This document shows positions 1 through 64,000 of a DNA stretch of 64,000 nucleotides, piece after piece. Where the stretch lies: IMG/VR virus record IMGVR_UViG_3300019764_000005, positions 1 to 64,000 of that record. One strand, written 5' to 3'. A program made the position numbers and the translations under genes. A model generated the notes under the pieces. That model was not told where the DNA came from. It worked only from the letters and a program-made list of their open reading frames with translations, and ran no database searches. The stretch comes from a virus. How positions within the stretch are numbered: the stretch's first letter is position 1; the number at the start of each line of letters is the position of its first letter.

Positions 1-153
1 ATCAGCCTTGAAATTACTCTCTGTAATTACTGCACTGATCCACGATAAATCTTCAGTTAACGCGACAGTTCCATTGGTCGTAATATCTACAGTTTTCTCC
101 TGTGCTGTATTAAGGAAATTTAGACTTTCCGGATTCGTTAATAAATAAAACAT
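1..153 (-). CDS. Partial virion-region protein, N-terminal 51 residues
   Basis: An open frame starts at ATG (153) and runs off the left edge, so only 51 residues are visible. Its start follows the stop of the connector gene almost directly (TGATATG), which suggests translational coupling in the capsid operon. The visible part is hydrophilic with no recognisable motif. From its position after the connector gene it is probably another neck or tail component (inference from context only). Confidence 0.6.
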   Translation of the reverse strand, partial: MFYLLTNPESLNFLNTAQEKTVDITTNGTVALTEDLSWISAVITESNFKAD

Positions 154-154
154 A

Positions 155-901
155 TCAGTTTAGGTTTTTCTTTTGAAAATTATCGGCTTGCTCTTGATTC
201 ATAGTTTGCTCAACCTCCTGTTCCCTCAGGTGAATTCCACAGAATAGCGCAATTTCAACAGTAATCCTATTTAGCATGTATTCTGGCAGTTCAAAATCTT
301 GAAATGAAGCATCGGATGGATTATAAACAGGCTTCCCATTCGGAGCCACAATATATGTCCATTTTGGATCCTTTGGTCTTCTCTGGTAATAAATTGAAAC
401 ATCAGAAGTAGCCACATTTGAACCACCTGACGTATCAATACCTATTGTGGTGGGGAAAACATAAATAAAATCTGATCTTTTTTCGTACACTGGGAATTGC
501 GTAGTTGGAGAAGTAAGCTTATTGGCAAGAACATACCTACCGTGAACCTTGTCTAACTCATCCATCCTAACCTCATCATTATACCAAACACTCTTCACGT
601 AATAGAAATCGTCTGGCAAAACAAAGTAGTCTGTAAAACCATTAGGGGAAGCCAATGAAGCTTCCCTTTGTATGGTTTTCCGATCAGTAAATATATCGAG
701 TGCATTTTGAAGTGAAGGCAAAGCCTCAACTAATCCAGATTTATTTCTCCTATTTTTAGCTCGGTAAATATCCATCGGAAGCTCATTAATGATCTTCAAT
801 TGAGCATCCTTAGCTATATAGTTGAATCTGTCTGGTGTTATGACTCCGTAATTATTCTTGTTCATCAAGAACTGAATTACTCGATATATATCATTGATCA
901 T
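155..901 (-). CDS. Putative head-tail connector / neck ring protein
   Basis: This 248-residue protein begins MINDIYRVIQFLMNKN and continues with a helical N-terminal half and a beta-rich middle (an FVLPDDFYY segment, then a YVFPTT strand). That pattern is common in adaptor or ring proteins that follow the capsid gene in Bacteroidota podoviruses, including crAss-like phages (family recollection, not searched). It lies two genes downstream of the capsid gene on the same strand and overlaps the spacing of the next gene. A role at the portal-tail junction is inferred from order and length; no catalytic motif is seen. Confidence 0.5.
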   Translation of the reverse strand: MINDIYRVIQFLMNKNNYGVITPDRFNYIAKDAQLKIINELPMDIYRAKNRRNKSGLVEALPSLQNALDIFTDRKTIQREASLASPNGFTDYFVLPDDFYYVKSVWYNDEVRMDELDKVHGRYVLANKLTSPTTQFPVYEKRSDFIYVFPTTIGIDTSGGSNVATSDVSIYYQRRPKDPKWTYIVAPNGKPVYNPSDASFQDFELPEYMLNRITVEIALFCGIHLREQEVEQTMNQEQADNFQKKNLN

Positions 902-910
902 GATTTACGT

Positions 911-1702
911 TTATTTAGTTAACTGCTCGGATATTCTTCTCAAAACATCAACACCTTCTTCTGTTCCACAGTAGGTAGCAAACTCCTCTTCCATACTAGC
1001 ACCTTTCGGTATTGTAAGGAATGATTTATGCGTATCCCTCCATGAGCATTCGGTTTGATCGTCATTCAAGTAGATAAGTCCGACTATCAATGCTGTTTTA
1101 AACTTAAATTTAAACCTTGTTCTTTCGTCATCGAATGCGTCAATAACTTTGTCTGGACATTCTCTAGATAGATTAACAAGAGCAACTCTGGCACCAGTTA
1201 TATCCATAGTATGATCACCACCAAGAACAACGCTATGTGCTGCCAATACCTCATCTGAAGGTCTATCCTTAATAAGATTCCTAGCCTCATCCTCCATAGC
1301 GATAAAACTCATCTCGTCCTTAGCCTCTTTTGCTTTATCCTCAAGTCGCCAACTTGCGCCACTTTTAGAATTTGCTCCATTAGCCTCATTCAGCCTGTGT
1401 AGCATTAAGAATTTCAGTTTACACATCTCAGTTGCACTGACAATACATTCATTGTCATCGAATTCGACAGGGTATAATTTTACCTTGTTTTCCGTGTCTT
1501 GCTCGTCCAAAAAAGGAGTATCGAATTTGTCAGAATACCTGAGATTGATTAGAAACCCATTAACGACCACTTTGGTTACAGGCTTAACCTGCACAGCGTA
1601 ACCTTGAGAAATAAATCTAAACGACCTCTTATCACCTATTAATTCAGCACATTTTTCGTGCAATTCTTTGATTACCTGACTTTTAGTTTTTGCTTTAGCC
1701 AT
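911..1702 (-). CDS. Hypothetical virion-operon protein
   Basis: A 263-residue soluble protein lies between the capsid and connector genes. The N-terminus is lysine-rich (MAKAKTKSQ) and the rest is a mixed alpha/beta sequence with no motif I recognise. Its length and position fit a head-completion or structural accessory protein, but that is inference. A strong hairpin lies upstream, between it and the capsid gene, so capsid mRNA may partly terminate before reaching it, giving capsid excess over connector proteins. Confidence 0.5.
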   Translation of the reverse strand: MAKAKTKSQVIKELHEKCAELIGDKRSFRFISQGYAVQVKPVTKVVVNGFLINLRYSDKFDTPFLDEQDTENKVKLYPVEFDDNECIVSATEMCKLKFLMLHRLNEANGANSKSGASWRLEDKAKEAKDEMSFIAMEDEARNLIKDRPSDEVLAAHSVVLGGDHTMDITGARVALVNLSRECPDKVIDAFDDERTRFKFKFKTALIVGLIYLNDDQTECSWRDTHKSFLTIPKGASMEEEFATYCGTEEGVDVLRRISEQLTK

Positions 1703-1744
1703 TATTAAATTGTATTAAATTAAATTTACTTTTTTTTAAAAAAA

Positions 1745-1777
1745 AATAGGGAAGGAATCTTGCCTCCCCTATTTGAT
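1745..1777 (-). terminator. Rho-independent terminator after capsid gene
   Basis: Stem AAATAGGGaAGG / CCTcCCCTATTT with one mismatch is followed, in the minus direction, by a long U tract. It sits 13 bases after the capsid stop and probably causes partial termination, raising capsid mRNA over the downstream neck genes. Confidence 0.75.
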
Positions 1778-1789
1778 GTTTGAATATTA

Positions 1790-3154
1790 TTAAGCGCCTT
1801 GGAAAATGGTCCACTTAATCATACCGACTGCTCTTAAGCAACGCTCAGTAAGCCAGTGAATCTCATATCTGTCGGTAGTAGATGTATGGTCAGGAACCAT
1901 AGTACCACCAGCATAAGTAGTTTGCAATTTACGCGAGTAACCAGCTTTCGCTTTATACATTTGCGTAAGATATTGAATTGCTTCAGGAGCTATTCTGTCA
2001 TAAGAACCAGGCAACATGGCGCCAGCCTGAGAAGTCATTCCCATTGGAACCATCATTCCGTGAATCTGATCATCAGCATGAAATTGTGATGGATTCAAAG
2101 CAGTTGGATCTTTCAAAATATTCCATCCTGAATAATTGAACTCGTAAGTTCCACGACGGAAACCTTTAAATCCAAGATCAAGAACCCTTCCTTTAAGATC
2201 ATCATTGCCATACACACCATAATTGGCAGTAGCACCATCGAACCCAAGTTCTGCAGATAAGAAATCATCAATACCTAAAGCATGACGAGTGCCAATGTAC
2301 AATGCATTGTATTCCTCACCATTTATTTTATCCAAACGGTCTACTACACCATCAATATCGTCAATGGATGCCATTGGACCAGTAAAAGTATTTCCTCTAA
2401 CTCGAATAGAAGAGAACAAACCCTGGGTACCTTTATAGCCTGTCAAAGTCGATGTTCCAGAAATAGTGATATCCTCAAGCATTTGGAATTCTAGATTATC
2501 TAGGAATCTCTTGAAAGATTCTTCCTCATCCTCCATATACCAATAAGGAGATCCGTCGTTTGCATACAACCATGTAATGTTAGGTATGTCAGATCCATCA
2601 ACTGAGAATTGATCTTTAATGATAACTGGCGAAACATCGTAACGCTCGAAATCACGGGTTAAAGCTTTCTCTTTTCCGTCGGTTCCTTTTTTAAATTCAC
2701 CACCAATAACTCTTACCGTAAGAGCGGTAGTTCCAACAGTCCAAGCTGCAGAATTCTGTACGGCTGCCGTGAATGTATCGGCTGTAACTGCTGTCACAAT
2801 ACCAATCTCCTTACCTGCTGCTGCAGTAGAATAAACAAGAATCTTATCATTCAAACGAATCGAATGGGCAACGTAAGTAAATACATTAGCAGTTCGGGTA
2901 GTACCTGTGTGAACACGGTGTCTTCTTCCGTACTCACCCCAAATAGCAAGGTCAGAGTTTAATTCCTCTTCATAACCCATGGTGTCAAGGAAACCAGTTA
3001 TTGATTGAGGGTTGAATATGTTAACCAAGTCCGGCATCGCATCGGGCAAATACTGGTTGGTAAAGTCATACACAGAGCGGTAATTCGCTCCGGTAGCTTG
3101 AATATTATTGTTCGGTTCAAATATTTTCGCATCAGCGATTGCATCTATAGCCAT
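1790..3154 (-). CDS. Major capsid protein
   Basis: A 454-residue protein that forms the icosahedral shell. The N-terminal third contains an NQYLPDAMPD segment, then SITGFLDTMG and WGEYGRRHRVHTG, a pattern I associate with capsid proteins of crAss-like and related Bacteroidota podoviruses (recollection; no search was run). The length suits an HK97-fold capsid protein. It follows a scaffold-like gene with an 18-base gap and is followed by a strong terminator, the usual setting for the most abundant virion protein. The C-terminus lacks low-complexity tails. The main uncertainty is the exact phage family. Confidence 0.8.
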   Translation of the reverse strand: MAIDAIADAKIFEPNNNIQATGANYRSVYDFTNQYLPDAMPDLVNIFNPQSITGFLDTMGYEEELNSDLAIWGEYGRRHRVHTGTTRTANVFTYVAHSIRLNDKILVYSTAAAGKEIGIVTAVTADTFTAAVQNSAAWTVGTTALTVRVIGGEFKKGTDGKEKALTRDFERYDVSPVIIKDQFSVDGSDIPNITWLYANDGSPYWYMEDEEESFKRFLDNLEFQMLEDITISGTSTLTGYKGTQGLFSSIRVRGNTFTGPMASIDDIDGVVDRLDKINGEEYNALYIGTRHALGIDDFLSAELGFDGATANYGVYGNDDLKGRVLDLGFKGFRRGTYEFNYSGWNILKDPTALNPSQFHADDQIHGMMVPMGMTSQAGAMLPGSYDRIAPEAIQYLTQMYKAKAGYSRKLQTTYAGGTMVPDHTSTTDRYEIHWLTERCLRAVGMIKWTIFQGA

Positions 3155-3171
3155 TGTATAAAATTTTAAAG

Positions 3172-4302
3172 TTAACGTTTCTTACTACGCATCCCTTTGC
3201 CATGACTCTTTTTCAAAGTTGCCCTATGATGCGCAAGCGCATCGAAACCTTCATTCTTGTGCTCCTGCTTATTAGGATCTTGATTAAGGGTAGACTCGTT
3301 CGCCTTTTCCCGTAACTGATCTTTAACAACAGACGCCTCTACGAAGTTTTTATGGTCCTTTAATATGTCAGCAATCTGTTCACCGGCTAATAAGGTTTTC
3401 AAAAGTTTCCCATGATCCAGTTCTCCTGCATCATTTTTATACCTTCCCATAATCCCTTCAATTGAAGAAGAAGATTTGCCAAAAGCTTCAATATCCTTAA
3501 ATGAGTAGTCGAACCCATCCTGATTGATACCTTTGATAGAACCCATGGCTGAGTTCACACTATTTGTCCAAGCTTCTTTTCCTGCGGCAGTTCGGGATGC
3601 TATCTCGTTATTCTTCTGCTCGATAGGTTCAGAATATTTCTTCCTAGACTCTTCAAAGAACTTTTCTGCTTTACTAGCATCTTGTTTTCTGAAAATCTCA
3701 GCTTTACGAATAGCAGATGCGTTTGCGCGTAATTCGACGTCTGTATATTCATCTCCTTCCAATTTGTCAGGAATTCCATAAGTATCTTCAAATAGGAAGT
3801 TTATATCATCGCGTGAAAGCTCAGGATGCTGTTCTGCTAGGTATCCCCTTAGCTTAACATCTTCACTCTCAGTGCTCCAATCTTTCTGGGTTCTGACGAA
3901 ATCATTAAAACCCCTTCCTGTGTCCTGATGAAACTTATTGAAAGCATCAACTTCAGGTGCCAGTTCTTGTGGCACTATTTTTTCAACTTCTTTTTCAATT
4001 GTTTGAGGAGCTAAGTCTTCCCAAGATTTAATCTCTCTGTTTGCCTTTTCGGTCAAACGATTAAAAAATTGTTCTTCACTTACGGTACCCCAATCAAACT
4101 GATTAGAAGTAGATTCATTCGTTTTTGGTGGATCCTGCTTTGGAGGATCTGTTTTTTGAGTCTCATTTTTAGGCGGCTCATTATGAGGAGGAGTGTCGTT
4201 CTTTGGAGGATTATTTTTATTGGGATCCTCTACATGAGTCTCTTTTTTTGGCTCAGGAACTTGCATCCCTCTATTTTTCAGAATTTCTTGAAATTTAGAC
4301 AT
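3172..4302 (-). CDS. Putative capsid scaffolding protein
   Basis: This 376-residue, highly charged protein has a proline/asparagine/lysine-rich N-terminal segment (about residues 15-65), then helical, probably coiled-coil sequence to the end, and a basic C-terminus (MRSKKR). Helical charged proteins encoded just upstream of the capsid gene usually act as scaffolds, with a basic C-terminus that binds the capsid shell (established for several tailed phages). No protease motif is seen, so it is probably a scaffold alone. It is the first gene of the capsid operon, behind a TATATTTG promoter. Confidence 0.65.
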   Translation of the reverse strand: MSKFQEILKNRGMQVPEPKKETHVEDPNKNNPPKNDTPPHNEPPKNETQKTDPPKQDPPKTNESTSNQFDWGTVSEEQFFNRLTEKANREIKSWEDLAPQTIEKEVEKIVPQELAPEVDAFNKFHQDTGRGFNDFVRTQKDWSTESEDVKLRGYLAEQHPELSRDDINFLFEDTYGIPDKLEGDEYTDVELRANASAIRKAEIFRKQDASKAEKFFEESRKKYSEPIEQKNNEIASRTAAGKEAWTNSVNSAMGSIKGINQDGFDYSFKDIEAFGKSSSSIEGIMGRYKNDAGELDHGKLLKTLLAGEQIADILKDHKNFVEASVVKDQLREKANESTLNQDPNKQEHKNEGFDALAHHRATLKKSHGKGMRSKKR

Positions 4303-4352
4303 CTCGATTAAATTTAATTACTATTTTAATTTAGACTTATTCTATATAATAG

Positions 4353-4385
4353 CAAATATATGGAAAAATGCCAATATAGTTTCAA
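4353..4385 (-). promoter_or_regulatory. Promoter of the scaffold-capsid operon
   Basis: On the minus strand the sequence TATATTTG (4360-4353) matches the Bacteroidota -7 consensus TAnnTTTG, with a TTG at 4385-4383 as a possible -33 element. It lies about 50 bases upstream of the scaffold start. The same TATATTTG occurs before the large fibre gene, so it may mark late promoters. Confidence 0.5.
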
Positions 4386-4440
4386 TTTTTTGTATAATTT
4401 TATTGTCGATATAACTATTGTGAAATTTAATATTGTGAAA

Positions 4441-4812
4441 ATGAGCACAACTTATGAAATGAATGGATTCCTTAGAGTTAAGGAAGACGAACAGCAAATT
4501 AGCGATAAATTTAAAAAGAGAGAATTTGTCATCGAAGTGGAAAACGAAAGGAATTCTGATTGGAATGATTTCGTGAAATTCCAACTAACTCAGGATAGAT
4601 GCAATATCATTGATGATTTTAATATCAATTCTGAAATTAAGGTGTTTTTTAATATCCGGGGAAGGAAGTTTGAAAAAGATGGCAAAATGAATTACTTCTC
4701 AAATATTGAAGCTTGGAAGGTAGAGAGGTTTAGGTCAGATGATTCTCCCCAACAAGAAGTTCATCAAAACGAAATGCCTGGAGCACCTGAAGAAGATGAT
4801 CTTCCGTTCTGA
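4441..4812 (+). CDS. Single-stranded DNA-binding protein (DUF3127-type)
   Basis: This 123-residue protein covers single-stranded DNA during replication and recombination. The core carries the DUF3127 pattern: FVIEVENE, FVKFQLTQDRCNIIDDF, then EIKVFFNIRGR and ending in IEAWKVER, consistent with an OB fold. The tail is acidic and ends EEDDLPF, matching the SSB tail that recruits partner proteins (established for SSBs). A longer frame opens at 4360, but the ATG at 4441 starts the conserved region and gives the expected length. It is divergent from the scaffold gene and begins a short plus-strand operon. Confidence 0.85.
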   Translation: MSTTYEMNGFLRVKEDEQQISDKFKKREFVIEVENERNSDWNDFVKFQLTQDRCNIIDDFNINSEIKVFFNIRGRKFEKDGKMNYFSNIEAWKVERFRSDDSPQQEVHQNEMPGAPEEDDLPF

Positions 4813-4856
4813 TCACAAATGAATTTAAGTTTAATATTAATTTAATAAATAGCATC

Positions 4857-5075
4857 ATGAAACAAACTGGATCACAAAAAGGTAAAGAGATAAATATGGG
4901 GAAAATAGCAGAAGCTAAAAGAAAACAAGATTCTGCTATTAACGCTCAAATTAAAGGAGCATCACTTCAGTTTGCTGTTCAGCTCAACCAAGGAACTGGT
5001 GATATCGAGAAAGTGAAAGAACATTGGGCAGAATTTGAGAAGATGATGAAAGAATCCAGAAAAGGATCTGAGTAA
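4857..5075 (+). CDS. Small hypothetical protein downstream of SSB
   Basis: A 72-residue charged, helical protein, probably co-transcribed with the SSB gene (gap of 44 bases) and closed by a strong terminator. It contains a polar glutamine-rich helix and no known motif. A second in-frame ATG at 4896 would give 59 residues. Function unknown; pairing with SSB suggests a replication accessory role (inference). Confidence 0.55.
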   Translation: MKQTGSQKGKEINMGKIAEAKRKQDSAINAQIKGASLQFAVQLNQGTGDIEKVKEHWAEFEKMMKESRKGSE

Positions 5076-5093
5076 TACAAAATAAAGAACAAG

Positions 5094-5126
5094 CAAAAAG
5101 GGAGTCAAATGACTCCCTTTTGTTTT
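5094..5126 (+). terminator. Rho-independent terminator of the SSB operon
   Basis: A perfect stem AAAAGGGAGTC / GACTCCCTTTT with a four-base loop is followed by TGTTTT. It lies 20 bases after the 72-residue gene and also faces the convergent basic-protein gene. Confidence 0.85.
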
Positions 5127-5166
5127 CGCAACAAACCTTTAAAACTCACCTCTCGCTATTTGTGTA

Positions 5167-5490
5167 TTATTTAACTGTAGTCCTTATTTTATAGAATTTG
5201 CCTCCTGACTTTTTATAGCCTGCTTTAGAGCCTTTACGCTTTGTTTCAAGATTGTAAGTTCTCTCAGTGATAGGATGAAGACGCTCTGACATTAAATATG
5301 CGCCATCTTCTTTCTGTAGTCTTCTCTCTTCAGCTTTAAGACTCTTAGATCCTGTAGTTGTTGTTTTAGATTTTCTACGAGTTTTAACTTTAGTCTTTGT
5401 TGCCGATGTTCCGACTTTAGCCTTACCCTTTACACCAGGCTTAGCTTTTGCTCGAGTCTTAGTCTTAACTGTAATTTTTGGTTTTGGCAT
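5167..5490 (-). CDS. Very basic lysine/threonine-rich protein
   Basis: The first 50 of 107 residues are almost entirely K, T, A, R, G and V, resembling histone H1-like tails. The C-terminal half is more ordered and contains RLHPITERTYN. Such proteins can bind nucleic acid nonspecifically, for example in packaged DNA condensation (established for other basic virion proteins; inferred here). A TAAATTTG promoter lies just upstream, and the gene ends facing the SSB operon terminator. Confidence 0.65.
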   Translation of the reverse strand: MPKPKITVKTKTRAKAKPGVKGKAKVGTSATKTKVKTRRKSKTTTTGSKSLKAEERRLQKEDGAYLMSERLHPITERTYNLETKRKGSKAGYKKSGGKFYKIRTTVK

Positions 5491-5514
5491 GATTGTAATT
5501 TTTAGTTAATAGTA

Positions 5515-5547
5515 CAAATTTACGTAAAAATTAAATTAAAACCACAA
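5515..5547 (-). promoter_or_regulatory. Promoter of the basic-protein gene
   Basis: Minus-strand TAAATTTG at 5522-5515 matches TAnnTTTG, with TTG at 5547-5545. It lies 25 bases upstream of the start codon of the 107-residue basic protein. Confidence 0.55.
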
Positions 5548-5553
5548 TAAGAA

Positions 5554-5668
5554 GAGTAGCGGCAGGACACCCTGCGCAATTTAATCTCGCTCACCTTGTA
5601 AGCCTATTAAACCCAATAACAGGAACTATGTGCCACCAAATGTAATTACGTTTTAATCCCAGCTACTC
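5554..5668 (-). ncRNA. Possible structured RNA beside tRNA genes
   Basis: This 115-base gene-free stretch is closed by GAGTAGC / GCTACTC (5662-5668 with 5554-5560) and contains an inner GCAGG-GTGT-CCTGC hairpin (5562-5575). It directly follows a tRNA on the same strand and would be on the same transcript. It does not fold as a normal tRNA, and I do not recognise the family. It could instead be a tRNA-processing spacer or terminator structure. Confidence 0.35.
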
Positions 5669-5671
5669 ATG

Positions 5672-5744
5672 TGGACCATACCGGACTCGAACCAGTGACC
5701 TTATCCTTATGAGGGATCTGCTCTACCAACTGAGCTAAAGGTCC
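5672..5744 (-). tRNA. tRNA with CAT anticodon (elongator Met or Ile2)
   Basis: A cloverleaf of 73 bases has D arm GCTC-AGTTGGTA-GAGC, anticodon loop CTCATAA with anticodon CAT, and T loop TTCGAGT. The acceptor stem has one mismatch. No CCA is encoded. The CAT anticodon can be elongator Met or lysidine-modified Ile; the lack of three GC pairs in the anticodon stem argues against initiator. It is the second tRNA of a minus-strand tRNA transcript. Confidence 0.9.
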
Positions 5745-5749
5745 AATTG

Positions 5750-5858
5750 CGCGTCTTTTATATTAAGGACATTACTACGCGCTCCCTCCAGGAACTTTCA
5801 GCTCGTGCGCCCTTTATCCTTCTGTGGGGCGTTACAGTTTTTAATGAGCTACCTACGT
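5750..5858 (-). ncRNA. Structured spacer between two tRNAs
   Basis: The spacer between the tRNAs can form nested stems: AGCTC/GAGCT (5850-5846 with 5804-5800) enclosing CGCCC/GGGCG (5831-5827 with 5812-5808). It has no open frame. It may be a processing signal or a degenerate tRNA-like RNA; the family is not recognised. Confidence 0.3.
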
Positions 5859-5859
5859 G

Positions 5860-5932
5860 TAGCGGGACCAGGACTCGAACCTAGAACCTCTGGGATATGA
5901 GCCCAGCGAAATACCAATTTCTCCACCCCGCG
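5860..5932 (-). tRNA. Initiator-like tRNA-fMet (CAT)
   Basis: The 73-base cloverleaf starts CGCGGGGTGGAG as bacterial initiator tRNAs do. Position 1 (C) faces T and does not pair, and the anticodon stem CTGGG/CCCAG ends in three consecutive G-C pairs around loop CTCATAT. Both are established hallmarks of initiator tRNA. No CCA is encoded. It is the first product of a promoter at 5944-5974. An initiator tRNA in a phage could favour start-codon use on late mRNAs (inference). Confidence 0.9.
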
Positions 5933-5943
5933 ATTTTGTATTA

Positions 5944-5974
5944 CAAATCTACTACCAATTCTATTTAGAAACAA
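5944..5974 (-). promoter_or_regulatory. Promoter of the tRNA transcript
   Basis: Minus-strand TAGATTTG (5951-5944) with TTG at 5974-5972 gives the exact 23-base step seen at several promoters in this window. It lies just upstream of the initiator tRNA. The -33 part lies in a 19-base element, TATTTAGAAACAAACTAAA, repeated at about 6187-6205 before the next small gene. Confidence 0.65.
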
Positions 5975-5994
5975 ACTAAAAAAAAAAGAATACC

Positions 5995-6144
5995 CTATTC
6001 ATCTTTAAACGTCTGTTCATACACTTTACTTACGTATTTTATAACGTCTTCAATTTCATCCTCTTTGGAAATGCAGGTTAATTTTAAATTCAATTGCTTT
6101 TCAAAATGATCTGTTTTCTCTTCAACACTATACGCTTTTCTCAT
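5995..6144 (-). CDS. Small hypothetical protein (49 residues)
   Basis: A small, acidic, helical protein lies between DnaB and the tRNAs on the same strand. The frame opens further upstream at 6198, but the ATG at 6144 (MRKAYSVEEK) avoids an AT-rich leader that looks like untranslated sequence. A copy of the element TATTTAGAAACAAACTAAA lies about 45 bases upstream and may supply its promoter. No motif recognised. Confidence 0.5.
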   Translation of the reverse strand: MRKAYSVEEKTDHFEKQLNLKLTCISKEDEIEDVIKYVSKVYEQTFKDE

Positions 6145-6207
6145 GGTTAAAATTTTTGATTTATTTATAAAATTAAAAATATAATTATTTAGAAACAAAC
6201 TAAATTA

Positions 6208-7659
6208 TCAAAACGGATCATCACTATCAAATTCTTTAGCTGGCTCAATTCCCTTATTCGGATTATATTCTTCATTATCCGGAACGACGAAAGGAGCGGA
6301 TCCGTAATCATAAAAATCTGACAGGTACTCGTTAGAGCTGAATTTAATATCGCCAAGAGATCCGTTTCTGTGCTTCTTAACATATAGACATCCGTCGCCT
6401 TTCGATATGAAATTTCCATCCTCATCTTCAGTAATTCCATAAATCCATGGTCTAACAGGGAATATTATAATATCAGCATCCTGCTCGATAGCACCAGATT
6501 CTCTTAAATCTGAAAGTTTTGGAATCTTATCCGACCCTACTCGCTGCTCTATCTGCCTAGATAACTGACTTAGAGCTATAATTGGCACATTTAGGTCTTT
6601 TGCTAAAATCTTTAAAGACCTACTCATTTCAGAAACTTCATTCTCTCTACTTCTTCCAGGCATTGAATTATTAACAAGTTGTATGTAATCAACAACAATT
6701 AAGCCTAGTGGCTTTCTTTTATGAAGCCTTCTGCTTGTAGATGATATGTGAGAAACCGTAGCTCCTGCTTTATCGTCTATGTGCAATGGTATATCCTGAT
6801 GATCACAAATAAATTTACTGTATTTCGATTTTTCGTCTTCGCTCATATTCCCATCTCTTAGATTGGATGGATCTACATCGTAACTACTGATCATTCTATT
6901 TGTTAGTTGATCTTTTCCCATCTCTAATGAGAAAAACAGAGTGTTGTGCCCACTTTTAGCTGCTATTCTAGCAAAAAACAAAGCAATTGCCGTTTTACCC
7001 ATTGATGGTCTTGCTGCCAAAACTATAAGGTCTGAAGGCTGCCATCCACCAAGAAGCTTATCAAGCTTTGGTAACCCTGTGGGAACTCCAGTGGATACCC
7101 CGTCTATTCTGTTTATTTCCTTTTGGGCATATGCACTGTATGCGCTATCCAGACATTTATTGAATGAAATAGCAGTATCACCAGTATTTACATTTTCCCT
7201 GACCGAAGACATTAATCTGTCTGATTCGTTCAAAAGATCCTCAACATCCGAAGTTTCATCATATCCCATGTTGTTAATTTCTGAACCTATCCTTATTAAT
7301 TCTCTTTGGATAAACTTTTGAGCAATTATTCTGGCATGATTTTCTATGTGAGAAGCATTAGCAACTTTTGAGGTTAATTGAGATACATAAAATTGCCCTC
7401 CTGCCTTTTCGAGATTTCCAAGACGTTTAAGCTCCTCTGATACCGTTAAGATATCAGAAGGTTCACCTTTGATCTGCAATGATCTTATAGCCTCAAAAAT
7501 TAAGCCGTGTGCGGGTTTATAGAAAGTATCTGAGTTTATAATAGTCGATACTTTATCGTAAGCATCTTTCTCTTGCAATAAAGCTCCGAGTGTTGCTTCT
7601 TCTAACTCAACTGCCTGAGGAGGCACTTGTCCGTGTTCGGAAAGTCTATTTTCTACCAT
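6208..7659 (-). CDS. dnaB: Replicative DNA helicase, DnaB family
   Basis: This 483-residue protein unwinds DNA at the replication fork as a hexamer using ATP. The N-terminal DnaB domain (about 10-115) is followed by a RecA-like domain with Walker A ARPSMGKTA (about residue 220), Walker B LIVVDYIQL and the DnaB motif SQLSRQIEQR. The length is normal. The C-terminus ends in an acidic DSDDPF tail that resembles SSB tails, which is unusual for DnaB and may allow partner binding (inference). It overlaps the start side of the initiator gene by 7 bases, giving a coupled initiator-helicase pair. Confidence 0.95.
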   Translation of the reverse strand: MVENRLSEHGQVPPQAVELEEATLGALLQEKDAYDKVSTIINSDTFYKPAHGLIFEAIRSLQIKGEPSDILTVSEELKRLGNLEKAGGQFYVSQLTSKVANASHIENHARIIAQKFIQRELIRIGSEINNMGYDETSDVEDLLNESDRLMSSVRENVNTGDTAISFNKCLDSAYSAYAQKEINRIDGVSTGVPTGLPKLDKLLGGWQPSDLIVLAARPSMGKTAIALFFARIAAKSGHNTLFFSLEMGKDQLTNRMISSYDVDPSNLRDGNMSEDEKSKYSKFICDHQDIPLHIDDKAGATVSHISSTSRRLHKRKPLGLIVVDYIQLVNNSMPGRSRENEVSEMSRSLKILAKDLNVPIIALSQLSRQIEQRVGSDKIPKLSDLRESGAIEQDADIIIFPVRPWIYGITEDEDGNFISKGDGCLYVKKHRNGSLGDIKFSSNEYLSDFYDYGSAPFVVPDNEEYNPNKGIEPAKEFDSDDPF

Positions 7660-8414
7660 TTAAAACCTCCTTCTTTTTGTTCAGTTTTCAAATCCTCATC
7701 TTCCCATCTGCGTGACGTTATCCAGCCCTGAGCCATCTTTGGAGTTTTCCCACTGGCAAGTAAAGCAGGTCTTCTTTTAGCTTCTAATTCAGCCGCAGCA
7801 TATATCTCTTCACAAAGAGATGGTCTCAACTCTGGTATATCCAACCACGATTGAGCCGCATCTGCTCTCCCGCTTTTGTATTTGAATTTATCCCAAAAGA
7901 TTTTAAAGGCTTCAAGTCGTTTACCTTTTAATTTCTTTTTTCTATTGGTTAAAATAAACTCTTCCTTGCTTTCTTCATCGGGAGATGAAGTACTAATAAT
8001 AGTTTCTTTACTTGTTTCTTCTTTACTTATTCCTTCTTTATTTATTTGTGGCGAGTTGCCCAACGTAGGTTCATCCAACGTAGGTTTATCCAACGTAGGG
8101 TTTTCCGACTTAGGTTGATTATCAGAAGGTTCCATGTAAAGATCGTATTCTACGCCTCCAAGAACACCTTTATTATCTCTAACTCTTCTCCTAACAACAT
8201 AGCGCGATTCCTCAAGCTCTTTAATTGATGATCTTATGGCATCTCTGCCCTCTTTAAGCACCGATTCGAGTCCTCGTATGGTATAGTCCCAATTTTCTGG
8301 CAAGGATAGCATAAAGGCTAATAATCCCTTTGATCGCAATGACAGTTTCTTATCTCTTAGTGGAATATTTGATAAGACTGTAAAATTTGTTTTCTGAACA
8401 TGTATCTTTCCCAT
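7653..8414 (-). CDS. Replication initiator / helicase loader-like wHTH protein
   Basis: A 253-residue protein with an N-terminal winged-helix region (about residues 1-105: RSKGLLAFMLSLPENW, IRSSIKELEESRYVVRRR) found in phage and plasmid initiators. A repetitive linker follows with PTLDKPTLDEPTLGN, then a C-terminal DnaD-like helical region (WDKFKYKSGRADAAQSW, ending GWITSRRW) that is likely to contact the helicase. It lies directly upstream of dnaB with overlap. The linker-repeat type is known from phage replisome organisers. Iteron-like repeats lie just upstream of its start. Confidence 0.75.
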   Translation of the reverse strand: MGKIHVQKTNFTVLSNIPLRDKKLSLRSKGLLAFMLSLPENWDYTIRGLESVLKEGRDAIRSSIKELEESRYVVRRRVRDNKGVLGGVEYDLYMEPSDNQPKSENPTLDKPTLDEPTLGNSPQINKEGISKEETSKETIISTSSPDEESKEEFILTNRKKKLKGKRLEAFKIFWDKFKYKSGRADAAQSWLDIPELRPSLCEEIYAAAELEAKRRPALLASGKTPKMAQGWITSRRWEDEDLKTEQKEGGFKW

Positions 8415-8451
8415 ATCTAATCATTCTTTTGTTTATTTTTCAGATCTTTTC

Positions 8452-8613
8452 GTGTTCATTTCTTCAGTGTGTTAATTGTCGCTGAACACAGTTTTTAAGT
8501 GAACACACATAACATGTGCGCCGTAGCTACTATAATAGCGATAATAAGCCCGATAAGGTATAAATAGACACTATGGTAGCTGTTTTATACCCGATCGGTA
8601 TCATGTTTATACC
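8452..8613. other. Iteron-like region, candidate replication origin
   Basis: The 212-base gap upstream of the initiator holds two repeat sets. GTGTTCA/TGAACAC occurs at 8452, 8483 and 8500, with a variant GTGTTAA at 8468. GGTATAAA/TTTATACC occurs at 8557, 8584 and 8606. Repeats next to an initiator gene are typical of iteron origins (established); origin activity here is inference. The repeats could also be operators for the initiator operon. Confidence 0.4.
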
Positions 8614-8626
8614 ATAACACATTCAA

Positions 8627-9475
8627 TTAGAGTAATTCGTATTTTGGCATCATACATTCCATGCCAGTCCGACTAATTTCAAAATCTAATATAACTACAC
8701 CTATTGGTGTGGCTGGATATGTTTTTGCATGCACATAGCCTCTTTTTTTACCCGAAAATTCTTCCTTGAGTGTTGGAGCTTGAATGTACCACTTGTTCTG
8801 ATACTTTACAGAACCATTATCTACGAATCTCTCTATTTTTAATGGCAGTATCCATGATGTGTGAATGTGTTCGCAAATCCAAATATCGGCATCAGGATAG
8901 CGACCTATTAGTAAATCAACAGACAATACACCTTTCGATCTGGTACCTCCCGAGATGGGCTGATGGGAAAAGTAGATGTTTTTAGTTGCTTTACCATTCC
9001 CTCTACTATGTCTAATCTTAATCCAGCCAGCCAGGTCTCCACAGATAATTTCATGCTTTGTGGTTTCATTTAACCGGTCTACCATCATTTTGATCATATC
9101 GATTCCGTGACGCCTTATTTGCACCTCCTCGTGGTTACCGAGATTGAAAGCCAGTATTTTATCTTTAAATGGTTTATAGAAATCGCAAGATTCTTCAATT
9201 ACAGCATTTATATAGTCATCTCTTTTAAGGGAATCTTTTAATGCTGATTTGGCGGCTCTTGGATCTGCGAAATTTTGCATCACATCAAATGAATCACCCC
9301 CAAAAATTAAATAAGCTTTCGGATATTTTTTAACTATCTTTTTCAAGAAATTCAATCTCGATTTCTTTGAGTCATTGTGCATGTCAGCAACCCAAATAAT
9401 CTTCAGTTCATTGCCTTCTTTTTTAAAATCAATAACTTGACATGAATCATCTGTTTTTTTATTCTCTAAAATCAT
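8627..9475 (-). CDS. Calcineurin-like metallophosphoesterase
   Basis: This 282-residue protein carries the full metallophosphoesterase motif set: VADMHND (DxH), FGGDSFD (GGD), LGNHEE (GNHE), FSHQP and CEHIHTS in place of GHxH. These bind two metal ions and cleave phosphoesters (established). The substrate cannot be told from sequence; phage members include DNA nucleases/phosphatases, and SbcD-like partners are absent here. It sits upstream of the iteron region on the same strand as the replication genes, which suggests nucleic acid processing (inference). Confidence 0.85.
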   Translation of the reverse strand: MILENKKTDDSCQVIDFKKEGNELKIIWVADMHNDSKKSRLNFLKKIVKKYPKAYLIFGGDSFDVMQNFADPRAAKSALKDSLKRDDYINAVIEESCDFYKPFKDKILAFNLGNHEEVQIRRHGIDMIKMMVDRLNETTKHEIICGDLAGWIKIRHSRGNGKATKNIYFSHQPISGGTRSKGVLSVDLLIGRYPDADIWICEHIHTSWILPLKIERFVDNGSVKYQNKWYIQAPTLKEEFSGKKRGYVHAKTYPATPIGVVILDFEISRTGMECMMPKYELL

Positions 9476-9499
9476 AGCTGTTGTTTTTGATTTAATTAA

Positions 9500-9569
9500 T
9501 TTCGTCCATTAAAACGGACGATAACAGTCGATGAAAGCACATGAAAAAACGTGCTTTATCTTGGTGTTA
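9500..9569. repeat. 70-base inverted repeat, copy A
   Basis: This segment is the reverse complement of 21505-21574 with one mismatch. It contains two hairpins, CGTCC/GGACG and AAAGCAC/GTGCTTT, and overlaps the 3' end of the preceding gene's stop. It probably ends transcripts, but its near-identical conservation 12 kb away is unusual. Confidence 0.85.
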
Positions 9570-9881
9570 CCCACCATAATGTGAGTTAAGCACCTCTGTT
9601 ATCTTATGGTCGGTTGGTTCATACCAAAAATCGGCAACTGGAATAGTTTCATTATCATCAGACCAGTTGGTTAAATAAACACCATCACTCTTTTTAACAA
9701 CATCGCAAGTTGCCTCGAGCAGTTCTCCCTTTTGGTACACTATCTTGTGTCCTGGCATTATTTTCACACCGTTCATATCTGTCATTAAAATATTACGGTG
9801 GGTAACATTGTATAAACCCAATTGCTTTTCGTAGGCTTCAACAATGTTTTTTGCTTCTAAGTATTGTCCCTCTGTTATCAT
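9567..9881 (-). CDS. Hypothetical protein (104 residues)
   Basis: A small soluble protein with helical N-terminus (about 1-25) and a beta-rich region after about residue 30 (MPGHKIVYQKGELLEATCDVVKK looks like a small barrel). No family recognised. Its stop codon touches the 70-base inverted repeat. It lies in the same orientation as the XRE regulator upstream. Confidence 0.55.
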   Translation of the reverse strand: MITEGQYLEAKNIVEAYEKQLGLYNVTHRNILMTDMNGVKIMPGHKIVYQKGELLEATCDVVKKSDGVYLTNWSDDNETIPVADFWYEPTDHKITEVLNSHYGG

Positions 9882-9923
9882 ATCTTTGTTCTTTTAATTA
9901 CGCAACTGTGTTTATACTTACCG

Positions 9924-10196
9924 TTATAGATCCAATTCCTCACCTATTCGTTTTATCAAGTCGAAATGCTTGTTAGATTTGTCAATTAGAGGATATAGTG
10001 AAAGTAAATTTCTTGCCTCACGTAAAAGATTGTCTGAATTCAAAAGGACCTTGTAAATATCTCTTTTGACCTCATCAGGCATCTTTCTCTTATTATTTAG
10101 CCATTGAGATAATTGATGCACAGACTTGCCAATTTTTTCTGCTACAAAGGTGTTTTTTAAACCCTTTTCTTTAATTAAATTTTGAATATTTTCCAT
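9924..10196 (-). CDS. XRE-family helix-turn-helix regulator
   Basis: This 90-residue protein has an N-terminal HTH: KNTFVAEKIGKSVHQLSQWLNNKRKMPDE, in two helices separated by a turn, as in phage Cro/CI repressors (established family). The C-terminal 35 residues are helical and could dimerise. It is transcribed away from NinG across a 137-base gap, so it probably controls both directions (inference). Confidence 0.85.
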   Translation of the reverse strand: MENIQNLIKEKGLKNTFVAEKIGKSVHQLSQWLNNKRKMPDEVKRDIYKVLLNSDNLLREARNLLSLYPLIDKSNKHFDLIKRIGEELDL

Positions 10197-10298
10197 TGTT
10201 CTAATTTTAAGTACTCTGCAAATGTAGGTTAAATTTCATTAACAAAAAACACTTAAACCTTATTTTAAATTAGTCTAAATATGAATTGTATAGTTTTA

Positions 10299-10329
10299 TT
10301 GACATTGTAGATTATTCTTTTTAGATTTG
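10299..10329 (+). promoter_or_regulatory. Promoter of the NinG operon
   Basis: TTG at 10299-10301 and TAGATTTG at 10322-10329 fit the Bacteroidota consensus with the 23-base step common here. The ATG at 10334 is so close to the expected start of transcription that the mRNA would be nearly leaderless. The site lies in the XRE/NinG divergent gap. Confidence 0.65.
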
Positions 10330-10333
10330 CCAT

Positions 10334-11002
10334 ATGATTAAAAAGAAATTGAAAGTCTGTAGAGGAATTGGGAAAGCTAAAGATTACGGCTGTGGAGATG
10401 ATAAGCTTATTCATAAATATGGCTTATGCACTGGATGTTTTGCTAAATGGCTTTATAATTCAGAAGAAGGACAGCAGGTTCTTAAAAAGAGTGTTTTGCG
10501 AGCGAAAGGGAAAGTTCGCACAGATAATAAGATTAAGCACAATCAAGCCAGGCAAGATATTAAAAAGAAGGCTGAATTTGAAAAAGATCTTCAGACCGAA
10601 GTAAATACTATCGTTAGACTTATTGATGTAGATAAAGGATGTATTAGTTGTGGGCATGGATGGAAAGAAGGTTGGACAAGACAAGCACATGCAGGACATT
10701 ACTATTCTGTAGGATCAGACCCTACTTTACGCTTTAATTTTTTTAATATTTGGAAACAGTGCAGTATTTGTAATAATTTTAAAGGTGGCAACGAAAGAGC
10801 TTATGCTGACGGAATTATAGAGCGTTACGGGAAGATGACTCTTCTGAGGATGAATGGTCTTAAAGCTAAGTATAAAGAAATTCACCTGGCAAAACATGAG
10901 CTTATCGAAAAGATTAAGATTGCCAGGAAGATTAAAAGAGCTATAAAATCTGGTAAAGATTACACCAGAGATGAGTTGAATGACCAATTAGGTATTTATT
11001 AA
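10334..11002 (+). CDS. NinG/Rap-like recombination nuclease
   Basis: A 222-residue protein with two N-terminal cysteine pairs (about residues 9-35) and the NinG core: CISCGHGW, QAHAGHYYSVGSDPTLRFN, then KQCSICNNFKGGN. In lambda, NinG/Rap is a structure-specific endonuclease acting on recombination intermediates (established). The C-terminal third is a basic helical region. It is the first gene of a plus-strand operon, under the divergent XRE control region. Confidence 0.85.
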   Translation: MIKKKLKVCRGIGKAKDYGCGDDKLIHKYGLCTGCFAKWLYNSEEGQQVLKKSVLRAKGKVRTDNKIKHNQARQDIKKKAEFEKDLQTEVNTIVRLIDVDKGCISCGHGWKEGWTRQAHAGHYYSVGSDPTLRFNFFNIWKQCSICNNFKGGNERAYADGIIERYGKMTLLRMNGLKAKYKEIHLAKHELIEKIKIARKIKRAIKSGKDYTRDELNDQLGIY

Positions 11003-11017
11003 TTTAAAATTTGTAAA

Positions 11018-11314
11018 ATGAAAGACAAAATTCAGCCAGCAGGAAGACCTTTAAATGAAGGCGAAATCGAACAATTAAGAATACAAGAGGTGTGCGCAAA
11101 CAAGCAATACCGAAAAGATCTGGATGTTATTCTTCAGGAAATAAAAGCTTGTCCAGGTTCCAGAGAAAGATCCTTAGCTATCACAAAACTTCAGGAGTGT
11201 ATTATGTGGCTTGGTATGGATCTTAAGCGTTTAAACGAACCTAATCCGTATCCTGAGAGTTATAATCCTAAAAGCTCGGTAATTGAGCCTACTTCGGATG
11301 ATTTAAAACTTTAA
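11018..11314 (+). CDS. Acb2/Tad1-like anti-defence protein candidate
   Basis: This 98-residue helical protein has the segment SRERSLAITKLQECIMWLGM followed by DLKRLN, which closely resembles the helical hairpin of the Acb2/Tad1 family (SRE-SLA-TKL-EA--W). Family members sequester cyclic-nucleotide signals of CBASS and Thoeris immunity (established). A conserved PNPYPESYNP tail matches Bacteroidota phage versions from memory. Assignment is by motif recall only. It lies in the NinG operon, in an accessory-like region on the opposite strand to virion genes. The ligand cannot be read from the sequence. Confidence 0.65.
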   Translation: MKDKIQPAGRPLNEGEIEQLRIQEVCANKQYRKDLDVILQEIKACPGSRERSLAITKLQECIMWLGMDLKRLNEPNPYPESYNPKSSVIEPTSDDLKL

Positions 11315-11346
11315 TCTTTTTTTTAACAAACATTTAATTTTATATT

Positions 11347-11628
11347 ATGCAAGATCAACCAAGTTGCCCAACACCAATAACTGAGGCAGAATCTTTAAAA
11401 AATGGATTCTTAGATGTAATTGTAGGAATAAGAGAAGCTAAGGAAAGACTGACTGCTTTCTCTGAAAGATTTTGTGGCGAAGGTCTTCCAGAACTAAAAG
11501 ATAAACCAAGCGATCATGATAAGCAAACACCAAGCGTTATGCATGATCTTAAAAGTATGAAAAATACAATCAATGATAATTTGAGTGCGATTCATGCATT
11601 GATTTGCCGCTTGGAGAATTTCGTTTAG
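11347..11628 (+). CDS. Small helical protein next to Acb2-like gene
   Basis: A 93-residue protein of two helical regions joined by a polar linker (about residues 52-65). No family recognised. It follows the Acb2/Tad1-like gene by 32 bases and is closed by a terminator, so the two are probably co-expressed. A partner or second anti-defence role is possible but unsupported. Confidence 0.55.
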   Translation: MQDQPSCPTPITEAESLKNGFLDVIVGIREAKERLTAFSERFCGEGLPELKDKPSDHDKQTPSVMHDLKSMKNTINDNLSAIHALICRLENFV

Positions 11629-11659
11629 ATTTTTATTCCCACGAAAATTGACATAAGTG

Positions 11660-11695
11660 CAAAGCCTGATATCTCCAAATATCAGGCTTTTTTTT
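11660..11695. terminator. Bidirectional terminator
   Basis: Stem AAAGCCTGATAT / ATATCAGGCTTT with a short loop and a T run of nine on the plus side. It separates the plus-strand NinG operon from the convergent portal operon. Confidence 0.85.
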
Positions 11696-11994
11696 TATTT
11701 CTTCTTCCCTCTGGCACGTTTATCGCCTTGAGTATCTTTACTACTCCCCCTATTTTTCGAGCTATCCTTATATATGGTTCCGTTTGAGGTATGTGACAAG
11801 TCTTTCCCTGAACGGTTAACTCCTTTCTTATCCGCAGCATAGTTTTTTCTTCCAAGCTCTCTTCGTTTCGACTTTTGCTCGGATCTCGCATTTACCTTCT
11901 TGTCGGTAGCTGCTTTTTTCTTTCTAGCAGTTGGATTGTCCCGGTAATATTTAGCAGACTTACATACTGCTCCTTTTTTCTTTGGAGGTGCCAT
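11695..11994 (-). CDS. Basic virion-operon protein
   Basis: A 99-residue protein of mostly K, R, S, A and D, with a conserved-looking segment KSAKYYRDNPTARKKKAATDK. Small basic proteins of this kind are often encoded beside portal genes in marine and Bacteroidota phages (recollection). A DNA-binding or packaging role is inferred from charge. It follows the portal gene by 10 bases and ends at a terminator. Confidence 0.65.
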   Translation of the reverse strand: MAPPKKKGAVCKSAKYYRDNPTARKKKAATDKKVNARSEQKSKRRELGRKNYAADKKGVNRSGKDLSHTSNGTIYKDSSKNRGSSKDTQGDKRARGKKK

Positions 11995-12004
11995 TGGTTT
12001 TATT

Positions 12005-14419
12005 TTAAATTGGTAATTGAGTTTCTTGATTTAAATTTAACGGTTGGTTCTCGATCGGTGCATTCTTAGCAAATTGTTTTAATTCCTGCTCAGTTTCGAA
12101 ATCCTGTGAACCGGTATTTTTCTGTCTTTGATCGATCATTCTAGACTGCTGAGAAGCTTGTATGCCAGTTCTCTTGTCCTTGCGATCTTCTTTCATTCTA
12201 TCAGATCTAACAAGGTAATTATTCTTCTTATTCTCGATATCCGATTCATACATGTACTTCATTTTAAGAAGTAGAGCATCACCTTCAGTTTTCTTAGATA
12301 TAAGCAAGGCTTCTTTTCTTCCTTCGAAAGTAATCTTAGCCTGATCAGCTTGCATTTGCATTTGGAAGGTTCTTTGCTTTTCCTTTTCAACAAAAATGGC
12401 AGTTTGCCTTCTACCATCTTCAGTAGCTTTGATTTGTTGAAGTTTTTCTTCTTGTATTTGTCTTCTCCTCTTTTTAATCCTGATCTTAAGATCCTTATTG
12501 GCTAGTTTAAGATTACGAGTATTTAAGAGATCAATTCTATCTGGAATATCGATATCACCTTTCTGAATGGCAAGATCAAGCGTAGCTTTAAAATTAGCTC
12601 TCTCTTGAGCATCTGGAGCTACATCAATTGTAATAGAATATTCATACATGTGAAGCTGACTTCCTTCCTGAAGAACCTTCACGTTATTCTCACCAAGTAA
12701 ATTCATTATTGCACGATTGTACTTTTCACCGTACATGCTCATATTTTGAATTCGTGAAACTATAAATTCAGAACTTCTCTGAAGGATAGACATTGTTCCG
12801 TCAAGAATCCTTTTAGTTGCAGTATTACTTGCATTTATAGCTAACTGTTGGGCTCCTACCAATGTGTTGTCGAGCGATTGAGATCCATCCCTTGCCGGAT
12901 TTACTCCTGTCACATCATAAAGCATCTTTACATTGTGATTGTAATAAACAATCAATTGCTGAAGTTCAGAAGATATCCCACCAGGGATAGGCTTGATTGG
13001 TTCCCCATTTATGTACTCTCCCTCTAAATTTCGACTTGAATACAATAAGTCTCCTCGTTGATTATAAATGTCAATAAGGTCAGGTACTCTCAAAACATCT
13101 CCATTCCCTAAATCAACTTCAGCTAACGCATCGATGTCGATAGATACACCAGACGGTTTGGCTGTTGATATTAATTGCTGTATTTTCAGTTTCGTTATCT
13201 GAAGATCATCGGCAATACTTACCATTCTTTTAACCATGGATGGTGTGCTCAATTCGAATACAGAATACGGTGGCATTACGTTATTAATGTCAGAATTTGG
13301 ACGAACCATATCATGCATTAATTGGTAGTTGTAGACGAATTGTGTCCCGGTAATATAAAAACCTTCAAACCACACATCGTAGGTTCCTTGTAGTTTTTCA
13401 CTCCTTGAATTTTCATGGACCTCAAATGTGTCTTTTTGTTTACTAATCTTACCGTACTTCTTCTTCTTGTAAGTTTCGTTCAATGTTGTCTCGAAGCAGA
13501 ATTCCATCACCTCAACATTGTAATTGTATAATTCTTCCTGACGGAAATCTTTTGGATTACCAAGTATGCCCAGAGAGCCATTAATCATGCTCTTTAATTG
13601 TTCGTCAGAGAATTTATTTCCACTGGCTTTCTTAATCTCCTCAATCTTCATTATTCGGACTTCTCCAAAATAATAACAACCACGCTTATCCTCTGTGCGT
13701 TCTGGATCAAATGAATATATGAAGTTTTGCGGATCTATTCGTCTTTGCAATATACCCACTGATGGATCAACTATATTTCTGGCAATACCGATACCATAAG
13801 TAATAAGATCCTCGATTATTAATCTGTAAAGATTTTCCCAATGGTTTATGTCGAATATTTTAGCAAGGCATATCTCAATGGCTATTTCTTGTGGCTGCAC
13901 AAACTCATCCATATGAACATCAAGTTCTTCTTCGGTTTCCGGAACAAATCCCATGGGGGAGAAATCCATTCCAGTTGCCTGAGTAAACGCATCGGTAAAT
14001 GGCTTGGCGAGCATTTCCGTTTCCAGATTGTTTCTATACCTTTCTTTCCTGCTCATGGATTGCTTATCAATGCCATTTGCTTGAATTTCAAATATATCAA
14101 TTGGATACCCATCTCGTATAATATCGATAAATTTCGGAATGATTTGAAAATAAGTCCAATCGAACGCTGTCCATGCCTTATCCTGACTCACATTGAGGAT
14201 ATCTTTAAATTTAGATGTATCCACATCTCCTGTTCTGAAAGAATCTAGGTATTGAAGCTCACTTCTTCTTTGAATCAATTTCTGATCCTGTCTTGCTCCG
14301 TATAGCCATTCAGTTTCAATGAATCGTGCATAAGCCAATCCATAAGCATCGGATTTCTTAGTATCATTATCAGATAAAGGATCTGGATAATTCTGAAATA
14401 ACGTGTTAACTGCTCCCAT
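12005..14419 (-). CDS. Portal protein
   Basis: This 804-residue protein forms the dodecameric ring through which DNA enters and leaves the head. The length suits the large portals of crAss-like podoviruses. The N-terminal core contains EDLITYGIGIARNIVDPSVG and a wing-like middle, followed by QQLIVYYNHNVKMLYDVTGV and a long helical segment SLDNTLVGAQQLAINASNTATK, typical of portal stem and crown regions. The last 170 residues are highly charged coiled coil. It starts 6 bases after the terminase stop, giving the standard terminase-portal order. Confidence 0.85.
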   Translation of the reverse strand: MGAVNTLFQNYPDPLSDNDTKKSDAYGLAYARFIETEWLYGARQDQKLIQRRSELQYLDSFRTGDVDTSKFKDILNVSQDKAWTAFDWTYFQIIPKFIDIIRDGYPIDIFEIQANGIDKQSMSRKERYRNNLETEMLAKPFTDAFTQATGMDFSPMGFVPETEEELDVHMDEFVQPQEIAIEICLAKIFDINHWENLYRLIIEDLITYGIGIARNIVDPSVGILQRRIDPQNFIYSFDPERTEDKRGCYYFGEVRIMKIEEIKKASGNKFSDEQLKSMINGSLGILGNPKDFRQEELYNYNVEVMEFCFETTLNETYKKKKYGKISKQKDTFEVHENSRSEKLQGTYDVWFEGFYITGTQFVYNYQLMHDMVRPNSDINNVMPPYSVFELSTPSMVKRMVSIADDLQITKLKIQQLISTAKPSGVSIDIDALAEVDLGNGDVLRVPDLIDIYNQRGDLLYSSRNLEGEYINGEPIKPIPGGISSELQQLIVYYNHNVKMLYDVTGVNPARDGSQSLDNTLVGAQQLAINASNTATKRILDGTMSILQRSSEFIVSRIQNMSMYGEKYNRAIMNLLGENNVKVLQEGSQLHMYEYSITIDVAPDAQERANFKATLDLAIQKGDIDIPDRIDLLNTRNLKLANKDLKIRIKKRRRQIQEEKLQQIKATEDGRRQTAIFVEKEKQRTFQMQMQADQAKITFEGRKEALLISKKTEGDALLLKMKYMYESDIENKKNNYLVRSDRMKEDRKDKRTGIQASQQSRMIDQRQKNTGSQDFETEQELKQFAKNAPIENQPLNLNQETQLPI

Positions 14420-14425
14420 GGTATA

Positions 14426-17089
14426 TTAATTTAATCTGGTTCCAACTTTTCCTGTATTATCAAATCTTTTAAATAATGATTGTACTGCCTCTTTCTTAAC
14501 TTCGTTATTTGCTGCAGGTCTTCTCGTTTTAATATTGCAAGCCATTAATGCCAATGATGACGAGATAGAAGCATCTCTCTTGGTTCTATTTTTCGAATCA
14601 TACGAAAGCCAATCAAGTAGAGTATCATTAAACATCATATCACCATACGTGTCATCATCTTTTTCGCCCACATGATGCTCTACATAGCTCTCAATTGCTG
14701 ATGTTTGCATCTGGATTACATTCTCACTTGTAGAAGGTATTCCCCCATACTTCTTTTCATCCTCTGTTAACTTATCTGGTAATTTATCAGGTCTGTTTAA
14801 CGAGAATTTACGATACCCACGCTCCCTAAGGGCTTCAACTAAATTACGAACATTATTTTCAATCAAAGCAGGCATTCCGAAAAACACCATTGCCATAATA
14901 ACATCCTCGGTAAATATTTTTTTCTCTTCCGGTCTGTGAATATATTCCAGAAAGAAGAAATTACTCGGAGCCTTCACGTTTTCTTTGGTGAAACCATGCA
15001 TAGACCCCTTCGAGCCATCCTTGCTTTTATCAGTACGATATGGGTCAATACCGAAAGCACCCACATCTGAATTGCCTGGCATTAGAATATTTCCTCTTCT
15101 TATCACATTATTCCTAAGCTCAACAGGAGGCATCCAGCTTATAAGGAATCTTCCATTTGGATCATCTCTCCACTCAACCACCCCACAATCTCTAACCCCT
15201 TTTTGCCATCTGAAATTACCTCTTCTTAATTTCGAATTAAGACCAAGTTTGTTCTTTGGCAATAAGTTATTGTAGGCAACCTGAGTAATAATATTGCCCT
15301 GGTTAAACATACACATTCCTTCAGATACTGCAAACCCATCAGCTTCTTCAATCGGGGTTTTCCTTAAATATTCTACCCTGGCACGTATGTTATTGCCTAA
15401 ATGATCAAGTTCACGTTGAATATGAGTCTTTATTCCGATGTCTACAATCTCCCCATCCATCGTTTTGGTGGGTTTTAATGGATCTTCTAGTATAGCGTAG
15501 CCATATCTGTCAATATAACCTTCATAGTGCTCATACACCGAAATAAATATCTTATACAGATACGATTTTGTTTGACCGTTCTCGTTCCTGTCGTTTACAT
15601 CTGAATCGTAATAGATTTTTTTGTATCTATCCCCGGCTAATGCTAATTCATCTTCAGCATCTTTGCCAGTTACATTTTCAACTGTAGAGAATAGGAATAT
15701 TTTTCCTGTTATCCTGGCACCCTTGGTGGCAGATTTACGGACCATCTCAAAGTGAGATATGGTATTACCATTTTGCTTCTTCCATTTACTGAACTCATCC
15801 CCTAAATAGAGTCTTGTCGCGTCACCATCGTAACTGTCCTCCGATGTAGATTCATAATTACAGTATGTGTTTAGGGAATTATCAACTCTGTCCTTGCTTT
15901 TGTTATTTTTGGATAACATTTGCGAAGGCGAACGGAAATCAAGTTTGGATGCAGCAGTTTCATTTATACAGATTGGCTTAAAGTAAAATGGCAAGTTAGC
16001 AAACATATATGTCTGTCTGCGGAAGTTCTTTGAGGCATCTGAGTCTTTTTTAGATGTCATTCCAAAAATCTTATCTCTTTCAAATGTTGATTTACAAAGA
16101 GAAAATGACATAAACATATCAGTTGCACCAAGACGACGAATCTTCTCAAGGATCAGTCCTGCACTTCTTTGATCACACCATACAGCCTCCATGAATATGA
16201 AGAGCTTTTGTTGTGCTTTTGTGAAATAATAAAACCCTCCATCTGCACCGGTCCGACACCGTGACATATGAAACCAATGGGCGCCACTGATGTATTCAGC
16301 AGTGCCATTGTTTAGAAACCAATAGCCATTTCTTTTATGATTAAACTCCTCCTCTATAAAATCTTCGAAACCTTTAGAGGAACGTTCATTTAATGCCTTT
16401 GGTGGATCGATCCTTCTCCAATATTGCTCTGCTTTAACTCTATTGTTATTTGCAATATTGAGTCGCTTGGGTTTCTTTGGTAGTGCAATTCGTAGATCAG
16501 AAATGGTAATTATATCTCCAACTGTTCCTTCTGGATCAATTATTACAGCATCTATTCCTGGGGCGTATTTTGCTTTGCTTCCCTTTTTTGCGAATTTATC
16601 AGCATAGATCTCCGCATATCCCTGGTTATAATCAACTTCTTTCAGCACGATCTCGTCCTCAGAAACAACTTTTCTAAGCTCATCTATGTGCTCGTAGATT
16701 TCCATCGCGTCTTCAAATGCCACAGATTTAGATTCCATGGCTTGCAAGACATTATTCCCATTGTCTGATATCTTATCCACCTTGATTGGAGCATCAAGTG
16801 AAGCTATAAGGTGCTCAACTGATTCGGTTCCTGCTGTTATTAAACTATCAATAACAGTTCTAGCCCAATCCTGTTGTCTGTAATCCATCTCAAGTACACC
16901 TGAGATTATTTTTTTTGCCCGGACAAATGCTTGTTTTTTAACTTGAAGATCTTTTTTCCCGTGCAATACTCTTGTTTCCAACTTGGTTTTATCATCAACT
17001 CTTGTCTGCGTTGGCTCAATGGACAAAATCTTTATAATTTCGCCCACGGCTTTTTTAGACTGATTTATGAGTTGTTTTTTAATGTCCAT
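14426..17089 (-). CDS. Terminase large subunit
   Basis: The packaging motor and nuclease, about 887 residues from ATG 17089; a TTG start 12 bases upstream is less likely. The ATPase P-loop is a deviant type, LEKIRRLGATD (about residue 315), with the lysine before the arginines, as in many viral terminases. Walker B is RLYLGDEFSKW (about 430). The RNase H-like nuclease has FGIDPYRTDKS (about 680) and DWLSYDSKNRTKRDAS near the C-terminus. An N-terminal extension of about 280 residues precedes the ATPase. It overlaps the GroES-like gene by 11 bases. Confidence 0.9.
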   Translation of the reverse strand: MDIKKQLINQSKKAVGEIIKILSIEPTQTRVDDKTKLETRVLHGKKDLQVKKQAFVRAKKIISGVLEMDYRQQDWARTVIDSLITAGTESVEHLIASLDAPIKVDKISDNGNNVLQAMESKSVAFEDAMEIYEHIDELRKVVSEDEIVLKEVDYNQGYAEIYADKFAKKGSKAKYAPGIDAVIIDPEGTVGDIITISDLRIALPKKPKRLNIANNNRVKAEQYWRRIDPPKALNERSSKGFEDFIEEEFNHKRNGYWFLNNGTAEYISGAHWFHMSRCRTGADGGFYYFTKAQQKLFIFMEAVWCDQRSAGLILEKIRRLGATDMFMSFSLCKSTFERDKIFGMTSKKDSDASKNFRRQTYMFANLPFYFKPICINETAASKLDFRSPSQMLSKNNKSKDRVDNSLNTYCNYESTSEDSYDGDATRLYLGDEFSKWKKQNGNTISHFEMVRKSATKGARITGKIFLFSTVENVTGKDAEDELALAGDRYKKIYYDSDVNDRNENGQTKSYLYKIFISVYEHYEGYIDRYGYAILEDPLKPTKTMDGEIVDIGIKTHIQRELDHLGNNIRARVEYLRKTPIEEADGFAVSEGMCMFNQGNIITQVAYNNLLPKNKLGLNSKLRRGNFRWQKGVRDCGVVEWRDDPNGRFLISWMPPVELRNNVIRRGNILMPGNSDVGAFGIDPYRTDKSKDGSKGSMHGFTKENVKAPSNFFFLEYIHRPEEKKIFTEDVIMAMVFFGMPALIENNVRNLVEALRERGYRKFSLNRPDKLPDKLTEDEKKYGGIPSTSENVIQMQTSAIESYVEHHVGEKDDDTYGDMMFNDTLLDWLSYDSKNRTKRDASISSSLALMACNIKTRRPAANNEVKKEAVQSLFKRFDNTGKVGTRLN

Positions 17090-17684
17090 CCCAAGTACCA
17101 ATTATTTGTCTTGTTCTCATGCGGTACAATTTTTCACCTTTGATTTTGAATTCATATTCAGCATCGTTCTTGAATACTACATTATCACCTTCATTGTATC
17201 CTTTTGCTGCCAATTCCTTATTTCCGTATTTAATGGTGCCAAGATTAGGTTTTTCTGTGTATTGATTTACCGTCAACACCTCACCTTTTTTCTGAACAAT
17301 CTCATTCTTTACCGGCTTTACGAAGCAGAAGGGTTCAAGGCAGAAAAACTCATCTCCTCTTTGAATGCCGTAAATTTGATCAAGTGGACAGCCATATAAT
17401 CCTTCCTGACGATTGATCTCGTAGGTACCATGCATATCCTTGCCATCCATTGACTTTTTCCTTTTGACAATGTTGTGATGGAAATAAACGATATCTCCAA
17501 CCTCAAGGACAGTATCATACAGATCAGGCTTCGAAACAACTGTCCCGTATCTAATCGTCTTGTCGATATCATTAAAGCACATTACGAAATGAATCATAGT
17601 GTCTCCAACTTCCTTTCCCCTCACGTACATGTCAGGAACATGAATAAGCACTTCTTGCAGTAATACTATTTCTTTTTTATGCAT
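17079..17684 (-). CDS. GroES-like fold protein, possibly two domains
   Basis: A 201-residue protein with segments resembling co-chaperonin barrels. RYGTVVSKPD then EVGDIVYFHHN recalls the GroES GxVxxxG...VGDxVxF pattern, and the C-terminus repeats a similar pattern (NLGTIKYGNKELAAKGYNEG, DNVVFKNDAEYEFKIKGEKL, then YRMRTRQIIG). Two barrels in one chain would be unusual. T4 gp31 shows that phages replace GroES (established). It lies between terminase and the GroES/GroEL genes. Similarity is judged by eye, and a structural role remains possible. Confidence 0.5.
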   Translation of the reverse strand: MHKKEIVLLQEVLIHVPDMYVRGKEVGDTMIHFVMCFNDIDKTIRYGTVVSKPDLYDTVLEVGDIVYFHHNIVKRKKSMDGKDMHGTYEINRQEGLYGCPLDQIYGIQRGDEFFCLEPFCFVKPVKNEIVQKKGEVLTVNQYTEKPNLGTIKYGNKELAAKGYNEGDNVVFKNDAEYEFKIKGEKLYRMRTRQIIGTWDGH

Positions 17685-17928
17685 GCGATTCGATTATCTT
17701 TTTCCAATCATATTCAGTAACCACGATATTATTCTGAGTCACCATTATTTTTTTCCATAAGGCAACCGAGTTGTGTTTATCATTGACATACACTTTCGCA
17801 ATAAGAAATCCATCTTTAAACTCCTCTTCAATAGAGCTCACGTTGGTTTCCCCGTTGCAAACCGAAGATCCAATCTTAAATCCTACTTTTCTTTCGTTCT
17901 CACCATATGAGATTTGTCTAACTTGCAT
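17677..17928 (-). CDS. Hypothetical protein in chaperonin cluster
   Basis: An 83-residue beta-rich protein from ATG 17928; another in-frame ATG at 17946 lies inside a strong stem-loop. No motif recognised. It overlaps the following GroES-like gene by 8 bases and ends EYDWKKIIESHA. Its place between GroES and terminase suggests a virion-assembly role (inference). Confidence 0.5.
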   Translation of the reverse strand: MQVRQISYGENERKVGFKIGSSVCNGETNVSSIEEEFKDGFLIAKVYVNDKHNSVALWKKIMVTQNNIVVTEYDWKKIIESHA

Positions 17929-17942
17929 AGTAAGTAATTTAT

Positions 17943-18013
17943 ACATCCTTTGATAGAGCTAAATCAAACGACACGAATCGGAATCATTAGCTCTATCGGT
18001 GAACAAGGATGTG
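17943..18013. promoter_or_regulatory. Long stem-loop between GroES and downstream gene
   Basis: Two collinear stems occur: ACATCCTT/AAGGATGT (17944-17951 with 18005-18012) outside GATAGAGCTAA/TTAGCTCTATC (17952-17962 with 17987-17997). There is no poly-U, so it is not a plain terminator. In the minus transcript it would pair an AAGGATG segment containing the upstream ATG. It may be an attenuator, RNase site or translational control. Confidence 0.6.
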
Positions 18014-18022
18014 TGTTTAATA

Positions 18023-18301
18023 TTATTCGTAGTATCCTTTTACATCTTTAAGATCTAAGAATACAAACTTTTTACCATCTTCAACGATCTCGGTACCAGC
18101 GCTACTAAGATGAAACACCTCGACCCCAGGTTTGATGTTTTTTGTAAGTCCTGGAACATCATTACCGACATGAACGACCAATCCCTTTCGCATTCCACCA
18201 GACTTCCCGTTGGAGTTTGGAATATGAATTCCACCGGATGTCATTTCCGGTTTTTCTATTGGAGTTATAATCACTCCGCGTCCTTCTGCTTTTATTGCCA
18301 T
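18023..18301 (-). CDS. groES: Co-chaperonin GroES
   Basis: A 92-residue 10-kDa chaperonin that caps GroEL. It has the GroES order: an N-terminal strand (GRGVIITPIEKPEMTSGGIH), a mobile-loop-like segment (IPNSNGKSGGMRKGLVVHVG), KPGVEVFHLS in place of VGDxVLF, and a C-terminal VFLDLKDVKGYYE. The mobile loop is close to the usual GGI/V-x-I/L/P pattern. It starts next to groEL (gap of 2 bases), in the reverse of the usual groES-groEL order. Confidence 0.8.
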   Translation of the reverse strand: MAIKAEGRGVIITPIEKPEMTSGGIHIPNSNGKSGGMRKGLVVHVGNDVPGLTKNIKPGVEVFHLSSAGTEIVEDGKKFVFLDLKDVKGYYE

Positions 18302-18303
18302 AA

Positions 18304-19950
18304 TTAATCCAAGCTATCTACGATTATACATTCTGTTGTAAGTAACATTCCTGCTGCAGATGCAGCATTCTCGATTGCAACTCGCGCAACCTTCACAGGA
18401 TCAATAATGCCTGCAGCGTTCAAATCTTCAACCTCTTCAGTTAAAGCGTTCCATCCGAAAGAATGATTTTTTTTCTTAACTTCAGATATAATATCAGATA
18501 CAATCACTCTTTTATTAAAAAAAGATTCAAAGAATCCGATTTTATCACAAGACACGCCAGCATTCATTGCAATCTGTGTAATTGGTTTTTCAATCGCTTT
18601 TCTGACGATATTAATACCCATTTGCTCATCTTTAGTGCCTCCGATGATATTATCAAGTAAGTGTTGAACATGAATGAATGCCGATCCACCACCTGTTATA
18701 ATTCCTTCTTCAATAGCTGATCTAGTCGCCCATAAAGCATCATCAATACGATCAAGCTTTTCCTCAGCTTCAGTTTCCGACATGGCACCCACTGTAATTA
18801 CTGCAGCTTTACCAAGGAGACAACCGATTCTTTTTTCTATCTTATTACGATCATTCTTAGATAGCTCTGGATTAAGTTGAGAACGTAACTCCTTAGTTCT
18901 ATCCCCTATGATATCCTCGTCACCATAGCCAGAAATGATTGTGGTTTTGTCTTTTTTCACAATCACCTTTTCAGCAGAACCAAGCATTTCAACCGTGACA
19001 TCCTCGATGTTTATAGCTTTGCTGTCTGAAATTACAATCCCTCCAACAAGGGTTGCTATGTCTTCAAGTACATCTTTTTTAATTTCTCCTGAAAATGGAG
19101 CTTTAATGGCGGCACAGCGAATAGACTTTTTGAAATTATTGAAAGTCATGGTCGCTAAAGCCTCATCAACTATATCGTCGGCTATGATAATTAATGGTCG
19201 TGCTAATTGTGCAGCAATTGTCATAGCAGGTGTTATCTGACTTAATTGAGATAGAGTGATGTCACAAATCAAAATGATAGGATTCTCAAGAACAGACTGC
19301 ATTTTACTCATGTCAGTAAGAAAATACTTGTTGCATGCTCCTGATTGAATGTCAAATCCATCTACAATTTCAACCTTAGTTTCTTCGCCAATCACCCCTT
19401 TTGCGTTAACTATCCCCTCTCTTCCGACAGCTTTAATAGCTTCTGAGATAACATCACCAATTTCAGGATCATTATTTGCAGATACATTGGCAATAAAGTC
19501 AAGGTCTGATAAATCTTCTTTTATTGGTCGAGCTATTTCTTTTAACCCAGATACGATAACCCTTGTGGCTTCATCGATACCTCTTTTCAGTAAAATCGGA
19601 TTAATCCCTGAGTCTACAACCTTAAAACCTAAATTCAGAATAGCTGCTGCTAAAATAGTTGCGGTAGATGTTCCGTCACCCGCAGCATTTCTAGTCTTTG
19701 AAGCTGCTTCCTTTATAGCCTGTGCGCCTAAATCCTTATAAAGGTTTTTGAAGAAAATGCTCTCAGCTACACTTACACCATCCTTAGTGATTTGATGTTG
19801 TCTGAGATGGTTGTGAATGGCTACGTTTCTACCCTTTGCTCCAAGTGTCACAGCTACAGCCTGGGCAACTTCATTTGCACCGTCAAGAATCAAAGCTTTA
19901 GCATTTTTGCCAAATTTCAACTCCTTGTTCATTTTATTGTCCTCGTTCAT
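18304..19950 (-). CDS. groEL: Phage-encoded chaperonin GroEL
   Basis: This 548-residue protein is a full-length 60-kDa chaperonin that folds proteins inside a double ring. Key motifs are intact: KELKFGKNA, LGAKGRNVAI, ITKDGVSVAES, AGDGTSTATIL (ATP and magnesium site, about residue 90), DDALWATRSAIEEG with the catalytic Asp, and GGGSAF. A second ATG at 19932 (MNKELKFG) matches the usual GroEL start better. The C-terminus lacks the GGM repeat of bacterial GroEL. Phage GroELs are rare; it probably folds capsid or fibre proteins (inference). Confidence 0.95.
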   Translation of the reverse strand: MNEDNKMNKELKFGKNAKALILDGANEVAQAVAVTLGAKGRNVAIHNHLRQHQITKDGVSVAESIFFKNLYKDLGAQAIKEAASKTRNAAGDGTSTATILAAAILNLGFKVVDSGINPILLKRGIDEATRVIVSGLKEIARPIKEDLSDLDFIANVSANNDPEIGDVISEAIKAVGREGIVNAKGVIGEETKVEIVDGFDIQSGACNKYFLTDMSKMQSVLENPIILICDITLSQLSQITPAMTIAAQLARPLIIIADDIVDEALATMTFNNFKKSIRCAAIKAPFSGEIKKDVLEDIATLVGGIVISDSKAINIEDVTVEMLGSAEKVIVKKDKTTIISGYGDEDIIGDRTKELRSQLNPELSKNDRNKIEKRIGCLLGKAAVITVGAMSETEAEEKLDRIDDALWATRSAIEEGIITGGGSAFIHVQHLLDNIIGGTKDEQMGINIVRKAIEKPITQIAMNAGVSCDKIGFFESFFNKRVIVSDIISEVKKKNHSFGWNALTEEVEDLNAAGIIDPVKVARVAIENAASAAGMLLTTECIIVDSLD

Positions 19951-19994
19951 AATTCAATTTAATTTGGTAAAAGTTATTCTTATTTAGTATAAAT

Positions 19995-20002
19995 CAAAAT
20001 TA
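19995..20002 (-). promoter_or_regulatory. Candidate promoter of the groEL-terminase-portal operon
   Basis: Minus-strand TAATTTTG fits TAnnTTTG and lies 45 bases upstream of the groEL start, at the head of the long minus-strand operon. No TTG lies at the usual 23-base step, so the call is weak. Confidence 0.35.
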
Positions 20003-20031
20003 ACTATTTTTAATGGATATATGAAATACAA

Positions 20032-20068
20032 TTTATATTCATTCTAAAAATAGGTGTTGTTATCTTTG
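20032..20068 (+). promoter_or_regulatory. Plus-strand promoter upstream of inserted cassette
   Basis: TTTATATTCATTCTAA at 20032-20047 is followed by TATCTTTG at 20061-20068, the -7 element. TTC (20038) replaces TTG, with the same 23-base step. The long upstream motif recurs before 50.1 kb and, as TTTATATTGATTCTAA, at minus-strand promoters. The accessory cassette begins about 14 bases after it. Confidence 0.65.
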
Positions 20069-20168
20069 TGTAAATGTTATTTTATAACGGATAGTAATAT
20101 GACCTGTGCGACAATTACGCACGAACCTACAATAAATGAACGAATGTAAAATTTTTAAAAGCGAAGCG

Positions 20169-20936
20169 ATGGCAAAAAAAATATTATGGTTTAGTTGTGG
20201 AGTAACTTCTGCGGTAGCCTGTAAATTAGCCTTAGAAAAATACGGCAAAGAAAACTGTTTACTTGCCTATATAAAAATTGATAGTGCACACCCAGACAAT
20301 AAAAGATTTATTGCAGATTGTGAAAAGTGGTACGATGCACCAATTGAAATATTTAGAAGTGAAAAATACACCGACCAATACGATGTAATAAAGAAAACAA
20401 AGTACGTTAATGGCGTTGGCGGTGCAAGGTGTACTCTTGAATTAAAAAAGAAAGTGCGTTACGATATTGAAGAAAAATACGACTTTGACGGACAAATATT
20501 TGGTTTTGAGTTTACAAAGAAAGAAATAAACCGAGCGATAAGATTTGAAGAACAATACCCACACACAAAACCTATTTACCCACTAATTGAAAGCAAACTA
20601 AGTAAAGCTGAATGTTTAGGTATATTAACAAAAGCAGGGATTAAACAGCCAGCAATGTATGAATTAGGCTACCATAACAATAATTGCATTGGTTGTGTAA
20701 AAGGTGGTATGGGGTATTGGAATAAAATACGTGTAGATTTTCCAGAGCATTTTGAAAGAATGGTTGAAATGGAAGCGCATGCAAATAGAAGCTGTGTAAA
20801 AGGTGTATTTCTAAAAGATTTAGACCCAGAAAGAGGCAGACACGAACCGCCAATACTGCCCGATTGCGGTACATTTTGTGAGATTGAATTTGAACATATA
20901 ATAGATAATAAAGTAGAACAAATTTTAAAAGGTTAA
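20169..20936 (+). CDS. PAPS-reductase-like PP-loop protein
   Basis: A 255-residue protein of the adenine nucleotide alpha-hydrolase / PAPS reductase superfamily. It has the PP-loop WFSCGVTSAV (SGGxxS-like) near the N-terminus, GGARCTLELKKK, and a cysteine pair NNNCIGCVKGGMGYWNK with further cysteines at the C-terminus (CGTFCEIEFE), which could bind a metal or FeS centre. Members activate nucleotides and transfer sulfur, including DndC in DNA phosphorothioation (established); the substrate here is unknown. A longer start at 20136 is possible, but ATG 20169 fits the conserved beginning. Confidence 0.75.
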   Translation: MAKKILWFSCGVTSAVACKLALEKYGKENCLLAYIKIDSAHPDNKRFIADCEKWYDAPIEIFRSEKYTDQYDVIKKTKYVNGVGGARCTLELKKKVRYDIEEKYDFDGQIFGFEFTKKEINRAIRFEEQYPHTKPIYPLIESKLSKAECLGILTKAGIKQPAMYELGYHNNNCIGCVKGGMGYWNKIRVDFPEHFERMVEMEAHANRSCVKGVFLKDLDPERGRHEPPILPDCGTFCEIEFEHIIDNKVEQILKG

Positions 20937-20938
20937 AA

Positions 20939-21317
20939 ATGAAAAAACAAACAGTTTATTTAGCAGGAGGTTTTAATTCTGATTGGAGAGAAAAAGTAAA
21001 AGAATGCACCAACGTTGAATTTAAAGACCCGAAAGAAAAAGAACTTAAAAAAGAGTTTGAATGGCATGAGTATGCTTGTTGGGATTTACACTACATAAAG
21101 CATACAGATATTTGCTTGGGTTTACATGGAAAGAACAAACCCAAGCGGATATGGGTTGAGTGCTGAAATTGGATATGCAAAAGCTTTAGGTAAAACTGTT
21201 GTTTTGGTTTTAGAAACTGGGCATGAAAAAGACAGATACTTGAAGTTTTTGAAAGGGTGTGCCGATGTGGTATATGATAATTTAGAAGATGGAATTGCGT
21301 TTTTATCTTCTTTTTAA
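20939..21317 (+). pseudogene. Frameshifted nucleoside 2-deoxyribosyltransferase-like gene
   Basis: Two frames together match one deoxyribosyltransferase-like protein. The first begins KKQTVYLAGGFNSDWREK and the second carries TNPSGYGLSAEIGYAKALGK, the PSGxGxxxEIGYA nucleotide-binding motif. The break is near 21121, at a GGG run where GG would restore the frame (reading L-V-Y-M-E-R-T-N). It may be a real mutation, a sequencing error or, less likely, programmed frameshifting. The family swaps bases on deoxynucleosides (established). It follows the PAPS-reductase-like gene by 2 bases. Confidence 0.7.
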
Positions 21318-21504
21318 CTCTAATAGCTTTGAAAAAGCTAAAGTGCGGTGGGGCTTTTAAAAATTTGGCAATTACACACTACCGCTGATTAAATGAACCG
21401 AACTAAGCATGGGTTATATTACGTGTTAGGCACTGTGCCTTATTTGATTAGAAGTACAGACCTACACTAACCCACTTAGTTTTAAACTTGAAAGGCATTG
21501 TGCC

Positions 21505-21574
21505 TAACACTAAGATAAAGCACGTTTTTTCATGTGCTTTCATCGACTGTTATCGTCCGTTTTAATGGACGAAA
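21505..21574. repeat. 70-base inverted repeat, copy B
   Basis: The reverse complement of 9500-9569 with one mismatch. It abuts the right end of the accessory cassette, so the cassette may have been placed next to a pre-existing copy. The two hairpins (AAAGCAC/GTGCTTT and CGTCC/GGACG) are retained. Confidence 0.85.
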
Positions 21575-21575
21575 A

Positions 21576-21605
21576 AAAAGAGGAGCATTAAACTCCTCTT
21601 TTTCT
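21576..21605. terminator. Bidirectional terminator
   Basis: Stem AAGAGGAG / CTCCTCTT with loop CATTAAA and T/A runs on both sides. It closes the plus-strand cassette and the minus-strand 46-residue basic gene. Confidence 0.8.
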
Positions 21606-21611
21606 ATTCGG

Positions 21612-21752
21612 TTATTTATTACCTGCTTTCTTTAACATTGGCAACCCTTTTCTACATTTGGACTTTTTACCTATCCCTGCCGATGGACCATGCGTAGAGC
21701 TTTTCTTTTTAGTGGCTGTTTTCTTTCCACCATAACCCGCGATTCCTTTCAT
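21612..21752 (-). CDS. Small basic glycine/lysine-rich protein (46 residues)
   Basis: A short frame from ATG 21752 encodes MKGIAGYGGKKTATKKKSS and continues to a GIGKKSKCRKGLPMLKKAG end. It is strongly basic and glycine-rich, like tiny virion or nucleic-acid-binding proteins common beside phage structural genes. It ends at a terminator, the last gene of the minus-strand tail operon. Function unknown. Confidence 0.6.
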   Translation of the reverse strand: MKGIAGYGGKKTATKKKSSTHGPSAGIGKKSKCRKGLPMLKKAGNK

Positions 21753-21779
21753 GTTATTGATTTTAGATTAATGATTAAT

Positions 21780-22268
21780 TTATTTACCTGACAAAACATT
21801 TGTTTTATCTTTACTCCCCTGAGAAGATCCGAAATAAAACGTTATGGATGCAATCCATGCTGTCATTAATGAACCCATAACCATATACACGGTCGCCTTG
21901 TTCGCTTCAGGTATCGACACATAGAATAAAGCAACTATGGCTAATGCTACCATTAAGGTAAGAACTATAGCCAGCATTGGAACAATATTTTTAGACAGCC
22001 ATGATGCATTTTTGGATTTCTGAATTTCCACGTTCATATTCCTTGAATCTTTTCTGTCAGCTACGTCAAGTTTTAACATTTCGAATAGAGCTCTTTTTTG
22101 CTCTCCCTTTATGTCAGACGATGATTTTATTCCATCAGCAATAGCATTTAGCCATGGCTGTCCTGTGAGCTTTCCTGCGGCAGCCAAAATAGGTTTCCCG
22201 ACATCACCCATACCTCTTAGAATGTCACCAATCCTTGTGGTGCCTTTTTCATCTTTATATTTACCCAT
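21780..22268 (-). CDS. Holin-like membrane protein (3TM-type)
   Basis: A 162-residue protein with an amphipathic N-terminal half and two hydrophobic helices near the C-terminus (IVPMLAIVLTLMVALAIVAL and a second at about residues 120-145, MGSLMTAWIASITFYFG), followed by a polar tail. This arrangement matches phage 3TM holins linked to gene-transfer release (family recollection). A holin forms inner-membrane holes at lysis (established). It is the distal gene of the fibre operon and lies away from the endolysin; a virion role is the alternative. Confidence 0.55.
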   Translation of the reverse strand: MGKYKDEKGTTRIGDILRGMGDVGKPILAAAGKLTGQPWLNAIADGIKSSSDIKGEQKRALFEMLKLDVADRKDSRNMNVEIQKSKNASWLSKNIVPMLAIVLTLMVALAIVALFYVSIPEANKATVYMVMGSLMTAWIASITFYFGSSQGSKDKTNVLSGK

Positions 22269-22314
22269 AATGTAATTTTAATGATTCTGAAAGATACAAT
22301 TTTTAAATATAGAA

Positions 22315-23604
22315 TCAATTTACTTTAACAAGTTCTACTTGAATATAATTATCATGTCCTCCTAGCATATCTGCATATGGAGCTCCATTTTCCCATTTCC
22401 CGTAGAAATAATCTCCAGCAGTATAATTTGATAAAGATAATTTTGCGGTAGTTAGATTTAAAAGATTATACACAGATTCCCCAGCTTTCATCTTTGAGTG
22501 ACCATCTCTCATGTATAAAGTGTCTGAACCATTATTATAATACATACTTAACTGAGTCATCTTTGTATCTGTACCATTCCAACCAGCACAAACTGACATT
22601 GTGATAGTCATATAGTCATAATTATCGATCCATGTCTGTGGGATAGTTAAGATTCCAGTTAATGCATTATAAGCTCCATCTGGATCTATTTCATTATCAT
22701 CCCATACTACAGTTGTGTCGCTTGAAATACCTGTTACAGTTGTCAGTTGGTATGCTTGTACTGCTAATTTGATAGATGAACCACCACCACTAACATCAGC
22801 CTTAATAGTTTTTACACCTGCTGTATCTACGACTGTAAACGTAACATTACCATCATTAACTAATTTATCAGCCAAATGACCAGCCTCTGTATCATCAGCA
22901 TCAACCCTTACATACTCATCGGTATTATAGGCTGGTGCATTCCTTGTATCTGTAATATCCTTCTTCCCTATATCTTTAGGAATAGCACTATTGTCTACCT
23001 TGACTTCAATTAAAGCAATTGGTACTGAATCAACAGGAGTAATTGGAAGGTCAGGAACTTCTTTCTTGTCTGCTGCTGGTCCTTGTACTGATTTTACAAC
23101 CTGATCAGTGCCCACGTATAGTGTCACAAATCGATGCTGGTAGCTTGTAAGTCCAGTATAATGATCTACTGCCCCAAAGCCATTTTCAAGGTCGTAAACC
23201 CCACCTGATGTAATAGTTTTTGTCATACCATTTATTAGGTATGTTCCAGACGTATAATCTACAGTTTGATTTTTTGGGTCATGCTCAGTTACTTCAAGTC
23301 CAGTGGACCATCCATCACCAGCTCCATTGCCAGACATATTATCAAGCTTCAATTTATCTTCAGCTATCATTGCACCATCTGTAGTTTGAGTAACAACATC
23401 TACGGACAATTCCTGGTTCGATAAATTAAGTGTTTCCTGAGTAGTATCATTAGAAGCTAACGTAACATCTCCTGTGTTTATTCCGGACTGATTACCTAAT
23501 TTCTCTCTCTCTGGTGCTGTAATTATTGCACCAGAGCCTACATCCGTAATGGATGCAAGCTTTGATTTCTCCTCGTCGAGGAATGCATTTAATATTTTAG
23601 TCAT
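22315..23604 (-). CDS. Tail fibre / receptor-binding protein
   Basis: This 429-residue protein has a short N-terminal helix (LNAFLDEEKSKLASITDVGSG), then the fibre-like segment SNQELSVDVVTQTTDGAMI and a beta-rich remainder with many T, G and D. Such segments occur in trimeric tail fibres. It follows the 1483-residue LamG protein in the fibre operon and probably forms part of the same adsorption apparatus (inference). Confidence 0.6.
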   Translation of the reverse strand: MTKILNAFLDEEKSKLASITDVGSGAIITAPEREKLGNQSGINTGDVTLASNDTTQETLNLSNQELSVDVVTQTTDGAMIAEDKLKLDNMSGNGAGDGWSTGLEVTEHDPKNQTVDYTSGTYLINGMTKTITSGGVYDLENGFGAVDHYTGLTSYQHRFVTLYVGTDQVVKSVQGPAADKKEVPDLPITPVDSVPIALIEVKVDNSAIPKDIGKKDITDTRNAPAYNTDEYVRVDADDTEAGHLADKLVNDGNVTFTVVDTAGVKTIKADVSGGGSSIKLAVQAYQLTTVTGISSDTTVVWDDNEIDPDGAYNALTGILTIPQTWIDNYDYMTITMSVCAGWNGTDTKMTQLSMYYNNGSDTLYMRDGHSKMKAGESVYNLLNLTTAKLSLSNYTAGDYFYGKWENGAPYADMLGGHDNYIQVELVKVN

Positions 23605-23615
23605 AATTTCAAGTT

Positions 23616-26600
23616 TTAAATTACACCCATAAATTTAATTTCAACTCTAGGAGATTTCATGGCTAGCGAATCTCCAACGCCAAACCCAGCAGTCTTAACT
23701 ATCGTAAAGCTTTCACCAGCATTGTAATATCCAGACCACTTCATATTTAAAGGTATAGGGTTAGCAATACCTATTTCATACCCCTGAACTGTTTTAATTA
23801 CTTCATTGCTTGAATTCAGTTGAACTATAGCATATGCTGCATCGGGACTATCACCATTAAGAATTGTCGCCTCAACGGAAAACTCATAATAACCAGTCTT
23901 GTCAAGAATATATTGATGTGAATTTCCTGTTTCTGTAATAGAAATTACTTTCTGACTATTTACAACATTTCCTACCTCTATTAATTCACCACCATCAGAA
24001 GTATTCAACCACTCGACTAGTCCACTTTGATTAAGTATTGTATTCGTGTAAACTGTGCCAGGCACAACAGAAGCATTTGCACTTTTAGTAGTACCTAATG
24101 GTCCTTGATTTACAACTACCAAAGCCCATGGAATATTGTTTGCACTAGCTCTCATTATATGGCCCTGAGATCCACCATAATTCAAGAATCCAGACTTATT
24201 TATTGAAAATGCATCATTTGCATCAAACATCTTGTTCGCTACAGATATTGACTTAGAAACCCTTGCAGGGGGTGTCGTAGTTGTATCTACCCGTATTAAG
24301 TTCGCAGGTAACTGATTGTCGTTAACAGCTCTATTACCTATAGCAACTGAAGCTGTAGCTGTGTTACCGGAAGTATTGTCAATCCTAATCTCGACATGAT
24401 ATTGTCCAATGAAGGACGATGACTGCTCTGCAACAACTCGAATACCAGATACATTTATAAAATTACCCTCAGTATGTGAACTCAACACATTAATAGATGG
24501 CAGCTCTGTATCGTCACGAGCGATCATAGACACGCTAAACATCATTGTTTCACGACCTCTATTTATTGTAGACTCTGTATCCATGTCTACTGTATAAATA
24601 GCATTGATAATACCTAACTGGTCATTTTCACCACCTTCTCCAAGTGGTGTAGATGTTACTCTGTACCAGAACTCACCAGCGAAAATAGAAGCTGTCTCGG
24701 TAAAAGACTCTATAATAGGCTTATTATCTAAGTCGTTGTAGTCACCTGTTCTAGCAACTTCTGCAAGAGAGTCAAGATCAGACCGAAGGTCAGATACAAA
24801 GTCATATAGAGTGTCAGTAACACGCCATTCCGTACCATCAAAAGATGCCTCAATAACTGAGTTGTCTTGCAATGCAGAGATATTAACACCACCGCCAAGA
24901 TTTTCAGTTTTTACAGTGTTAATCTCAACATCAGACAGCCACTTGTTCCAAATCCTGACATCATATAAGCACCCATCAATTAGCCTCTCAGTTGCCGAAA
25001 AAGAAGTACCAATCGTAACGTCTGCACCAGGTTGAGTATTCATGCTCGGAAACGTATCTTGCGAACTCGCCCCAACAATAACACCGTCTATTAATAATTG
25101 AAAAGTACTTGTACTCGGACCATTTTGTCTAATTGTAATATGATGAGGGTTTCCATCCCATAATACTGCTACATCTGGTTTGGTATAATTCCATTTTTTG
25201 TTTGCTGCATATATGCCCGCTACAAAACTATTTACCTGAAATCCAACCGTCCACCACTGCCCCTCTGCTGCAACTCCCCAACTAATAAGGTCTTGAATGC
25301 TTGTTGGCTCTGTCAATTGGTTAGCACAATACCAACAAGTAAATGTTCTTTGGGTTGTACCCAAAATACCCTTGTATCCTGTAGATTGAAACCATTGTGT
25401 TCCTTCTGTGTCGTACATATTAACGCTACGACCATTGATAATCTTTGGTGTAAACTGCCCTCCAGTTCCCTGTTGCGCCAAGTCTCTGTCATTTCCAGAA
25501 GTATCTTCAAAATCAGAACTTAATACCCATTGCCCCTGCAAGAAAGTTGGTTGAACCTGAACAGGATTCCCAATAGGTGCCCCCGGGTCATTTGATACCA
25601 AGTCTATCGCATTTGTGTTGTCCTTTACAAAGAATATATGCCTTTGACCCTCTGTGGGGTTATCAGGAAGAACAAGCTCGATAGCCTGTGTGCTGGCATC
25701 AGCCATAATCAACCTGTCTTTCTGCTCCATGTTGTAATCGATATTTTCGATTATCTTGTAATCTTTAGGAGAATTAACAACAAGTTCACCTTCTTCTTCG
25801 GGGAAATCATAAATATTTGTAGTTCCTGCTGGAACATTACCTGCATCGAATCGTGCAATCTTACTATTATCAACTCCATTCAATAACTTAAAGTCAACAT
25901 CAAAGAAGTTAGTTGTTGGAGCAGGAGTTCCACCGCCACTGAAAGTTCCAGGAAGATTCTTTATTGTAATCTCATCAGTATCACCAGAATCAGTAGCACC
26001 GTTTTTAATAACAATTCGTCCAACTTCAACAGCATCAAACAAAACAGGAGGTAGAAAAAATCTGACATCATCAGCGTTCAGTAATGCCGTATCATAATTG
26101 TCAAATACTTGCTGTCCTGGCAAAACAACAAAGTCGTTACCTTCCACTAGAACAAGTTGTACTGTCGCCTGTATCCCGGTCAGATTTGTAAGAGTTCCTC
26201 CATCATCCCACTGAGTAGTATTTAGTGTTGTGTCAACCCCAATCGGAGGTACATCTGTTTGTGTCTGTAAAACATAGGTCCATGCCATTGGACTTGCTTC
26301 AGGAACATTCCTAATGTGAGGATTGATTTTATCATTTTCCCAGTTTTGACCATTCCCAATAACATCGAATGCAGTATGAGCCAAGGTTAGATTGTTATCC
26401 CCAGTTGATTCAATAATAAGATCATCAATTCGTATTCGATCTGTATCCAATATCCCTTGAAGTGTTTTATCTGAATAAGTCACGAATGGATCAGCTCTTA
26501 ACGACTCAGGAACTAACTCCCCATTCTGAGCTATAAACTCGAGCAAATGAATCGTGGTTATATTATCACTCGTAGTCTTAGTTGTCCCAATGGCAATCGC

Positions 26601-28067
26601 CCCACTGTCCGTAACACTGCCGTAATATTTCCGAGCAACAGCATCCACAGGAACATTAAGAACCTGATCAGGAACCTGTATTGAGACACCGTCCAAATTG
26701 TCCGTATCTGGATCACCATTAATGAACACTTCAAACGAACCACCAACTGCACTGACTGCTATTTCAGTATTACCGGTCTGTGACGCTACAGTAAAATTAC
26801 CCTTAACACCAGAGCGTATTAGTTGTCTCTGAGTTAAATTCTCTTCCGTTAATACATCTAATCTATTTATAGGTATAGATACAGCCTCTAAGTAAGGAAA
26901 GAAATTATTGTTAGTAGTATCTCCAAACAGCACAGGTCCGTTAAATCCATTACCACCTAATAGGCTTATATCCTGAGATTCTATATAAACTCTAAAACCA
27001 GCATCATAAATGTTAGGATTGTTTAATTTTAATTGCCATACTCCACCACCTAAATCTGACAGGTTAGGATCTGTTAATTCTACCGTCTCTTCGTATGATG
27101 GAGGAGTTGTTAAACTATTTATCCTAATAGTGAATTTAAAAGCCTGTGATATAATTCCTCCTTCTGGCTTAAATTGTATAGCCATAAATTGTACATCAGC
27201 CTGAACAATCTGGCTGAAATTATTATTTCTAATACCACTTACAACTGAATCATCTGTATCTTGAACAGGAAATTGAGCTGAAGTCTGGGAAGGATCGAAT
27301 ACGGTTGCTTTCTTGTAGCTCGTATCATCAAACAATTGAATTCCGAACGCACCTTTATTTCCAGTTGATAAACTTTCAGTTACAACCGCCCTACCACCTG
27401 ACGATATTTTTGAATCACCTACCTGTGCAGAACCTGGTGGGAATATAAAACTAGCTGAAGACTTTATATCGCCATTAGGCTCTAATGATAACTTATTCAA
27501 GATAGCTAAAGCTTCATCAACAAGAGCATTTGTCTCAGGATTAGACTCATAAAGAACCTTTATCTGAGCTGCCGTTAATGATGATCCTCCAATTGCAACC
27601 CAAAAATCAGCAGGAGTAGCAGGATATGACGGGGGGCTGGATTCGCCTACCCATCTTTCGATTATACGATTCCCAGAGCCATCATCTTCTAATAGTATCT
27701 CAAGTCCAGTAATTAGCTCGTCTAATCTATCAGGATCGAAATACGCATCCCTTGCTGCTGCATCAGCGAAAATAAGGTTGTCCGGGATGATACTGACAGA
27801 GCCTCCGCTAAAATTTACAATTTCATTTATAGACTGAACAAGTTCAGTTACGGTTCCACCACTGGTCCCATCAACCAAAATACTTCCATCAGCACTTCGA
27901 GTAATAAAATTCTTGTAATACGTCCTGTTGGTTATACTTGGGTTCTTCTCAACATCACTAACTATGGAAATATAATCTCCATCTGCAAAAGCTCTAAATG
28001 ATTTTGATTTCGGATCGGCTTCTAGGAAGAATGTCCTAGCATCGCCTTTTTTAATGTTTATTGCCAT
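23616..28067 (-). CDS. Large tail fibre protein with LamG-like lectin domain
   Basis: This 1483-residue virion protein is rich in beta structure. A lectin-like LamG/concanavalin fold lies at about residues 850-1030: SSDFEDTSGNDRDL, TFTCWYCANQ, then LIDGVIVGASS and DVRIWNKWLSD, the pattern of the LamG jelly roll. Upstream it contains GNPVQVQPT and glycine-rich fibre repeats. LamG domains bind sugars (established), so it probably recognises host glycans. Cysteines are rare. It is bracketed by the lysis cassette and other fibre genes. Confidence 0.7.
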   Translation of the reverse strand: MAINIKKGDARTFFLEADPKSKSFRAFADGDYISIVSDVEKNPSITNRTYYKNFITRSADGSILVDGTSGGTVTELVQSINEIVNFSGGSVSIIPDNLIFADAAARDAYFDPDRLDELITGLEILLEDDGSGNRIIERWVGESSPPSYPATPADFWVAIGGSSLTAAQIKVLYESNPETNALVDEALAILNKLSLEPNGDIKSSASFIFPPGSAQVGDSKISSGGRAVVTESLSTGNKGAFGIQLFDDTSYKKATVFDPSQTSAQFPVQDTDDSVVSGIRNNNFSQIVQADVQFMAIQFKPEGGIISQAFKFTIRINSLTTPPSYEETVELTDPNLSDLGGGVWQLKLNNPNIYDAGFRVYIESQDISLLGGNGFNGPVLFGDTTNNNFFPYLEAVSIPINRLDVLTEENLTQRQLIRSGVKGNFTVASQTGNTEIAVSAVGGSFEVFINGDPDTDNLDGVSIQVPDQVLNVPVDAVARKYYGSVTDSGAIAIGTTKTTSDNITTIHLLEFIAQNGELVPESLRADPFVTYSDKTLQGILDTDRIRIDDLIIESTGDNNLTLAHTAFDVIGNGQNWENDKINPHIRNVPEASPMAWTYVLQTQTDVPPIGVDTTLNTTQWDDGGTLTNLTGIQATVQLVLVEGNDFVVLPGQQVFDNYDTALLNADDVRFFLPPVLFDAVEVGRIVIKNGATDSGDTDEITIKNLPGTFSGGGTPAPTTNFFDVDFKLLNGVDNSKIARFDAGNVPAGTTNIYDFPEEEGELVVNSPKDYKIIENIDYNMEQKDRLIMADASTQAIELVLPDNPTEGQRHIFFVKDNTNAIDLVSNDPGAPIGNPVQVQPTFLQGQWVLSSDFEDTSGNDRDLAQQGTGGQFTPKIINGRSVNMYDTEGTQWFQSTGYKGILGTTQRTFTCWYCANQLTEPTSIQDLISWGVAAEGQWWTVGFQVNSFVAGIYAANKKWNYTKPDVAVLWDGNPHHITIRQNGPSTSTFQLLIDGVIVGASSQDTFPSMNTQPGADVTIGTSFSATERLIDGCLYDVRIWNKWLSDVEINTVKTENLGGGVNISALQDNSVIEASFDGTEWRVTDTLYDFVSDLRSDLDSLAEVARTGDYNDLDNKPIIESFTETASIFAGEFWYRVTSTPLGEGGENDQLGIINAIYTVDMDTESTINRGRETMMFSVSMIARDDTELPSINVLSSHTEGNFINVSGIRVVAEQSSSFIGQYHVEIRIDNTSGNTATASVAIGNRAVNDNQLPANLIRVDTTTTPPARVSKSISVANKMFDANDAFSINKSGFLNYGGSQGHIMRASANNIPWALVVVNQGPLGTTKSANASVVPGTVYTNTILNQSGLVEWLNTSDGGELIEVGNVVNSQKVISITETGNSHQYILDKTGYYEFSVEATILNGDSPDAAYAIVQLNSSNEVIKTVQGYEIGIANPIPLNMKWSGYYNAGESFTIVKTAGFGVGDSLAMKSPRVEIKFMGVI

Positions 28068-28166
28068 GATAAGAAATTAAATGTGCGTTTAATGCAGAAC
28101 AGGATTCTCCTGCTCTTTAATTTCCTTGTTCACAATTAAGACGTAGTGTTCAAGTACGCCTCAGTA

Positions 28167-28634
28167 TTACAATACCTTATATTTAGATTTGCCATTTTCC
28201 TTGTACATTTCAAGGACTTGGTTTCTATTCTTCCCATCTTTCCTTAGGGATACGTGTATCCAAGAAAAATCACCTTCATCATAATTCCAGTGCTCGAAAA
28301 TCAATTGATCAAACTCACAGTTATTCATAATCCAATTACCGATAGCGGTATTGCTGGCTCCTCCGTATATATCTGCATCTACATCCAAGGCTTCTCCCAT
28401 GGGGTGCTGCGATTTTTTAGATCCATGTATAGCAGAGTTCAAAATAGGGTGCCTATACCCAGATGAAACGCCAATTGGAATTCCAAAATGCTCCCTCATT
28501 GGATCAAATATATTAGCCCCTATAAATCTTAAGCTATCTAAATGATCTGCTTCAGGGTTATTGTCGATTCCAAGTCTTATAGCGGTATTGCTCTTTATAA
28601 CCTCTTTTAGTGATAGATATTTACTTATTTTCAT
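28167..28634 (-). CDS. Peptidase M15-family endolysin
   Basis: A 155-residue cell-wall peptidase that cleaves peptidoglycan cross-links. It matches the M15 zinc peptidase core: SSGYRHPILNSAIHGSKKSQ followed by HPMGEALDVD (HxxxxxxD site), and a final SWIHVS histidine. The length fits phage M15_3 endolysins with no added cell-wall-binding domain. It lies immediately beside a spanin-like and a membrane gene, forming a lysis cassette. Confidence 0.85.
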   Translation of the reverse strand: MKISKYLSLKEVIKSNTAIRLGIDNNPEADHLDSLRFIGANIFDPMREHFGIPIGVSSGYRHPILNSAIHGSKKSQHPMGEALDVDADIYGGASNTAIGNWIMNNCEFDQLIFEHWNYDEGDFSWIHVSLRKDGKNRNQVLEMYKENGKSKYKVL

Positions 28635-28963
28635 TTGTCATTGTTTTTATCCATATCCCTAGCTTTCCATATGTCAAGTATCATGTTGTACATTTTCTGA
28701 TTACGATCTTCATTTCTATTATCATTAGCCTTTATCGTTGCAGAATTATCTTTTATATTTTCAGAGTTCTCTTCGATCGACTTTTCAAGATTAGCATCAC
28801 GATCATCAACATACTTATAAGTGGCTTTGGAATTAATAGTTTCTATAAGCTTATCATTAACAGTGTAAGCTCTTGCAGAAAAATGAGTGTACAATCCTAA
28901 TGTAACAACGCAGGCTATGCTTATTATCGACAACACGTATGTTCTTCGTTCATGTTTCGTCAT
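28631..28963 (-). CDS. Spanin/Rz-like membrane coiled-coil protein
   Basis: This 110-residue protein has one N-terminal membrane helix (residues 9-28, VLSIISIACVVTLGLYTHF) followed by a charged coiled coil. That topology is typical of inner-membrane spanin subunits in Gram-negative phages (established). It overlaps both neighbours by 4 and 14 bases. No embedded outer-membrane spanin frame was identified. Alternatively it is a lysis regulator. Confidence 0.5.
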   Translation of the reverse strand: MTKHERRTYVLSIISIACVVTLGLYTHFSARAYTVNDKLIETINSKATYKYVDDRDANLEKSIEENSENIKDNSATIKANDNRNEDRNQKMYNMILDIWKARDMDKNNDK

Positions 28964-29303
28964 GGTCTATGTTTAAATAAATTACTGTTATTGTCAAGAA
29001 TGTTATCATTGAAATCACATCCCATAAAATGATATTAAGTGTGCTGTCAACTATTATTTTGAAGAGCATTGAAATTTCATAAGCAAATCTAATATACAAG
29101 TAAATAAATGCTATGTTAAACAATTTATTATATTTATCACTTAGAATTAAACTCTTTGTCAGCTTTATTAGCATGTATATAAATAATGCTTGGGCTGTGT
29201 AAAAAAAGGCAGTCCATAATTGCGGATCTCCAATTTTACACAAGCTCTCAAAGATTATAGATGAAAGTATCCAAAACATCATGGATAATACAAATTTTTT
29301 CAT
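28950..29303 (-). CDS. Multi-pass membrane protein, candidate holin
   Basis: A 117-residue hydrophobic protein with about four membrane helices (around 4-20, 30-48, 62-80 and 90-110). It lies just upstream of the spanin-like and endolysin genes, where holins usually are, so a holin role is inferred from position and topology. Overlap with the spanin-like gene suggests coupling. Confidence 0.5.
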   Translation of the reverse strand: MKKFVLSMMFWILSSIIFESLCKIGDPQLWTAFFYTAQALFIYMLIKLTKSLILSDKYNKLFNIAFIYLYIRFAYEISMLFKIIVDSTLNIILWDVISMITFLTITVIYLNIDHDET

Positions 29304-29306
29304 AGG

Positions 29307-29420
29307 TTATCTGTGAGTTCCTGGCGGTCTACCTTCGCTTTCTGTCTCTTCTATTCCATTATTATTTATATCATCCTCTTCCTGATCTTGGCACGCGTGT
29401 AACTTTTCTTGTACTACCAT
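29307..29420 (-). CDS. Small acidic protein (37 residues)
   Basis: A short frame from ATG 29420 to a stop 3 bases before the putative holin. It encodes an acidic peptide (MVVQEKLHACQDQEEDD at the start, ending GRPPGTHR). No signal or membrane helix. Its tight spacing to the next gene supports translation, but function is unknown. Confidence 0.4.
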   Translation of the reverse strand: MVVQEKLHACQDQEEDDINNNGIEETESEGRPPGTHR

Positions 29421-29509
29421 GATAATGATTTTTTTTATTAGTTATTAATTTTATTTATAAAGATATGAAAAAACCGACAATTAATCCTATTGAGTATTCA
29501 AATAATATA

Positions 29510-30307
29510 TTACGCCAAATCAAACTGATAGACCGTATTTACAGATGAATCTACAACCCAATATCGAGTTCCATCAGGTTTGAAAAACAACCCAAAAGAA
29601 ATGACTATAGGGGTAGATAAATCATATGTATCATCTGATATTGCTAAATTAGATATCTCAAATGGTGTTGTAAAATCAAATTGATCTATGTTAAGAATAT
29701 TATTATTTATACTGAATAGTTGGAGTCCGTTAGGATTCCATCCAGATGCTGTAGTACTCCATCCGCTTGCGCGAAATTCGGTAGCTATTAACGTAGCAGA
29801 AGATGCATTATATGGTGTGCTCAGGTTGTATTTGCGCACATCACCATTAATCTCTGTCAAAAACATTAATAAACCATCATTCGTTACAAATGGAGAATAT
29901 ATTACACTAGTTGGTGAAATAAATTGATCTGAATATGTTGCAGATGTTAGCAGCCACGGAGTACTCATCGTATAATGATCACAAGATACTGTTCCAGTAT
30001 AGTCAGTAATATACATGTGTATTCCATCAGGAGTTATATAAATACTCCTTCCTCTAGTTGTATTGGTTAACAAAAATAAATCACTTGATTTGGTGATACC
30101 TCCACTTAAATCCCAGTTGGTTGTTAAATCATATTTTATCACAGTGTTTATAATGTCATCAATTACATAAAATGCAGATCCATCACTTTTAAACGTTAAA
30201 CCTTCCATATCTACAGTTCCATCAGTGTAATTTACAGAATTATAGACTGTTGTTGATATCTGCCATCTATCTCTTCGTTGATTATGTCCGTAAAATAATT
30301 GATTCAT
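29510..30307 (-). CDS. Beta-propeller-like tail protein
   Basis: This protein of about 265 residues contains recurrent units of the form F-x-G-x-x-Y-V-x-D-x-x-x-x-x-V-x-x-Y-D-L (FKSDGSAFYVIDDIINTVIK, then YDLTTNW; FKPDGTRYWVVDSSVNTVYQ, then FDLA), as in propeller-type tail proteins. The upstream frame extends to 30355, but ATG 30307 lies 2 bases past the fibre stop and fits the repeat start. It directly follows the 1956-residue fibre. A role in adsorption is inferred. Confidence 0.65.
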   Translation of the reverse strand: MNQLFYGHNQRRDRWQISTTVYNSVNYTDGTVDMEGLTFKSDGSAFYVIDDIINTVIKYDLTTNWDLSGGITKSSDLFLLTNTTRGRSIYITPDGIHMYITDYTGTVSCDHYTMSTPWLLTSATYSDQFISPTSVIYSPFVTNDGLLMFLTEINGDVRKYNLSTPYNASSATLIATEFRASGWSTTASGWNPNGLQLFSINNNILNIDQFDFTTPFEISNLAISDDTYDLSTPIVISFGLFFKPDGTRYWVVDSSVNTVYQFDLA

Positions 30308-30308
30308 A

Positions 30309-33300
30309 TTAATTATAGTTTGATCCATAGGTTGTAAATAATGTAGTTCCATCATACCACCAGGAGAGTATATCTATTGCATTTGCAGTATTGGTTAGTG
30401 TTATTGTTCCACTACCACCGTTTATAACTTTTGGTGTCGGAGATAGGGTTAATGTATAACCATTTCCACCAGAATCTTGTGTGATCTTAAAGTTACCACT
30501 CATACCATCAACCAAGTTAGTTAAAGTAACTGTAGTATTCCCAGATAAAGTAATTCCTGCATTAACAGAAGTAGAACAATTGTAGGTTGGTGCAGTTCCT
30601 GTTAATGTCTGTGTTGCTTTTTTAAATACATCAATACTTTCCCAACTTGAATTCCCTGATCCATCTGCTGTCAATACATTTCCATCAGCAGCAGGAGTGC
30701 CACCAGGAGAAGATGATAATGGTGAATCGTTAGAACTATTGAATGTACCAGATGAATGAACATCTGTCACTGATGTATTCCCTAATCTAACTGTATTAGA
30801 CCCAGCACCTTCAGCATTATAACCTATTACAGTTTCATTATCTACACCATTTTCTGAAACCTTAGTACTTGATCCAATATATGTTGAATTAGTAAAGTCC
30901 GTTGCATTATTATTATTATCATTAAGTTTTAATGCAGCAGCAGTACCTATGGCAACCCAATTATTACCCGTAGTTATTTTTCCAGCAGCATCACCGCCTA
31001 CGCTAGTCCAATTTGAACCTGTAATCATACTCCTGGCAGATGATTGACCAACTGATGTCCACGACCCGCCAGTAGTCATATTCTCACCAGCTCTAGACCC
31101 AATAGCTGTCCATGATCCTCCTGTAATATTAGACGCACCAGCACGATAACCAATTGCTGTATACAATTGCCCACTTGTAGTTAGTGTAGCAGCTTCATAA
31201 CCAAATGCGCTGTTCCATATACCAGTAGTATTAACTCCCGCATTAAAGCCAAATCTTTCACTAGCTGTAGCAAATGTACTTGTGATACCACCTGTAAAGT
31301 TTGTCACCACAGATGTAGTAGAACCCTCAGTGGTAACTTCTTGTAATGTTGGAGTACCTGTACTTATTGAAGTCCAACTTGATCCGCCAGAACCATCGGC
31401 TATTAAAGCATAACCATTAGTAGCTGGTATTCCTCCTGGCGACGATGCTAATGGGGAGGCGTTTGAACTATTAAATTCTCCAGTTGTAATAACCTCCAGT
31501 ACACTTAAGTTACCAAGAGTAACTGTATTAATTCCACCACCTAATGCACCATATCCAAATACATTTTCATTTGTCACTCCATTAGCTGATACTTTTGTAT
31601 CTTTCCCAATATATACCGAATTACTAATAGATGTAGCATTCCCGCCACCATTTAGTGAATCAGCAGCTTGATGTCCAATTGTAATATAACCACTACTAAG
31701 TGCAACGTATTGACCAGATGCAGCACCTATGGAAACAAAGTTATCGCCACTTGTATTTGATGTTGCGGATGATCGTCCAACTGCGACCCATGCATCACCA
31801 GTAGTATTTGAAGCACCAGCAAAAGAACCAATAGCAGTCCATGAAAAACCATTGGTACTATCCTCTCCAGCTTTATATCCAAATGCTGTTGTATTACTTC
31901 CTGTTCCTACCGATGCAGCATTGAATCCAAATCTTGTCTTAGTACCAGTCGAACTACTAATTCCACCATTAAAAACAGTGAATACATCAGTAGTAGCCCC
32001 TTCTGTGGTAACTTCTTGCAGTGCAGGAGTACTTATACCAGCATTCACTTGCCATGTAGCATTTCCACTTGCATCAGATGTTAGGATATATCCATCAGTA
32101 GCACCTGTTATTAGCTGAATTGTCTCTGCAACTAAATCTTTAGCAGTCCAATCTACTGTATTTAAATTTGAATTACCAGCATTAAAGACCAAATCTCCTT
32201 TATAAGTAACATCTGATATTCCTACTATAAAATCATTGGTTGATCCTGGACTTAATGTAATGGAATTATGGTTTGCTACAATTTTTGATGTTCCAGAATC
32301 GTTAGTGAAATCCATACCAACAGCTCCTAATGCAGAACCTAAACGTCTTAACGATAAAGGCAATTCTGAACTATTATCGAAAGTGTTGTTGTTTAAAAAT
32401 AGATTACCAACATTAGTTCTAGCAATAAAATTTACATCGAAATTATTAATGCCTGTACCACCGTTCTCTACAGGAAGAATACCTCTTACATCAGTTGTAA
32501 GATCAGTACCATTCAAATTAGGATCAGTTATCATGTTTAATGCAATATCTACTGCCGAAGCATGAATGGTTGATTCTAAGTCAGGAATATCCGAAGCAAT
32601 AATATTGTGAGGATTTCGATTGAGAATCTTAACCAAATCATCACTATAAGTAACACTTTCAAATTGCCCATCTTTCTGAACGATAGTTATCAAATCAGCA
32701 TAAGCAACCTCCACATTCTCGTCAATATAAGCTTGATTCAACTCTGAGTTATGCCAATCACCCGTGTTAACTGCATCATAAAAATCTGAATCCCTAACTA
32801 CTTGTTTCCAAATTAAAGCGTTAGACTTATCCCAAATTAGTTGACTTGGATTAGTATTACCTGTCTCGAACAATCTTTCAATGAAAGTAGTAGTGTTGGT
32901 TCCAATTTCTTCTGAACCAGCTATGAACGTATCACCTTCAACTAGAGGAAGTATTGCTTGTCCTTCATTGTTGTTTGGAATGTAGTCTGGGGTTGCTAGT
33001 TTTACTGATATGTTATCAACTGAACCATTTGCAAAATTTCTAGCAACAATTTTTGCTCTAGTTGTACTTACAGCTTTTACTATGTCTGTATGGGTTCCTA
33101 TTGTATCAAATGCAGCTGTATTACCACCCCCGTAAGCTGCGTAAAACTGCCCCGCACTTAATGATACAATATCAAAACTTATAATATATGACTCACCTAT
33201 AATAGCATTATCAGGACCTTGATTTATATTTTCGGAAGTAGTACCATCAGCAATTGCGACACCATTATCTATTGTCCAATTCGGATTTTTATTCCAATCA

Positions 33301-36179
33301 GTATCGGTATCAAATCCACCATTAACAACTAACTCAGGATTCCTGGCAATAGCGCCTTTATCAAGTAAATGAGTACTTCCATTCTCATCATATCCTTCTG
33401 TTACTCCACCACTTACTGTTAATTCTACAGCATCTCCGTTAGAGTCGTAGCCGTATCCGAGGTGGGGTAATGGATAGGAATCTCCATTACTTAACAACAA
33501 TGAATGGACGTTACCAACACCACTTGATATTATGTCATTCCCAGAAATAGATAATACCTGATCGCCTGAATAACTAATAATTGTTATGCCAGATAAGTCG
33601 GTAAATGAAAATACAGCCGTTGCATCAACCGATGTTATTGGTAGAAGCAATTGTGCATCCCTATCATTCGCAGCATCTTTCAAAACATTATCTTCACGAG
33701 TAGATAATACCCTGTAGTTTTCAGGGTAATCTTCGTTTTCAGTGTGCTCAATTCTCCTATCGTTAAGAGTTTTTGTTGCAATAGTAGACGCAGCAGTTGT
33801 ACTAATATTTAATTCAGGATCATCAGATAATGCAAAATTATTAATCCCTGTCCCTCCGTTTGTATTAGGCAGAATACCTGTAACATTAGAAGTCAAATCT
33901 ATATCACTAAAAGTAATTTGCTGTCCAGATAATGATACATAGTCTTCTCCTGTAATTGTCACTAAATCATGATGAGCATTTGTAGTTGCAGTATGATCAA
34001 ATGCCCAATTAGAACTTATTGGAATGGTCGTAGCCCCGTCCACAGGCATATCATCTACGTCTGCAAATCTAATTAAGTCTACAGTGTCAGTTAAATCTGT
34101 GCTAGCCAACGTTATAGTACTAGATGTGTGATTGTGAGAATCGTCACCTACGGTAGTTACAATAGAAGTTGTTCCTGATCCAGTAACATCTCCTGATAAA
34201 GTTATTGTTTCGTTTCCAGTTATATAATCAGATGTATCTAATAACCATGTATTTACAGCAGTTTTTCTCAATAGTCCAGAGGTTCCAGCTAGTGCTGCAA
34301 TAGCATCTAGATCACCATCCCATGCCTGAACATCACTTCCTATGGCTAACCCTAAATTAATTCTAGCACCAGACGCAGTTGAACTATTGGTTCCTCCATT
34401 TAATACTGGAAGGATTCCCGTTACGTGCGATGTCAAATTCACCTGAAGAGCATTTATGTTTTGCCCAATTAACGACAAATAGCTCTGTCCTGAGATCGTA
34501 ACAGGATCATGACCTCCTGTTGGCGCCTGCCAAGTCCCATTACCAGCAGCATCCGTAGTGAGTACATATCCGCTTGTCGGTGATAATGGTATTCTTATGC
34601 TATTATTAAATATAGCTTGCTTAATAAACGTCTTTATTCCATCAGCAGATTGATTTGTTGTAAGATCCATGGCAGTTCCAGATGTTAAATATCCAGGACC
34701 ATTTGAGAATGATGATAAGTCAGTAGGACCAGTATAATTTATAACTCCTGTGGTTGAATTATATGACAGATCACCTGTAGCATCTATAGCTAATCTTGCT
34801 CTTTGGTTCGTGAAATACAATACTCCTCCATTCTCAGTTACAAGATCAGTTGTATAATCACCTATTGTAGCAATTATTGAGCCTATTCTGCCGAATACCG
34901 AATCAACATCTGAGGGGCTTATCAATACATACACACTACCACTCCACCTGTACGTTAGATTTGAGTCTAGCGCCAAGTATATTATATTGGCAATACCAGT
35001 GGTAGGGAATGACGAAAAGCTCGCATACTCCTCAATCTCATCAACAAAAGCAGGAAGATGTATTGATGGAACTATTCCACTGCCATCAAGAGGAGCTACG
35101 CCATTCATGGCAGCTTTCTGAGACAATGGAATATGTCCTACACCTCTATAGTTAGTATTGGCTAACACATCAGCATTATTACTTACTAATGTGTTAGAAT
35201 AATATAAATTAGTAAGACCCTGAGTAAGTTCATCTGTGCTATGAATAGATAGATTGGTTACATCGGAAGGTTTATTTTGAATGAATGCGCCTGCCAAGGG
35301 ATCTGTTTCATCCCAATCAGCCTGCACAAAACTAGGTAGTTGAGACACAGGCACAAGTCCAGATCCATCCAAAGTAGCAACACCGTTTGGTGTACCCTTT
35401 TCTGACAAAGGAACATGTCCTACATTCCTGTACGCTGTATTTAGTACGACATCAGAATTCAGTGATACCTGGGCTTGGAAATCGCTTATTTGAGTAGCTA
35501 AAACATTATGTGGGTTTGATGAATCACCTATGTGATTTTGAATATCTGTATTTAAAACATTCGTAGCTACTGTACTTGCTGCCGTACCTGAGTCGTTTAA
35601 TGTAGGTGTATCAGATAATGGATTCTGAGTATCTGTAAATTCGGCATCTGCAGGAACATCCGACTCTACCGTATGATCATTAACTTTCTTCACAACAAGA
35701 ACTCCACCTTCGATAACCAAACTATTAGCATCTGGCTCTATGTGCTCATTCTGAACAAAGTTCGTAGTTTCGTCATGATTGACATCTGAAGAAGCAAATC
35801 CCCTTTCGAAGAAAAGAAGATCTGACTCTGATATTTGCGTGGCTCCACTACCATAGGTCCCCTCACCGGATACAAGCAATGCGGATATCTCACCTCTTAC
35901 TGGATCACTCCTTTTGAAGATTACTATATCACTCCCAGTTACTATTATTGGATCGGCTAGATTGGTTGAGTCTACAATAGATAAAGATGTGTTACCGTAA
36001 TCTATGACACGGAAATTAACATCGCCTTCTCCGCCACTAAAGTCAAGATTCTGATTAAGAAAATCAACCAATGTAGATAAGGGGTAATTATATGAATTGT
36101 CGTCTACCGCAACTCCAAAAAACCTGTCAGTTAATTCAAAAATTAGTTTATTTCCGTAATTTCTTTGCTCTTCGCTCAT
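30309..36179 (-). CDS. Giant modular tail fibre / adhesin (1956 residues)
   Basis: The main fibre protein. It contains duplicated modules: LNTAYRNVGHVPLSEKGTPN, then GVATLDGSGLVPVSQLP, repeated later as NTNYRGVGHIPLSQKAAMNG; TGILPVLNGGTNSS-type units in three copies; and an adhesin-like head with many TAFGYKAG, TAIGSFAG and VSIGAASG repeats near the C-terminus, like YadA-type trimeric heads. The C-terminal 150 residues are beta-rich. The repeats suggest trimeric assembly and receptor binding (inference). It is the first gene behind a TATATTTG promoter. Confidence 0.85.
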   Translation of the reverse strand: MSEEQRNYGNKLIFELTDRFFGVAVDDNSYNYPLSTLVDFLNQNLDFSGGEGDVNFRVIDYGNTSLSIVDSTNLADPIIVTGSDIVIFKRSDPVRGEISALLVSGEGTYGSGATQISESDLLFFERGFASSDVNHDETTNFVQNEHIEPDANSLVIEGGVLVVKKVNDHTVESDVPADAEFTDTQNPLSDTPTLNDSGTAASTVATNVLNTDIQNHIGDSSNPHNVLATQISDFQAQVSLNSDVVLNTAYRNVGHVPLSEKGTPNGVATLDGSGLVPVSQLPSFVQADWDETDPLAGAFIQNKPSDVTNLSIHSTDELTQGLTNLYYSNTLVSNNADVLANTNYRGVGHIPLSQKAAMNGVAPLDGSGIVPSIHLPAFVDEIEEYASFSSFPTTGIANIIYLALDSNLTYRWSGSVYVLISPSDVDSVFGRIGSIIATIGDYTTDLVTENGGVLYFTNQRARLAIDATGDLSYNSTTGVINYTGPTDLSSFSNGPGYLTSGTAMDLTTNQSADGIKTFIKQAIFNNSIRIPLSPTSGYVLTTDAAGNGTWQAPTGGHDPVTISGQSYLSLIGQNINALQVNLTSHVTGILPVLNGGTNSSTASGARINLGLAIGSDVQAWDGDLDAIAALAGTSGLLRKTAVNTWLLDTSDYITGNETITLSGDVTGSGTTSIVTTVGDDSHNHTSSTITLASTDLTDTVDLIRFADVDDMPVDGATTIPISSNWAFDHTATTNAHHDLVTITGEDYVSLSGQQITFSDIDLTSNVTGILPNTNGGTGINNFALSDDPELNISTTAASTIATKTLNDRRIEHTENEDYPENYRVLSTREDNVLKDAANDRDAQLLLPITSVDATAVFSFTDLSGITIISYSGDQVLSISGNDIISSGVGNVHSLLLSNGDSYPLPHLGYGYDSNGDAVELTVSGGVTEGYDENGSTHLLDKGAIARNPELVVNGGFDTDTDWNKNPNWTIDNGVAIADGTTSENINQGPDNAIIGESYIISFDIVSLSAGQFYAAYGGGNTAAFDTIGTHTDIVKAVSTTRAKIVARNFANGSVDNISVKLATPDYIPNNNEGQAILPLVEGDTFIAGSEEIGTNTTTFIERLFETGNTNPSQLIWDKSNALIWKQVVRDSDFYDAVNTGDWHNSELNQAYIDENVEVAYADLITIVQKDGQFESVTYSDDLVKILNRNPHNIIASDIPDLESTIHASAVDIALNMITDPNLNGTDLTTDVRGILPVENGGTGINNFDVNFIARTNVGNLFLNNNTFDNSSELPLSLRRLGSALGAVGMDFTNDSGTSKIVANHNSITLSPGSTNDFIVGISDVTYKGDLVFNAGNSNLNTVDWTAKDLVAETIQLITGATDGYILTSDASGNATWQVNAGISTPALQEVTTEGATTDVFTVFNGGISSSTGTKTRFGFNAASVGTGSNTTAFGYKAGEDSTNGFSWTAIGSFAGASNTTGDAWVAVGRSSATSNTSGDNFVSIGAASGQYVALSSGYITIGHQAADSLNGGGNATSISNSVYIGKDTKVSANGVTNENVFGYGALGGGINTVTLGNLSVLEVITTGEFNSSNASPLASSPGGIPATNGYALIADGSGGSSWTSISTGTPTLQEVTTEGSTTSVVTNFTGGITSTFATASERFGFNAGVNTTGIWNSAFGYEAATLTTSGQLYTAIGYRAGASNITGGSWTAIGSRAGENMTTGGSWTSVGQSSARSMITGSNWTSVGGDAAGKITTGNNWVAIGTAAALKLNDNNNNATDFTNSTYIGSSTKVSENGVDNETVIGYNAEGAGSNTVRLGNTSVTDVHSSGTFNSSNDSPLSSSPGGTPAADGNVLTADGSGNSSWESIDVFKKATQTLTGTAPTYNCSTSVNAGITLSGNTTVTLTNLVDGMSGNFKITQDSGGNGYTLTLSPTPKVINGGSGTITLTNTANAIDILSWWYDGTTLFTTYGSNYN

Positions 36180-36208
36180 GATCGCTAATTTAGAATAATT
36201 CCATATAG

Positions 36209-36216
36209 CAAATATA
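36209..36216 (-). promoter_or_regulatory. Promoter of the fibre operon
   Basis: Minus-strand TATATTTG matches the -7 consensus and the promoter before the capsid operon. It lies 30 bases upstream of the large fibre start. No clear -33 TTG is seen. Confidence 0.5.
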
Positions 36217-36237
36217 GGGATTTACGTGCATATATTA

Positions 36238-36268
36238 TTGATTATATGGCATAAAACATTTATCTTTA
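36238..36268 (+). promoter_or_regulatory. Plus-strand promoter
   Basis: TTG (36238) and TATCTTTA (36261-36268) have the 23-base step and one mismatch to TAnnTTTG. It drives the 189-residue gene, back to back with the fibre promoter. Confidence 0.5.
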
Positions 36269-36296
36269 TATCATTTATGAAACAAGAATAACCAAT

Positions 36297-36866
36297 ATGG
36301 CGTCAAGTAAACATCAAAAAAGGCACTATTACGCCAAACCAGACACCACTTCTAAAATGAGAAAGTTTAAATGGTACAAAAAGAAACTTAAGAGACTTGG
36401 CAGTAGTAGGAACGATGTTCACATTGCTGCTTACATGCCTGTGATTCAAGAGTACATGCTCAGAAAAACAAAGCTAAGCATTATTGATCTAAATACGCTA
36501 ATGCGACTTGGCAGACTTAATCGAACTTTTGGGAAAGAAGAGTTTTTGGATGCTCCAAATAAATATGGTCGAAGACTAGTGGCGGCTCAGATGATAAGAT
36601 TTGAGGATCGTAAGTATATTGAGCGATGGGAGGGGCATAATATGAATTACAGAAGATGTGTTCAGTACCGCCTTACGGTCAGAGGTCGAAGTATTATTAA
36701 TGAGATGGATCAATTACTATTGAGAGAGAAAAAGATTCCTCTTGATGCAAGATATACGGATCATGAGTTTGTTACTCCAAAAAGCCAGTTGGAGAATAAT
36801 AAGTATAAAATAAATTGGTATGCTGCGATAATTGAATTTAATGAAGCAGTAGAAAATAAAAATTAA
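36297..36866 (+). CDS. Putative winged-helix DNA-binding protein
   Basis: A 189-residue basic protein. The N-terminus is lysine-rich (KKLKRLG), and the middle looks like a winged helix (LSIIDLNTLMRLGRLNRT, VAAQMIRFEDRKYIER, YRLTVRGRSIINEM), as in MarR-like regulators. The similarity is by eye. It lies alone with its own promoter, next to late fibre genes, which would suit a transcription regulator. Confidence 0.5.
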   Translation: MASSKHQKRHYYAKPDTTSKMRKFKWYKKKLKRLGSSRNDVHIAAYMPVIQEYMLRKTKLSIIDLNTLMRLGRLNRTFGKEEFLDAPNKYGRRLVAAQMIRFEDRKYIERWEGHNMNYRRCVQYRLTVRGRSIINEMDQLLLREKKIPLDARYTDHEFVTPKSQLENNKYKINWYAAIIEFNEAVENKN

Positions 36867-36891
36867 TTTTAATAATCAAAATTCACTAAAA

Positions 36892-37266
36892 ATGAAAAGA
36901 ACTATCAATTTAATGGATGTTAAAATAACAGACATCAACGAAGTCGAGTACAATGAGGAACAGATGAAGACTATTGTTAAGCAAGCAGCTAACATGATCT
37001 TCAAAAAGGCTGACTCGTATGAAATGCTTGACTATGGGAAAGGATTTCATAATCTTGAACCGGTTAAAATAAATGAGGATGAAGCTGCCAAGATTAAGGA
37101 TATAATCAGAAATCCACAGGAAGGGTTCTTGTTTTTTGTATCTGCTCCAATCTGTGCATATATAGATGAGGAGTTTAAGAAGCCGCTAAAACCCAGACCT
37201 AGCAAAATTGAAAATGATGAGCCAATTGGACCTATGGTTATAAAAGAAAAAGAGGGAGGCGTTTAA
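36892..37266 (+). CDS. Hypothetical protein (124 residues)
   Basis: A soluble protein with helical N-terminal half and a hydrophobic stretch (GFLFFVSAPICAYID, about residues 82-96), too short for a certain membrane helix. Its last codons lie in the terminator stem. It is probably co-transcribed with the winged-helix gene. Confidence 0.5.
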   Translation: MKRTINLMDVKITDINEVEYNEEQMKTIVKQAANMIFKKADSYEMLDYGKGFHNLEPVKINEDEAAKIKDIIRNPQEGFLFFVSAPICAYIDEEFKKPLKPRPSKIENDEPIGPMVIKEKEGGV

Positions 37267-37280
37267 GCTTCCCTCTTTTT
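37247..37280. terminator. Bidirectional terminator, inverted copy of the one at 58.28 kb
   Basis: The stem AAGAGGGA / TCCCTCTT with loop region GGCGTTTAAGC separates convergent genes and overlaps the stop of the 124-residue gene. A 33-base stretch is the perfect reverse complement of 58277-58309. Confidence 0.9.
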
Positions 37281-37638
37281 ATTCCTTTACTTCCCGACAG
37301 TATATCATATTTGAACACATCAAATATACTTCTTCTGACTCATCAATAGGTTGATTTTCAATATTGAAAGGTTTTTGAAAATGAATTATCTCGTCAAAAA
37401 AATCAATTATTCCTCCAAGACCTTCTATGTACACATTAATATACTCATAATCACCAATACGTTTTTGAATGTATCTGATCTCATCTTTAAAAACACATGG
37501 ATTAAGAGTGGATCTGTTGCCGACATACACAATGTCACCGCGTCCAGGTATTACAATGTATTGTCGTCCTGTAAGTCTGGATTTAATTTCACGAACCTCG
37601 TCGCTTTCCTGAAGTTTAACGTATTCCGATTTTTCCAT
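37279..37638 (-). CDS. Hypothetical early protein (119 residues)
   Basis: Starts at ATG 37638 (MEKSEYVKLQ); the frame continues upstream without a better start. The sequence is beta-rich (YIVIPGRGDIVYVGN) and ends with cysteines (LMCSNMIYCREVKE). No family recognised. It follows the 44-residue gene by 2 bases and ends at the shared terminator. Confidence 0.5.
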   Translation of the reverse strand: MEKSEYVKLQESDEVREIKSRLTGRQYIVIPGRGDIVYVGNRSTLNPCVFKDEIRYIQKRIGDYEYINVYIEGLGGIIDFFDEIIHFQKPFNIENQPIDESEEVYLMCSNMIYCREVKE

Positions 37639-37640
37639 AA

Positions 37641-37775
37641 TCAATCCATTACGATTAAGCCCCTCTGTTCTGCCCGGCAGTAGTACCACCTCAGCACATT
37701 CCCATTTAAGCTATATCTTAGGATCATACCTTTAAATTCATTTCTACTGATGTTATCTAAATTAATCTTCTCCAT
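37641..37775 (-). CDS. Small hypothetical protein (44 residues)
   Basis: A short frame from ATG 37775: MEKINLDNISRNEFKGMIL, continuing to a C-terminal WYYCRAEQRGLIVMD. Its stop lies 2 bases before the next start, so it is probably translated and coupled. No motif. Confidence 0.45.
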   Translation of the reverse strand: MEKINLDNISRNEFKGMILRYSLNGNVLRWYYCRAEQRGLIVMD

Positions 37776-37831
37776 GTTTTGCGACTTTCTGATTTTTGTG
37801 TAAAATACTAATTAATTACTTTAGAATGAAT

Positions 37832-38272
37832 TCAAATAACAAGCGGATCTATTTCGGAATAAAGGAAGTCTTCGAAATCCATTATATTTTTAGCAGTGTA
37901 ACCATTCTTCTTTCTGTTGATGCCATGTGCATCACAAAACACATTATGCTTGTTGTACACCCACTTTATATAGTCAGTGTTGGTCCTGGTGTCGAATTCA
38001 TCAATTGACAACTTAGGATTTAATATGAGGTAAGCAGAAATATAACCGCGACGCATTTGAGAATGAACAGCTTCAAGTCTGGCTTTAATATCGTACTCTT
38101 TCGTTTCTTCTTCAAAGTCTGGGAGCTCATCCCAATCGTCTTCATTTGCAAAATCTGGCAACTCATCGTAATCTGGTTGATGATGCGATCCATCGAACGA
38201 TTCATCTGGAACCATTGAGAATATATCCATCGTCACCGCATCGGGGGTTCTATTCCTGTTATTTCTTTCCAT
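37832..38272 (-). CDS. Acidic hypothetical protein
   Basis: A 146-residue protein with an acidic stretch (ELPDFANEDDWDELPDFEEE) at about 37-57 and a helical C-terminal domain. The charge pattern resembles DNA mimic or anti-host proteins, but there is no specific match. It belongs to the leftward early operon. Confidence 0.5.
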   Translation of the reverse strand: MERNNRNRTPDAVTMDIFSMVPDESFDGSHHQPDYDELPDFANEDDWDELPDFEEETKEYDIKARLEAVHSQMRRGYISAYLILNPKLSIDEFDTRTNTDYIKWVYNKHNVFCDAHGINRKKNGYTAKNIMDFEDFLYSEIDPLVI

Positions 38273-38295
38273 ACTTCACAATATTTTAATATTTC

Positions 38296-38568
38296 CTACT
38301 CTGTTTTACTACTATAACAACCCATATTTGAGTTCTTAACTGGCGCAAGCTCTTTCAGCCTGTTCAATCCTTCAGGCATTATCAGAATCTTAAATTCGAA
38401 ATTTAACAACTCTCCTGCTGTAAAATTAGTGTATCTGAAATCATCCTCCATATGATCCCAATCGTTACGCAGTAATTTATCCTTGTGTTCTTCACACAAA
38501 TAACCGGCAGATACAAGATAATTTCTACCTATCTGGTCTTTATCGTCTATTAAAGCAAACTTTTTCAT
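38296..38568 (-). CDS. Hypothetical protein (90 residues)
   Basis: Soluble, mixed alpha/beta, starting MKKFALIDDKDQIGRNY. No motif recognised. It lies between the zinc ribbon gene and the acidic protein gene in the leftward early operon. Confidence 0.5.
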   Translation of the reverse strand: MKKFALIDDKDQIGRNYLVSAGYLCEEHKDKLLRNDWDHMEDDFRYTNFTAGELLNFEFKILIMPEGLNRLKELAPVKNSNMGCYSSKTE

Positions 38569-38573
38569 ATCAA

Positions 38574-38762
38574 TTATTCGTTTAGATAATCACCTTCCTC
38601 TTTAATATTACATGCTCTTTCGTACTCATAGTGACCTACGGTTCTCTCTGAGTGGTTGCATAAGAGACAAACCATATTGGCAATTTCCCTTTTCCACTTA
38701 CTTCCTTTTTTAATCACAACCTTATCCATTGGATATAGGCACTCTGGACATTCTTTAGTCAT
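38574..38762 (-). CDS. Zinc ribbon protein
   Basis: A 62-residue protein with two CxxC pairs: CPECLYPM near the N-terminus and VCLLCNHSERT in the middle, the layout of a single zinc ribbon. Such small phage proteins often bind nucleic acids or RNA polymerase (known for the fold); the target here is unknown. It starts 3 bases before the stop region of the upstream gene, in the leftward early operon. Confidence 0.7.
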   Translation of the reverse strand: MTKECPECLYPMDKVVIKKGSKWKREIANMVCLLCNHSERTVGHYEYERACNIKEEGDYLNE

Positions 38763-38764
38763 GG

Positions 38765-39307
38765 CTAGAAAGGTTTATAGATGTCGCAGGTCCATCTCCA
38801 TACTTTCTGGTAATCATCGTACCAAACATCAATATTTGTGGAAGCGTAGCCTTTCGAGGCAATGTAGTAAAATACTGAATCCTTGCTTGGCTGCTCAGAG
38901 CATAATCCTTCCGCATGCATTTCGTGTGGCTCTGTTCTTACCAGTGAGTTTTCATCAAGCAATGATCCGTTTTGGATACCCATAGCAGCCTGTACAATAA
39001 TTTTTCCACATTTCTCTCTTCTTTCGAGTTCTTTAGTTATTGTATCCACATCTTCTTTTGCATCTTTAAGGAAAAGCTCTAATGCTTTCGTGTTGAGTTT
39101 TTTAAGTCTTTGTTTTCGTTCAGTAATCATATCAGCCTCCTTGTTAAAATTCATTTTTAGTTTAAAATTTGGATCATCAGACTTCATATACTCAATGTAG
39201 TCTGAGACAGTAATACGCCCTTCGGATAACTCTAAGCCTGGCTTTAGCGTGTGGCTCAAATTGCATTGTTTAATCGGCAATAGCCATCCATATTCATGGT
39301 TTTTCAT
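38765..39307 (-). CDS. Hypothetical protein with central coiled coil
   Basis: A 180-residue protein with a charged helical middle (about 60-105: TERKQRLKKLNTKALELFLK and on) and an aromatic C-terminus (DVWYDDYQKVWRWTCDIYKP). No family recognised. It is the first gene after the promoter at 39338-39368. Confidence 0.5.
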   Translation of the reverse strand: MKNHEYGWLLPIKQCNLSHTLKPGLELSEGRITVSDYIEYMKSDDPNFKLKMNFNKEADMITERKQRLKKLNTKALELFLKDAKEDVDTITKELERREKCGKIIVQAAMGIQNGSLLDENSLVRTEPHEMHAEGLCSEQPSKDSVFYYIASKGYASTNIDVWYDDYQKVWRWTCDIYKPF

Positions 39308-39337
39308 ACGTTAGTTCTTTAAATTAATCTTCAGTAA

Positions 39338-39368
39338 CAAAATTAAGACACAATTACATTAGAAGCAA
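39338..39368 (-). promoter_or_regulatory. Leftward early promoter
   Basis: Minus-strand TAATTTTG (39345-39338) with TTG at 39368-39366, in the longer context TTTATATTGCTTCTAA. The 23-base step is exact. Confidence 0.6.
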
Positions 39369-39375
39369 TATAAAT

Positions 39376-39403
39376 AAAGCCCAACTAAAATAGCAGGGCT
39401 TTT
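39376..39403 (-). terminator. Terminator after ruvA
   Basis: Stem AAAGCCC / GGGCTTT with a 13-base loop and a following U-rich tract. It overlaps the upstream part of the next promoter region. Confidence 0.6.
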
Positions 39404-39424
39404 ATTCGATTGGTGTTAATACAA

Positions 39425-40006
39425 TTAAAGTTTCTTAATTGCAAGCATTACTAATTCATCTGAATTTTTCGGTTCTTCTGATTTTAATATTTCATCAACA
39501 ATTGGCACGATATCTTCAAGTAGAAATCCGAGCTGCACCAATGCATTCATGGCTACAGCTTTCATTTCACCAGTATGATTAATATTAGGTACGTCTGATA
39601 AATCATCTTCTCCAACCTTCTTTGCAAGCTCCACAACAATACGCTTGGCAGTCTTGGCACCTATGCCTTTGATTTTTACGAAAGATTTATCGTCACCAGA
39701 AGAGATGGCAATCTTGACCTCATTCGTAGTCATTCCGGAGAGTATCGTCATGCCAGTATTGGCACCTATACCTGATACCGATATTAACAACCTGAAAACA
39801 CTCCTGCTTTCCTTACCGTAGAATCCGTATAATTTATGAGAGTCTTCCTTTATCACTTCATGTAGATAAAGCTTGGCAGCTTTAAAAGTAGATAGAAACT
39901 CGGAGGTGTCATTTGAGATGTTTACCAGGTATCCTAATCCACCTGTTTCTACTATCACTGAATCTGGCTGTAGGTCCACCAGTTCGCCTTTGATGTATTC
40001 TAACAT
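39425..40006 (-). CDS. ruvA: Holliday junction DNA helicase subunit RuvA
   Basis: A 193-residue protein with the RuvA plan: an N-terminal OB domain (MLEYIKGELVDLQPDSVIVE and on), a central double helix-hairpin-helix (LISVSGIGANTGMTIL, then KIKGIGAKTAKRIVVELAKK), and a small C-terminal helical domain (NALVQLGF). RuvA binds four-way junctions and recruits RuvB (established). No RuvB or RuvC is in the window, so it may work with host proteins. It lies in the leftward early operon before a coiled-coil protein. Confidence 0.9.
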   Translation of the reverse strand: MLEYIKGELVDLQPDSVIVETGGLGYLVNISNDTSEFLSTFKAAKLYLHEVIKEDSHKLYGFYGKESRSVFRLLISVSGIGANTGMTILSGMTTNEVKIAISSGDDKSFVKIKGIGAKTAKRIVVELAKKVGEDDLSDVPNINHTGEMKAVAMNALVQLGFLLEDIVPIVDEILKSEEPKNSDELVMLAIKKL

Positions 40007-40016
40007 AGCTTAAGTA

Positions 40017-40358
40017 TTAATCGATTTTTAATATCTTCTTCCATAATGGCTTATTTAGCTCAGCTTTAAGTCTGCTTATCTCAGCAGTCAAGATATCAGT
40101 CTCTTTAATAAACTCAGTCTCAACTTCGCTGTAAACACACTTCTTTATATCATTAAGGATATTTTTCTTTCCAACTATCCTAATGTCAGACACTACATCA
40201 ACAGATCCGTAGCCGACAACATGAACATGATTCCTGACAGATCCATCTATCACAAGGAATTTGCCGTTGTCAATTAAATTCTCAACAGCTCTTAGCTTTA
40301 CGTTTTCATTCTCTAGCTTTTGCAGTTTGTCTCTGTCAATTAAAACTTGATCTTTCAT
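40017..40358 (-). CDS. Coiled-coil hypothetical protein
   Basis: A 113-residue protein with N- and C-terminal helical segments and a central beta part (VIDGSVRNHVHVVGYGSVDV). It is co-transcribed with ruvA (10-base gap). Function unknown. Confidence 0.5.
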   Translation of the reverse strand: MKDQVLIDRDKLQKLENENVKLRAVENLIDNGKFLVIDGSVRNHVHVVGYGSVDVVSDIRIVGKKNILNDIKKCVYSEVETEFIKETDILTAEISRLKAELNKPLWKKILKID

Positions 40359-40381
40359 GTGCTTAAAGTATTTATTTACAA

Positions 40382-40412
40382 CAAATTTACTACACCATTA
40401 ACTTAGAATCAA
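40382..40412 (-). promoter_or_regulatory. Promoter of the ruvA operon
   Basis: Minus-strand TAAATTTG (40389-40382) with TTG at 40412-40410, in the context TTTATATTGATTCTAA, matching the plus-strand motif at 20.03 kb. Confidence 0.7.
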
Positions 40413-40418
40413 TATAAA

Positions 40419-40790
40419 CTATACCAAGTTCTTCTTCATCCATGGATGGTCATTTTCACAAAACCTATAACCTCGCCTTTCGTACCACTTCTGGACCCAG
40501 CCATCAACAGCCCATAGCGTTGATCTTTTTGCACCTAAAGCAATGCCCATGGCTTCCCGAAGCTCTTGAAGCATCAATCCATAGCCTTTACGCCTGAAAG
40601 CCTTGGACACATCCAAAGAATCAAGTATCACCTCTTCGTCATCATTGTGATACCATGATATTCGACACATACAAACACCGTAGCGATGCATAATAGTAAT
40701 AGTGTCATATTCATGATTTGTTGTGTAGTAGGCAATAAAACTATCTGGAACGAGATTCAATGCTTTATTTATGTTATCGCTAAGACTCAT
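40419..40790 (-). CDS. GNAT-family N-acetyltransferase
   Basis: A 123-residue protein from ATG 40790. The acetyl-CoA motif is LDVSKAFRRKGYGLMLQELR (Q/RxxGxG/A type), and WYERRGYRF is the usual C-terminal GNAT strand. Acetylation target unknown; phage GNATs may modify host proteins (inference). It follows a GIY-YIG-like gene and precedes the ruvA promoter. Confidence 0.8.
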   Translation of the reverse strand: MSLSDNINKALNLVPDSFIAYYTTNHEYDTITIMHRYGVCMCRISWYHNDDEEVILDSLDVSKAFRRKGYGLMLQELREAMGIALGAKRSTLWAVDGWVQKWYERRGYRFCENDHPWMKKNLV

Positions 40791-40828
40791 AGTGTTTCTT
40801 TGTTTTAAAAAAAAATAATTCAAATAAA

Positions 40829-41209
40829 TTACAATTCTGATCCTGGAATGTATTTAACTCCACACATCCTATAAGCACTTCGCATCGTAATCCCGAACCT
40901 TCCTGCCACAGCAGATGCATTATTAAAATCGAAAACAAGAAGGTCTGCGAACAACCATTGAATATCTACACAGTCGATATCGAACCAACCACCGTAGGTA
41001 CGGTAATGATTCATATTAACTAGCGTATCGGAAATGTACTTTTTGCATTTAGGTATGCCAGGCGACTTAAACACCACTTCTAATTCACAACCGGTCTCCA
41101 ACTGCATTAAATCCAATTGGTCCTCATACTTATCAACGTCAAGCGCAAACACTCCTGTGAGTTTAGCACGCTCATTCCACAATACAAATACTCCTTTCAT
41201 TCTATTCAT
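40829..41209 (-). CDS. Possible GIY-YIG/T5orf172-like protein
   Basis: A 126-residue protein with a weak match to the Mug113/T5orf172 plan: KLTGVFALDVDKYEDQLDLM, CELEVVFKSPGIPKCKKYIS and TYGGWFDID. The usual Y-Y pair is degenerate, so nuclease activity is doubtful. It is the second gene of the leftward early operon. Confidence 0.35.
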   Translation of the reverse strand: MNRMKGVFVLWNERAKLTGVFALDVDKYEDQLDLMQLETGCELEVVFKSPGIPKCKKYISDTLVNMNHYRTYGGWFDIDCVDIQWLFADLLVFDFNNASAVAGRFGITMRSAYRMCGVKYIPGSEL

Positions 41210-41226
41210 AATTATCCTCCTTTTAA

Positions 41227-41568
41227 TTATAACGTTACTTTACCATCCAAAATATGCGTAATCTTATCAAGAACAACCTTGTCGTATTTAGATAGATCAT
41301 CACTACACAGTAGCGCAGAAATACATTCACGTACTTCTATGTATTCATTTTCGCTCATTACGTGCGCAGCAATACGATACATATGCATATCTGGCATATT
41401 AGTTGGCATACTGTGGATTGGGATCTCAGGCATATTAAGCACCGTTTCTCCAAAATCAAAACCTAGCTTCCTATCTATTCCCGTTTGATCTACACAATAT
41501 TTTAGAACCGAAGGCTTTATTCCAGATGGATCAATCTCGCTCAAACAAGTACTCTGCACTCTTTTCAT
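41227..41568 (-). CDS. Hypothetical early protein (113 residues)
   Basis: The first gene of the leftward early operon, 49 bases after a strong promoter match. Starts MKRVQSTCLSEIDPSG. No motif recognised. First genes after a promoter at the gene-free region are likely to be among the first expressed (inference). Confidence 0.55.
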   Translation of the reverse strand: MKRVQSTCLSEIDPSGIKPSVLKYCVDQTGIDRKLGFDFGETVLNMPEIPIHSMPTNMPDMHMYRIAAHVMSENEYIEVRECISALLCSDDLSKYDKVVLDKITHILDGKVTL

Positions 41569-41616
41569 ATCTATTCATCCTTTTAATGATAATTTACTTT
41601 TAAAATGATAACGTCA

Positions 41617-41647
41617 CAAATATACGGCACCAATAGATTAGATCCAA
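41617..41647 (-). promoter_or_regulatory. Main leftward early promoter
   Basis: Minus-strand TATATTTG (41624-41617) and TTG (41647-41645) in context TTTATATTGGATC, with the exact 23-base step. It faces the gene-free region and heads the leftward operon. Confidence 0.7.
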
Positions 41648-43130
41648 TATAAATAGTAGTACACTTATCAATAATCGAAAATAACACTCTTTTATCCCAC
41701 CTCGGGGAACTTTTAATTCAACCCCCATGAATACTCAATTCCTATTCTGAGGATTTCACGCTGAATTAAACAATAATCAGGATTAAATGGAGAAATGGAG
41801 AGAATAGACCACTTTTAAGGTGGAAAATGGACTTGGAAAGAGTGAAGAAGGAAGTGTTAGGGAATGGGAAAAATGAAATTTTGAATAGGCTGAGAGTACC
41901 CTAATGCGTTTCCCAGCCCTCTCTTCCACTTCCGAAAGTACCCCCACCCCTTTCCTATCCATCCGCTTTTCCGTTTCATTTCTATACTTTTTTACCTTTT
42001 TTCATGGGGTATTGGTGGCGATGGACTACTTACTATCCACCAACTCTGCACATATTACCTAATCTGATTGACTGCCTTATTCGCGCGGAAATGATACTCT
42101 ATCTCGATATTATGTGTAGATATCTAATACTTTTACAAATGGTCTGTATTTTTTTCACTACTCACCCAAATACTATTGTCTACTTGGTACAATATTGTGT
42201 GTTATGCGAGTTTGTGGTGAGAAATTTAGGGAAATTATGGGAGCTACTCTGCTTAAGGGGATACTGATTAGGGGAATTCCTCCCTTCCCACAGTCTTTTC
42301 CTTCTCATCCTTATTAAATCGTGACATATCCCGTCCTCCCTCGTTATCCCGTCATCCCTCCCCTTATCCTTATTTTATTATGGTCTTTCGTTGTCTTGTG
42401 TCTTCGTTCCTGTTGTGTCGTGGTGCTTTCGTGTTGTACTGGTATGTTGCCCTGGGTTTGTGTTATACTCTTTAGTGTTATTCTTTGTATTGTATTGTCT
42501 TTACTCTCTATTAGTGGATGACTACTTGCTTAACTGTTTGGAGTATTTGAATTGATGGTCATTCTTGTTCTATTATATTATAGTGTTATTTGTTTGTTCT
42601 CTTATACTTGTGTGATAATTTACAAATTGTGTGATATCTCTGTACGCCCTATTGTTACTGGGATACTCAAATTAATTGTCAATTATTTTTAAATTATTTT
42701 CACATAGCAATTTGTTTTTGTGTTTTACGGCTGTTTTTAGTCTGTCTATTTATCATTTTGTAGCTCATTCTACATGTAACTATTTATTAATGTGTTGTTT
42801 GTATTTCTTATCTAGATCATGTAAATATGACGTTCGTACGTGTCAACTGTGTAATTATTGTTTAGTACCTTTTTGTTACTATCATTAATTATCAATGATT
42901 TAAGTAATTTTGCGTATTAAATCTTTTCGTCGCACCTTAGCAACACAGAACAACGAAACACCCCACAAAGGGATTTTTACACTTCTGTATCGTTCTTTAT
43001 TTCTTGTCTGTTTACATTTCATCCGAAAGGAATTATATTTATTCATAGTGTTCTAAATATCATTTACCGCGGATTTAATCAGGATAATTAATATCGTACG
43101 TTCTTTGACATATAGAAAAGGGGTTTTTTG
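41648..43130. other. Gene-free region with strong purine/pyrimidine strand bias
   Basis: No convincing gene lies here; the three open frames are low-complexity and unlike their neighbours. About 41780-41900 is purine-rich on the plus strand, 41905-42000 is pyrimidine-rich, and 42250-42900 is T-rich and poor in A. The sites flank divergent operons, so an origin, early control region or purine-rich antisense RNA is possible. The T/C-rich strand would read as a purine-rich transcript on the minus strand. Confidence 0.55.
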
Positions 43131-43416
43131 CAATGAAGGCATTGTTTTAAATCGGTATCGAGTCTATAATGGACTTAAAACAAAACTCTCACACCCTATG
43201 AAATAACAATTAAGTTGATTACTCTGGTAGGGGGTAAATGAATTAAGGTTAGACCTTACAGGAATTCTAAGAACCAAAAGAACGGTCATGGGTGTAAAAT
43301 GATTTACGCCCTAACTTTAATTACATGGCTTGAAAGGCTTTGCGTCTACTATCTACTGTTTATGCAATGTGATCTTTATACAGTTTGTTACTGTCAAGCC
43401 TACTATATTATTTTGG
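43131..43416 (+). ncRNA. Structured leader RNA candidate
   Basis: A 290-base gene-free stretch with many hairpins: CAATG/CATTG near 43131, GTTTTAA/TTAAAAC (43144-43150 with 43175-43181) around AGTC/GACT, AAGGT/ACCTT (43245-43257), GGGTGTAAA/TTTACGCCC (43290-43311, one GU), and GGCTTGA/TCAAGCC (43327-43333 with 43394-43400) around ACTGT/ACAGT. It lies directly upstream of the plus-strand early genes and may be a leader or small RNA. No known riboswitch family recognised. Confidence 0.5.
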
Positions 43417-43420
43417 TATT

Positions 43421-43437
43421 GCTCTTTAGAAAAGAGC
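43421..43437 (+). repeat. 17-base palindrome, copy 1
   Basis: GCTCTTTAGAAAAGAGC, a perfect-stem palindrome followed by GCAAAA, 17 bases before the first early gene. See the copies at 44447, 52128, 55625 and 57746. Confidence 0.85.
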
Positions 43438-43453
43438 GCAAAACTTTATTATC

Positions 43454-43612
43454 ATGATTACAAAATATGATTTAATATCTATTCTTGTAAAAGAATACGA
43501 AAAGGATATGCAGCACGATATTAGAATCATGTTGTCAAGAGAAAAAGATTCTTTCTTTGAGTCTCAACTGCCTGTTAAGGCTATAAGAAAAGGATATTTC
43601 GTAATTGCTTAA
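43454..43612 (+). CDS. Small early protein (52 residues)
   Basis: A frame from ATG 43454 (MITKYDLISILVKEYEKDMQ, to a C-terminal RKGYFVIA). It is helical and charged, with no motif. It is the first gene of the rightward early region, just after the palindrome. Confidence 0.6.
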   Translation: MITKYDLISILVKEYEKDMQHDIRIMLSREKDSFFESQLPVKAIRKGYFVIA

Positions 43613-43646
43613 TTAAATTTAATTCTAATCAAATAAATCCAATATC

Positions 43647-44093
43647 ATGAAAACTACTGTAAATTTTGAACTATCACAAGAAGACAAAAAAGGTTTAAGA
43701 ACTATCCAAGCTGTTTCATATGAATATGACGGTAAAGCAGAATTAAACATTGGCAAAGTAGCGCAAAGCGTGACTAATTCAGTGTTTAGAAAGCTTGCTA
43801 TCCAAAATAGCAGTTCTGTAAACTTTGGTATCAAAGTCTCAAGACCTTTCAATTTGGTTGTTACTATTAATAACGAAAAGGTGCTTGATATTGCGCAATG
43901 CATGAATCAAGTGACTGATAACTCAAAGCTGAAAATTAAAAACAAGCTTTACAAGGAAAATGCAGGCGCTGCAATGGAAGCCTTTAAAAACGACATTATT
44001 ATGGTTATAGGTGAATCTGAAATGTCAGACAATGATTACAAAGACTGTATTGAAATTGCCAAGCCTAAGAAATCAAAAACTGAAACTAAATAA
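43647..44093 (+). CDS. Hypothetical early protein (148 residues)
   Basis: Soluble, alpha/beta, with a lysine-rich end (KPKKSKTETK). Early position; the ordered part (SVNFGIKVSRPFNLVVTINN) is beta-like. No family recognised. Followed by a hairpin and a tRNA. Confidence 0.6.
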   Translation: MKTTVNFELSQEDKKGLRTIQAVSYEYDGKAELNIGKVAQSVTNSVFRKLAIQNSSSVNFGIKVSRPFNLVVTINNEKVLDIAQCMNQVTDNSKLKIKNKLYKENAGAAMEAFKNDIIMVIGESEMSDNDYKDCIEIAKPKKSKTETK

Positions 44094-44122
44094 TTCCTTT
44101 TTCTCTTACTTACATACTCATT

Positions 44123-44150
44123 AAGCTACTGTCATACGATAGTAGCTTTT
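44123..44150 (+). terminator. Hairpin before tRNA (terminator or processing site)
   Basis: AAGCTACT / AGTAGCTT stem of eight pairs followed by only four T. It lies 2 bases before the tRNA. The short T tract makes RNA processing as likely as termination. Confidence 0.45.
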
Positions 44151-44151
44151 C

Positions 44152-44226
44152 GGCTTAGTAGCTCAGTTGGTAGAGCGCAAAGATTAAATTGTCTTTGGGT
44201 CGCGGGTTCGAGTCCCGCTTAAGCCA
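44152..44226 (+). tRNA. tRNA-like gene with enlarged anticodon arm
   Basis: The acceptor (GGCTTAG/TTAAGCC), D arm, T arm (GCGGG-TTCGAGT-CCCGC) and discriminator A are normal. The anticodon arm has 20 bases between positions 26 and 44 instead of 17: CAAAGA-TTAAATTG-TCTTTG, a six-pair stem with an eight-base loop. Identity is uncertain; TAA (Leu) is one reading. Eight-base loops occur in frameshift-suppressor tRNAs (established). Confidence 0.75.
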
Positions 44227-44254
44227 CAAAATTATTCACTAAAATTTATATAAA

Positions 44255-44437
44255 ATGAATTCTGAAACTTTAAACCGTATTATTAATGCATTCATTGTAA
44301 TCGGTCTCGTGCTTATTCTTGCCAGTGCTATATGTTTTTCTCAAGGGTTCCTTATGGGATTTAGAAACTGGCTTGCTCCTCTGGGTATTATTGCATGGTT
44401 TATACCTGCTCCTTTCTTTATTTTCTTTGATAAATAA
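44255..44437 (+). CDS. Small membrane protein (60 residues)
   Basis: Two hydrophobic helices (about 10-30 and 36-55) with a polar turn. It starts 28 bases after the tRNA. No family recognised; early membrane proteins may affect host physiology or superinfection (inference). Confidence 0.55.
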   Translation: MNSETLNRIINAFIVIGLVLILASAICFSQGFLMGFRNWLAPLGIIAWFIPAPFFIFFDK

Positions 44438-44446
44438 TATTGTAAC

Positions 44447-44463
44447 GCTCTTTTAAAAAGAGC
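44447..44463 (+). repeat. 17-base palindrome, copy 2
   Basis: GCTCTTTTAAAAAGAGC followed by ACAAATG. It is at the end of the previous gene and 12 bases before the next small frame. Confidence 0.85.
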
Positions 44464-44475
44464 ACAAATGAAACT

Positions 44476-44562
44476 ATGTTAAAAATCTACTCCTATATTA
44501 ATAAATACGGGGAAAAGAAATACTATTTCACGTATGATAATAAGCGTTGGACGTACACATGA
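44476..44562 (+). CDS. Tiny protein, possibly split zinc-binding peptide
   Basis: A 28-residue frame (MLKIYSYINKYGEKKYYFTY) ends in TGA. In the same frame beyond this stop are cysteines and CTMCGNKR to a TAA near 44630, a zinc-ribbon-like pattern. Either the stop is real or the pair was once a single gene. Translation is uncertain. Confidence 0.3.
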   Translation: MLKIYSYINKYGEKKYYFTYDNKRWTYT

Positions 44563-44658
44563 ATCTGCTGCTATTTGGGCAGCAAAGCAACTGGAAAAAT
44601 GATCTGCACCATGTGCGGAAACAAAAGATAATTTTCAATAACTAAAACTTAAAATCAA

Positions 44659-44820
44659 ATGTTTACTCTTGTAGATGACTTAGGAAAAGAAATGTATGCA
44701 CATAAAGTGTATGAGAATGTTTTATCTCACATAGCAGAGAAGTTTGGAACCGAATGCGCGGATGCTGCCAGGATTGTAGGCGAGTTCATGCATGATGGGA
44801 TTTATTACTTCATAAACTAA
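44659..44820 (+). CDS. Small early protein (53 residues)
   Basis: A frame from ATG 44659: MFTLVDDLGKEMYAHKVYEN, to FMHDGIYYFIN. It is helical and acidic, with no motif. The next gene starts 5 bases downstream. Confidence 0.5.
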   Translation: MFTLVDDLGKEMYAHKVYENVLSHIAEKFGTECADAARIVGEFMHDGIYYFIN

Positions 44821-44825
44821 GAATC

Positions 44826-45089
44826 ATGGAAGTTACATATGCAATTCAATGTACTTGCGGTGCAGTCACCGTAGACTTTGACAAGGAAAATTATTCAATG
44901 ACAGAGCAGGAATTTAAAGACAACTTTCCTGACACTAAACTTGAAGAAGCAAAATATCAAGCGTGTAACCACTGCACTAATAATTGGGGCATCTCCCTTT
45001 GTTATTGCGGTAGCGGTGAGCATGTAAACACATGTAAGTGCGGGTGCAATAAGCCTGCCCAAGTTATTAGCTGTTATCAACACCCATAG
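44826..45089 (+). CDS. Cysteine-rich zinc-binding protein
   Basis: An 87-residue protein with clustered cysteines: CTCGAV, CNHC, CYCGSGEH and CKCGCN. The pattern fits one or two small zinc modules. The partner is unknown. It lies in a run of small early genes, after a 5-base gap. Confidence 0.6.
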   Translation: MEVTYAIQCTCGAVTVDFDKENYSMTEQEFKDNFPDTKLEEAKYQACNHCTNNWGISLCYCGSGEHVNTCKCGCNKPAQVISCYQHP

Positions 45090-45091
45090 TC

Positions 45092-45271
45092 ATGAAACAG
45101 GAATCATATTATCAAGATTACATAGTTCAAAACGGAACTATTGAAGGATTCCCTACCTACATTACTATATCCGCCTATGAACAAAGAGAAGCCGCTAAAC
45201 ATGGCTTATATCTCAGTGATTTGGTAAGCGAAGCCAAGCGCAATAATAAAGATTGGCAATCAGATTGTTAG
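45092..45271 (+). CDS. Small early protein (59 residues)
   Basis: A frame from ATG 45092 (MKQESYYQDYIVQNGTIEGF and on, ending NNKDWQSDC). It follows the cysteine-rich gene by 2 bases, so it is probably translated. No motif. Confidence 0.5.
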   Translation: MKQESYYQDYIVQNGTIEGFPTYITISAYEQREAAKHGLYLSDLVSEAKRNNKDWQSDC

Positions 45272-45290
45272 ATTTTAAAAACTCAAACCA

Positions 45291-46211
45291 ATGACAACCA
45301 AAAATAATACCTCGAATAATTTAATCTATAAGGATTCAGTCACAATTGGAAAAGAAAGGACTACCGTTAAAATTCGATTAAACGATGAATGCAAAACCGG
45401 ACATCAAGATTTTGCAATCGTCTGCGATATATATGAGCATGGGCGAAACGTTGGCGGCGGTGCTGCTCATGACCACATAAGTAAAGTATTCAACGGTAAG
45501 TATGATGATTTCATAAGACTGCATTTGTGTGACTATGCAGGTATTCCAACATATGCTGTCGAGAATGGCTTCTATCATCTGAAAGAAGGCGGCGAGCCTA
45601 TGAGTAAAGATAAGTTTTGCGCCTACTATAGAGTCTCTTCAAGTAATTACGATATCCTAATCAAGAGTGAGCACAAGTTAGAGTTTGCCTTGCTGCTTGA
45701 ATCGTTAGGTATTTTAAAAGATTGGAAAAATGAAGCTGACGCTGCAATAAAGAGGCTCGAAGGTCTGACTGGATTAATCTTCCTTAATGACTCAAAGAAA
45801 AGTCAATACAATGCTCCTGAAATTGATTTGGTAAGAGATTTTGAATCTAAAGTTGCTGCCGGATATTATGACGACGACAAAAAGAAAGCGCGATCAATAC
45901 AAACCAAGGCAGACAATAAGGCTAAAAAAATAGCTGACTTGAAAGCATATGCTGCCCGTAAAATCGATAAGATTAAAACAGAATTAGCCATAGATCTGTT
46001 TATCGTTAAAAAGCTAGGTGTTGATTTTAATAATCATATTTATTACAATCACAAAAACACTCTCACTTTTAACTGGAAAGACTACGATAAAAACCTAACT
46101 GAAAAAGAATTCGATAAGTTTTGCGAGTCTATTACTGAGAATCAATTCAACTCTCTACCTGAAGGGATTGAGTTTGAATTAAAGGGTGTTAAGATATATA
46201 CTAAAAATTAA
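45291..46211 (+). CDS. Hypothetical early protein (306 residues)
   Basis: A soluble protein with a beta-rich N-terminal part (IRLNDECKTGHQDFAIVCDI), then coiled-coil helices at about 190-240 (KKARSIQTKADNKAKKIADL) and a final mixed domain. No family recognised. It is the largest gene in the first half of the early region. Confidence 0.6.
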   Translation: MTTKNNTSNNLIYKDSVTIGKERTTVKIRLNDECKTGHQDFAIVCDIYEHGRNVGGGAAHDHISKVFNGKYDDFIRLHLCDYAGIPTYAVENGFYHLKEGGEPMSKDKFCAYYRVSSSNYDILIKSEHKLEFALLLESLGILKDWKNEADAAIKRLEGLTGLIFLNDSKKSQYNAPEIDLVRDFESKVAAGYYDDDKKKARSIQTKADNKAKKIADLKAYAARKIDKIKTELAIDLFIVKKLGVDFNNHIYYNHKNTLTFNWKDYDKNLTEKEFDKFCESITENQFNSLPEGIEFELKGVKIYTKN

Positions 46212-46223
46212 AAAGAATATCAA

Positions 46224-46496
46224 ATGAAAAAGTTTCCGAAGGTGTCAAACATGAAAAGCAATCAGGGCAACAATGTGCCTTGTCAATTTATAATAACTAT
46301 CGGTGGTGATGTATTTTTCCAGAGTTACGAAACTGTAATAGCAGCCAAAGTAAAAGGAAAAACGTATCTCGATAAAAGCAAATGGGATTATTCAGCAACA
46401 ACTGCAAAGTATCGCAACCAATTTCTTGGAATGACAACCAATGAGACTAAAGAAGCGATAGCTGATAAAACTATTAAGCTTAAAGACTTAAACTAA
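46224..46496 (+). CDS. DUF8033-like protein
   Basis: A 90-residue protein with FQSYETVIAAK and SATTAKYRNQFLGMTTNETK, a pattern I recall for DUF8033 phage proteins. Function of that family is unknown. It is one of the small early genes and is followed by a hairpin. Confidence 0.55.
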   Translation: MKKFPKVSNMKSNQGNNVPCQFIITIGGDVFFQSYETVIAAKVKGKTYLDKSKWDYSATTAKYRNQFLGMTTNETKEAIADKTIKLKDLN

Positions 46497-46502
46497 TCAT
46501 TC

Positions 46503-46528
46503 GTTGCCCATGGCTATCCGTGGGTAAC
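46503..46528 (+). terminator. Weak hairpin after DUF8033-like gene
   Basis: GTTGCCCAT / GTGGGTAAC stem with one mismatch and a variable end pair, and no T tract. It may stabilise or process the early mRNA. Confidence 0.35.
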
Positions 46529-46553
46529 TTCACTTATAAACTAATTAGAAATA

Positions 46554-46931
46554 ATGACTAAACAGGAAATATTAAAAGGAGAAGAATACATTGCTAAGCT
46601 GTTAGAAATAAAGTCTTGGTATGATGGAAGATACGGGCTGATGTATACTAGTCCTGTTGATAAGACTAGCTCATTTACAACAAAATTTCATGACTCATGG
46701 GATTGGCTGCATGTTGCTTTGGATAAAATTGAATCTATCTTGCCTGAGTGTACAGTTATTACTCTCTGGCATAACATGTGCCAAATTCCTGTTATCCCTG
46801 CAAGCTTTGAAATTGATTGCGAGGGTACGTCTAAAAAGATGGCAGCTTTTGAAGCTTGTGCTGACTTTGCCAAGTGGTATTTAGAAGAAGGTGGTAAAGA
46901 GATTTTAAATAATACTGTAACCGATGATTAA
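46554..46931 (+). CDS. Hypothetical protein (125 residues)
   Basis: A soluble protein with helical ends and an aromatic middle (WDWLHVALDKIESILPE). The next gene starts 8 bases inside its end, indicating coupling. No family recognised. Confidence 0.5.
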   Translation: MTKQEILKGEEYIAKLLEIKSWYDGRYGLMYTSPVDKTSSFTTKFHDSWDWLHVALDKIESILPECTVITLWHNMCQIPVIPASFEIDCEGTSKKMAAFEACADFAKWYLEEGGKEILNNTVTDD

Positions 46932-47469
46932 CCGAAGAGCAATATTTGCAGCAAGTCCTTACCTGAGAGAAGGTGAGCTAAGCGTAGAGGATCAACTAAG
47001 ACTTATACTTGAGTTCGAAGGTGACGAAGGTACGCTAATCGATTTCGTTAGCCCTGACATACTGCTGGTTGAAGGCGTGGAGCTTCATTTAACCGTGAAA
47101 TTATTTAAGGAAATAATATCACTATCAGTTGTCCAGGTGAAAGCTCTTACAGAAGAGGAGCTTGCCGAGGGCGTTAAATTGATTAATGTCTTTATGGGCT
47201 TGGATGAATCCGAAGACATAAAATACTACTCTGATTGGAATTCAATAATGCCTGTCTTAATTAAGATAGCAAAAGTTCCAGATGAGTTTAAAATACTTGG
47301 GTGCTTTGGCATTCATATTTTCAGGCAAGAAGTATGGATAGATAGCCCGATCGGATTCAGAATCCATTCGTCTGAAGACTTTACAAGTACGCTTGAAAAA
47401 CCTTTGGAGGAAAAAGCTTTCGAAGGTGCAATCATATTTATCAAATGGTACAATAAAAACTTAAAATAA
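46924..47469 (+). CDS. Hypothetical protein (181 residues)
   Basis: Acidic N-terminal half (SVEDQLRLILEFEGDEGTLI) and mixed C-terminal part. It overlaps the previous gene and lies 11 bases before the sliding clamp gene, so a replication-linked role is possible but unsupported. Confidence 0.5.
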   Translation: MINRRAIFAASPYLREGELSVEDQLRLILEFEGDEGTLIDFVSPDILLVEGVELHLTVKLFKEIISLSVVQVKALTEEELAEGVKLINVFMGLDESEDIKYYSDWNSIMPVLIKIAKVPDEFKILGCFGIHIFRQEVWIDSPIGFRIHSSEDFTSTLEKPLEEKAFEGAIIFIKWYNKNLK

Positions 47470-47480
47470 TATTCCGTATT

Positions 47481-48497
47481 ATGAAAGCAAAAGAACTTAA
47501 AGATATGCTCAATAGAGCTAAGAAAGCAATGTGTCAGAAGAAAGTAGCTCCAATCACTGAAAAGGTGATAATATTAGACGGTGCCATGCATACAGTAGCC
47601 CTGCAAAGTTTGAATATGGAAGTTTACTGCCTGAAAGATCCGATTTTTGATGGCATAAACGGTGGTGTTGATTTTAAAGACCTGCTGAAAATAGCTACGA
47701 AGCTTAAAAATTCAGACATCTCCATCGATCAGAACCTCGACAAGCTTAACATTAGGTCTTCGAAAGGTGTATTCAAGCTTACTATTTGTGAAGGCGATGT
47801 GAATAATATGCTGGACGTGCCAAGTGTTTACGAGACCATGTGTACTATTACGCAAGAAACTGCAGATATAATCCAAAAAGCTTTCCCGTTTGTTGGCGAC
47901 GACCCATTAAGACCTATCATGTCTCACGTCCTGCTTGATGCTGAAGGTTACGTTGTAGCTTCAGATGCACACAAAATGCTATTTGAAAAGTGTCAGTCGT
48001 TCCCAGAAGACATCTATGTTTCAACCAAATTGATCGACAAAGAGTTTTCATTATCGAAAAGTCATTGCGGTAAATGGCTGCAATTTCAATCCGGTCCTGA
48101 GACTATATTTCAACATGTGGGAGATGGCACGTATCCCGCATGGAGAAACGTCATTCCGAAGAATCTCAACATAGTTTTAAACACCGATCGGAAGGAGTTA
48201 ATTGAGAAACTTGATTTCTGTTTACTTTCTTGCAATCCTGCTTCTCAGATGGCAGTTCTCGACCTTGACACAAAGAATAGCGAAATCCATACAAGCGATA
48301 TAGATTTCGGTAAAGAGTTCTCTGCTGACATTGAAAATGCCAACGCAGAAATTAAAATAGGTGTCAAAATTCCATACTTGTCCGGGATAGCAAAATCAAT
48401 CTCATCTGATACGGTTAAGATTGAAATGATGGACCCTACTCGGGCTATGATTATCAATGAGCACATACTTTTAATGCCAATGATGGTAAGTGAGTAG
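47481..48497 (+). CDS. dnaN: DNA polymerase sliding clamp, DnaN-like
   Basis: This 338-residue protein keeps the polymerase on DNA as a ring. It has the beta-clamp signatures PLRPIMSHVLLDAEGYVVAS, DAHKML, GDGTYPAWRNVIP and a C-terminal HILLMPMMVSE, corresponding to the typical YxxMPM end (family knowledge). The length is slightly under bacterial DnaN. No polymerase is visible, so it may serve the host or a phage polymerase outside the window. Confidence 0.85.
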   Translation: MKAKELKDMLNRAKKAMCQKKVAPITEKVIILDGAMHTVALQSLNMEVYCLKDPIFDGINGGVDFKDLLKIATKLKNSDISIDQNLDKLNIRSSKGVFKLTICEGDVNNMLDVPSVYETMCTITQETADIIQKAFPFVGDDPLRPIMSHVLLDAEGYVVASDAHKMLFEKCQSFPEDIYVSTKLIDKEFSLSKSHCGKWLQFQSGPETIFQHVGDGTYPAWRNVIPKNLNIVLNTDRKELIEKLDFCLLSCNPASQMAVLDLDTKNSEIHTSDIDFGKEFSADIENANAEIKIGVKIPYLSGIAKSISSDTVKIEMMDPTRAMIINEHILLMPMMVSE

Positions 48498-48590
48498 TCT
48501 TATTCAAATTCATTCTAAATACATAAATTAGCAACTTTACAATTAATAAAACTTTATTCAATTAGTATTAATCAACACCGTTAATTTAAA

Positions 48591-49067
48591 ATGAGTGGAT
48601 ATAAAGAAGAGGTTGACGACGAAGTATGCCGATACTGCGAGGAAAACATTTTAGAATGCTCCTCAAACTCTATTCACTTTCAATGCGAAGGTTGCAAATG
48701 CGATGAAGCATTGGAAGATTACAACGAATCTAATAATTACGAACCAAAACAAATTCCAGAAAAAATGAACAACGAATTACAAAGTACAAAGATCGAATCA
48801 CCTGAGAAATTAGAACTGTTTGTTTTATGTCCAGGGCTTTCAAAAGAAGAAGTAACCGTTTCTTTCGACAAAAAAGAGGGTATCCTTGAGATTCAAGGCG
48901 TTCCAAACAAAAGCTCACTATCAGAAGCAGTTGAGCTTAACATTAAAGGGAAAGTCTCTATCTCTCCTAAATACCGGTCGGAAAATATTGATGCTACGGT
49001 AGAAGATGGTGTCCTTACAGTTGCTTTTGGTCTTGCAAAAGATGTGAACTTAGTAGATGTGAAGTAA
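48591..49067 (+). CDS. Hsp20-like protein with N-terminal cysteine motif
   Basis: A 158-residue protein. Residues 1-45 carry cysteines (CRYCEENILEC, CEGCKC), probably a zinc site. The C-terminal half matches an alpha-crystallin/Hsp20 domain: LELFVLCPGLSKEEVTVSFD, GILEIQGVP, then VSISPKYRSENIDATVEDGV, LTVAF (A-x-x-x-x-GVL motif). Small Hsps hold unfolded proteins (established), and some phages encode them. The stop overlaps the start of the GHKL ATPase (TAATG), indicating coupling. The zinc-Hsp20 fusion is unusual. Confidence 0.7.
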   Translation: MSGYKEEVDDEVCRYCEENILECSSNSIHFQCEGCKCDEALEDYNESNNYEPKQIPEKMNNELQSTKIESPEKLELFVLCPGLSKEEVTVSFDKKEGILEIQGVPNKSSLSEAVELNIKGKVSISPKYRSENIDATVEDGVLTVAFGLAKDVNLVDVK

Positions 49068-50074
49068 TGATCAAGTTCGGGATATCAGTGAACTACGTTC
49101 CAAATTGGGGCGTAGTTCAAGCTATCAGGGAGATATATCAAAACTTCATTGACTACGGAGAGTATGATGTCGAGGTAATTGAAATAAACGACACTGTCTC
49201 AAGCGTTAGAATAAGTAGTGATTACAAGCCTGAGAGTTGGGAATTTTTAAAGATCGGATTCTCTAAGAAAAAAGATGGGGCTATCGGAAAGCATGGGGAA
49301 GGACTTAAATTGGCTGGACTAATTTTCAACAGAAACAAGAAAGTATTCCAGATTAATTCATGTCTTGGTCAAGCTGAAGCTGCCTTTTATGATGATGAGA
49401 ATCTGGGCAGTTGCTATGGGATTAAGATAGGAGATGTTACTAGTGACAGGTTCGAAGTTTACTTTGAGGCTGACAATAAGGATATTTCTATATTCAAGGA
49501 TAGTAGCGTCAAAGATGAAGACATTTTGAACTCTTGTTATGTTGGCGACATTTTGAGTAAAGATCCTGGAAACATATACGTAGGACGATTATTTGTTTGT
49601 AATCTTAAAGGACTCAAGTATTCTTTGAACTTCAATCCAGACTGTGTTGATCTTGGAAGAGATAGGGATATGCCTTCTACGTTTGACTTAGAGTACTACA
49701 CAAACAAGATCATTAACTCTTGTAGTCATGAATTGGAATTTAAACCTTCCGACATACACAATAGAGAGTTTAATGTAGGGTCATTACCATCCGAACTTAC
49801 ACGGAAGTTCAGTCCAATTCTATCCAATGATGGAGATATTCAAATGAAAGCTGGCAAAACCGTAGTTACAGATGAATCAAAAATCAGAGAGATATCAAAA
49901 GATCCTATAGTTGCCAAGAAGGTCGAGAAACTTAAGTATGCTATTATTTACAAGCAAAAGAAAGCTCCATCGACCATCCTCACGGAACTTAAAAATAATC
50001 TCCATCTTACCCAGCAAGAAATAATCCAGTTCGATTCGATAATTAAACTGTCAAGAAACTGGAGGATTAAGTAA
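49067..50074 (+). CDS. GHKL-type ATPase (HSP90-like fold)
   Basis: A 335-residue protein with GHKL motifs: N box VVQAIREIYQNFIDYGE (E-x-x-x-N-x-x-D) and G2-type AIGKHGEGLKLAGLIFN. A middle domain contains YSLNFNPDCVDLGRDRDM. The family (Hsp90, GyrB, MutL, histidine kinases) binds ATP with a lid (established). No kinase, DHp or topoisomerase domain is seen, so it is a stand-alone GHKL ATPase. It is translationally coupled to the Hsp20-like gene. Cofactor and client are unknown. Confidence 0.75.
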   Translation: MIKFGISVNYVPNWGVVQAIREIYQNFIDYGEYDVEVIEINDTVSSVRISSDYKPESWEFLKIGFSKKKDGAIGKHGEGLKLAGLIFNRNKKVFQINSCLGQAEAAFYDDENLGSCYGIKIGDVTSDRFEVYFEADNKDISIFKDSSVKDEDILNSCYVGDILSKDPGNIYVGRLFVCNLKGLKYSLNFNPDCVDLGRDRDMPSTFDLEYYTNKIINSCSHELEFKPSDIHNREFNVGSLPSELTRKFSPILSNDGDIQMKAGKTVVTDESKIREISKDPIVAKKVEKLKYAIIYKQKKAPSTILTELKNNLHLTQQEIIQFDSIIKLSRNWRIK

Positions 50075-50082
50075 TGTTTTAT

Positions 50083-57776: not shown

Positions 57777-58268
57777 ATGGATAAGATAAATATTAGCGAA
57801 GAAATGAAAGTGCATGAAGAATGGTTTAAAGAAGCGAACATTCAAACACTTGAAACATTGCCTGATTTCATGAAAAAACTAACTACAGCATATAGCCACG
57901 ACTATGGGACTATTTGTCACGCTGTTAGTGCGGCTGCGCTCGGTGCGGCATATGCTATCAATAATAGTGATTGTGGTGGGATTACTGGATTTCAAGCAAG
58001 TGCCGTCATGTGGAGTTTTGTTCGACAATGGAATCACAGCAACAATAAACTTGGATTAAAATTAGTGGATTACGACAACTTGCTTTATCCACAATATGAA
58101 GATAGGTTTAAAAATAAGATTAGTACTGAACATTGGGAACGCGTTCAAGAGCATGCTAAACTTAGATTAAAGGAAAATGATGGTACGGCACACCCCAATG
58201 TTATTGCTCATTGGCAAGGAATGGCTGATGGAAATTTACCATTTGATTTCGTGATAGGAGATGACTAA
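57777..58268 (+). CDS. Conserved-looking phage hypothetical protein (163 residues)
   Basis: A soluble alpha-rich protein starting MDKINISEEMKVHEEWFKEA, with ITGFQASAVMWSFVRQWNHS and a C-terminal GMADGNLPFDFVIGDD. I recall similar proteins in many phages but no function. It ends at the shared terminator. Confidence 0.55.
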   Translation: MDKINISEEMKVHEEWFKEANIQTLETLPDFMKKLTTAYSHDYGTICHAVSAAALGAAYAINNSDCGGITGFQASAVMWSFVRQWNHSNNKLGLKLVDYDNLLYPQYEDRFKNKISTEHWERVQEHAKLRLKENDGTAHPNVIAHWQGMADGNLPFDFVIGDD

Positions 58269-58276
58269 TTTATTTT

Positions 58277-58310
58277 AAAAGAGGGAAGCTTAAACGCCTC
58301 CCTCTTTTTT
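58277..58310. terminator. Bidirectional terminator, inverted copy of the one at 37.25 kb
   Basis: 33 bases are the perfect reverse complement of the sequence at 37247-37280. The stem AAGAGGGA / TCCCTCTT separates the early region from the convergent virion operon. Confidence 0.9.
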
Positions 58311-58311
58311 T

Positions 58312-61300
58312 TTATATTCCAGATTTTAATCCTCGATGTTTCTTTTTCTCCTTCTCTCTCACCTTCCTAGTTTTACCTGTAATTCCATATTCCGAATATC
58401 CAAGTGTCTTAAGGAAATCATCCAAGTCTCCCGTCTCTATAAGTTCGGTAGCTCCTTCCACAGTGTTCTCTATGTTTTTTAATGGCATTCTAAATAATGA
58501 TCCAAGGAAATACATGAGCTCTACATACTCATCCATATGGTCCTTCTCTTTAAAGAATCCCTTTATGGCTCTCTCCACCTGGTCATACACTCCAACTCCT
58601 AAGCTAAGTCCAAATGTTTTGCCCTGGACTTGATCCGCAATGAAATTTATCACATCTCCAACAACGAACAATGCATTAAGATTTCCCATTATTGCAGCTC
58701 TTCCGAGATCACTCCATGCATCTTCATCATCTCCGCGTATAAATGCTGTTACCCCGGATGCAACAAGCTGATAAGCCATATTAACAACTGAATGATACAT
58801 GATTAATCTCTTGATATCTTTCTTGTTCGGTTTCTTACCTGCCTTTATCGACCTTGAAATCGAATTGACTGATTGAATGGTTTGATTAAGGAATAAAATA
58901 TTAGAAGATTTAAATGTGGTCACAAGTCTATTACCAAAACTAGCATTCAATTGTGCCTGAGATAAATGAACTGCAGATCTTGTTTGTTGACTTTCCTCGT
59001 AAATATCGAATTCCTCAGAAGCCTTTTTAATCGCATCTGCTTCGCTCATTCCCTCATTCATGTACTTTGCCTTAGCTTGCATGTAGATCGGGGCATATCC
59101 GTACATTATAGCCCCTACGTCACCTGCTAAAGTTGGTGCCATAACAAACCTTTGCACTCTTTCGTAGAATCCCCTCTGTATTCCTAACTTGGCAGCTCTT
59201 TTCGATTCTCTTTTGATAAAGTCAGGATCCAAATTACTTCCCTTGTCTACTCTGGCTCGTATCTTTGGGTTATTCAAAAGGATTTCAGCAAACACTCTAC
59301 CAGCTTTCATTGGGTTGGTAGCCAATGATGCGACATCCTTCGCCCACATCACACTATTATATCCTGGGAATTTAGATGCGTTTGCATTTTGGTACTCAAC
59401 TGCTCCAGTAACAATTGATGTTAACTGAACCGGAAGTTGTTTAATCTTGGCGCCCAATACTCCAATACCATATGCTGAAACTATTGTAGAGCCCACACCG
59501 TATTCAGCTTTAAATATATCTTTGTTTATAGAATGTCTCAGTAATTTAGATACAAGATCAAATCCTTTTTTGCCAAGCTTCTGATTTGCTCTGGTCTTAA
59601 ACTTATCTGAACTTAAAATAGCACTTGTGCTTTTAGCAACATCTGCCCAAGCCATAAAATGCTCCATCTCGGTGATGTGATTACTTATAAGACCAACAAA
59701 TGACACATCCTTGCCATCTACTGCAGATTTAGTCATCAATTTCCTATCAGTAGATGTTCTTTCCTTCAGGGCTGAAGCCATGGTGGATGATAATTTAGTA
59801 AATGGATCACTATCAGTACTTATATCAACAGTCCCAGATTTAGCGCGAACTACAGGATGGTAATCCTGTCTTCCTGAGAAATCAATTCTGAATATCCTGC
59901 GGTAGACGTCATTTACCCTATCAGCATACTCAGTACTCAACCAATTCCCAACCTCATCAACAAATTGAACAAGGTCTGATCCAATTTGATCCTTCATGTT
60001 CTCAATCTCCGTAGCAGAAATGCCATTTTTTTCACTCAACTCTCTGGCTAATTCAGGCGTTCTACTCCAAGCATAAATACTCATAGCCTCACCCTTAGTA
60101 ACCACATCCACACCTTCCACTCCGTCTTTCTCAGTTCTTATCTCAATAAATTCTGACATTCTTTTATCGAGGTTTGCAAATTCTTTATCGCTTTTTAACC
60201 CAAGTGTCTTCTCAGCTATATCTTTAACTTTCTTGTGCGATTCAGCAATACCTTTAATCTCACTACTCTCAGCTTTTACAATAGGATCGTAAATCTTTTT
60301 AATTACCGTACCTTTACCAACTTCAACCGCCTCAGTGCTCATTAATTCAAGCATTGTTTTTACGTGATTTGTTGGGCGTGTAATAAAGTTAAATAAATCG
60401 GATGGGGATTCCTTAATCCTTTCCCAGACATTCTGAAGAAGAGTTTTATTTTCCTTATCCCTCCTATTTTCTGTCTTTTCATCTTTGGGCTCAATAGAGC
60501 TTTCAATATCATGGACAAGATCGCGCAATCGATTCGATTCTTTTGCTATTTCTGACTTAAGATTCTCTCTACCCGCCTTGTCAATGTCTTTTAATCTGGA
60601 CGAAAATTCATCTACAGTATCAATGTCTAAAGCATTGAAATTCCTAAAGTCCTCAATAGCCTGCAGTTCTGCATTGTATTTATTAGCGGTATGCTCTGGA
60701 CCATTAACAAGCTTATCAAGTGCTTCCTGATATGCGTCATCCATGGCTTTATTAACTCTTTCGTTCTCCAATTGAGATTGAGCTGCATTCCTCTCATCCA
60801 CTTTATCTTTCAGTTTTTTGCCGGTTAAACCTTCAGTAGAATATTTTTTAGACAGTTCACTCTTAACTTGCTTCGATATATCTTTGATAGATTTTATAAC
60901 ACCGCTTGCTTTCTGAAAATATGGAATGGTAAACACATCGCCTCCTCTGGCTTTCACCTTCCCGGAAATCTGAGTAGTCCTTGTCTTCCCGACAAATTTA
61001 GCGATATCTTTTTTCTTTCTCTTTACGGAACGCTCCTGAACATTAGCAACCACACTGTCAACTTTATCAATCTGCTTTGCTAATTGTTGAAACGAAACTG
61101 CACTTTTAACCCCAGACAATAATCTGTTAAGATCTGATTTACCGATATCCTTCCCTTCTGCTGCGTACAGAGAAGTCTTAATATAATCAAGAAGTGAGGA
61201 TTGTGATTTCCCTATGTCGGTTTTAGCTTCCTTGACTCCCTCTTTGGCTGCTCTAGCTTCAAGACGAATCTGATCCTTAAGAGCTGAATATTCGTTAACT

Positions 61301-63612
61301 GTAACCTTCTTTGTTCTTTTCGGACTAACAAATTTGTCAATTTCAGTTTGAACTTTACTTTTCACTCTTTTTTCAGGAATGGGAATAAATCGCTCGGTTA
61401 TTTCATTAAAGTATTTTTCCTTTGCTAATTTCTTCTGGTCTTCCGGTAGAGCTTCATACCATTCACTGCGCTCTATAGCTTTAAATGATTCGGTAGCTGC
61501 ATCAGCATCCGTTAGATTTTCCTGAGCCGCAGTAAATGATTTATTTGCCTTAGATAAAGTTTCCGCAGGGATAACTACACCTTCCACCTCTGGTTCGATT
61601 ACTTCTTTCGTTGGCTCTTTGGCTTCCAGCCCGTCTTCCTTAACGTCCCGTATACCAGCTTCCCGCACCTCTTCTTCGACTGGTTTTTCTTTTGACACTG
61701 CCTCTTCAACTTCTTCTCTAACTTCTTTGGCATCTTCTTTCGGTTTTACTTGTTTCTCTGGCTCAACTACTTCTTCCGGCTCCAGAATCTCATTAATATC
61801 CTTCTGTAGTTTATTCTTATTGTCAATCAAAGCTGTCTTGGTTCCTTCGTCGATAAATGGATCCTTAAGCACTTCATCTATCTTGTTAATTTCGTCAGTT
61901 TTATCAAGCACTGTCTGCCTGTTCTCAATAGACATGTCATCGATTGTTTTTTTAGCTTTAGACATTATCTGATTATTCTCCTCAATAAGAGAACTCTTTG
62001 CTTTATCAATAACAGTTTTTTGGCTTTCAGAAATAGTTGGATCATTAGCCGATTTGGTTAAAGACTGAATTTTTAGCGTATTATTCTTGACTACATCTTG
62101 TTCTGAAGGAGGAGTGAATTTATTCAATGCTTTACCCATTAAATAAGACCCCATCACTGTTTGTCCAGAAATAAATACACCGGTAATTATAGCATCGGCT
62201 AATCCGTCAGTTAACTTTACATCTTTTTCAAGCATGTATTTATCGATACTATTCTGAAGAACCTGGGTAGCACCTTCACCACTACCTTCATAAGTAAAAC
62301 CTTTTACGAGCGTCTTGGCTAATTCCTTACTGGCTTGTTTAGATGCTTCCTTGCCTCCAGACTTCATAATTCCTTTAAGAAGATTACCAGATTGCTTAAG
62401 CATTCCACCAAGTAAAATATCTCCAACAACTTCAGCACCGCCATAAGCCCATGAAGAAGCTTGTATTTCTGCCTCAGTATAATCTGCTACACCTTCTTTG
62501 ATTTCTTTTCTAAGCTCAAGCTCCTTGGTACCCGCAACCCCAATAGATGATGCTGTAATTCCAGAATAAGGGTTAATGGCAATTGCCGCCATAGTAGGTG
62601 CTGTATTAGCAAAAGCATACGATAACTGCTTACCTGCATCAATCACATTACCCGATTTAATATTATCCCATATTCCTTGATCGAAAGATTCAAGTTCTGC
62701 TTGTATAGAATCTGCCTTGTCTTTAATCTCAAAAGCCTTACTTTCAAACTCATCAGCCACAGCCTTATTCTCCTCTGGCGTCCTATTTCGTAATTCACCA
62801 GTGTCTTCATCTCTTATTTGAGGAAATACCATTGCTCCACCTGGCGCTCTAAATGGTGCATGTGCGAAAGCTTTAGATTTCTCTACAACGCCAGCCACGG
62901 TATTTAATGCACCAGCTTTAACATTACCCCATAAACTTGACAAAAAACCTTTTTCTTCAACTTTAGGTGTTTCACTCAAATCCATCTCCGGTAAATCAGT
63001 TTTTAATTGCATTGATTCAGGTAATTCCAATTCAGGTAAATCTGATTCGAGCTGTTTAGTTTTTTTCAGAACCAACATAGCGTCGCTTTTACTTATACCC
63101 TCTTCATCCGGATCTTTACCAGTGGCTTCCATATAATCCGATTTCCATCTCGTCGGATGCGTTTTTGATTTCAGTTCTCTACCTCCGATACCTATACTTC
63201 CCCAATGCGGAATCTTATCGCCTTTAATTTTCTCTGGCTTAATACCAGCTTTCCATGCACCTCTGTAATCATATTCGGCATCTTCTATACTTGGATCTTC
63301 TCCAAACTCTTCAATGAAAGCATTTTTCCATTCGATTACAGAAGGATCGTTTTTTATAAAATCCTGAAACTTTCTTTCTTCTTCACCACTTAACTTTGTC
63401 AATTCTAAATCATGGGTCGTGAGCCCCATGTCAGATTTGAACTGATCAAGTGGCACATTAAACCCTTCCCATTTTTCAGTTAAACTTGAATGAAGTTTAT
63501 TGATATTCTCCTCATTCTGCATGTCAGATTTGAACTGGTCTATAGGAACGTTAAAACCCTCCCATTTTTCGGAAAGGTTCTTATGTAGTTTAGATAAATT
63601 ATCCTGAGGCAT
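58312..63612 (-). CDS. Giant internal virion protein (1766 residues)
   Basis: The N-terminus has a tandem duplication (LSKLHKNLSEKWEGFNVPID and LHSSLTEKWEGFNVPLD). Long coiled coils with an E/V/K-rich linker (about 620-700) follow, and a C-terminal region recalls large polyvalent (LPD38-like) internal proteins: KSSNILFLNQTIQSVNSISR, ending KKHRGLKSGI. Such proteins are packed in the head and ejected with DNA (established for related phages). No enzymatic domain recognised. Confidence 0.7.
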   Translation of the reverse strand: MPQDNLSKLHKNLSEKWEGFNVPIDQFKSDMQNEENINKLHSSLTEKWEGFNVPLDQFKSDMGLTTHDLELTKLSGEEERKFQDFIKNDPSVIEWKNAFIEEFGEDPSIEDAEYDYRGAWKAGIKPEKIKGDKIPHWGSIGIGGRELKSKTHPTRWKSDYMEATGKDPDEEGISKSDAMLVLKKTKQLESDLPELELPESMQLKTDLPEMDLSETPKVEEKGFLSSLWGNVKAGALNTVAGVVEKSKAFAHAPFRAPGGAMVFPQIRDEDTGELRNRTPEENKAVADEFESKAFEIKDKADSIQAELESFDQGIWDNIKSGNVIDAGKQLSYAFANTAPTMAAIAINPYSGITASSIGVAGTKELELRKEIKEGVADYTEAEIQASSWAYGGAEVVGDILLGGMLKQSGNLLKGIMKSGGKEASKQASKELAKTLVKGFTYEGSGEGATQVLQNSIDKYMLEKDVKLTDGLADAIITGVFISGQTVMGSYLMGKALNKFTPPSEQDVVKNNTLKIQSLTKSANDPTISESQKTVIDKAKSSLIEENNQIMSKAKKTIDDMSIENRQTVLDKTDEINKIDEVLKDPFIDEGTKTALIDNKNKLQKDINEILEPEEVVEPEKQVKPKEDAKEVREEVEEAVSKEKPVEEEVREAGIRDVKEDGLEAKEPTKEVIEPEVEGVVIPAETLSKANKSFTAAQENLTDADAATESFKAIERSEWYEALPEDQKKLAKEKYFNEITERFIPIPEKRVKSKVQTEIDKFVSPKRTKKVTVNEYSALKDQIRLEARAAKEGVKEAKTDIGKSQSSLLDYIKTSLYAAEGKDIGKSDLNRLLSGVKSAVSFQQLAKQIDKVDSVVANVQERSVKRKKKDIAKFVGKTRTTQISGKVKARGGDVFTIPYFQKASGVIKSIKDISKQVKSELSKKYSTEGLTGKKLKDKVDERNAAQSQLENERVNKAMDDAYQEALDKLVNGPEHTANKYNAELQAIEDFRNFNALDIDTVDEFSSRLKDIDKAGRENLKSEIAKESNRLRDLVHDIESSIEPKDEKTENRRDKENKTLLQNVWERIKESPSDLFNFITRPTNHVKTMLELMSTEAVEVGKGTVIKKIYDPIVKAESSEIKGIAESHKKVKDIAEKTLGLKSDKEFANLDKRMSEFIEIRTEKDGVEGVDVVTKGEAMSIYAWSRTPELARELSEKNGISATEIENMKDQIGSDLVQFVDEVGNWLSTEYADRVNDVYRRIFRIDFSGRQDYHPVVRAKSGTVDISTDSDPFTKLSSTMASALKERTSTDRKLMTKSAVDGKDVSFVGLISNHITEMEHFMAWADVAKSTSAILSSDKFKTRANQKLGKKGFDLVSKLLRHSINKDIFKAEYGVGSTIVSAYGIGVLGAKIKQLPVQLTSIVTGAVEYQNANASKFPGYNSVMWAKDVASLATNPMKAGRVFAEILLNNPKIRARVDKGSNLDPDFIKRESKRAAKLGIQRGFYERVQRFVMAPTLAGDVGAIMYGYAPIYMQAKAKYMNEGMSEADAIKKASEEFDIYEESQQTRSAVHLSQAQLNASFGNRLVTTFKSSNILFLNQTIQSVNSISRSIKAGKKPNKKDIKRLIMYHSVVNMAYQLVASGVTAFIRGDDEDAWSDLGRAAIMGNLNALFVVGDVINFIADQVQGKTFGLSLGVGVYDQVERAIKGFFKEKDHMDEYVELMYFLGSLFRMPLKNIENTVEGATELIETGDLDDFLKTLGYSEYGITGKTRKVREKEKKKHRGLKSGI

Positions 63613-63622
63613 ATCTTATATT

Positions 63623-64000
63623 TTAGTAGGCTCCACCGGTACCCGTTGGTTTTTCAATTTCTTTTTTAGCTGGCTCTTCCTTTTCTTTTTTATCAGAAAG
63701 CCTATCCATCATCTTCACAATCTCTTTCTTAAATGACTTATCGGTGTATCCAGTGGCTCTATCCACTTCTTTACCATCTTTATCTCTCACTATCATCTTA
63801 TGAGTTGAAAAAATATTTCCAATTGACTCATCTACCACATACCCCTCTCCTTTTATAGCTTGAACTGCCGGGAATGCAGCATTTAAAATATCTTTTTCAT
63901 TGTCAGCCTTATCTAATTGAGTTTTCGATAGTTCAAACGACCCCTCTTTAGTTCTGGCAAACATACTTCCTTCTTTTGGTGAAAGATCCATCTGCAACAC
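63623..64000 (-). CDS. Partial virion protein (C-terminal 125 residues)
   Basis: The frame enters from the right edge and ends at 63623 with a low-complexity end, AKKEIEKPTGTGGAY, 11 bases before the giant protein. The visible part is charged, with a helical acidic/lysine-rich segment. It probably precedes the internal protein in the virion operon (inference). Confidence 0.5.
   Translation of the reverse strand: MLQMDLSPKEGSMFARTKEGSFELSKTQLDKADNEKDILNAAFPAVQAIKGEGYVVDESIGNIFSTHKMIVRDKDGKEVDRATGYTDKSFKKEIVKMMDRLSDKKEKEEPAKKEIEKPTGTGGAY

What the first reader, a model, noticed from the sequence alone, without database searches (positions are those of the whole stretch)
11018..11628. Acb2/Tad1-like anti-defence candidate with an unknown partner
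The 98-residue protein carries the SRExSLAxTKLxE helical-hairpin signature of proteins that sequester cyclic-nucleotide immune signals. It sits behind NinG and an XRE-controlled promoter, with a 93-residue helical gene directly after it. The pair could be a small anti-CBASS/anti-Thoeris module.
Basis: partly seen in the sequence, partly recalled or inferred. Interest (0 to 1): 0.7.

Follow-up and report, generated by a model that had tools for sequence, protein, structure and literature searches.

The report
Phage immune-signal sponge relative, orphan neighbour
A virus of (probably) flavobacteria carries a small protein related to the Acb2/Tad1 "sponges" with which phages soak up bacterial alarm molecules; its helical neighbour gene is an unrelated orphan, and what the protein binds is not yet known.

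Summary
The 98-residue protein (11018-11314, +) is real and belongs to Pfam PF24729, Acb2/Tad1 hairpin (36 bits, cut-off 27, E 7.9e-9). It belongs to a phage-borne lineage, mostly of Bacteroidota phages, crAss-like ones included. The lineage keeps the SRExS...TKLQE hairpin and adds a conserved tail (NPYPxS...IxPTADxLKL) that T4 Acb2 lacks. It has neither the N-terminal aromatic of T4 Acb2 (Y8) nor the beta-sheet of Tad1, so it is a relative, not an Acb2 or Tad1 proper. Associations support a signal-sponge role: of 50 relatives' records searched, the two with a Tad2-like gene have it directly after the hairpin gene, and five of the six with an RyR domain (family of the anti-Thoeris enzyme RyDEP) have it fused to the hairpin with published active-site residues kept. 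No ligand was tested. The 93-residue neighbour is probably a gene and probably helical, but an orphan: no relative in any search, and other hairpin genes have other neighbours. The two-gene 'module' is not supported. NinG, sponge and orphan look like one transcription unit.

The parts
9924..10196 (-). HTH (XRE/Cro-like) regulator, divergent from the unit
   Evidence: HTH_19 E 8.4e-6, 26.1 bits against cut-off 30.2; HTH_3 22.8 against 23
10299..10329 (+). Bacteroidota-type promoter match TTG-N20-TAnnTTTG, 4 bases before the NinG start codon
   Evidence: 6 matches in the window, shuffles mean 1.67, 0 of 100 shuffles reach 6; the consensus is recalled
10334..11002 (+). NinG/Rap recombination endonuclease
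   Evidence: PF05766 E 9.9e-32; phrog_171 E 3.9e-36
11018..11314 (+). 98-aa Acb2/Tad1-hairpin protein, candidate immune-signal sponge
   Evidence: PF24729 36 bits over cut-off 27; phmmer to Tad1 8kbb E 2.3e-4; AlphaFold2 two-helix hairpin 14-43 and 49-73, pLDDT 80.6
11159..11197 (+). Hairpin motif SRERSLAITKLQE, residues 48-60; T56 aligns with T68 of T4 Acb2
   Evidence: BLASTP of 52-64 with T4 64-76
11243..11311 (+). Lineage-specific tail NPYPESYNPKSSVIEPTSDDLKL, residues 76-98
   Evidence: both tail motifs in 92 of 102 hairpin ORF rows, three of these rows being copies of the window gene
11347..11628 (+). 93-aa orphan, predicted helix-loop-helix; not a conserved partner
   Evidence: no family, structure or sequence relative; single-sequence AlphaFold2 helices 13-43 and 63-92, pLDDT 72.7; coding bias
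11661..11690 (+). Terminator-like hairpin with T-tract that closes NinG-sponge-orphan
   Evidence: 12 pairs, loop of 6

Best explanation
The 98-residue protein is a phage anti-defence sponge of the Acb2/Tad1-hairpin superfamily. By analogy with Acb2 and Tad1 it should form a hexamer of helical hairpins that binds and sequesters a nucleotide immune signal of the host (a CBASS cyclic oligonucleotide or a TIR-made ADP-ribose derivative), so that the effector that would kill the cell is not switched on. It is made with NinG from one promoter. Shown here: family membership, predicted hairpin fold, phage-borne distribution, conserved motif and tail, and linkage of relatives to Tad2 and RyR anti-defence domains. 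Inferred: hexamer, ligand, timing and effect. The conserved tail, with Y78 in it, may replace the missing aromatics of Acb2 in the pocket. The 93-aa neighbour is a separate orphan gene of unknown role.
For: PF24729 over cut-off; T4 Acb2 as positive control hits the same model. Closest solved relatives are Tad1 chains. T56 aligns with T4 T68; T68M is reported to lower T4 Acb2 binding (PMC12657230). The lineage is phage-borne: 147 viral stretches encode a relative, against 1 of 395 genomes of the phylum of Dysgonomonas (Bacteroidota), the one being the seed genome. Tad2-like genes in 2 of 50 records, both directly after the hairpin gene. RyR domain in 6 of 50, five in one ORF with the hairpin, plus L093 and Sulfitobacter phage phiCB2047-B. 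The fused RyR keeps the RyDEP ligand/active-site residues at matching spacing: L002 H59, W62, H84, D101, invariant in 5 of 5, against H75, W78, H100, D117 (PMC13232231).
Against: No ligand or phenotype was tested. The dinucleotide-stacking Tyr of T4 Acb2 is absent. Sequence similarity to T4 Acb2 beyond the hairpin is nil (BLASTP aligns 13 residues). Foldseek finds no PDB match at E <= 0.001, which a plain two-helix hairpin would give anyway. The associations come from relatives: the window's own record has no Tad2-like and no RyR match. The RyR fusions may stem from one event.
Confidence: 0.72

Rival explanations
1. The hairpin is only an oligomerisation module in a recombination/replication accessory protein that works with NinG.
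For: NinG is the gene directly upstream in the window, and NinG lies four genes before the hairpin gene in Gundel_1.
Against: Apart from the window and its copies, NinG is found in only one of the loci held (L009), and Gundel_1 belongs to a genus, Tenacibaculum phages, that this phage's terminase also matches. Elsewhere the gene before the hairpin gene is a dUTPase or a ribonucleotide reductase or something else. RyR and Tad2 links point to immune signals.
Confidence: 0.12
2. Two-gene sponge module: the 93-aa protein is an obligate partner (co-sponge, chaperone or regulator) of the hairpin protein.
For: Gap of 32 bases, shared unit up to the terminator, both predicted helical.
Against: No relative of the 93-aa protein in 48 other records that carry a hairpin gene, in viral contigs, phages, 3 genomes or 395 genomes. 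Other hairpin genes have varied next genes.
Confidence: 0.08
3. A decayed or re-purposed sponge that no longer binds immune signals, having lost the Acb2 aromatic and the Tad1 sheet.
For: No aromatic residue in positions 1-30, no strand in the model.
Against: Strong conservation of hairpin and tail over 46 diverse sequences: 16 invariant columns, among them K29, R32, D36, Q40, R49, E50, W64, K70, Y78.
Confidence: 0.08

Closest known systems
Tad1 (Thoeris anti-defence 1; PDB 8kbb, 7uav)
   Same: Hairpin motif nearly identical to 8kbb (CRENAMAITKLQECLMWLG against SRERSLAITKLQECIMWLG); E 2.3e-4. Tad1 also has a C-terminal tail that lines its pocket (review PMC12043709, passages).
   Different: No N-terminal beta-sheet domain: only 13 residues precede helix 1. 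The tail has its own conserved sequence.
Acb2 (phage T4 Vs.4, PDB 7uq2; Acb2 homolog 43, PDB 9ptq)
   Same: Small all-helical hairpin, same Pfam model, T56 in place of T68, shared weak hit to phrog_1454.
   Different: No counterpart of Y8; F82 not clearly matched; extra 23-residue conserved tail.
RyDEP / phage RyR-domain proteins (PF02026; PMC13232231)
   Same: RyR domain is fused in front of the hairpin in six relatives and in Sulfitobacter phage phiCB2047-B.
   Different: No RyR domain in the window protein or its record. The RyDEP paper's main text has no occurrence of Acb2, Tad1 or hairpin.
Tad2 (PF11195)
   Same: Next gene after two relatives (L009, L049).
   Different: Different family; no Tad2-like gene in the window's record.

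Membership tests
PF24729 Acb2/Tad1 hairpin domain | Profile score over the curated cut-off | tested here: met
   36 bits against 27, residues 11-65
PF24729 Acb2/Tad1 hairpin domain | Two long helices joined at the SRE turn | tested here: met
   AlphaFold2 helices 14-43 and 49-73, mean pLDDT 96-97 for residues 31-60
Acb2 | N-terminal aromatic needed for cyclic dinucleotide binding (T4 Y8) | tested here: not met
   No Tyr, Phe or Trp in residues 1-30; role of Y8 from PMC12657218
Acb2 | C-terminal aromatic after the hairpin (T4 F82) | tested here: inconclusive
   Ungapped counting from the MW pair puts K70 there; the gapped alignment puts T4 F82 in the tail; Y78 is invariant in 46 rows
Acb2 | Ligand-site Thr (T4 T68) | tested here: met
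   T56; T68M effect from a figure legend of PMC12657230
Acb2 | Hexamer that binds cyclic di-/trinucleotides | not testable with these tools
   Monomer model only; no binding assay
Tad1 | N-terminal antiparallel beta-sheet before the hairpin | tested here: not met
   No strand in the model; sheet described in PMC12043709
Tad1 | Sequesters gcADPR (Thoeris signal) | not testable with these tools
   Needs a binding assay
Two-gene anti-defence module with the 93-aa protein | Partner recurs beside hairpin genes | tested here: not met
   0 of 48 other records that carry a hairpin gene

The most novel reading that the evidence does not exclude
The tailed hairpin lineage is a third branch beside Acb2 and Tad1 whose conserved tail builds a pocket for an ADP-ribose-type (TIR-made) signal. 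When fused to an RyR domain it makes a two-headed anti-defence protein in which the hairpin hexamer captures one signal class and the RyR domain captures or cleaves 2'/3'cADPR.
Probability: 0.25. Interest if true: 0.65.

Novelty: new variant of a known kind. Interest (0 to 1): 0.42.

Why it matters
It extends the Acb2/Tad1 sponge family into phages of Bacteroidota, crAss-like gut phages included, as an architecture without the N-terminal aromatic of Acb2 or the sheet of Tad1 and with a conserved tail of its own. The fusions to RyR domains and the Tad2 neighbours make the ligand question directly testable. The lineage may be covered by a survey that I could not read (Hadary 2025), so the claim of novelty is moderate.

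Tried and rejected
Fold comparison: Foldseek against PDB gave 265 matches at E <= 10 and none at E <= 0.001. T4 Vs.4/Acb2 (7uq2) came 12th at E 2.0. VIA-align gave Z 7.6 with rmsd 9.0 over 75 residues for 7uq2, among many unrelated helical proteins of equal Z; Tad1 was not listed. A two-helix hairpin is too common a shape for this to decide anything.

Partner hunt: Pfam, PHROGs, NCBIfam, PDB, viral contigs, phages, 49 records, 3 genomes and 395 genomes gave nothing but the window itself. The empty genome searches have no positive control.

NinG linkage as a clue: only one other locus (Gundel_1). Dropped.

A Tad1-like beta-domain in relatives with a longer N-terminus (L059): no match of that part to Tad1. 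Dropped. NCBIfam gave no hit even for T4 Acb2, so it says nothing.

Statistics: adjacency of Tad2 (2 of 2 within 300 bases, binomial 4e-4) and RyR (5 of 6, 1.9e-8; 0.04 if the fusions are one event) was computed after the cases had been seen. I chose the 50 records by hand out of about 100 loci, keeping all then-known cases in, so the frequencies are not unbiased. The tree places the fusions in two spots (L040 apart) but does not rule out one origin; few of its forks are resolved.

Literature: Hadary 2025 (bioRxiv; title seen in a reference list), Li 2024 (PMC12159963) and Chen 2026 (PMC13243611) are not held. That the cyclic-trinucleotide site of Acb2/Tad1 uses the SRE turn is recalled, from no call.

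Full report
Setting. The window is the first 64,000 bases of a 72,154-base IMG/VR virus record. Its terminase finds 87 phage records: 68 of Flavobacterium, 15 of Cellulophaga, 2 of Tenacibaculum, 1 of Maribacter and 1 'Caudoviricetes', all under 60% identity. A flavobacterial host is therefore likely, though not shown.

ORF 11018-11314 encodes 98 residues with SRERSLAITKLQE, and ORF 11347-11628 encodes 93 residues. Codon bias supports both as genes. NinG is directly upstream and a divergent HTH gene lies behind it. A Bacteroidota-type promoter match sits at 10299-10329. There are six such matches in the window against 1.67 expected, and none of 100 shuffles reached six; the consensus itself is recalled. 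A terminator-like hairpin follows the 93-aa gene. NinG, the 98-aa gene and the 93-aa gene thus look like one transcription unit.

Family. The 98-aa protein scores 36 bits against PF24729, over the cut-off of 27. T4 Acb2 scores 71.4 and a Paenibacillus phage homolog 80.7 against the same model. The only PDB relative by single-sequence search is Tad1 8kbb (E 2.3e-4). A profile of 11 relatives adds further Tad1 chains (E 0.013) and 9ptq, 'Acb2 homolog 43' (E 0.3). AlphaFold2 on an alignment of 46 sequences gives a two-helix hairpin, pLDDT 80.6. Fold searches could not discriminate.

Lineage. A scan of viral contigs found 147 stretches that encode a relative, of which 80 were kept. Isolates and assembled phages include Tenacibaculum phage Gundel_1, Bacteroides phage BK735P4 and the crAss-like phages ctcc615 and cr111_1. 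A scan of genome contigs found 13 loci: 10 titled as Bacteroidota or a group within it, the other three titled Nitrospirae, Acholeplasmatales and Fimbriimonas. In 395 genomes of the phylum of Dysgonomonas (Bacteroidota) only the seed genome itself matched, so this is a phage gene, not a common chromosomal one. Both tail motifs (PYP and a PTAD-like end) are present in 92 of 102 ORF rows; three of these rows are copies of the window gene, and the ten exceptions are listed. T4 Acb2 and Paenibacillus phage Tripp have no such tail.

Ligand-site residues. T56 aligns with T4 T68. A figure legend in PMC12657230 (passages read) says that T68M lowers T4 Acb2 binding. PMC12657218 (passages read) reports that Y8A, a mutation known to disrupt dinucleotide binding, stops Acb2 from activating Panoptes, and that F82 stacks on the ligand. 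The window protein has no aromatic residue in its first 30 positions. Whether Y78 in the tail replaces F82 cannot be told. The review PMC12043709 (passages read) describes the N-terminal sheet of Tad1 and the part of its C-terminal tail in the pocket; the window protein has no sheet.

Genomic associations of relatives. In Gundel_1 the next gene, 17 bases on, is Tad2-like (PF11195 E 1.5e-26). In L049 a Tad2-like gene starts 11 bases after the hairpin gene (E 4e-22). Over 50 whole records (2,248,260 bases) these are the only two Tad2-like genes. Six of the same 50 records have an RyR domain. Five are fused in front of the hairpin, and the sixth (G044) lies elsewhere in its record. A further fusion is L093 (nearly identical to L052), and another is Sulfitobacter phage phiCB2047-B, in which both domains pass Pfam cut-offs. 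In L002 the RyR domain passes but the hairpin reads 25 bits, just under 27. Six RyR hits from the phage collection were looked at for their second domain: one (phiCB2047-B) has the hairpin, two have Phage_gp49_66 and three have no other domain over its Pfam cut-off. The RyR domain family was reported in 2026 as anti-Thoeris glycosidases and sponges (PMC13232231; abstract, sections 4 and 5 and passages read). Its residues H75, W78, H100 and D117 correspond at a constant offset of 16 to H59, W62, H84 and D101 of L002, invariant in the five fusions aligned. These links are the best evidence that the hairpin lineage handles immune signals. They come from relatives, the counts are post hoc, and the fusions may be one or two events. 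The window's own record has neither family (the RyR search had no ringing control, but the same model rang).

The 93-aa neighbour. No family, structure, phage, viral contig or genome search found a relative. The single-sequence model is two helices with pLDDT 72.7. The genes after other hairpin genes are varied. I therefore treat it as an orphan in the same unit, not as a partner.

Verdict. The 98-aa protein is most likely a sponge-type anti-defence protein of a tailed Acb2/Tad1-hairpin lineage (0.72). The ligand is open. I found no paper in the held library that describes RyR-hairpin fusions (searches; only listings and the passages named were read), but the most relevant survey (Hadary 2025) is not held.

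Noticed in passing
L002:3611-4231, L017:3091-3756, L021:3566-4246, L040:3644-4252, L052:3566-4228, L093:3566-4228, L104:1486-2052: RyR (PF02026) fused in front of an Acb2/Tad1 hairpin in one protein, with the RyDEP active-site residues kept in the five aligned; seen also in a Sulfitobacter schitovirus.
   Followed up: partly
L106:658-1530 and L108:877-1545: RyR domain fused behind a Phage_gp49_66 (PF13876) domain in Salmonella phage Maynard and Vibrio phage vB_ValP_FGH; PF13876 may be worth testing for a link to nucleotide signals.
   Followed up: no
window 18023-19950 (-): Phage-encoded chaperonin (Cpn60, PF00118 E 2.5e-61) with a small 92-aa ORF directly next to it that looks GroES-like (by eye, not searched).
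   Followed up: no
window 39425-40006 (-): RuvA homolog in the phage (RuvA_N E 4.4e-19), besides NinG: two junction-handling proteins in one genome.
   Followed up: no
window 44152-44227 (+): ARAGORN calls a tRNA-like gene with a four-base anticodon (aaat).
   Followed up: no
window 5944-5974, 39338-39368, 40382-40412, 41617-41647 (all -): Four of the six promoter matches share an extended TTGnnTCTAA element, perhaps a promoter class of this phage.
   Followed up: no
L020:3815-4234: DUF1508 (PF07411, E 1.2e-7) fused in front of the hairpin, another fusion partner.
   Followed up: no

What the first reader, a model, noticed from the sequence alone, without database searches (positions are those of the whole stretch)
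17079..19950. Complete GroEL/GroES pair plus a GroES-like third protein beside the terminase
Phage GroELs are uncommon, and this one has intact ATP-site motifs. GroES is adjacent, and a further 201-residue protein with two possible GroES-like barrels lies between it and the terminase. A dedicated folding machine for the capsid or giant fibres is plausible. GroEL lacks the GGM tail.
Basis: partly seen in the sequence, partly recalled or inferred. Interest (0 to 1): 0.7.

Follow-up and report, generated by a model that had tools for sequence, protein, structure and literature searches.

The report
Phage chaperonin set with double-barrelled lid
A virus of Bacteroidota-type bacteria carries its own protein-folding cage (GroEL), its normal lid (GroES) and a second lid protein that looks like two lids fused together and sits beside the DNA-packaging gene; the trio is shared by many related phages already in databases, but the fused lid has apparently never been studied.

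Summary
On the minus strand lie groEL (18304-19950), groES (18023-18301), a small gene (17677-17946) and a 201-residue protein (17079-17684), then terminase and portal. The 201-residue protein is a tandem GroES-like protein. Barrel 2 passes Pfam's Cpn10 cut-off. The AlphaFold2 model's best solved match, over nearly its full length, is the tandem chloroplast co-chaperonin Cpn20 (Foldseek E 1.5e-5; Z 10.6). Barrel 1 has a GroES-style mobile loop; barrel 2 has lost it.

The set is not unique. Sequenced isolates (Cellulophaga phi38:1, Flavobacterium elemo, Maribacter Panino) carry the same trio. More than 500 IMG/VR contigs carry the tandem protein; in 80 of 80 examined, terminase follows it. Single GroES accompanies GroEL in 24 of 24 contigs with GroEL. 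Phage phi19:3 keeps both co-chaperonins but has no GroEL. The window's GroEL is at most 46% identical to any sampled cellular GroEL, so it is not recently acquired from a sampled host.

Most likely this is a phage chaperonin system with two co-chaperonins, perhaps mixed into one seven-barrel lid as in chloroplasts, serving head-protein folding. Lid assembly and client are inferred. The gene set is known; the double-barrelled phage lid is a new variant.

The parts
18304..19950 (-). groEL, 548 aa group I-type chaperonin; ATPase residues intact, inter-ring residues changed, no GGM tail
   Evidence: PF00118 E 2.5e-61, phrog_5725 E 2.8e-127; residue map; trees
18490..18537 (-). 16-residue insert in GroEL (about residues 472-487) in the inter-ring contact segment; absent from E. 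coli, the two host GroELs shown and the other phage GroELs shown
   Evidence: alignment
18023..18301 (-). groES, 92 aa single-barrel co-chaperonin with canonical mobile-loop motif TSGGIHIP
   Evidence: PF00166 E 3.8e-10; PDB Cpn10 matches; profile comparison with cellular GroES Prob 99.4
17943..18012 (-). predicted RNA hairpin between groES and orf89
   Evidence: MFE -26.2 kcal/mol, z -4.19, 0 of 200 shuffles as stable; no Rfam family
17677..17946 (-). orf89, small beta protein of unknown function, just upstream of the tandem gene in relatives too; the conserved family start suggests the true start is Met7 (about 17928)
   Evidence: family alignment A5; AF2 pLDDT 85 without a clear fold match; synteny
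17079..17684 (-). tandem GroES-like co-chaperonin, 201 aa
   Evidence: phrog_13932 E 4e-24; AF2 pLDDT 80, pTM 0.75; Foldseek to Cpn20 7ekq_R E 1.5e-5 and VIA Z 10.6 over 171 residues
17355..17684 (-). barrel 1 of the tandem protein (residues 1-110)
   Evidence: AF2/VIA alignment to Cpn20 from residue 1; weak in sequence (profile Prob 39-43)
17553..17618 (-). mobile-loop region of barrel 1 (residues 23-44); the low-confidence stretch 34-41 of the model lies within it
   Evidence: aligned in register with the GGIVL loop of GroES; pLDDT under 50 at 34-41
17082..17354 (-). barrel 2 of the tandem protein (residues 111-201), GroES core without mobile-loop motif
   Evidence: PF00166 21.7 bits; profile comparison Prob 95-97; loop motif in 1 of 150 relatives
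14426..17101 (-). terminase large subunit, 891 aa; overlaps the end of the tandem gene
   Evidence: phrog_6681 E 5.9e-133; relatives in Bacteroidota phages
12005..14419 (-). portal protein, 804 aa
   Evidence: phrog_6547 E 9e-105

Best explanation
The block encodes a phage chaperonin system: a GroEL ring, a normal single-barrel GroES and a Cpn20-like tandem co-chaperonin. GroEL binds a folding client and ATP; a lid built from GroES barrels binds the ring through mobile loops (GGIHIP loop of the single protein, barrel-1 loop of the tandem protein) and closes the chamber. In the favoured arrangement the tandem and single proteins mix so that barrels sum to seven (for example three tandem plus one single), as in chloroplast Cpn20/Cpn10. 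The likely client is a head protein of about 50 kDa (the capsid protein or another head protein made from the neighbouring late genes). Shown here: the genes, the two-barrel prediction, conserved ATP residues, fixed linkage to terminase, and co-occurrence with single GroES. Inferred: lid assembly, stoichiometry and client.
For: Families and cut-offs. AF2 of the 201-aa protein from 48 natural homologues, best solved match the tandem co-chaperonin Cpn20, followed by single GroES/Cpn10 chains and T4 gp31. ATP residues kept. Relatives keep the tandem gene ahead of terminase in 80 of 80 loci. All 24 GroEL-bearing contigs also carry a single GroES next to it. All four near-complete named genomes tested that have GroEL also have single and tandem proteins, and phi19:3, which lacks GroEL, still keeps both co-chaperonins. 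Chloroplast Cpn20 and Cpn10 form functional hetero-oligomers of seven GroES domains (PMC5780408). The GroEL of phi38:1 was detected by mass spectrometry in infected cells and in free-virion samples (PMC13288928), so in a relative the system is expressed.
Against: Barrel 1 is only weakly GroES-like by sequence (Prob 39-43). Barrel 2 lacks the mobile-loop motif. The tandem gene is in the packaging cluster, and in most relatives GroEL-GroES is elsewhere in the genome. GroEL residues used for GroES and substrate binding are altered (Y199A, L234T, V263T, V264F). No oligomer was modelled. No client evidence exists.
Confidence: 0.6

Rival explanations
1. The tandem protein is not a lid but a head-assembly or DNA-packaging factor that reuses the GroES fold, working with terminase or portal.
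For: Ahead of terminase in 80 of 80 loci, in the region where small terminase genes often lie; kept in phi19:3, which has no GroEL; mobile loop lost in barrel 2 and divergent in barrel 1 of the window and phi38:1.
Against: The best full-length fold match is a co-chaperonin. phi19:3 also keeps a single GroES. The relatives have another small gene between the tandem gene and terminase, homologous to the N-terminal extension of the window's terminase, that is a better candidate for a terminase-associated part.
Confidence: 0.2
2. Two separate lids (a different arrangement within the chaperonin reading): the single GroES serves the phage GroEL, and the tandem protein retargets the host GroEL, like T4 gp31.
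For: Single GroES is always next to GroEL while the tandem gene is elsewhere in most relatives; phi19:3 has the tandem gene without a GroEL; as in gp31, both barrels are too short for the GroES roof loop (PMC6318259).
Against: phi19:3 also keeps a single GroES without GroEL, so the pairing of single GroES with phage GroEL is not strict. A lid of even-numbered barrels faces a seven-fold ring, a mismatch that chloroplasts appear to solve by mixing (PMC5780408).
Confidence: 0.25
3. The trio is a recently captured or decaying host operon without a specific role.
For: GroEL sits inside the Bacteroidota-type GroEL radiation (97/99 support).
Against: No sampled cellular GroEL above 46% identity; all ORFs and ATP residues intact; the same set is kept across highly diverged phages.
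Confidence: 0.03

Closest known systems
Cellulophaga phage phi38:1 (Pervagoviridae), GroEL gp005, Cpn10 gp007, tandem gp089
   Same: Same three components; tandem gene (194 aa, about 31% identical to the window's) directly upstream of terminase with a small gene before it. Cpn10 is listed as a core protein of the family (PMC8776804).
   Different: GroEL and GroES lie far from the packaging cluster; GroEL only about 33% identical.
Flavobacterium elemo phages, Maribacter phage Panino, Podoviridae sp. ctfjg026
   Same: GroEL + single GroES + tandem protein beside terminase.
   Different: Chaperonin pair separate from the tandem gene; the barrel-2 loop region is shorter.
Cellulophaga phage phi19:3 (Pachyviridae)
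   Same: Tandem GroES (200 aa) ahead of terminase, plus a single GroES.
   Different: No GroEL in the complete genome.
Chloroplast Cpn20 (PDB 7ekq chains Q/R)
   Same: Two GroES barrels head to tail, about 200 aa, coexisting with a single-domain Cpn10 (PMC5780408).
   Different: Both Cpn20 domains keep a GGV-type mobile loop (seen in the alignment); the phage protein keeps it only in barrel 1; 14-16% identity.
T4 gp31
   Same: Phage-encoded GroES-fold protein; lacks the roof loop (PMC6318259); structural match Z 6.4.
   Different: Single barrel; works with host GroEL.
Phage EL chaperonin
   Same: Phage-encoded GroEL-type ATPase with ring contacts unlike those of GroEL (PMC7185714).
   Different: It did not interact with E. 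coli GroES and is proposed to work without encapsulation (PMC7185714).

Membership tests
Group I chaperonin (GroEL/Cpn60) | Cpn60 family match over the whole length | tested here: met
   PF00118 residues 28-545, 208 bits against a 34.3 cut-off; PDB GroEL matches over residues 9-545
Group I chaperonin (GroEL/Cpn60) | ATP/Mg residues D52, D87, D398 and the GDGT motif | tested here: met
   All present; T90 is Ser, P33 is Ala
Group I chaperonin (GroEL/Cpn60) | Residues of the E. coli double-ring interface (R452, E461, S463, V464); not defining for the family, but for its usual ring architecture | tested here: not met
   T, S, D, K plus a 16-residue insert; these positions vary in the other tandem-GroES phages too
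Group I chaperonin (GroEL/Cpn60) | Seven-fold ring and GroES-dependent folding | not testable with these tools
   Needs purified protein
GroES/Cpn10 (92-aa protein) | Cpn10 family match and GGI mobile loop | tested here: met
   40.1 bits against 21.1; loop TSGGIHIP
GroES/Cpn10 fold (201-aa protein) | GroES-like barrel 2 | tested here: met
   21.7 bits against 21.1; Prob 95-97 against cellular GroES; VIA Z 8-9 to GroES chains
GroES/Cpn10 fold (201-aa protein) | GroES-like barrel 1 | tested here: inconclusive
   Sequence profile Prob only 39-43, though in register; fold alignment to Cpn20 covers residues 1-199
Plastid Cpn20 family | Two GroES domains head to tail in one chain | tested here: met
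   AF2 model against 7ekq_R, Z 10.6, 171 residues, rmsd 4.6
Plastid Cpn20 family | Mobile loop with GGV/GGI motif in both domains | tested here: not met
   Barrel 2 lacks the motif in 149 of 150 relatives, so it works like Cpn20 at most and is not filed as a member
Plastid Cpn20 family | Forms a lid with seven GroES domains on Cpn60 | not testable with these tools
   Needs biochemistry or multimer prediction
T4 gp31 | Single-barrel phage co-chaperonin without roof loop | tested here: not met
   Two barrels here; roof segments are short in both
phrog_13932 phage co-chaperonin family | Profile match over most of the length | tested here: met
   E 4e-24, residues 35-196 of 201

The most novel reading that the evidence does not exclude
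Phages independently evolved the chloroplast solution: a natural mixed lid of tandem and single GroES subunits summing to seven barrels, with only some barrels carrying mobile loops, so that the lid is asymmetric by construction and specialised for a phage head protein. This would be a Cpn20-like lid outside plastids.
Probability: 0.3. Interest if true: 0.7.

Novelty: new variant of a known kind. Interest (0 to 1): 0.45.

Why it matters
A complete phage-encoded chaperonin with two different co-chaperonins, one double-barrelled, in cultivated phages (phi38:1, elemo, Panino) makes testable how an even-numbered lid caps a seven-fold ring outside chloroplasts, and why phages whose hosts already have a GroEL carry their own. 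phi19:3 (co-chaperonins without GroEL) and Gundel (none found) give natural contrasts. The strict linkage to terminase also suggests that folding and head assembly are coupled in a widespread group of Bacteroidota phages.

Tried and rejected
A single-sequence scan of IMG/VR for the tandem protein found no relative, and likewise for the terminase; alignment queries were needed. phmmer of the 201-aa protein against the PDB gave nothing; the family profile's only significant hits were GroES chains aligned to barrel 2. Weak tblastn hits of the tandem protein to Streptomyces capsid proteases and an Enterobacter internal virion protein (E 0.4-0.7) were rejected as chance. The idea that the small orf89 is a further GroES barrel found no support: no fold match above Z 4.7. 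A recent host origin of GroEL was rejected for the hosts sampled. One origin of GroEL for the window and the phi38:1-type phages is neither shown nor rejected: the free trees put the window with G026, but a tree holding the window with the tandem phages (G026 excluded) was not rejected (p-AU 0.70; a second test did not finish); long branches make this unsure. Consensus promoter and terminator scans were not above shuffles. Marine et al. 2017 on virioplankton chaperonins was not held.
Full report
Observation. GroEL matches PF00118 at E 2.5e-61 and the single GroES matches PF00166 at E 3.8e-10; the 201-aa protein matches the phage family phrog_13932 'co-chaperonin GroES' at E 4e-24 and PF00166 over its second half just above the curated cut-off. 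The first two and the PHROG match are far beyond chance.

What the 201-aa protein is. AlphaFold2 with 48 natural homologues gave pLDDT 80 and pTM 0.75, with low confidence at residues 34-41, inside the presumed mobile loop. Foldseek's best solved structures are chains R and Q of 7ekq, the tandem co-chaperonin of a chloroplast Clp complex (chain R is Cpn20; E 1.5e-5 and 2.4e-4), then single GroES/Cpn10 chains. VIA-align gives Z 10.6 over 171 residues spanning 1-199 for 7ekq_R, Z 8-9 for GroES against barrel 2, and Z 6.4 for T4 gp31. Profile comparison with cellular GroES gives Prob 95-97 for barrel 2 but only 39-43 for barrel 1; the barrel-1 alignment is in register, placing its loop on the GGIVL mobile loop. 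A strict GG(I)xFI-type motif is seen in the barrel-1 loop of 57 of 150 relatives and in the barrel-2 loop of 1 of 150. The window's own barrel-1 loop (VGDTMIHFV) is divergent. Both barrels are too short between the strands to hold the GroES roof hairpin, as in gp31 (PMC6318259). So two barrels are well supported by predicted fold, barrel 2 also by sequence, and barrel 1 mainly by fold.

GroEL and GroES. The catalytic residues are kept. The four inter-ring positions changed in the single-ring mutant SR1 (from my own knowledge) are T, S, D and K here, next to a 16-residue insert, so ring stacking may differ; this is a prediction. Several apical residues that bind substrate and GroES in E. coli are altered (Y199A, L234T, V263T, V264F), while Y203, F204 and L259 are kept. 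The tail lacks GGM, as in all 15 GroELs of the tandem-phage set. The best cellular match among 198 Bacteroidota genomes is 46% identical; the genome-contig scan, which selects by short motifs, gave at most 45%. In the careful tree the protein falls inside the Bacteroidota-type radiation (97/99), pairs with viral record G026 (98/98; both long branches) and has no close host sister.

Relatives and anatomy. The same trio is in Cellulophaga phi38:1, Flavobacterium elemo, ctfjg026 and Maribacter Panino. Terminase relatives are all in Bacteroidota phages or an unassigned podophage. In the best 80 loci a terminase relative lies within about 1.3 kb downstream in all, usually after one small gene, and the orf89-like gene lies just upstream in nearly all where that stretch is present. 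Of 37 distinct contigs screened, 24 hold GroEL and all 24 hold a single GroES beside it; no contig without GroEL showed a single GroES, though many are fragments. phi19:3, complete, has single and tandem proteins but no GroEL; Gundel has none detected. In the window and in G026 all three genes form one cluster; in G026 the 193-aa protein is a very divergent tandem candidate, matching the family profile only over part of barrel 1 (E 1.8e-5).

How it most likely works. Shown: gene content, fold prediction, intact ATP site, fixed linkage and co-occurrence. Known from relatives: phi38:1 GroEL is made during infection and found in free-virion samples (PMC13288928). From the literature: chloroplast Cpn20 mixes with Cpn10 into lids of seven GroES domains (PMC5780408), and gp31 lets GroEL fold a 56-kDa capsid protein (PMC6318259). 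Inferred: the tandem and single phage proteins make a mixed or alternative lid for a GroEL ring, and a head protein is the client; the window's candidate capsid protein (1790-3154, 454 aa, phrog_13704) is of suitable size. The giant fibre-sized proteins are too large to be encapsulated. Rivals are a packaging role and separate lids for host and phage GroEL; the second is a variant of the chaperonin reading rather than its opposite.

Known or new. GroEL in phi38:1-like phages is published (PMC5332604), 'cpn10' is a listed core protein of Pervagoviridae (PMC8776804), and Panino's GroEL and GroES are noted (PMC11590407). No held paper was found that describes a tandem phage GroES; the library is incomplete. 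I therefore rate the gene set as known and the double-barrelled lid as a new variant of a known kind.

Noticed in passing
window 17943-18012 (-): Strong predicted RNA hairpin between groES and orf89 (stems of 8 and 11 pairs, z -4.19) without a T-run; may separate two transcription units.
   Followed up: partly
window 14426-17101 (-): The window's terminase (residues about 85-164) contains, fused, the small protein that is a separate gene between the tandem GroES and terminase in many relatives (HMM E 3.5e-8); possibly a small-terminase-like part.
   Followed up: partly
window 44152-44227 (+): tRNA gene called by ARAGORN with an undetermined amino acid and a four-base anticodon (aaat); also found by Rfam's tRNA model at 56.8 bits.
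   Followed up: no
window 5671-5932 (-): Two tRNA-Met(CAT) genes close together; one could be a tRNA-Ile read with lysidine.
   Followed up: no
window 20136-20936 (+): PAPS-reductase-like gene (PF01507, E 9e-4, below the curated cut-off) divergent from groEL.
   Followed up: no
L284 (NC_021789, phi19:3): Complete phage with single and tandem GroES but no GroEL: a natural test of whether the lids act on host GroEL.
   Followed up: partly
L010 (IMGVR_UViG_3300005338_000010) 8016-10653: Distant relative with GroEL, GroES and a very divergent 193-aa tandem candidate in one cluster, with portal before terminase (reversed order).
   Followed up: partly
L094-L173: Some IMG/VR GroEL contigs encode GroELs with GGM tails (10 of 45) and some nest with host GroELs; a part may be host contamination or recent captures.
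   Followed up: no
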